22,381 nucleotides of DNA, from the IMG/VR virus record IMGVR_UViG_3300025118_000174, positions 1-22,381 of that record. The stretch is one strand, 5' to 3'. The DNA comes from a virus. The notes under the pieces were generated by a model, which had not been told where the DNA came from, made no database searches, and was given only the letters and a program-made list of their open reading frames with translations. The position numbers and the translations under genes are program-made. Shown here piece after piece: positions 1 to 22,381 of this stretch. Every line of letters starts with the position of its first letter. Within the stretch, counting starts at the first letter, position 1.

Positions 1-192
1 CTTCTCTAGTTTAGAAATGTTGCTAAAATTTACATCTGCATCAATTGCCATTAATTGATAATTTTCTTCTTTGATGTCGTGTAAGTCAGAATAATATTCA
101 ACATCGTATCCTAACTGTTCCCAGGCTGATTTATATCCGGCGTATATCCATTTCCCCGCATGGTTTTTGTGTTCTTTAATATATATTTTCAT
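1..192 (-). CDS. Glycosyltransferase-like protein, N-terminal part (cut by window edge)
   Basis: This reading frame starts at the ATG at 192-190 and stays open for 64 codons to base 1, so only the N-terminus is visible. The first residues are MKIYIKEHKNHAGKW, followed by a Rossmann-like pattern (WEQLGYDVEYY) that parallels the start of the next gene upstream (LEKMGHNVRLYD). This is the usual look of the N-terminal half of a GT-B or CgeB-like glycosyltransferase, where a short strand is followed by a helix ending in a Gly-x-(D/N)-V turn. The start overlaps the stop of the preceding gene (ATGA), so the two are translationally coupled within the glycosyltransferase run. The catalytic half lies outside the window, so the family is inferred from context and N-terminal resemblance only. 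Confidence 0.6.
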   Translation of the reverse strand, partial: MKIYIKEHKNHAGKWIYAGYKSAWEQLGYDVEYYSDLHDIKEENYQLMAIDADVNFSNISKLEK

Positions 193-1106
193 AGTTTCAT
201 TATCTTGTTTATTGCACTGGTCAAGCGCACCATAGATTCGTGGTCTTTCAGAAATCTTTTATGCCCGTTATTAGCAACTTCTTCTATTATCTTTGGGTTT
301 TTAAGCAAAAAATCAGCTTTTTTAAACATCTCGTATGATGATTTAAAGGTTATAACTTCCTTATCGATTATAAAATGCTCTTCTAACCCGGGAGCGTATT
401 CCGTAAACAATAAAGCATTCGCTGCGGGCACTTCAACCATTCTCCCTTTCATTTGCAGCACTGGTGGATTCGCATTATAGTTTTTGCTGAAATTTATGCC
501 TATCTTTGACTCTGCAATCGATTGAATCATCTCTTTGGGCGTTAAACCGTGATGGTGTTTTACGTCTATCCCGTTTTCTATTAAATAATTAATAAAATAT
601 CTTCTATCTAAATTTAGCTGCCCACAAAAACTAATGTCGTTCTTTTTGACAGCTTTCTTGGGATAAAAATCAATGTTGGTATACCAAAAGCCTAATATAA
701 TATTGTTATATCCAACTTCTTTAAACTTTTCAATATACTCTATTTCCGGCGTTGAACACACATGAAAATGATTACAAACCTGACTAGAAAAGTTTTCGAA
801 CCTCCAAGTATCGTCACAAAACCAATTGAACGTTTTGCAATTGCCTTTTTGTGTTTCTTGGATTATCTCTTCCCAAGGCTCATTTGGCGTCAAAGACGCA
901 TCGCCCGTCATGCAACAAAAGATCAAATCTGGCTTAAATGTATCTACTGTTTTTGAAAACTCGGCGCGTTCACCCCTCACGGTATCGTAAAGACGAACAT
1001 TGTGGCCCATCTTTTCTAGTGGTAAAAAAAGGTTCCAATAGCCGCCATCAAGCCACTCTGCTTTGCCGTTAGACAATGTTTTATTTATAACTAATAAGAT
1101 TTTCAT
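189..1106 (-). CDS. CgeB-like glycosyltransferase
   Basis: A 305-aa protein of the CgeB / Glyco_trans_1_2 type. The C-terminal half has the characteristic block KGRMVEVPAANALLFTEY then APGLEEHF, with VITFKSSYEMF and a closing NNGHKRFLKDHE; in this family that region binds the nucleotide-sugar donor. The N-terminal half (MKILLVINKTLSNGKAEW, then DLIFCCMTG and WFCDDTWRFE) is the acceptor-side Rossmann domain. Length is normal for the family. It probably transfers a sugar from a nucleotide donor in the cytoplasm. It lies two bases downstream of the preceding stop and overlaps the following gene by ATGA. No clear Shine-Dalgarno sequence is visible, so translation may be coupled. Donor and acceptor cannot be read from the sequence. 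Confidence 0.8.
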   Translation of the reverse strand: MKILLVINKTLSNGKAEWLDGGYWNLFLPLEKMGHNVRLYDTVRGERAEFSKTVDTFKPDLIFCCMTGDASLTPNEPWEEIIQETQKGNCKTFNWFCDDTWRFENFSSQVCNHFHVCSTPEIEYIEKFKEVGYNNIILGFWYTNIDFYPKKAVKKNDISFCGQLNLDRRYFINYLIENGIDVKHHHGLTPKEMIQSIAESKIGINFSKNYNANPPVLQMKGRMVEVPAANALLFTEYAPGLEEHFIIDKEVITFKSSYEMFKKADFLLKNPKIIEEVANNGHKRFLKDHESMVRLTSAINKIMKL

Positions 1107-1107
1107 T

Positions 1108-1938
1108 TTAAAAAATATTTAAAATCGTATTCGTGATCGTCGTTCGTTTCTCTCTCATGTGGTCAACTAAATCCTTCCCCTTCATAGAGAACCACTCTTC
1201 TCCGGTGGCGCCAATTATTTTATTTGTAATCGTGCTCATACCCATCATCCTGGCCTCGACAACAATTCTAGACAGAGTTTCCGGGGTTTTTGGAAAAAAG
1301 ACCAGCTTATTGTTATTGCTTAGCTTATCTAAAAATGTTAGGTAATCATTTTTTCCTATCAATTCATATTCTAAATTTTTGTGTTTACAATATAACACCG
1401 CCTCCCTGGTGTTTTTATGAGATATTTGAGAATCCATTATAGAGCAGACGTCCTTTTTTTCTTTGTTGGAATACTGTTCTATTGCATCCAAAGATTCTTT
1501 AGACCACAAATTGCCCCCTAAATTCACTATATTGCTTAAATTTAAATTCTTTCTAACGATGTTGGAGTGGAAGGCGGACTGGCACAACACTGCTTGGGCG
1601 CGCCGACAAAAATCATAATTAACAATCGCTTCCTTTGGGGCAACAAAATCTTCAAACAACGCTGGATTCCTATTCACTAAATATTTGTGGTCATGCTCAT
1701 AAATGACATAACTTAAATTATTCGTTATATAATCTTTGGCGTCTGATCTTAAATTAATATAATTTGCGATTACGAAATTAGCATCTCTGTACTCATACAA
1801 AAAATTTAACGTCACATTGTGAGAGTTGATTTTTTTTACTGGGAGGCGCTGTGCGGCTATCTGTATGAACTCTTCATTGTTTAGTTCTCCGCCGCCGAGG
1901 ATTTCGTTAACAAAAAAATCAGCTACAAAAACAATCAT
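1108..1938 (-). CDS. Probable GT-B-fold glycosyltransferase
   Basis: A 276-aa protein that begins MIVFVADFF followed by a glycine-rich turn (EILGGGELNNEE), the typical first strand and loop of GT-B glycosyltransferases. The middle holds VIYEHDHKYL and AQAVLCQSAFHSNIV, which resemble the first-domain end of GT4-like enzymes. The C-terminal part has FFPKTPETLSRIVVEARMMG, a degenerate form of the E-x7-E donor-binding motif (here PETLSRIVVEA). It is shorter than a standard GT4 enzyme (about 350-400 aa), so the donor-binding domain is compact. Its ATG overlaps the TGA of the upstream glycosyltransferase (ATGA). Activity is inferred from fold pattern and neighbourhood. Confidence 0.65.
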   Translation of the reverse strand: MIVFVADFFVNEILGGGELNNEEFIQIAAQRLPVKKINSHNVTLNFLYEYRDANFVIANYINLRSDAKDYITNNLSYVIYEHDHKYLVNRNPALFEDFVAPKEAIVNYDFCRRAQAVLCQSAFHSNIVRKNLNLSNIVNLGGNLWSKESLDAIEQYSNKEKKDVCSIMDSQISHKNTREAVLYCKHKNLEYELIGKNDYLTFLDKLSNNNKLVFFPKTPETLSRIVVEARMMGMSTITNKIIGATGEEWFSMKGKDLVDHMREKRTTITNTILNIF

Positions 1939-3206
1939 TCATTGACCTGAACGTCCAGATTATCTAGCCACCCATCTACATCAAAATTTTCTTTTATTTC
2001 TAAAGAGTTATACATTTTTTTATACTGGTCTTCTTGTGAAAAATTCTTACATACCCATTTTTTCAACTCATTGGCTTGTTTTTTAAATCTTCCATAATCC
2101 TTATATACTTCTCTTAGTCTCATTTTGTAAGAGCCTTGCTGTGCATAACACCACATAGCGCCCTTTTCCAGCACCCCATCCCAAACAACTTCATCTGCTA
2201 TTGGTTGTATGTCATATTCCACGCATGCGAAATATGGCTTTATTTTTTCATTACCAGTCTTCTTGTCTTTCTTTGGCGCGCAGAGAAAGTCTAAGTGGCC
2301 ACTCCATTCTGGTGCTATTACAGGGATCCCAGAATATGCTGCTTCAAACAACGGGAGACCAAACCCTTCGCCATGGGCCAGAGAAACAAGTGCTTTTATT
2401 TTTGGATGTTTGTAAATAGAATGAATCTCTTGGTCCGTCATATCGCCATGGAAAAAATAAACTTTACATTTTCTATTTTCATATTTTTTCAACAAGCTTG
2501 TTAGGCGATCCTCTATTCTATGCCGATCCATAACAGAATTACCTTCAGCAAACGTTTTTACAACGAGGCCGACTTCAGGATTATCAATGAACTCTTCAAC
2601 AAACCAAGTGATTGTATTTTCTAAATTCTTGCGGCCGGCCCATTGCGCCACGGCTAAAAAATTAAAATCCGTTTTTAATTTCAAGTTGATTTTTGATTCT
2701 TCATATTTTTTAACAGGGTAGTGTACAACCTCTACAGGCGTTGTACATTTCAGTGGAAACTTTTGTCCAGTCTCTTTGTGCACCGCATCATATACTGTGT
2801 TTTGGAATCCGCTCTTCGAATGATTGGAGATGGTAATTACTTTGTCCATTAAATTGCATTTTTCTAGCCACACCGGGGCGACTATGTTGGTTTCTATCCC
2901 CGCAGTCACACCAATGTTTATTGGCGCAAATCGCTCCCATTCGTTTGGAATCGTAACCTGAATGCTGGCATCATACTGTGGGTTGCCTTCTTGGTGGTAG
3001 TGGGCCGTCTTATTAATCAAGGAGTCCAGCCAGCGGCGCTCTTCGTCATCATTATATATCCACCCGCATTTTCCCCAATTAACTGGGAGTAGATAAATGT
3101 CTATTTCGTCCTCGTGTTGTCGCAAAGCCCTCAAAACAAATCGCGAATGTTCACCATACCCTGATCTGGTAAGTACCGGTGCTCGTACTAATACTTTCTT
3201 TTTCAT
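1935..3206 (-). CDS. GT4-family glycosyltransferase
   Basis: A 423-aa GT-B glycosyltransferase. I place the start at the ATG at 3206-3204 (MKKKVLVRAP), not at an ATG 21 bases upstream. The internal one has a strong AAGGAG seven bases ahead and overlaps the previous stop by ATGA. The N-terminal loop SGYGEHSR fits the glycine-rich acceptor-side loop. The middle segment FLAVAQWAGRKN is the usual start of the donor domain, and the C-terminal part carries the family E-x7-E motif within HGEGFGLPLFEAAYSGIPVI. Full length for the family. The product is cytoplasmic and probably adds a sugar to a growing glycan. It sits in the middle of the five-gene run and is very likely co-expressed with it. Confidence 0.85.
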   Translation of the reverse strand: MKKKVLVRAPVLTRSGYGEHSRFVLRALRQHEDEIDIYLLPVNWGKCGWIYNDDEERRWLDSLINKTAHYHQEGNPQYDASIQVTIPNEWERFAPINIGVTAGIETNIVAPVWLEKCNLMDKVITISNHSKSGFQNTVYDAVHKETGQKFPLKCTTPVEVVHYPVKKYEESKINLKLKTDFNFLAVAQWAGRKNLENTITWFVEEFIDNPEVGLVVKTFAEGNSVMDRHRIEDRLTSLLKKYENRKCKVYFFHGDMTDQEIHSIYKHPKIKALVSLAHGEGFGLPLFEAAYSGIPVIAPEWSGHLDFLCAPKKDKKTGNEKIKPYFACVEYDIQPIADEVVWDGVLEKGAMWCYAQQGSYKMRLREVYKDYGRFKKQANELKKWVCKNFSQEDQYKKMYNSLEIKENFDVDGWLDNLDVQVNE

Positions 3207-4471
3207 ACAATCTCCTTTAAAACCCAACGATTATCATACGGTTTCCGCGTATCCCATGATCCACTTTCGTCGTGAACTGCTGTGAATAACTCATCCCACC
3301 TTTTAACAAAATTATCAAAATTATAATTTGTCATTACGTGATTTCTGCCCTTTCTTCCTAGTTCGCTCCTTTCCTCTTCCGACATATTATATATTTTTAA
3401 TAGCGCATCAACAACAGATTCTTCAGAAAGTCTATCCTCGTAAATCCATGGTATTTCCTGGGATCCTATGATACCTTTCGATGTTGGTTTTAAGCCGATG
3501 CCGAAGAATTCTTCTCCGTCAGTTACTTGTTCCTGTAGGCCACCGGTCATGTTAACAATAATCGGAGTTTCGCACGCAAGAGATTCCAACGTTGCCAAAC
3601 CAAACCCTTCGGCATCTGAAATATTGACTGTACAATCTGCCATATTATATAACATGGACAAGATCTCGGGTTCGACCTTCTGCTGTGAAAAAAGCACTTC
3701 TCCATTCGTTAACCCAAGGTGATTAATAATTTTTTCTAAATCCTGGCCATGTGCATCTTTAATATCTGTGTGCATTATTAGGCATGCTTTGTCGTTTCCA
3801 ACTACATCCAAAAACTTTTTAAACCAAAAAATTAATGAGCCGCTCTGCTTTCGTCTCGCGTTTCTGTTATTCCAAAAAAAGATGAACTTATTTGGATCGT
3901 ATTTTTCATCGAAGCTATTTTTAGCAAATTCTTGAACGGGCGCCTCATCGTGCTTTTTAAACGATTCTGTATTTACTGCATGTGGTAAATAAATCGATTT
4001 TACGGCTGGTGCGACCGTTTTAACAATATCGTCCGTTACTTTAGAAATTGTTACGACCATGTCGTTAGACTCGTAGTATTGTTTGTTATATGTCGGATAC
4101 GGATAATTATCCCAAACGTGATAATAAATCATAGGAACTAGCGGACGAATTTCATTTTCTATCTCCCACAGCCAGCCCCAAAAACGAGGATCTGTCATAA
4201 ACCAAAGTATGTCTGGTCTCTCTTGCCGAAGCATAGACCTTACAATTTCTTGGGATCCATACCCATCTACAGGAAAAGTAACCCAGTCATCGCCCCACTC
4301 TTCTGTCTTAATTGGGTTGTGTCCGGGGTGGGCCATAGCTCCCCCCAAGCTGACAAACCTATATTTACCGGTTTGTAGCATGCTTTCTATGATATATCTT
4401 GTTTGAGTCCCCACGCCGGATGGAGCGAAGGGCATATCACTGATAGTCATGATCTTAATTTTTTCACTCAT
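3203..4471 (-). CDS. GT4-family glycosyltransferase
   Basis: A 422-aa GT-B enzyme and the first gene of the glycosyltransferase run. The N-terminus MSEKIKIMTISDMPFAPSGV has the glycine-rich loop (SGVGTQTRY). The linker to the second domain contains FIFFWNNRNARRKQ, the position where GT4 enzymes usually have G(R)xxxxKG. The donor-binding E-x7-E motif is in DAEGFGLATLESLACETPI, followed by TGGLQEQV. A GAGG sequence lies about nine bases before the ATG. It resembles the next gene closely enough in layout that the pair may come from a duplication, but I could not align them fully. Acceptor and sugar are unknown. Confidence 0.85.
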   Translation of the reverse strand: MSEKIKIMTISDMPFAPSGVGTQTRYIIESMLQTGKYRFVSLGGAMAHPGHNPIKTEEWGDDWVTFPVDGYGSQEIVRSMLRQERPDILWFMTDPRFWGWLWEIENEIRPLVPMIYYHVWDNYPYPTYNKQYYESNDMVVTISKVTDDIVKTVAPAVKSIYLPHAVNTESFKKHDEAPVQEFAKNSFDEKYDPNKFIFFWNNRNARRKQSGSLIFWFKKFLDVVGNDKACLIMHTDIKDAHGQDLEKIINHLGLTNGEVLFSQQKVEPEILSMLYNMADCTVNISDAEGFGLATLESLACETPIIVNMTGGLQEQVTDGEEFFGIGLKPTSKGIIGSQEIPWIYEDRLSEESVVDALLKIYNMSEEERSELGRKGRNHVMTNYNFDNFVKRWDELFTAVHDESGSWDTRKPYDNRWVLKEIV

Positions 4472-4484
4472 GTTTATTTGCCTC

Positions 4485-5261
4485 TTAATTACAATATTGT
4501 GTCTTTAAAAACTCGCATGGGCCAAATTTTCCTTGGCATGCCATTCGATTTTTAATGTAATTTTTGTTAGTTAAATTATAAAGGGCTTTATGCAATAATT
4601 TAAGTGCATTTTCAGTTTTTTTGTTGCCGCTCGTGACCTTAAACAGTTCCACATTATTTTTTTTGGCTGTTCTCTTAAGAAGCGCAAAGTGAGTTGTAGC
4701 CGATGTTGGGTCTATTCCGTGCTTGATACAGAAAAAGTGCTTATACAATGTTAATTGATATGTCGTCATTCTGTCGCTTTTGCGTCTTGTATCCCAACCC
4801 CAGGAGCACGTTTTCCAATCAATAATATGGTACTTTCCATCATCTGTTTTAACAACTAAATCAATGTACCCTTTGAAATTGTAATCATCATATTCCTTAA
4901 TGGGCTCATATAGCTTTTCTTCGACAGAGATTAACTCATAATTTCCAAAATATTCCTTTAAGACAGGTAATATATAGCCGACTAGCATACACCCCTGAGT
5001 ACGCATGCTTACCACAAGATCTTTTTTTAATTCGTGGCCGTCGGGCAGTTTCTGCAATTCTTTTAAAAATTCTTCCTGAAAATATTCTGGTGCGTTTTTA
5101 ATATTGTTTTCAACCAATTGCTCACATGTGGAGTGTATGGCTGTACCAAAGGCAGTATGTTCGTTTCCCTCGAAGGCTTTAATGCCATCTAAATAAACAA
5201 GCTTGTGCTTCCAAGCACACTCATTCCACAACTTTAATTCTGAAAAAGATATGTGGGGCAC
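4485..5261 (-). CDS. PD-(D/E)XK nuclease, Cas4/RecB-like
   Basis: A 258-aa protein of the PDDEXK_1 (RecB/Cas4-like) nuclease superfamily. HISFSELKLWNECAWKHKL is the classic N-terminal motif. AFGTAIHSTCEQ holds the conserved histidine. GYIDLVVKTDDGKYHIIDWK gives the catalytic D-x(n)-DWK core. The C-terminus has three cysteines (CQGKFGPCEFLKTQYC) that, with Cys15, could hold an iron-sulphur cluster, although the spacing differs from the usual C-x2-C-x5-C. It starts with GTG directly after the TAA of the upstream gene, with AAAGGTG as ribosome-binding site; the first residues already belong to the family motif, so GTG is the right start. It probably acts as an exonuclease in phage replication or recombination. 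Confidence 0.85.
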   Translation of the reverse strand: MPHISFSELKLWNECAWKHKLVYLDGIKAFEGNEHTAFGTAIHSTCEQLVENNIKNAPEYFQEEFLKELQKLPDGHELKKDLVVSMRTQGCMLVGYILPVLKEYFGNYELISVEEKLYEPIKEYDDYNFKGYIDLVVKTDDGKYHIIDWKTCSWGWDTRRKSDRMTTYQLTLYKHFFCIKHGIDPTSATTHFALLKRTAKKNNVELFKVTSGNKKTENALKLLHKALYNLTNKNYIKNRMACQGKFGPCEFLKTQYCN

Positions 5262-5570
5262 TTATGCACCTTTTTCTGTTGTTTTGCTCGTTGTTTTTCT
5301 TTTACTACGAGTTGTTGTATTTTCATTCTTCACTATTTTCGAAACTTTGAGGATCCACGTACCTCTAGACTCAGCCTCTTTGCAAAAATTACAAAGCTCC
5401 TGTGGGCCATCGACGCTCTCAACTTTATAAGATGGGTGTTTCTTTCGAAACTGACCAATATAGGCTTCCCTATTAATTATTTCTCTTTTTGCAACTGGCG
5501 GTCTGGCTTCATACCAGGCGATGGAAGCCTCAATTTTTACAGTGTTCTCATCTATAAACTCAATATTCAT
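5262..5570 (-). CDS. Small protein of unknown function
   Basis: A 102-aa protein I do not recognise. The first 60 residues look like a compact alpha/beta fold (MNIEFIDENTVKIEASIAWY). A CNFC pair follows, then a strand-rich stretch, and the protein ends in a basic Thr/Ser/Lys tail (TTTRSKRKTTSKTTEKGA) that is probably disordered and could contact nucleic acid. The two cysteines alone do not establish a zinc site. A strong AAAGGAAAAGGA lies before the ATG. It overlaps the upstream peptidase gene by eleven bases and abuts the nuclease gene, so it is expressed with both. Confidence 0.7.
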   Translation of the reverse strand: MNIEFIDENTVKIEASIAWYEARPPVAKREIINREAYIGQFRKKHPSYKVESVDGPQELCNFCKEAESRGTWILKVSKIVKNENTTTRSKRKTTSKTTEKGA

Positions 5571-6267
5571 AATTTTCCTTTTCCTTTATACTGCTTTCTA
5601 ATAGATCATTAATTTTATTATACAGCGCTGGGCTTATCTTTTTTAAATACGTCCGGTCTCGCAGGAAATAATTTTCAAATCCGTTTGCGAAATATTCACG
5701 AAGAGACGTTGTAGAATACGGAGAATAAAATAAGCCCGTTGTCAAAGTGCTCAATTTGGGGTACCCAACAACATTGTAAACATAGTGATCAAAATATTTA
5801 TCATATTCTACTTCATCAAACCGAGAAGCAGAGGGCTCTAAGCCTGCTTGATCTAAACGATGGTAAAGGGTTTTTCTTTTTCCTTTAAACTCACTCTCTA
5901 TAGCAAAATCAGAATAAATTTGATCGCCATATCTTTCTTCAGCCGCATGCGCTACTTCATGAATAATATCGTCCAGCATATCATTTTCATTGTCTTGATG
6001 GTTCGTAACATATATGGCATTATCTTTATATTTTGCATTAAAGGGCAAATCGCCGTTTTCAAAATCCTTAAAGGAGCCCACGTAGATTGAATCAATATTT
6101 TCGAACAATGAAGTTGGAATCAGACTTTCTATAGTGCTTAATACGTATTCTAAATCAAACCCGAAAGGAAGTTGGTCCTTAATATAAACTAGCTTATTTC
6201 CATAAATATATTTTTCTCTGCTGTTCTTTTTTGCCTGCTCGGCACTCTCAGAGATATAATTCATCAT
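5560..6267 (-). CDS. Zincin-type metallopeptidase (HExxH)
   Basis: A 235-aa protein with the zinc-binding motif IIHEVAHAAEE near residue 100 and a downstream glutamate in LREYFANGFENYF near residue 195 that would supply the third ligand, as in gluzincins. It lacks a signal peptide, so it would act in the cytoplasm or in the particle. The region between the motifs (FDEVEYDKYFDHYVYNVVGY) is not one I can assign to a named family. The start is the first of two tandem ATGs, overlapping the previous stop as TAATG with GAGGGA upstream. Substrate is unknown; host-protein cleavage or virion maturation are both possible. It is the first of two HExxH proteins in the window. Confidence 0.7.
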   Translation of the reverse strand: MMNYISESAEQAKKNSREKYIYGNKLVYIKDQLPFGFDLEYVLSTIESLIPTSLFENIDSIYVGSFKDFENGDLPFNAKYKDNAIYVTNHQDNENDMLDDIIHEVAHAAEERYGDQIYSDFAIESEFKGKRKTLYHRLDQAGLEPSASRFDEVEYDKYFDHYVYNVVGYPKLSTLTTGLFYSPYSTTSLREYFANGFENYFLRDRTYLKKISPALYNKINDLLESSIKEKENYEY

Positions 6268-6533
6268 TAAAGCTTTCCCTCTTTTCGCATTAATCTCTCG
6301 CCCTCGTCCACGTCTGCCAGAGCCTGTTGGTATCCTCGTATAAAATTTTCTTCTGCCAAGACCAAAAGAAATTCAGGAAATTCCTCTGCCATGGTTTTTA
6401 TTATCATTTCTACATTTACTTCGCCAGCTTCTGGGTTGTATTTATTTCCAACATACCCCACAAGCCACTCTTTAAGTTCGTTTGTTTTTTCTACTGTTTT
6501 CAAAAGTTCTGGGTTTTCTTCTGTCATATCCAT
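6267..6533 (-). CDS. Small acidic protein of unknown function
   Basis: An 88-aa, mostly helical, acidic protein. The start is the ATG at 6533 (MDMTEENPELL), which has GGAGG five bases upstream; a TTG twelve bases earlier would put the ribosome-binding site inside the gene. A recognisable segment is ENFIRGYQQALADVDEGERL near the C-terminus. I have seen similar short acidic proteins in marine phages but cannot name a family. A perfect sigma70 promoter lies immediately upstream, so this may be the first gene of a transcription unit that runs left into the peptidase, nuclease and glycosyltransferases. Confidence 0.65.
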   Translation of the reverse strand: MDMTEENPELLKTVEKTNELKEWLVGYVGNKYNPEAGEVNVEMIIKTMAEEFPEFLLVLAEENFIRGYQQALADVDEGERLMRKEGKL

Positions 6534-6544
6534 AACTACCTCCA

Positions 6545-6574
6545 ATTATATATATAATAATTTATTTTGTCAAG
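6545..6574 (-). promoter_or_regulatory. Consensus sigma70 promoter (TTGACA-N17-TATAAT)
   Basis: On the minus strand the -35 box TTGACA is at 6574-6569 and the -10 box TATAAT at 6550-6545, exactly 17 bases apart. It lies between the phoH stop and the 88-aa gene. The -10 box is so close to that gene's GGAGG that a transcript starting seven bases on would lose the ribosome-binding site. Either the 88-aa gene is read mainly from further upstream, or the message is nearly leaderless. The downstream genes would still benefit. Confidence 0.6.
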
Positions 6575-6577
6575 CTT

Positions 6578-7888
6578 TTAAAGTATTTTTGCTGCTAATG
6601 TGGCAACTTTAGATCTTTCGCCTTTGACTAGGGTGATGTGTCCTGATATATCATGGCTTTTAAACTTTTCTACTGCATATGCTAGCCCGTTTGAAGTTTC
6701 ATCAACGTACACGTTATCAATTTGATCAATGTCGCCTGTTAGCACAACTTTTGTATTCTCTCCCACTCTTGTAATTATAGTCTTTAATTCGTGTGCTGTC
6801 AAGTTCTGAGCTTCATCAATTATAATAAAAGCGTCAGCGATGGATCTACCCCTTATATAAGTAAGCGCTTCAATCTCTATTGTGCCCTGCGATGTGTACA
6901 TTCTTAAAGTTTCTTTGTCGTTCCCCATTAAATATCTTAAGTTATCTTGAATTGGGCTGAGCCATGGTGTCATCTTTTCTTCTAACGTGCCAGGCAAATA
7001 CCCTATATCTTTCCCTAGCGGCTGAATCGGTCGGGACACAATCAATCTTTTGTAGGGTGTGCTTTTCGACCCTTCTACGACTTGCGCTAGGCCGGCTGCA
7101 ATTGATAAGAGCGTTTTCCCGCTTCCTGCTTTTCCAACCAGCGTAACTACCTGAACTGTTGGATCCATTAACAACTCCAAGGCAAAATTCTGTTCCTTGT
7201 TCCTTGGTCGCACGCTCCAAACGCCTTTTTTGTGTTCCCCGTTAATTCTTTTAAGCGGCGTTGAATAACTATAAAATCGGGCGAGTGCCGATTTCTTTTC
7301 ATTTGCATTTGAAACTAACATTAAAAAATGATTTGGCTGCAGCTTAATATCTTCTTCGTATAGATATGTTTCTTCTCCATTATAGAATTGATCTATAATC
7401 TGCTCGTCAACAAGGTGCGTTTTGACTCCGGTATACAAGTGCTCGGTATCTTTGACCACTTGATTGATAATATAATCTTCTGTCAAAAGCCCCAAGGCGT
7501 CGCATTTAACTCGCATATTAATGTCGCGGGATGCTAATATAACTTTTCTGCCTGGGGTTCTTTGTTGTTCTTCTAGCGCAACTGTGATTATTTCGTTATC
7601 TGCTATAGAAATATCCAAAAGATCACTTTCCGCGCCCTTGACTGTTAGAATACCGTGCCCTTTTGCGATTCTGACTCCTTTATATAAAGAGCCTTTCTCT
7701 CTTAGCGCGTCGAGCGCTTTAATTGTTCTTCTAGCATGCGACCCGACACTATCTTGTCGTTTTTTGTGTTTATCGATCTCTTCTAGGACTTTGAATGGAA
7801 CAATTATATCATTGTTTTGGTAAGCAGTTATAGCGTTGGCATCTGTCAAGTACACGCTAGTATCTAAAATATAAGTTTTTTTAGCCAT
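6578..7888 (-). CDS. phoH: PIN-PhoH family ATPase / ribonuclease
   Basis: A 436-aa protein with an N-terminal PIN nuclease domain and a C-terminal PhoH ATPase, the PhoH2/YlaK arrangement. In the PIN part I see YILDTSVYLTDA (Asp9), FKVLEEIDKHK and ASRDINMRVKCDALG, which give the acidic metal-binding residues. In the ATPase part are Walker A VGKAGSGKTLLS near residue 253 and Walker B FIIIDEAQNLT near residue 356, followed by the family's HELKTIITRVG. Related proteins couple RNA unwinding to sequence-directed RNA cleavage, so a role in phage-directed mRNA turnover is plausible. No clear Shine-Dalgarno precedes the ATG. It is transcribed divergently from the plus-strand cassette. Confidence 0.92.
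   Translation of the reverse strand: MAKKTYILDTSVYLTDANAITAYQNNDIIVPFKVLEEIDKHKKRQDSVGSHARRTIKALDALREKGSLYKGVRIAKGHGILTVKGAESDLLDISIADNEIITVALEEQQRTPGRKVILASRDINMRVKCDALGLLTEDYIINQVVKDTEHLYTGVKTHLVDEQIIDQFYNGEETYLYEEDIKLQPNHFLMLVSNANEKKSALARFYSYSTPLKRINGEHKKGVWSVRPRNKEQNFALELLMDPTVQVVTLVGKAGSGKTLLSIAAGLAQVVEGSKSTPYKRLIVSRPIQPLGKDIGYLPGTLEEKMTPWLSPIQDNLRYLMGNDKETLRMYTSQGTIEIEALTYIRGRSIADAFIIIDEAQNLTAHELKTIITRVGENTKVVLTGDIDQIDNVYVDETSNGLAYAVEKFKSHDISGHITLVKGERSKVATLAAKIL
6774..6802 (-). promoter_or_regulatory. Intragenic consensus sigma70 promoter inside phoH
   Basis: TTGACA at 6802-6797 and TATAAT at 6779-6774 are 17 bases apart on the minus strand, a perfect consensus inside the coding sequence for LTAHELKTII of PhoH. 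It points toward the end of phoH and the genes to the left. Because the bases also encode a conserved PhoH motif, the match may be coincidental. Confidence 0.4.
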
Positions 7889-7896
7889 ATAAATCG

Positions 7897-7925
7897 TTTA
7901 CATTATAAATAGTTTCAATTATTTT
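7897..7925 (+). promoter_or_regulatory. Putative sigma70 promoter of the plus-strand cassette
   Basis: TTTACA at 7897-7902 and TATTTT at 7920-7925 are 17 bases apart and face the exported-protein gene at 7984. Matches are five of six and four of six. It overlaps the promoter for phoH on the other strand, so the two may compete. TATAAATA at 7904-7911 also matches the T4 late-promoter core in this direction, but such an octamer is expected by chance in this AT-rich DNA. Confidence 0.4.
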
Positions 7926-7930
7926 ATTAA
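7902..7930 (-). promoter_or_regulatory. Putative sigma70 promoter of phoH
   Basis: TTAATA at 7930-7925 and TATAAT at 7907-7902 are 17 bases apart on the minus strand. The -10 box is perfect and the -35 box matches four of six. The phoH ATG follows about 14 bases after the -10 box, so the leader would be very short, which fits the absence of a Shine-Dalgarno sequence. Confidence 0.45.
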
Positions 7931-7983
7931 GAAAAAGAACTGTTGTTTTATTTTGCTAATAGTTATTACTAGGAGATACTAAA

Positions 7984-8448
7984 ATGAAAAAAACATTAAT
8001 ACTTTTATTCTTGCTTATACCAACCATGGTGCAAGCAAAAGTTTCTTTGTGTGAAAAAGGTTGTACACCAATGGATAGCGCCCAAATCAACGCAATCAAA
8101 GGCTTTTTGTACGAAGTAGCCGAATCACAGGAGCCGTCGATCAAAAAACAAATTTCACCAAAGTTTGCAAGATGTCTTGTGTGGCTAGACACAATACACA
8201 AAGACACAAAAAAACACATCGTTACGAAATATAATACTGAAGACGCGTCTTTAGTTAAGGCAAGTGTGCAGTTTATAATCGATGTGGCTATGGGCCGATA
8301 TTCAGAAATGTCACCTGAAGCTACAATAGCGCGTTGGACAGAAAGCGGGGCTAGAGTTATAGCGCAATACAGAGAAACAAAAGCAAAAGATAAAAATGGC
8401 AAACAAAAGATAAAAATACAATGGAAGTTGGAGTTGCCCACAAAATGA
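7984..8448 (+). CDS. Exported protein of unknown function
   Basis: A 154-aa protein with a clear Sec signal peptide: MKKTLILLFLLIPTMVQA followed by KVSL, with predicted cleavage after VQA. The mature part has two close cysteines (LCEKGC) that could form a disulphide, a helical middle (DSAQINAIKGFLYEVAE) and a lysine-rich end. I do not recognise the family. AGGAG lies eight bases before the ATG. Its stop overlaps the start of the serine protease gene (ATGA), so the two are made together and both go to the envelope. It might be a partner, chaperone or inhibitor of that protease, but this is only inference from pairing. Confidence 0.8.
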   Translation: MKKTLILLFLLIPTMVQAKVSLCEKGCTPMDSAQINAIKGFLYEVAESQEPSIKKQISPKFARCLVWLDTIHKDTKKHIVTKYNTEDASLVKASVQFIIDVAMGRYSEMSPEATIARWTESGARVIAQYRETKAKDKNGKQKIKIQWKLELPTK

Positions 8449-9197
8449 AATATCTTTTGCTAATGTTGTGGATACTGCCCTTTATGTCGACGTGTACGTA
8501 CCAACATGTTCACCACCACAATAAAAACACCTATAATTACACAGGAGAGGAGACGGCACATAATTTACCGCGAAGCTCCTTTGCTTTTGTTAAAGTGAAA
8601 GAAGAAAGCAGAATATGTCTTTTTGAGAGGTGCTTCAAAATTGGTAAAACTGCATACTATACAGGATCCGGCTTTGTAATCAAAAACACTAAGAACGGAA
8701 GTTTGGTGATCACGGCGGCGCACGTATGTGCCTCTGGGCCGAATGCGTTCTATACTACGTATGAATTGGTTGATATAGATAGTAAAAAATACAAAGCTGA
8801 ATTATTAGCAACGGATGATTCGAATGACATATGCATGTTATATGCAAAAGATCTCAGAAGGCCGGCCGTCGGAGTTTCAGCGCAAAAGCCACTACAAGGG
8901 GAGCGCATATATAATATTGCGGCGCCCGTTGGAATATTTGATCACCAAATGATGCCAATAATAGATGGCTTTTACAACGGAGAAGCTTCTAATAAGTGGG
9001 GGCTAGATCGCGTTGCGGTGTACACATTGCCGGCGGCGCCTGGGTCTTCTGGTTCAATGGTTTTAAATGACAAATTTGAAATTATAGGAATGGTTCACTC
9101 TTTGCTTGTAAAATTTAAAGTGATTTCTATCGGCCCAACTTACGAATCTCTAACAAGCTTTATTGAACTCAATATTAGCAAGTACTCGCACCTCTGA
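8445..9197 (+). CDS. Trypsin-like serine protease, exported, possibly lipid-anchored
   Basis: A 250-aa chymotrypsin/HtrA-fold protease. The start is the ATG at 8445 that overlaps the previous stop (ATGA), giving MKYLLLMLWILPFMSTC, a signal sequence ending in a cysteine in an imperfect lipobox (MSTC); an earlier in-frame GTG/ATG region would bury the signal. The catalytic triad is complete: His93 in ITAAHVC, Asp128 in SNDICML, Ser202 in APGSSGSMV. There is no PDZ domain after the protease part. A histidine-rich stretch (HVHHHN) follows the anchor. It probably works at the envelope of the infected cell, for example on surface or envelope proteins. It ends four bases from the convergent gene on the other strand, leaving no room for a separate terminator. 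Confidence 0.85.
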   Translation: MKYLLLMLWILPFMSTCTYQHVHHHNKNTYNYTGEETAHNLPRSSFAFVKVKEESRICLFERCFKIGKTAYYTGSGFVIKNTKNGSLVITAAHVCASGPNAFYTTYELVDIDSKKYKAELLATDDSNDICMLYAKDLRRPAVGVSAQKPLQGERIYNIAAPVGIFDHQMMPIIDGFYNGEASNKWGLDRVAVYTLPAAPGSSGSMVLNDKFEIIGMVHSLLVKFKVISIGPTYESLTSFIELNISKYSHL

Positions 9198-9201
9198 CGC
9201 T

Positions 9202-9531
9202 TCATGCCCTCCAAATCAATTTACCAGTTTTTGCGCGCACTTCTTTTAAAGATTGATTGATTGACATTATTGTCATTATAGTGTGTACCGGAAACCTGTC
9301 CTGTATATATTTTTTGGTGCACCCTTTAATCATATTACAGTAAGATCTGACCACGTTGTCTATATCCTCTTTATCGGGTGTGAATGATGGCAGAGTTTGT
9401 ACCGTAGAGAACGCCTCTTGCTCTCCGAGATAAAATATTAATTTTATCCCTTTGCTATTGTGTGGTGTGTTTTCTGCTTTTATTGATATATTGTTTGGAT
9501 CACAAACGTAGCTACGATTAAACTTCATCAT
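9202..9531 (-). CDS. Small protein of unknown function
   Basis: A 109-aa protein (108 if the second of two tandem ATGs is used, which is better spaced from GGAG). Strand-rich N-terminal part (IKLIFYLGEQEAF) and a helical C-terminal part with two cysteines (SYCNMIKGCTKKY). No family recognised. Its start overlaps the end of the GAPDH-like gene by ATGA, so it is made together with it and could be a partner of that enzyme. It is the last gene of this leftward unit and meets the protease gene tail to tail. Confidence 0.65.
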   Translation of the reverse strand: MMKFNRSYVCDPNNISIKAENTPHNSKGIKLIFYLGEQEAFSTVQTLPSFTPDKEDIDNVVRSYCNMIKGCTKKYIQDRFPVHTIMTIMSINQSLKEVRAKTGKLIWRA

Positions 9532-10580
9532 ATCTCCGAAAAAAGAAAATCATCAAACAATTTCATTTTAGAAAGATAGTCTTCTTCACACATTCCATAC
9601 AGCGCAGCTGCAATACTACTAAGAAGCGAGTTTCCATCCTGGGGAGTAAAACAAAATCCACTTACCTTTGTTTTGCCTGGTAGATTATCAACCATAAGAG
9701 TTGGCACAGATACTACCGTTTGATTAAATATTCGTCCGTAATACCCGTGGTCTCTCCCAAAAGAAAACACTTTATTTGTAGTCTCTTTGTGTGTGAGCGA
9801 AACAAATTTATTTTCCCTGAATCTATTGATTAAATTTTCTTTTGATACGTGGCCATAAACAACCATGTTAAAGCGAATGATGTGCATATATTGAGAATTA
9901 ACTTTTAGGGCGCTTGAAAAAATATTGACAAACTTATTCTTTGTACGAAACAAGTCATATGCATCCCTGGCGTGGTGGGTGCCAAACTTTTCAGAATTAT
10001 GGCTACCTACTTTTGGGGATGGTATAAAGCTTCCTTCTTGGCTTATATCGTTAGCTCTTCTGATGCAAACAAAATCTCCATGCTCTATATTGCTAGCGCT
10101 AGGGTCAACCGAGTTTATGATGGAGGCAATATTATGTGTATTACAACTAACAATTTGAATGAAAGCCGGCTTCTTATCAAGAACCTCATCATTGATGCCA
10201 TATGCATATGGTACCCCAAAGCCCTTTTCGCTGCCTTGCGCAATAAAAGTTTTATCTGGATATTTTATGTAATGCTTCTTTTTATGCTCGTTGCCCGCGG
10301 GGGTGCAGTCAATCACAACATGCGCTGCTTTTAAAGCTGTCTGGAAATCATATTTTACATCGTGGCCTAGTTCTTTAAAGGCTGGAATCAAATCTTCATT
10401 TACAGCCAGTCTCGCACCTCTTTTTATTAAACTATTGACTTTTGCCACCTCATCTACTAAAGGGGTTCGCTTGTGAAAAATCACATGTCCAATATTTAAT
10501 TTTTTTCTGAAGTCTGCCAACAGGCCAATTAGAGGTTCTCCAATCGTGCCAGTACCAACAATTAATATATTTTTTTTCAA
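9528..10580 (-). CDS. Type II (archaeal-type) glyceraldehyde-3-phosphate dehydrogenase homologue
   Basis: A 350-aa dehydrogenase that matches the archaeal, type II GAPDH pattern along its length. There is a Rossmann fingerprint VGTGTIGEPL at residues 7-16, then VVIDCTPAGNEHKKKHYI (family DATPxGVGxKNK), FIAQGSEK (family FQGGEK), QIVSCNTHNIAS with the catalytic cysteine (family VVSCNTTGL), VCIRRANDIS (family VRRAADP), GSHNSEK (family SHHGPD) and a YMH where the family has the catalytic histidine region. The reaction would be NAD(P)-dependent oxidation of an aldehyde phosphate. Because several positions differ (SHN for SHH, one His of MHMH missing), the substrate may have changed. It starts with TTG, overlapping the previous stop as TTGA with AAAGGC ahead. 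A GAPDH in a phage context is unusual. Confidence 0.75.
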   Translation of the reverse strand: MKKNILIVGTGTIGEPLIGLLADFRKKLNIGHVIFHKRTPLVDEVAKVNSLIKRGARLAVNEDLIPAFKELGHDVKYDFQTALKAAHVVIDCTPAGNEHKKKHYIKYPDKTFIAQGSEKGFGVPYAYGINDEVLDKKPAFIQIVSCNTHNIASIINSVDPSASNIEHGDFVCIRRANDISQEGSFIPSPKVGSHNSEKFGTHHARDAYDLFRTKNKFVNIFSSALKVNSQYMHIIRFNMVVYGHVSKENLINRFRENKFVSLTHKETTNKVFSFGRDHGYYGRIFNQTVVSVPTLMVDNLPGKTKVSGFCFTPQDGNSLLSSIAAALYGMCEEDYLSKMKLFDDFLFSEI

Positions 10581-10783
10581 CGTATTGCCTTTACATCTTT
10601 AGGTAAGATAAACTTTAATTTTTTATTTTTGTTTTTATCATCAACAAGGGTTAAAAATTGCTTAATGGTCCAGTCTAAATATTCAATGTCTTCAACAAGA
10701 AAAATACGATTTTTGTATTTTACCTTACTTCCGATAAAAATCTTACGATTTGTTTCGTCCAGCGCGTATCTTCCTGATTTCAT
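10577..10783 (-). CDS. Small basic protein, possible SH3/KOW-like fold
   Basis: A 68-aa protein with short strands (KIFIGSKVKYKNRIFLVEDI) that suggest a small beta-barrel of the SH3/KOW kind, ending KFILPKDVKAIR. No named family. It starts inside the 3' end of the previous gene (41-base overlap) with AAAGG about ten bases ahead, and its stop overlaps the TTG of the GAPDH-like gene. The overlaps indicate translational coupling through the whole unit. Confidence 0.6.
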   Translation of the reverse strand: MKSGRYALDETNRKIFIGSKVKYKNRIFLVEDIEYLDWTIKQFLTLVDDKNKNKKLKFILPKDVKAIR

Positions 10784-11030
10784 TTTTTAGCTGCCTTTTA
10801 TTATTTTTACCCTTTTTAAGTTGCTTTCGTTCTTTTTTAACTTCTTTTTTAATGTGTGGGGGATCCCAGCATTTAACTCTAAAAACATTCTTTTTTCTTG
10901 CTGGGGCCCCCATTTTAATTTTAACTAATGTGTGCTTTTCTACTAATTGATCGCGAAGTTTGCTTGCTTCCTCATAAGTTGAAAAAGTCCCAACAGTTTT
11001 CCATTCTTTCGTTTTTAAAGTTTCTTCCAC
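10743..11030 (-). CDS. Small lysine-rich protein of unknown function
   Basis: A 95-aa very basic protein that starts with GTG one base into the stop of the 26-aa peptide gene (TAGTG). The first half has a plausible alpha/beta fold (EWKTVGTFSTYEEASKLRDQ, then VKIKMGAPARKKNVFRVKCW), and the second half is a Lys/Arg-rich helix (KKERKQLKKGKNNKRQLKN) likely to bind nucleic acid. The first half resembles small SPOR- or DUF-like repeats (a strand, then a YEEAxKLRDxL helix, then a strand), but I am not sure. Confidence 0.6.
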   Translation of the reverse strand: MEETLKTKEWKTVGTFSTYEEASKLRDQLVEKHTLVKIKMGAPARKKNVFRVKCWDPPHIKKEVKKERKQLKKGKNNKRQLKNEIRKIRAGRNKS

Positions 11031-11110
11031 TATACTACGCCTTTCTTAGCCAAAACAATACCAACTGCAACTCCTGTTGCAATAACCAATATATACTCTA
11101 GTAAACCCAT
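11030..11110 (-). CDS. 26-aa single-span membrane peptide behind the tmRNA
   Basis: A short gene lying between the tmRNA 3' end and the lysine-rich gene. It has an excellent ribosome-binding site (AAAAGGAG, seven bases before ATG) and encodes MGLLEYILVIATGVAVGIVL followed by AKKGVV: one hydrophobic span with a lysine pair after it. The stop overlaps the GTG of the next gene by one base. Good ribosome-binding site, tight coupling and hydrophobic pattern argue that it is real. Function unknown; a small holin-like or regulatory membrane peptide is possible but unsupported. Confidence 0.6.
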   Translation of the reverse strand: MGLLEYILVIATGVAVGIVLAKKGVV

Positions 11111-11130
11111 GATTTCTCCTTTTATGTCTT

Positions 11131-11502
11131 TGGTGGAGACGTCGGGAGTCGAACCCGAGTCCGAAAAGAATCAAAAATAACGCGATATACAAGAAATTGG
11201 CACATTCACCGCCGAAGTACCAGCCACCTGAAAGAATCAGGGAATCCATTTACCAACTTAAGGTGTTGGCTACCGAAATATACATAGTCATCGAAATGAC
11301 TAAATTCCTATCAATTTTTCTTAAAATTGAAAATGGCTAATGTCTCTTTAGAAAGTCATTAGCAACTTCCGATTATGCAGCTAAGGCGTAATCAAATTCA
11401 ACGTTGTCGTTGGCATTTATAAAGTTTGAGTATTTTTACTGTGCTACTCACACAGTCTTGCGTGCTATTCTATTCGCTTTTCGTCGAAACCGTTTCGTCC
11501 CC
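11131..11502 (-). ncRNA. ssrA: Transfer-messenger RNA (tmRNA)
   Basis: A complete one-piece tmRNA of 372 nt. The 5' end GGGGACG (11502-11496) pairs over seven bases with CGTCTCC near the 3' end, followed by A and an encoded CCA at 11133-11131. The T arm CGGGTTCGACTCCCG is intact, and the 5' part has the tRNA-like GGTTTCGACG. The resume codon is GCC at 11414, and the tag reads ANDNVEFDYALAA, ending at TAA 11375-11373; the YALAA end is the usual ClpXP degradation signal. Inverted repeats after the tag fit the pseudoknot region. tmRNA with SmpB frees ribosomes stalled on broken messages and tags the product for proteolysis. No smpB is visible here, so host SmpB would be needed. No terminator separates it from the genes downstream. 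Confidence 0.95.
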
Positions 11503-11521
11503 ATATCAAAGATCTGCAATA

Positions 11522-11550
11522 AGTATATATAATGATATAATAGATGTCAA
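11522..11550 (-). promoter_or_regulatory. tmRNA promoter (TTGACA-N17-TATACT)
   Basis: On the minus strand the -35 box TTGACA is at 11550-11545 and the -10 box TATACT at 11527-11522, 17 bases apart. The mature tmRNA begins 19 bases after the -10 box, so a primary transcript would carry a leader of about a dozen bases, as expected for 5' trimming by RNase P. With no visible terminator after the tmRNA, this promoter may also serve the genes down to 9202. Confidence 0.75.
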
Positions 11551-11556
11551 GTTTTT

Positions 11557-11916
11557 TTAATCTTTTTCTTCAAAAAAGCTTTCAGTCTTGTACTTTTTCA
11601 TTAGTTTTCTGAAGTCTTGGGGAATGAGACCTAGAAACCTCGCAGCTTCTCTTTTTGATCTGGTAGAAGATAAAGCCATCTTAAGCACCGCATCTTGTAC
11701 TATCTCTCTCATAGAGTGCCATATGGGAATTCCGAAAGCTTTACCACCGAATGGCCTTGTAGCTAATTCTAATTTAAGGGCAATAACGTCCTCTAAAGAG
11801 AGGCCATTAAGCATTAGCTCAAATTCTTCGCTAGACTTGCTTTCTTTTCGTAATTTTTTGGATATGCTGTAATAAGCATTTTTTCCAAAGAGTCTTCTTT
11901 TTTTATTCCATGCCAT
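11557..11916 (-). CDS. Fis-like helix-turn-helix DNA-binding protein
   Basis: A 119-aa protein. The C-terminal 40 residues (DAVLKMALSSTRSKREAARF, then LGLIPQDFRKLMKKY) fit the Fis-type HTH_8 pattern: helix, turn, AARxLG, recognition helix. Upstream is a conserved-looking block (GLSLEDVIALKLELATRPFG, then GIPIWHSMREIV) that I associate with a protein found in many marine phages, and the N-terminus is basic (MAWNKKRRLFGKN). It probably binds DNA and may regulate phage genes. It is the last gene before the tmRNA promoter; its stop is seven bases from the -35 box. The ribosome-binding site is weak. Confidence 0.7.
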   Translation of the reverse strand: MAWNKKRRLFGKNAYYSISKKLRKESKSSEEFELMLNGLSLEDVIALKLELATRPFGGKAFGIPIWHSMREIVQDAVLKMALSSTRSKREAARFLGLIPQDFRKLMKKYKTESFFEEKD

Positions 11917-11956
11917 CTTAATTTAAATTCTGAAATATGATAGAATATTTAAGTAA

Positions 11957-12193
11957 TTAGTTATTACAATTCATCTCTTTACGTTTTCGGAGAGCCTTTC
12001 CGTATTTTCTTTTTGCATAAATATTACTTTCAGCATGTTTCTGAAGTGCAATCAGCGCGTCTTTGCCACCTTCGCAATCAGATATAGCTATTTTATAAAA
12101 TCTTTTAACCATATCAGGCTGCAATTCATTAAGTAATATCTTTTCTAGCTCTTCTTTAATGATCTGTTTTAAATTTGATTTAGTTAGTTTCAT
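11957..12193 (-). CDS. Small protein with phage core/scaffold-type leader
   Basis: A 78-aa protein starting MKLTKSNLKQIIKEELEKIL. AAGGAA lies about nine bases before the ATG at 12193, which decides this start over longer in-frame openings that would run into the previous gene. The amphipathic, Lys/Glu-rich leader is of the kind found on many virion proteins of marine T4-like phages, where it may act as a capsid-targeting sequence. The rest is helical and basic (KYGKALRKRKEM). It may be a small internal head protein. No enzymatic motif. Confidence 0.6.
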   Translation of the reverse strand: MKLTKSNLKQIIKEELEKILLNELQPDMVKRFYKIAISDCEGGKDALIALQKHAESNIYAKRKYGKALRKRKEMNCNN

Positions 12194-12203
12194 AATATAT
12201 TCC

Positions 12204-12977
12204 TTAAATTTCGAACTCTTCTTCGCCACCTTCTTCTGGCGGATAGTCTGGGCTTTCAGGAATTTCACCTTCGGTTGACATTTCATCTTCAAATTTGTCA
12301 AAATAAAGTTTTAAATTTGTCAGGCCCCAATCATAAAATGCTTCCGCGTCTTTTGGATCGATCAAATCTTCATACGCAGTTTGAATTTGGTTTTGTACAT
12401 CATTCCAGGCCTTTTCAGCAAATGAAGCGCCCTGTTGAACAGAAGGATCGCTTGAGTCCATTCTAATGAACCCTTCTTTTTCTGCTTCTTCTTCTTTTTC
12501 TTTCTCTTCATCTTCTGGTCTAGCTGGAATGAATTTAGATCCATCCGGTTCGCTAGTTATTTCTTTATCATCTGGTTCTAGCTCATCGTCTACTGAAACT
12601 TTTATATCTTGCTCAGATAAAGTTTCCGTGTCACCCGGTGCAAACCGATTTGCATCGATAGGAGCTAGCGCGTTTTTAAAATTAATTAAAAAATGATATC
12701 TAAAAGACTTTCGCTGAAGATCGTTCGAGGACAGGTCTTTATAGTAGCTTTCAATTTGTTTGATGATCTTTTTTAAGAGGGTGTCAAGTACGTTAATACC
12801 GCTATTTTTGTGCACAACCTTGTTTGCAACGTCTGTTTTCCCTTCAACTTCTTTTATCAAGTGCCGAACAATTTTACGAATTCTTTCTATTTCGTGTGTT
12901 TGTTGTTCTTTTCTCTCAACTACAACTTGTATTCCTTTTCTAATTAATGATCTTAGTTTTCTTTCTTCTCGATTCAT
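12204..12977 (-). CDS. Putative head core/scaffold protein, acidic C-terminus
   Basis: A 257-aa, largely helical protein. The N-terminal 60 residues (NREERKLRSLIRKGIQVVVE, then RIRKIVRHLIKEVE) form a charged coiled-coil-like leader similar to those of marine-phage structural proteins. The middle is helical (VLDTLLKKIIKQIESYYKDL). From about residue 135 the chain is strongly acidic (DDELEPDDKEITSEPDG; EDEEKEKEEEAEKEG) and it ends EEGGEEEFEI. Such composition suits a prohead core or scaffolding protein, but no family-defining motif is present. AGGAGT precedes the ATG, which overlaps the stop of the 702-aa gene (ATGA). Confidence 0.6.
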   Translation of the reverse strand: MNREERKLRSLIRKGIQVVVERKEQQTHEIERIRKIVRHLIKEVEGKTDVANKVVHKNSGINVLDTLLKKIIKQIESYYKDLSSNDLQRKSFRYHFLINFKNALAPIDANRFAPGDTETLSEQDIKVSVDDELEPDDKEITSEPDGSKFIPARPEDEEKEKEEEAEKEGFIRMDSSDPSVQQGASFAEKAWNDVQNQIQTAYEDLIDPKDAEAFYDWGLTNLKLYFDKFEDEMSTEGEIPESPDYPPEEGGEEEFEI

Positions 12978-15082
12978 GGAATGACTCCTAATATGCTAAA
13001 TAAATAGTCTTCAACTTCCCTAATTAACGTTTCTTCGTCTTGCCGTATTTTCTTTTTCTTTTTACGCCCTGGAGATCCCTCTACGTCACCTGCGACTCCG
13101 GCGCCGGTACCTCCGGCGCCCGAAATCTCTTCCAACTCGTCATCCTCGTCTTCGTAATCCCTCTTTCCAGATCCCGGCTCAGTAATTTGCTCCAGTCGTC
13201 CGGACGCTGCCCCAAACATATCGCTAACTGAAGCTTCTTCAAGTACTTCTTCTATTAGCCGCAGAAAGATGCCCAGCGGCTGCTGGGACTCCTTGAGCTG
13301 ACCGCCTAAAGCATCCATAATTTGTCTATAGGATTCATGACTATTTTCAGGTATATAGCTTTTAATTAGTTCTTCATCGCCGCTCTCGATTGCTTTCCGA
13401 AAGTTTGTAGCACTCAACGGACTGCCTTCGCTATCATTATAGTTTGGGGCCGGCTCAATAAAAACTTTTACATTGTTGGGGTTGTATTTGGGATTATCAA
13501 GCATGAATTTCCAACGCTTACCATCCTTTTCTCCAGCCCCCAAATAAATGACCTCTTCGTTTGGATCAGCTTCTTTTATATAATCTATAGCATGGCCTAT
13601 AGGGCCGCCTTTCACTTCTACAATATCTAATATTTCATTCGGAAAAGCAATATTTTCATTATTCAAATAAATTTGCCAAATTCTTAAAGAGTCCTCAAAA
13701 GTTATTGGATTTCCTTTAATTGAGCGGGGTGTATCTCCGCCACTGCCCATAAAAACAATTACTTTGCCGTTTGGGGCGACTTCATCTAAATAATGCGCCA
13801 CTAGGGCCAAATGCCCTCTGTGCGGCGGCTTAAACCCTCCAGGGATCAACGCAACTCTTCTCTTTCCTTCTGGCTCGTCTGGATCAATAGTGTCTATGTT
13901 ATATTCTTCTTCTACATCCTTTATGCCTTTTAGCTCTTCGACTTCTTTTATCATCCCCTCTCGAAACGCTGTTTGCTGACCGCCGACAATAAATTCTCCG
14001 GTGACTTTTACTGGGAATTCCTCCATCCCTCTAAGCACTACCCCTTCATGATCCGTTACGGAGCCCATAGAGCTATCTAGGGCGGCCTTAACGTCATTTC
14101 CTAGCATTCGCGTCGCGTGATTGAAAATGGCGCCAGCAATTGCCTTCTTTACGTCTTCTGGAGACTTAAGGTATTCCAAAAGTGGAATTCCGTTTGTTAC
14201 TGCCATGTAAACGTCTTTACTAATGGCCCACACCGTTGTTCCATCAGCTTTTGCAACTTTTTCATTTTTAGGGTTTTCTACTTCCTCAAGCCACTCACTT
14301 AAAGAGTTTGTGGTTTGTTCTTCCGCCGTCATTTGGATTGTGAAAGGGGATCCGAGAGTGTCAGCATAATCAATTTCTGATACAAGCTGTGTTGGTATGT
14401 CGCCATATATTTCAAAGCCGCGCTGGGATGAAATTGGTTTAACTTTTTTGATGATAGATTCTAGGGCGCCCCTATTATAAGGAATTTCGACGGCTGTGTC
14501 TTTAACGAGTTTACCAGTTTTGGGGTTTGTTGGTCTTTCTAGGCCCTTACGGTCCATGGATTTTCCAGACGCTACCCAAGACTTAGGAGCTTTCTTTTCG
14601 TAGAATTGATTAATACCATGAATAGCTAAAAAGTTTTTATCATATTGTTGGACGTTTGTTTTTCCTTCAACATATTCAGTGTTAAAAAATTTCTGGGGAT
14701 TATCCCACATTCCCAAATCTTTAAGCTCGTACTGGATACTTGGTAAAGCTTCGTTAAATATTTCTAAAAGAGTTTTGATCGCGTGGGGCATTCCGTGCCC
14801 TTCCGGCCATTTTTTGTAGGCGGCTGCAGCATCCATTCCGATAACGGATTCAGTGTGCGTTGTGCCACGATCCATACGGAATTCTTTTTTGCCATCTTCT
14901 GTGGTGATTAGTTTGAAGCTGACATTGATGCCATCGATCTTAAGACTACCAGGATTTAATTCGAGAAATTCTTTGATATCATGAAAGTATTGTAGTAAAT
15001 CTTGACCAGTTCTGACGCGCTGCCATAAACTAGGATGGTCTGCGTCGCCAAACGGGTGTGCCATATGTCCAGGTGTGCCCAT
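12974..15082 (-). CDS. Ligase-like (KxDG) plus HxGH nucleotidyltransferase fusion
   Basis: A 702-aa two-domain protein. Residues 1 to about 380 show the covalent nucleotidyltransferase motifs of DNA/RNA ligases in order: motif I KIDGIN (Lys48), RMDRG (69-73), a motif III candidate FFNTEYVEG (132-140), motif IV DHEGVVLRG near 346, and a motif V candidate VKVTG just after. Residues about 405-600 form a cytidylyl/NMN-adenylyltransferase-like domain: GGFKPPHRGH near 412 and LSATNFRKAI near 556 match the HxGH and SxTxxR signatures. The C-terminal 100 residues are a low-complexity linker (SGAGGTGAGVAGDVEGSPG, KKKKKI) and a helix (EETLIREVEDYLFSIL). The first domain would form enzyme-AMP; the second would transfer a nucleotide to a phosphorylated substrate such as NMN. 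GGGAG precedes the ATG. Similar fusions occur in marine phages, but I know of no assigned function. Confidence 0.75.
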   Translation of the reverse strand: MGTPGHMAHPFGDADHPSLWQRVRTGQDLLQYFHDIKEFLELNPGSLKIDGINVSFKLITTEDGKKEFRMDRGTTHTESVIGMDAAAAYKKWPEGHGMPHAIKTLLEIFNEALPSIQYELKDLGMWDNPQKFFNTEYVEGKTNVQQYDKNFLAIHGINQFYEKKAPKSWVASGKSMDRKGLERPTNPKTGKLVKDTAVEIPYNRGALESIIKKVKPISSQRGFEIYGDIPTQLVSEIDYADTLGSPFTIQMTAEEQTTNSLSEWLEEVENPKNEKVAKADGTTVWAISKDVYMAVTNGIPLLEYLKSPEDVKKAIAGAIFNHATRMLGNDVKAALDSSMGSVTDHEGVVLRGMEEFPVKVTGEFIVGGQQTAFREGMIKEVEELKGIKDVEEEYNIDTIDPDEPEGKRRVALIPGGFKPPHRGHLALVAHYLDEVAPNGKVIVFMGSGGDTPRSIKGNPITFEDSLRIWQIYLNNENIAFPNEILDIVEVKGGPIGHAIDYIKEADPNEEVIYLGAGEKDGKRWKFMLDNPKYNPNNVKVFIEPAPNYNDSEGSPLSATNFRKAIESGDEELIKSYIPENSHESYRQIMDALGGQLKESQQPLGIFLRLIEEVLEEASVSDMFGAASGRLEQITEPGSGKRDYEDEDDELEEISGAGGTGAGVAGDVEGSPGRKKKKKIRQDEETLIREVEDYLFSILGVIP

Positions 15083-15096
15083 AAAATTCTCCCTCT

Positions 15097-16245
15097 CTAA
15101 TTTCCATAAACGAAGAGTTTCAAGAACTCTTCATCTCCAGGTTGCGGATCTTTTCCATTTAATATTCTTACATAGTCGGCTTTCATTTGTTCAACCATTT
15201 CGGCTGTAATTTCTCCACCAGACTCAATGTTTAAAATATATGGATTGTCTGGCGCATACGCGACAATTGTCTCTTCTTCCGCCGCAACCGGAATTGTGGC
15301 CTGCGGCGCTTGTTCTTGCACTGCCGCTGCGGCCGCAGTATAATCGACGGCGCCTTTTTCTCTTATTTTTTGTTCTACACCTAAGCGAAGAGTGTTTATT
15401 CTTTCTGCTTCTTCCATATTCCCAGCCTGGTAGGCTGCAATTTCCGCGTCGACGATCTCGGCTAGCTGTTCTGCTAATTCTTTATCTTCCTCATCCAGGG
15501 GCGCCCCACCGTCTTTATCGTTGCTGTCTGTCCAGCCTGGCCAGCATTCATCTCCGAAACGAGGGCATTCGTCATCTCCGATCAATGGTATATAAGGAGC
15601 AATCTTCCATAGCCTTAAAAGGTTGATGGCGTAATGCCATGGATCCGCATATTTTAACACCTTGTCATAGAATTCTGGGGCTCCATATGCTGCTGCCATC
15701 ATGCCAACTTCATATCTCCAACTAAATGGGCCCCATTTTGAACCTATTATTCTACGCAGCATCCCTGGAGTTTTAGATGCCACTTGAGCGGCAACGCCTA
15801 CTTCTGCCGCGGCAGGCGCAGCGGGCGCCAGTGGTAGCAACAACCCCAGCGCTAGCGCCGTTTCAACGGCGCCTAGGCCTGTCTGAAAATATTCTTGTGT
15901 TTCTTCCTTGTATTGTTCTGGTGTCATTCCACCCAACTTACATGCTGCATCCCAACCTTCTTTGGTGGTCATATCGATTTCTGGGTGTTTCTTTGCTATA
16001 ATGGCCATCATTTCGGGCGTCAGATTGCACTCTTTATCCTTTAAGCTAATTCCTTCTGTACCAGCAGCCCCGGGGCCTAATATATTTGGCATCCAGTCCG
16101 GGGGGTCAGTTAAGAAGGATGGCAAGCCTGTGAATTCATCTTCTTTCAGCAGCTGTCTTGATTTTTCAATTGCTTTTGCCGCTTCTTTTAAAACGCTATC
16201 GTCTGCCTTTCTGGCGTTACCTTTATCTTTAAATGATATTTTCAT
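15097..16245 (-). CDS. Alanine-rich putative virion protein
   Basis: A 382-aa protein of unknown function. It starts MKISFKDKGNARKADDSVLK and has LKE-A at about residues 20-23, which fits a T4 gp21-type cleavage site. Residues about 125-160 are a long hydrophobic, alanine-rich stretch (GAVETALALGLLLPLAPAAP) that could cross a membrane or pack in a helix bundle. A second Ala/Glu-rich helical region follows near the C-terminus. A Cys pair (ECPRFGDECWPG) is in the middle. It starts 17 bases inside the end of the proline-rich gene. No enzyme motif is seen. A pilot or internal head protein that meets the host membrane is a reasonable guess. Confidence 0.65.
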   Translation of the reverse strand: MKISFKDKGNARKADDSVLKEAAKAIEKSRQLLKEDEFTGLPSFLTDPPDWMPNILGPGAAGTEGISLKDKECNLTPEMMAIIAKKHPEIDMTTKEGWDAACKLGGMTPEQYKEETQEYFQTGLGAVETALALGLLLPLAPAAPAAAEVGVAAQVASKTPGMLRRIIGSKWGPFSWRYEVGMMAAAYGAPEFYDKVLKYADPWHYAINLLRLWKIAPYIPLIGDDECPRFGDECWPGWTDSNDKDGGAPLDEEDKELAEQLAEIVDAEIAAYQAGNMEEAERINTLRLGVEQKIREKGAVDYTAAAAAVQEQAPQATIPVAAEEETIVAYAPDNPYILNIESGGEITAEMVEQMKADYVRILNGKDPQPGDEEFLKLFVYGN

Positions 16246-16933
16246 ATTTCACATGTTCCTTCAATGTAGAATATTTATCTTCATCATATGGAATGCCGCG
16301 GCACTGGTACCATGCGACGGTGCCCGGTGTATACCGGCGACAATCCTTTTCCTTTGTTCCTGTCTGCGCCGCGGCGCCACCAGTTTCTTCTTCGGTACCA
16401 AACAATTCCCCAGCACCAATGAGGGCTCCAGCATAACCGGCCCACCTCAACAATTTGCACTTTTTAGGGTGTTTTTTGCAAAGATCTTTAAGTTTCTTGA
16501 GAAAACCTTTTCGTGACGATTTACTTGCCGCCTCTAGCGCTGCACGGCGGCCTGCACTTAGTTTTGGCGCCCGCGGTCCCGGCTTTGGTACTGGTTTTGG
16601 CCCGGGCTTTGGTACTGGTTTTGGCCCGGGCCTTGGTGTTGGTTTTGGTTTGGGAGTCGGCTTTGGAAGTGTTCTTGTTGCGAGATCTCTTTGCGCTTTT
16701 CTTCTGGCCGCTTGTGCAGCAGTTTGTGTTGTTTTTTTACCGCCGCCGGAAAATATACCTCTAACAAGACGGTATACCCCCTTGAAAAAGCCGGTCGTGG
16801 CCTTTGCTCGCGCCTGCTCTTGAAGAGGGACGCCCCTACCAACAATTTCAGATGCCTCTCTATATATGGCCGCCGCAATCTTCTTTAATGTTGATTCGGG
16901 AATTGATGTGTTAGAACGCTCCTTCCAATACAT
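16229..16933 (-). CDS. Proline-rich protein; probable -1 frameshift extension of the metallopeptidase gene
   Basis: As a separate gene this encodes 234 aa starting MYWKERSN, but the ATG has no Shine-Dalgarno sequence. The same frame stays open upstream for 27 sense-looking codons (ELTEFDLAKEIVNDPTNTLG, then LIKTFYL) to 17014, exactly where the metallopeptidase gene has its A10/AAAAAAG slippery tract in the -1 relation. I therefore think it is made mainly as the C-terminal part of a fusion of about 508 aa. Content: a helical N-terminal part with IYREASEIVGRG, a Lys-Pro-Gly repeat region (PKPGPKPVPKPGPKPVPKPG), a basic patch (LKKLKDLCKKHPKKCKLL), a short hydrophobic span (WAGYAGALIGAGELFG) and a Cys-pair tail (DCRRYTPGTVAWYQC). 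The repeat may be a rigid spacer. Function unknown. Confidence 0.65.
   Translation of the reverse strand: MYWKERSNTSIPESTLKKIAAAIYREASEIVGRGVPLQEQARAKATTGFFKGVYRLVRGIFSGGGKKTTQTAAQAARRKAQRDLATRTLPKPTPKPKPTPRPGPKPVPKPGPKPVPKPGPRAPKLSAGRRAALEAASKSSRKGFLKKLKDLCKKHPKKCKLLRWAGYAGALIGAGELFGTEEETGGAAAQTGTKEKDCRRYTPGTVAWYQCRGIPYDEDKYSTLKEHVKYENII
16581..16652 (-). repeat. 24-bp tandem repeat coding for Lys-Pro-Gly spacer
   Basis: Two identical 24-bp units (16581-16604 and 16605-16628) and a third, degenerate one (16629-16652) stand head to tail in the proline-rich gene. Each unit encodes eight residues built from PGPKPVPK. Repeats of this sort change copy number easily by slippage or recombination, so length variation between related phages is likely. 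Confidence 0.85.
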
Positions 16934-17007
16934 AAGATAAAATGTCTTAATTAAACCTAAAGTATTAGTTGGATCGTTTACTATTTCTTTTGCAAGATCG
17001 AATTCAG

Positions 17008-17754
17008 TTAACTCTTTTTTTTTTGCCCTTCGGCTTCTTTTAATTCTTCGCTAGATGTTTTTTCGCGGGATTCGACGCTTTGTGCAACTTGATGTAGTTG
17101 ATCGCTAGATTCTTCACCTTCTTCAAGGTTTTCATCTTCATCTTCATCAAGGGTTTTTTGTCCAGTTTGGTAATCACCCCCCTTGCTGGAGTCCATATAT
17201 GCGTCTAATTCTTCCTTTAGGGCTTTATAACCCCACTTATCCATTAAAAGATTATTAAGTTCTTGATCTCGCCAATCTTTAGTTGACATGTTCTCTTCTC
17301 CTATCAGAGCTTCTCTATAAATAGTCTCATATAAAGGTAATTGCTGTTTTATTCCATCTTCCCAATCTCTAAAACATAAATTACCCACTTTATAAGCTTC
17401 TTCTTCCATACTTCTCAAGTGTTTGTTGTTTTGCGCATATCCCAGTTGAGTGGAAATAGGCTTATCAAATTCTCCCCTTAGATTTTGGCCATGGTGCACC
17501 AGTTCATGAGCTACCGACCGTAAAACGTCTTTTATGTGACGTCCGGCTACAAAGATTGTTATTTCCATATTTTGCGGATCATACTGTCCGGTTCTTCCGA
17601 ATGGGTTTGCAGCATTTTTTTCATCGCCATCAAAATTGATTGTCGGGGGCCTGTTAAATCCAACTTGTTTTTGCACGTATGGCACTAATTTGCTTGTCAA
17701 GTCTTTTAGCTTAGAAAGGTCCTCGGAAGTGTTGTTATTAATGGTACAAGGCAT
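17008..17754 (-). CDS. Zinc metallopeptidase (HELVH), zero-frame product
   Basis: A 248-aa protein. The zinc motif is VAHELVHHGQNLRGEF near residue 83, preceded by a strand ITIFVAGRHIKDVLRS, which gives a minigluzincin-like core; the third ligand is probably in SMEEEAYKVGN about 35 residues on. After the peptidase part comes MSTKDWRDQELNNLLMDKWG, which looks like the start of a separate phage protein, then an acidic linker (DEDEDENLEEGEE) and an ELKEAEGQ that fits a gp21-type cleavage site. The gene ends in the slippery A10 tract. No Shine-Dalgarno precedes the ATG. It lies between a cell-wall hydrolase and structural-looking genes, so it may act in the particle or on host proteins after entry. 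Confidence 0.75.
   Translation of the reverse strand: MPCTINNNTSEDLSKLKDLTSKLVPYVQKQVGFNRPPTINFDGDEKNAANPFGRTGQYDPQNMEITIFVAGRHIKDVLRSVAHELVHHGQNLRGEFDKPISTQLGYAQNNKHLRSMEEEAYKVGNLCFRDWEDGIKQQLPLYETIYREALIGEENMSTKDWRDQELNNLLMDKWGYKALKEELDAYMDSSKGGDYQTGQKTLDEDEDENLEEGEESSDQLHQVAQSVESREKTSSEELKEAEGQKKKS
17014..17024 (-). promoter_or_regulatory. Programmed -1 frameshift site (A AAA AAG in an A10 tract)
   Basis: The end of the metallopeptidase gene reads CAA AAA AAA AAG AGT TAA on the minus strand. It holds the heptamer A AAA AAG in the right phase, followed by AGT, the same as the E. coli dnaX frameshift site, and the zero-frame stop follows at once. A -1 slip enters the frame of the proline-rich gene. 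The ten-A run would also favour transcriptional slippage. AGGG stands a few bases upstream; no strong downstream stem is obvious. An assembly error of one base in the A run would give the same picture. Confidence 0.6.
17289..17302 (-). promoter_or_regulatory. Strong internal ribosome-binding site and start in the metallopeptidase gene
   Basis: AGGAGA at 17302-17297, seven bases before an in-frame ATG at 17289-17287, is a far better start signal than that of the full gene. It would give a 93-aa protein beginning MSTKDWRDQELNNLLMDKWG (17008-17289), or a longer one through the frameshift. Its sequence resembles the beginnings of independent marine-phage proteins. Confidence 0.5.
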
Positions 17755-17760
17755 TGTATA

Positions 17761-20052
17761 TTAAATAGTTTGTCTTTTAGTTAAAATTTTTATTTTTATT
17801 TTTTGCAGATCTGCGGATTCAGCCAACTGACGTGTCCTGTGCTCGGGGCCCAATTTTTCACCAGTTACCGGATCGTGCTCTATTGGAAGCCCCGGGGCTT
17901 TAAGTTCGATACGATAACACGTGTCTCCCCTCCGAATTGTGCCTGGTGGGCATTCTTTAACTATTGGCAGTGCTTCACTAGCATCTGGAGAAGTTGTAGT
18001 CGTTGGCGCAGGTGTTGTGGGGCCCCCTTTGTAAGCGGCACCTGGAACACCCGGAACCGGAATGGCCGACGGCATTGTAGTGGCGATAGGCGCGCCTATT
18101 TTCCCCGGTTCAAATCCTAGCTCTTGGATTTGTTTTCTAAATTTTTCAATAGCCTTTTCTGCGTTTTTTCTTCCCGCATCATTCGCCGCGGTATTGTACG
18201 CCTCGATAGCAGTATCTAAGCTCTTTTGTATTTCTTTAGCCTTTTCTTGATTAGCTTTCCCTGTTGGCGCCTTCCCGGAAGCTTTTGCTTTCTGTAGATT
18301 GTCATATGCTTTTTGATGCTCTCTGCCAAACTTATAGTCTAGGCCATGTTTAGATAATATGCCTTCGGCTCCGCCCTTCTCTGGAAAGTACATATCCAAC
18401 TCCATATAAAATGTATCAAATTTGAATTTTTCTATCGGGCTGATACCATGGACAAACTTGCCGCGGCGGTGTCCGGGTCGCGACACGGTCACACCAGGCA
18501 CCATTACTGTGCTTGTTCCAACAACGCCCGGTTTTCCTACTTTTGAGGCAATTGCTTCCGCATAATATTGTGCGGGCATGCCCCTATAATGTACTTTATC
18601 ATATCTTATTTCTTTTGGTGTCATACCGCTAAGTCTTTCGTCTTTCCCCACCCATTCCAACATTGAAACATATTTTATTCCAACTTGTTCAGCTAGTTCT
18701 GCGAGAATTTTATCTACAACGAGTCTTCCTCGTTTAATTCTTTCTGCTTTATCTGGTTTGGTAATTGACGAATGTCTGTATGCTGGACCAAACCATACAA
18801 CGTTGGGTGTTATATCTTTTAACTTCATCATAAACGGTAAAGCTTGTGCGTTAAGATAATTTCTTACACTTTTTTCATTCGCCCCATAGTTTCCTCTCCA
18901 TGAATCATTACCCCCCAGGCTAACAATAATTTGTGTGGGGTGTTTGCCTTTAATAAAATCGGACGTCCATTTTTTTGTGTGCGGCTTCTTTTTAGTTAGA
19001 ATAGAGGGGATACCATCTAAGGTTTTATTCCAGAAGTTGGCCCCGGAGGCGCCTCTAGCGATTCTAACTATATTTGCGCCACGGGATCTTAGCATACTTT
19101 CCAATTGTGGGCCCATATGAGTTTTCCCCCAGCCGGTAATGCTTCCAACCATTTGAGAATCGCCAATTATAATAATTGTTTGTCCTTCTAAATCTTGATC
19201 AATTGTTTGTCTTGGTGCCGCACGGCCTGCTGGACTCCGGCCGGCACTAATTGCAGAGCCTGCGGCCAAGGAATCCCCAGTCATAAGTTTGCCGCTATCG
19301 AATTGGCTCATTATTTGTGGGTTTTGTTGTTGGAAAATTTTAGAATAACGCATAACTCTGCTAGTATAGCCTTTTCTGTATTTGCCTAAATATTTGCTCG
19401 TTGTACGTCTAAAATCTGCAAAATTTCCTGTTCGCGCTGCTCTGTTCGCGGTACCCCTAAACCAACTACCAACACTGTTATTAACCCAAAACGCTATCAG
19501 TAAACTGCTTATTCTGCATGGATCATTAAAGAATGCGCTAACAATTTGATCTGGGCTGCCGCCCGGGCGGTTTGTAGGAAGGCCCCCTAGTCTAAGAAGT
19601 TCCCAGCCCATAACCTGATTGGTGCCCCACGCCGTAACGCGAACTGCAGATTTGGGCGCTATTTTATAGGCCCTGTGAAAATAAGAATTGCTCCCTTTTT
19701 TATGGTCGTTGTAGACTCTTTCTGGTGTTGTTAAACCTGCACGTACTAATGCACCATAATCTTCCCCGTAAAGTCTTGTCGCGTTCCGGAGCAAGTGTGC
19801 ATTAAACGCACGAGAGAGGCAATTACCACCAGATTCCGCTTTTGTCATGCCGGCAATCCATGCTGGGCTAACGCCAGACAACTTGGAGGCCTCTACTATA
19901 TTATTTATCTCTTTTGGCGTAAAAGCTTGTTCGACAGCAGCTGCTTCTTTTAATATTTTTATCTTCACTTTTTTAGCCTTATGGGGAGTTATAGACAATA
20001 CTATTAATAATGCAAAAAGCCATATAAATATTCTTTTTCTTGTTGCACACAT
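17761..20052 (-). CDS. Muramidase plus SGNH-hydrolase fusion with N-terminal membrane segment
   Basis: A 763-aa protein. It starts with a basic residue cluster and a hydrophobic span (RKRIFIWLFALLIVLS), a signal peptide or signal-anchor, then KKVKIKILKEAAAVEQAF. Residues about 45-240 resemble N-acetylmuramidase (DUF3380-type): catalytic glutamate Glu73 in KAESGGN, VTAWGTNQVMGWELL, and a KYLGKYRKGY close to the end. Residues about 288-500 are an SGNH/GDSL hydrolase: GDSQMVG near 294, SLGGNDSWRG near 379 and the D-x2-H motif YDKVHYRG near 486, so Ser, Gly, Asn and Asp/His are all present. Then come a helical region, a Thr/Pro linker (APTTTTSPDA), a Cys pair (ECPPGTIRRGDTCYR) and a tail with QLAESAD. 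It would cut peptidoglycan glycan strands and remove an acyl group. No Shine-Dalgarno sequence is seen. Confidence 0.8.
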   Translation of the reverse strand: MCATRKRIFIWLFALLIVLSITPHKAKKVKIKILKEAAAVEQAFTPKEINNIVEASKLSGVSPAWIAGMTKAESGGNCLSRAFNAHLLRNATRLYGEDYGALVRAGLTTPERVYNDHKKGSNSYFHRAYKIAPKSAVRVTAWGTNQVMGWELLRLGGLPTNRPGGSPDQIVSAFFNDPCRISSLLIAFWVNNSVGSWFRGTANRAARTGNFADFRRTTSKYLGKYRKGYTSRVMRYSKIFQQQNPQIMSQFDSGKLMTGDSLAAGSAISAGRSPAGRAAPRQTIDQDLEGQTIIIIGDSQMVGSITGWGKTHMGPQLESMLRSRGANIVRIARGASGANFWNKTLDGIPSILTKKKPHTKKWTSDFIKGKHPTQIIVSLGGNDSWRGNYGANEKSVRNYLNAQALPFMMKLKDITPNVVWFGPAYRHSSITKPDKAERIKRGRLVVDKILAELAEQVGIKYVSMLEWVGKDERLSGMTPKEIRYDKVHYRGMPAQYYAEAIASKVGKPGVVGTSTVMVPGVTVSRPGHRRGKFVHGISPIEKFKFDTFYMELDMYFPEKGGAEGILSKHGLDYKFGREHQKAYDNLQKAKASGKAPTGKANQEKAKEIQKSLDTAIEAYNTAANDAGRKNAEKAIEKFRKQIQELGFEPGKIGAPIATTMPSAIPVPGVPGAAYKGGPTTPAPTTTTSPDASEALPIVKECPPGTIRRGDTCYRIELKAPGLPIEHDPVTGEKLGPEHRTRQLAESADLQKIKIKILTKRQTI

Positions 20053-20082
20053 ATTAAATAGTTAGAATCGTTCATTAAGGCT

Positions 20083-21681
20083 CTATTTTATTTTTTTGAT
20101 CTCGATAATAAGTTTAGTCTTATTTTTTGATTCACGAATCGGCATGTTGCGTACATCTTCTGCGTCTTTTTCTGCTTGTGTTTCCAAGGGCAATTCCATT
20201 TGTTTTGCCTTTTCTTCTGGGTCTGGCCAATATTCTCTTTCTTTTTCTAAATCTGGAGCTGGGATTTTTCTTAGTCCTTTTAACTTCGAAATCACCACAT
20301 CATATATTTCTTGCCAATTGCTGTCATATTCTAAAACTCTATTCGCCATCGCTTGAAATCCGTCTACGCCGCTTTCATCATAATCGGGAGTAAAATCAAG
20401 TCTCACTTCTTCATATGAAGATTCTATATTGTCAACGTAAACATAATTATCATCGGCTGCTTCTCGAACAATTTCTTCCAACATATCATCATTATCTTCA
20501 TGTTCATCAATCCATTCTAAATCAGAGAAATCAAAAGACATTCCACCATTATAGTAATATTTGCCCTCTTCATACTCGTCAAAATAAAGATATGCGTGTT
20601 CTGCGCTCTGCTCGAACTCGTCTTGGATCTTCTGGTAATCTGCTTCGGTTGGACCAGCAGGATTTTCATAGGCGTGATCGCGCATTTGCTCCATAATGAC
20701 AGTTTGAACGGCTTCTGCTTGTTCGCGTATTTCTGAGTTTGCGTACTCGGCCTCTTCTTGGTCAAGTGCGCCAGAAGTCTCATCGATCTTTAGCGCACCA
20801 ATTCCAAGCCTTTCGAGAGTCTGGTTATATAGCGCCACATCTTCTTTGGTAGGCTCGTCGGCGTATCTGTCGCCTCCAGCCCACAAATAAGTCATCCAAG
20901 CGCCTTCTGCGGTTGCTTGATTTAGAAGGTTTTGTACAAACGCTTCTTCTATTTCTCCGTTGTCCAATTCAGTATCTTCTGCATCAAAAACACTTTCAAG
21001 ATCGTAATCGTGATCAAGGACAAACGCTAATTTTTTATATTTATTTGTAGGATCGACATGCTTTAGGAATACAAAATAGAACATCTTGCCTTCACTTGTA
21101 TAGCTGTTGAAATAATTGTTTGACCGGTCTGCTGAAATGCACCATCTTGTTCCTTTTCCGAAAAAGCAAGAAGATTCTGTAGTCGTTGGGCGAACAATGA
21201 AATAATCTTCGGTGTCATCGATAACATGTGCCTCACTAAATGCAGCCTTCTTTTCTTCTCCTCTTTTTTGGGCTTGTGTTTCTTCGTCGTCGAGCTTATT
21301 AATAGCATCTCGAAGTGATTCATAGTCTTTATAGGAGTTGATGTCCTTTGAAAAACCAAATTTTGGCAGTCGTTGGTTCCATTTGTGGAACTTCTCAATA
21401 TTATTAGTGAGTTCGGGCGCCCATGACGATTCTAATGATATGACGTCTAAACCACTTCCTGGTGGAACATGCTGAGCGCGCGCCTGACGGGCTGCTTCTG
21501 CTTGTTTTGCTCCCCATGCAAGATATTTTTGATTACCAGAAGGGTCTCGTCTTACAAGGAAGTCAATAATTGGCTCAAGTCGCGGATATTTCTTTTTAAC
21601 GTCTTCGATACGACCTTCGATTAAAAGTTGTTCTTTAAGAGTGTTTGTGTGGGTACGCCAATTTTCGAATAATAGTTTCAT
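20083..21681 (-). CDS. Phage protein with GKGTRWCIS motif, acidic
   Basis: A 532-aa protein starting MKLLFENWRTHTNTLKEQLL IEGR, a leader of the marine-phage virion type with a gp21-like LIE-G site at residues 20-23. Residues about 150-235 contain SCFFGKGTRWCIS (Cys172, Cys181), FNSYTSEGKMFYFVFLK and KKLAFVLDHDYDLESVFDAE. This arrangement (YGxGTxWC, then NxY, then a FYF strand, then a strand with an acidic turn) recurs in many phage proteins without an assigned function. The remainder is strongly acidic (DDMLEEIVREAADDNY) and ends PIRESKNKTKLIIEIKKIK, with another possible IRE-S cleavage site. No Shine-Dalgarno precedes the ATG. It may be an internal head protein; the acidic body could mimic DNA, but that is speculation. 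Confidence 0.7.
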   Translation of the reverse strand: MKLLFENWRTHTNTLKEQLLIEGRIEDVKKKYPRLEPIIDFLVRRDPSGNQKYLAWGAKQAEAARQARAQHVPPGSGLDVISLESSWAPELTNNIEKFHKWNQRLPKFGFSKDINSYKDYESLRDAINKLDDEETQAQKRGEEKKAAFSEAHVIDDTEDYFIVRPTTTESSCFFGKGTRWCISADRSNNYFNSYTSEGKMFYFVFLKHVDPTNKYKKLAFVLDHDYDLESVFDAEDTELDNGEIEEAFVQNLLNQATAEGAWMTYLWAGGDRYADEPTKEDVALYNQTLERLGIGALKIDETSGALDQEEAEYANSEIREQAEAVQTVIMEQMRDHAYENPAGPTEADYQKIQDEFEQSAEHAYLYFDEYEEGKYYYNGGMSFDFSDLEWIDEHEDNDDMLEEIVREAADDNYVYVDNIESSYEEVRLDFTPDYDESGVDGFQAMANRVLEYDSNWQEIYDVVISKLKGLRKIPAPDLEKEREYWPDPEEKAKQMELPLETQAEKDAEDVRNMPIRESKNKTKLIIEIKKIK

Positions 21682-21699
21682 TATATTACTAAGTAGTTA

Positions 21700-21912
21700 T
21701 TAAGTGCTAGAAATCAACTTTAAAGTGCATTCTAGACACCAAAACTCCTCTCCATCAATCCAGCGAACTTTTACATCTAATATTTCTTCTAGGGGACTAA
21801 AGGCTTCAGCCATCTTAACGTCAGTGACAATACCTAATATGTGAGATATATCAAATTGCACTAAATCACCGACTGTAAACTTTCTTTTATTTTTCTCTGC
21901 TAGGAGTTTCAT
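21700..21912 (-). CDS. Small SH3/KOW-like protein
   Basis: A 70-aa protein with KFTVGDLVQFDISHILGIVT, then VKVRWIDGEEFWCLECTLKL. It has the pattern of a small beta-barrel: a VGDLV turn, a GIVTDV strand and a VxWxDG hairpin, as in KOW/SH3-like domains of many phages. Its ATG overlaps the stop of the lipoprotein gene (ATGA). The specific role is unknown; binding to protein or nucleic acid is typical for such folds. Confidence 0.65.
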   Translation of the reverse strand: MKLLAEKNKRKFTVGDLVQFDISHILGIVTDVKMAEAFSPLEEILDVKVRWIDGEEFWCLECTLKLISST

Positions 21913-22355
21913 TTAGAATGGTGTTTTTTTCCGTAAAGATCGCGCGTCTTCTTGCATTTCAATATGCGCTTTTGAACTTTTTTGTAAAAACCTGTATTGC
22001 GATGTTGTGATCGATTGAGCCTAATTTCAGCTTCATATAAACGCGAAAGCGCTTGTAAATATTCTATGGAGGCCGATAAATAAAAATTCTGAGCGGCTAG
22101 CTTGTCGCCCTCTTTCATATATTTGAGAGAATCATTATACAGTATTACGGCGCAAGATAGATCATCTTTATTTTTGCAATCTGCTTGGGGCTTGCAGAGC
22201 GATGGATCTAGATACGGATATATCCAGTTTACTTCAAGATTTCCAAAACCGTCATCATACTCAGAAGTGACGAATACTGTCGCATTTGGGTCTTGTACAT
22301 ATTGTGGACCGCACGCAAGCAATAAAATTGATAATAACGTTATAATCCATTTCAA
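21909..22355 (-). CDS. Small lipoprotein
   Basis: A 148-aa protein with a compact lipoprotein signal. If started at the TTG at 22355 it reads MKWIITLLSILLLAC followed by GPQYV, with lipobox LLAC. A GTG 24 bases further upstream would add eight odd residues before the signal, and the gene could in principle extend past the window edge, so the start is not certain; a GGGAGGG sequence lies about ten bases before the TTG. The mature part has an early stretch with cysteines (SLCKPQADCKNKDDLSC), then long helices (YLSASIEYLQALSRLYEAEI) and a basic end. No family recognised. Its place before late-type genes suggests an envelope function during infection, for example lysis or exclusion. Confidence 0.65.
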   Translation of the reverse strand: MKWIITLLSILLLACGPQYVQDPNATVFVTSEYDDGFGNLEVNWIYPYLDPSLCKPQADCKNKDDLSCAVILYNDSLKYMKEGDKLAAQNFYLSASIEYLQALSRLYEAEIRLNRSQHRNTGFYKKVQKRILKCKKTRDLYGKKHHSK

Positions 22356-22381
22356 CCCTGCGGGCCCTCCCCGCTGCACGT

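Follow-up and report, generated by a model that had tools for sequence, protein, structure and literature searches.

A minus-strand gene in a virus record of 22,381 bases (the whole of which is called the window here) encodes a peptidase-like protein whose reading frame stops just after a run of ten A's, from which the -1 frame continues. The features of this junction and its recurrence in other genes suggest a two-frame gene that carries a poly-A slippage site and probably yields the protein in two forms, one short and one long.

Reading frames at the junction

The 0 frame encodes 248 aa and ends GGG CAA AAA AAA AAG AGT TAA, exactly the ending on ten A's that the initial annotation of this DNA had described (Table 1). 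The TAACTGAA that follows closes two frames on the minus strand, with a TAA at 17008-17010 that stops the 0 frame and a TGA at 17004-17006 that stops the +1 frame. The heptamer A AAA AAG was found in the phase given by the annotation, with AGT after it; alone it is weak evidence, since the loss of one A from a long A-run followed by G produces this phase one time in three.

The -1 frame comprises a 27-codon coding lead-in, a proline/lysine-rich linker and a CKKHPKKCKLLRWAGY module. The annotation had described it as running through 27 reasonable codons into the downstream frame, and it proved to be open well past them. By the window's own codon usage, the 27 codons ahead of the ATG at 16933 scored 0.29 bits/codon, against a median of 0.25 (5-95% range, 0.02-0.51) for real 27-codon segments; for out-of-frame segments of this length the 95th percentile was about -0.1, and only 10-12% of them were open. 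In the 81 bases that separate the run from this ATG, the other two same-strand frames scored -1.0 and -1.7 and were rich in stops. Since these 81 bases score as coding in the -1 frame, translation of that frame most likely proceeds from the run and does not start at ATG 16933. The annotation had also noted that this ATG has no ribosome-binding site. The absence was confirmed, but the peptidase gene, like the two genes upstream of it, has no Shine-Dalgarno sequence either, so its absence at the ATG is little evidence and was rejected as an argument.

The run is the sole A or T run longer than eight in the whole window and the only A10 in the 877 kb made up of the window and its kin loci, where in-frame A-runs of 6, 7, 8 and 9 occurred 349, 96, 14 and 1 times, respectively. 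No stable hairpin was found next to it (z 0.15, first 70 nt), and a longer stretch of 125 nt gave a z of -1.93 with no hairpin adjoining the slip site. The Rfam dnaX element did not match, and stimulators of the hairpin or Shine-Dalgarno type were not a feature of other junctions either. The signal appears to be the A-run itself, as in polymerase slippage, and ribosomes shifting to -1 on A AAA AAG may also contribute.

Table 1. Coordinates of the features of the window gene and of similar junctions in other loci.
Feature	Location	Strand	Remark
0-frame ORF	17008..17754	-	HExxH zincin-like domain and acidic linker; C-term EGQKKKS*
HELVH (HExxH) zinc-binding motif, residues 83-87	17494..17508	-	H83, E84 and H87 invariant (n = 48 aligned)
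SD-like GAAGGG	17026..17031	-	5 nt 5' of heptamer; poor spacing for -1 stimulation
Run of ten A's, candidate slippage site	17015..17024	-	exactly 10 A, then G (17014)
In-phase slippery heptamer	17014..17020	-	A AAA AAG
3' context G AGT TAACTGAA	17003..17014	-	common to other junctions
-1 frame, 261 codons and stop (16231-16229)	16229..17014	-	open throughout, no further stop or shift
First ATG of -1 frame	16931..16933	-	no Shine-Dalgarno sequence; probably not the start
Portal/MuF-like pair meeting at A10, second frame opening there	L099:6038-8436, L188:2-1617, L117:2900-3100, L177:3563-5742
Conserved junction set 1	L136:3260-5193, L139:2743-4634, L235:322-2939		L235 has A12, downstream part similar
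Conserved junction set 2	L236:2027-3369, L321:12265-13316, L350:3177-4699		A8, A9, A9
Conserved junction set 3	L341:1115-1791, L346:5050-5756		A9
Anaerolineae Mg-chelatase AAA/VWA, -1 at A9/A10 G TCA TAACTGAA	L356:612-2686, L364, L365, L382

The peptidase-like domain and its relatives

The structure of the N-terminal 175 aa was modelled fairly confidently (mean pLDDT, 82.5), and the HExxH motif sits in helix 74-93 of the model. The matches to the modelled fold were weak and zincin-like (IrrE-like and YbeY; E 3e-3 at best), and the peptidase part had no confident profile match to a known peptidase family. The gene adjoins a muramidase/GDSL-esterase-like gene. Because the genes around it in this large tailed phage are putative virion genes, the likely purpose of the junction is to fix the proportion in which a probable virion peptidase is made short or long; we infer a virion-associated peptidase made in two lengths. 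The sequence AACTATTTAAT occurs at 17755-17776 and at 20053-20074 (minus strand), just 5' of two consecutive genes, and is possibly a late promoter. Elsewhere, the window encodes a second HExxH protein (5560-6267, minus strand), whose ATLF match was below the Pfam cut-off (E 3.7e-5) and which is read only as containing a zinc-peptidase-like domain, a PIN-PhoH fusion protein (6578-7888, minus strand), and, amid otherwise minus-strand genes, two plus-strand genes (7984-9197), one for a trypsin-like peptidase.

IMG/VR contained three close relatives of the peptidase (L002, L003 and L004, 60-74% identical) and numerous more distant ones, the best 80 of which were kept of many; no relatives were found in bacterial genomes. 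The frame is unbroken in all three close relatives, which encode 642 aa (L002), 835 aa (L003) and 547 aa (L004). In L003, a peptidase part 60% identical to that of the window is followed, in the same single frame, by a homologue of the C-terminal module, and GFLKKLKDLCKKHPKKCKLLRWAGY of L003 aligned with GMVRKIAGWCKGNPGKCALLGFAGY of the window -1 frame with a pairwise E of 3e-6. The C-terminal region of L004 had no significant match to the window -1 frame. Since L003 carries both parts in one frame, the long fusion is probably the ancestral product, and the window gene probably either depends on a -1 shift or has undergone the loss of one A. The A-run and the frame break were found in no relative of this gene examined. 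The homologue alignment proposed in the annotation, which was to show the two parts either in one frame or separated by a conserved slippery sequence, thus gave the former in L003 and did not give the latter.

Among the other relatives, the peptidase domain is joined to long low-complexity tails, and in Flavobacterium phage immuto it lies inside a protein annotated as NMN adenylyltransferase. Two loci (L005:4460-5758 and L006:5001-6299) appeared, by eye, to combine the peptidase domain with LysM-like and M23 endopeptidase-like parts in one frame. No near-identical second record of the window was found when we searched by the C-terminal part and by the junction, whatever the length of its run, and the length of the run therefore rests on one assembly.

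The junction in other phage genes

We scanned for the same junction in other genes; many of the comparison loci were fetched by pattern, and they are metagenomic records of mixed quality. With the pattern CAAAAAAAAAAGAGTT, seven nonredundant genes (by our own grouping) were read straight through and two switched frame (L091 and L099). A scan of IMG/VR for CA10GNNNTAA, which fixes the phase and leaves the fate free, identified ten other ORFs of at least 100 codons that end there, and a continuation of at least 100 codons was present in the -1 frame in eight of them and in the +1 frame in one. With the window included, TAACTGAA follows the run in five of nine -1 switches. Two more scans combined a run with the TAACTGAA 3' context, and a -1 frame open for 30 codons or more was counted as a switch. 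Runs of A9 or longer gave 14 other -1 switches, no +1 switches and 12 straight-through genes; among the matches listed, A8 runs gave at least three switches and at least six straight-through genes, and A7 runs no switches and at least 28 straight-through genes. Switching thus rose with run length (p = 6e-6, with the A7 and A8 counts taken among the matches listed).

After CA10GNNNTAA, TAACTGAA was present in 9/24 coding cases (straight-through or switching) and in 0/65 noncoding ones, and it also followed A10 in 4/15 straight-through genes. Read in the -1 frame, it gives [LIV]TE. Since straight-through genes carry it too, what recurs may be a KKKx[LIV]TE peptide rather than a signal for recoding. 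The site of the T4-type prohead protease is [LI]xE. Such a site after the run was considered and set aside, as the same LTE/ITE is present in dnaX and Mg-chelatase.

Three sets of phage genes each keep a -1 junction at runs of A8-A12, and one has a match to a virion structural PHROG. In L136 and L139, the A10 is kept in both at a Ks of 0.4-0.5, and the downstream -1 frame has a Ka/Ks of about 0.27. Two further loci carry A10 runs. One (L091:1651-2518) contains a tail-assembly-chaperone-like pair whose frame changes by +1 or -2 at the run, and has weak matches to Phage_TAC_1 and Phage_tail_T, just under Pfam's cut-offs. The other (L143; listed regions 1109-2170 and 3107-4273), which has the window's cytidylyltransferase-like gene, carries A10 GNNNTAACTGAA in another gene that is read straight through; slippage at this site would truncate the product.

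A portal gene and a MuF gene met at such a run in several loci, and the portal-MuF junction of L099, L188 and L117 also counts among the conserved ones. In L099, a Mu-type portal (Portal_Mu, E 7e-44) continues in the -1 frame into MuF (Phage_Mu_F, E 5e-18). The portal gene of the isolate Winogradskyella phage Peternella_1 (L117; MT732475) carries A10, and MuF homology starts about 80 bases 5' of where MuF is annotated to begin, in the frame that the run opens. In a faecal phage (L120:2300-2700), portal and MuF form one frame with A10 at the junction, and in a Bacteroides phage and Flavobacterium phage pippi8-1 they are two separate genes. Judged from these sequences, the portal and MuF genes at A10 look like a recoded pair. 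In a literature search that covered a minority of subscription journals, we found no report of a portal-MuF pair or a virion HExxH protein recoded in this way.

These junctions bear on the alternative that the annotation had raised, an assembly or sequencing error by which a true run of 11 A's, and thus a plain single-frame fusion, was read as ten. The single frame of the three close relatives, the fall of the break exactly at the longest homopolymer of the window and the existence of only one assembly of the run are all consistent with an error. However, an in-frame A11 would itself be exceptional, with no in-frame run longer than nine in the 877 kb, and the junctions in other records go in the -1 direction, are kept between independent assemblies of diverged homologues and are present in known recoded genes. 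Errors alone are insufficient, since a frame switch is seen in over half of the coding TAACTGAA cases whose run is A9 or longer, and all of these switches would have to be wrong in the same direction. An error at the window run is thus unlikely.

A real but unselected one-base deletion, which would leave the gene newly broken or phase-variable and make any long product incidental to slippage, we consider improbable: it would agree with the hypermutability of long A-runs (PMC1088944) and with the failure of this gene's relatives to keep the junction, but the downstream frame still looks fully coding along its entire length, and the form of the junction is identical to that of the conserved cases. 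Two independent genes, the second starting at ATG 16933 or by re-initiation past the TAA, are scarcely credible even though adjacent genes are common in phages and the neighbours also lack Shine-Dalgarno sequences, given the coding lead-in of 27 codons ahead of the ATG and the joining of both parts in one protein in L003.

Proposed mechanism and comparison with known systems

Recoding at the run, as predicted in the annotation with products of 248 and about 508 aa, is therefore the best-supported reading, although the run that it requires is absent from the close relatives. On a faithful A10 message, most ribosomes would end at the TAA and produce the 248-aa peptidase-domain protein. Transcriptional gain of one A would produce an A11 mRNA on which reading goes on in the -1 frame; alternatively, a ribosome may slip back one base on A AAA AAG into the same frame. 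The -1 product of about 508 aa would consist of the peptidase domain, the proline/lysine-rich linker and the C-terminal module. The sequences show the run, a coding -1 frame, a single-frame relative and a junction of this form that recurs and is conserved in other genes; we infer that slippage occurs here, as well as the machine that slips, the product ratio, the virion location and the peptidase activity. Sliding of the ribosome is possible on iterated AAA codons (PMC4363877), and in many bacteria about nine was found to be the A/T run length at which selection against slippage shows (Baranov et al. 2005; PMC1088944).

In bacterial genomes, the junction pattern matched Mg-chelatase of Anaerolineae, in which the AAA part is followed by the VWA part in the -1 frame, and dnaX of Flavobacteriia. 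We read 31 Flavobacteriales dnaX loci. The first ORF was 367-390 aa in 23/31; among these 23, a run of 10 or 11 A's lay no more than about 60 bases from the stop in 22, and the -1 frame went on for about 200 codons in 18. The remaining eight were single frames of 640-708 aa without a run at their end. The ten-A run is near-invariant across the order (L412-L427), and TAACTGA follows it in several.

We tentatively propose that tailed phages may convergently use a compact cassette of A8-A12 followed by G NNN TAACTGA(A), with the 0 and +1 frames closed right after the run, to control the proportion of the short to the long form in virion proteins such as portal-MuF, head/tail accessory proteins and the window peptidase, by a logic common to bacterial dnaX and Mg-chelatase. 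Such junctions are usually annotated as two genes or written off as sequencing errors. If they are real, phage genomes contain overlooked virion enzymes made in two forms and overlooked portal-MuF fusions, which a simple searchable motif would recover.

The likeness to E. coli dnaX drawn in the annotation held for the in-phase heptamer followed by AGT, with a stop soon after in one frame, but did not extend further. E. coli dnaX needs a Shine-Dalgarno sequence spaced about 10 nt upstream and a hairpin, and its shift makes the short product, whereas the window has no hairpin and a badly spaced SD-like sequence, and its shift would make the long one. E. coli dnaX is therefore not the best analogue; the poly-A slippage of two-ORF dnaX and Mg-chelatase is a better fit. 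The parallel with the gpG/gpGT tail chaperones, which like the window gene would give two products with a common N terminus from a phage gene, was not upheld, since neither part of the window gene matched tail-chaperone domains in Pfam or PHROGs.

In Thermus thermophilus dnaX (PMC1088944), mixed mRNA lengths were proposed to arise by transcriptional slippage on a similarly long A-run (A9), but there the genomic frame encodes the long form. In the two-ORF dnaX genes described by Antonov et al. 2013 (PMC3711429), nine of which have ten A's, ORF 1 ends in an A-run as in the window, the -1 frame continues and recoding gives the long tau form; these are clamp-loader genes conserved across a bacterial order, whereas the window gene is a phage peptidase-like gene. 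Mg-chelatase I/D likewise has a -1 junction at A7-A11 and fused single-frame homologues, and the Anaerolineae genes have A9/A10 G NNN TAACTGAA in common with the window. Mg-chelatase differs in being a cellular enzyme with gene-cluster conservation and reporter-measured efficiency, its A7, A9 and A11 cassettes giving 10, 40 and 63% frameshift product in E. coli (PMC3711429). Conservation of the junction among homologues, a mark of the poly-A two-ORF genes, was not found in the relatives of the window gene but was found in other phage genes. By these comparisons, the window gene would add a phage peptidase-like case to the poly-A recoding already known.
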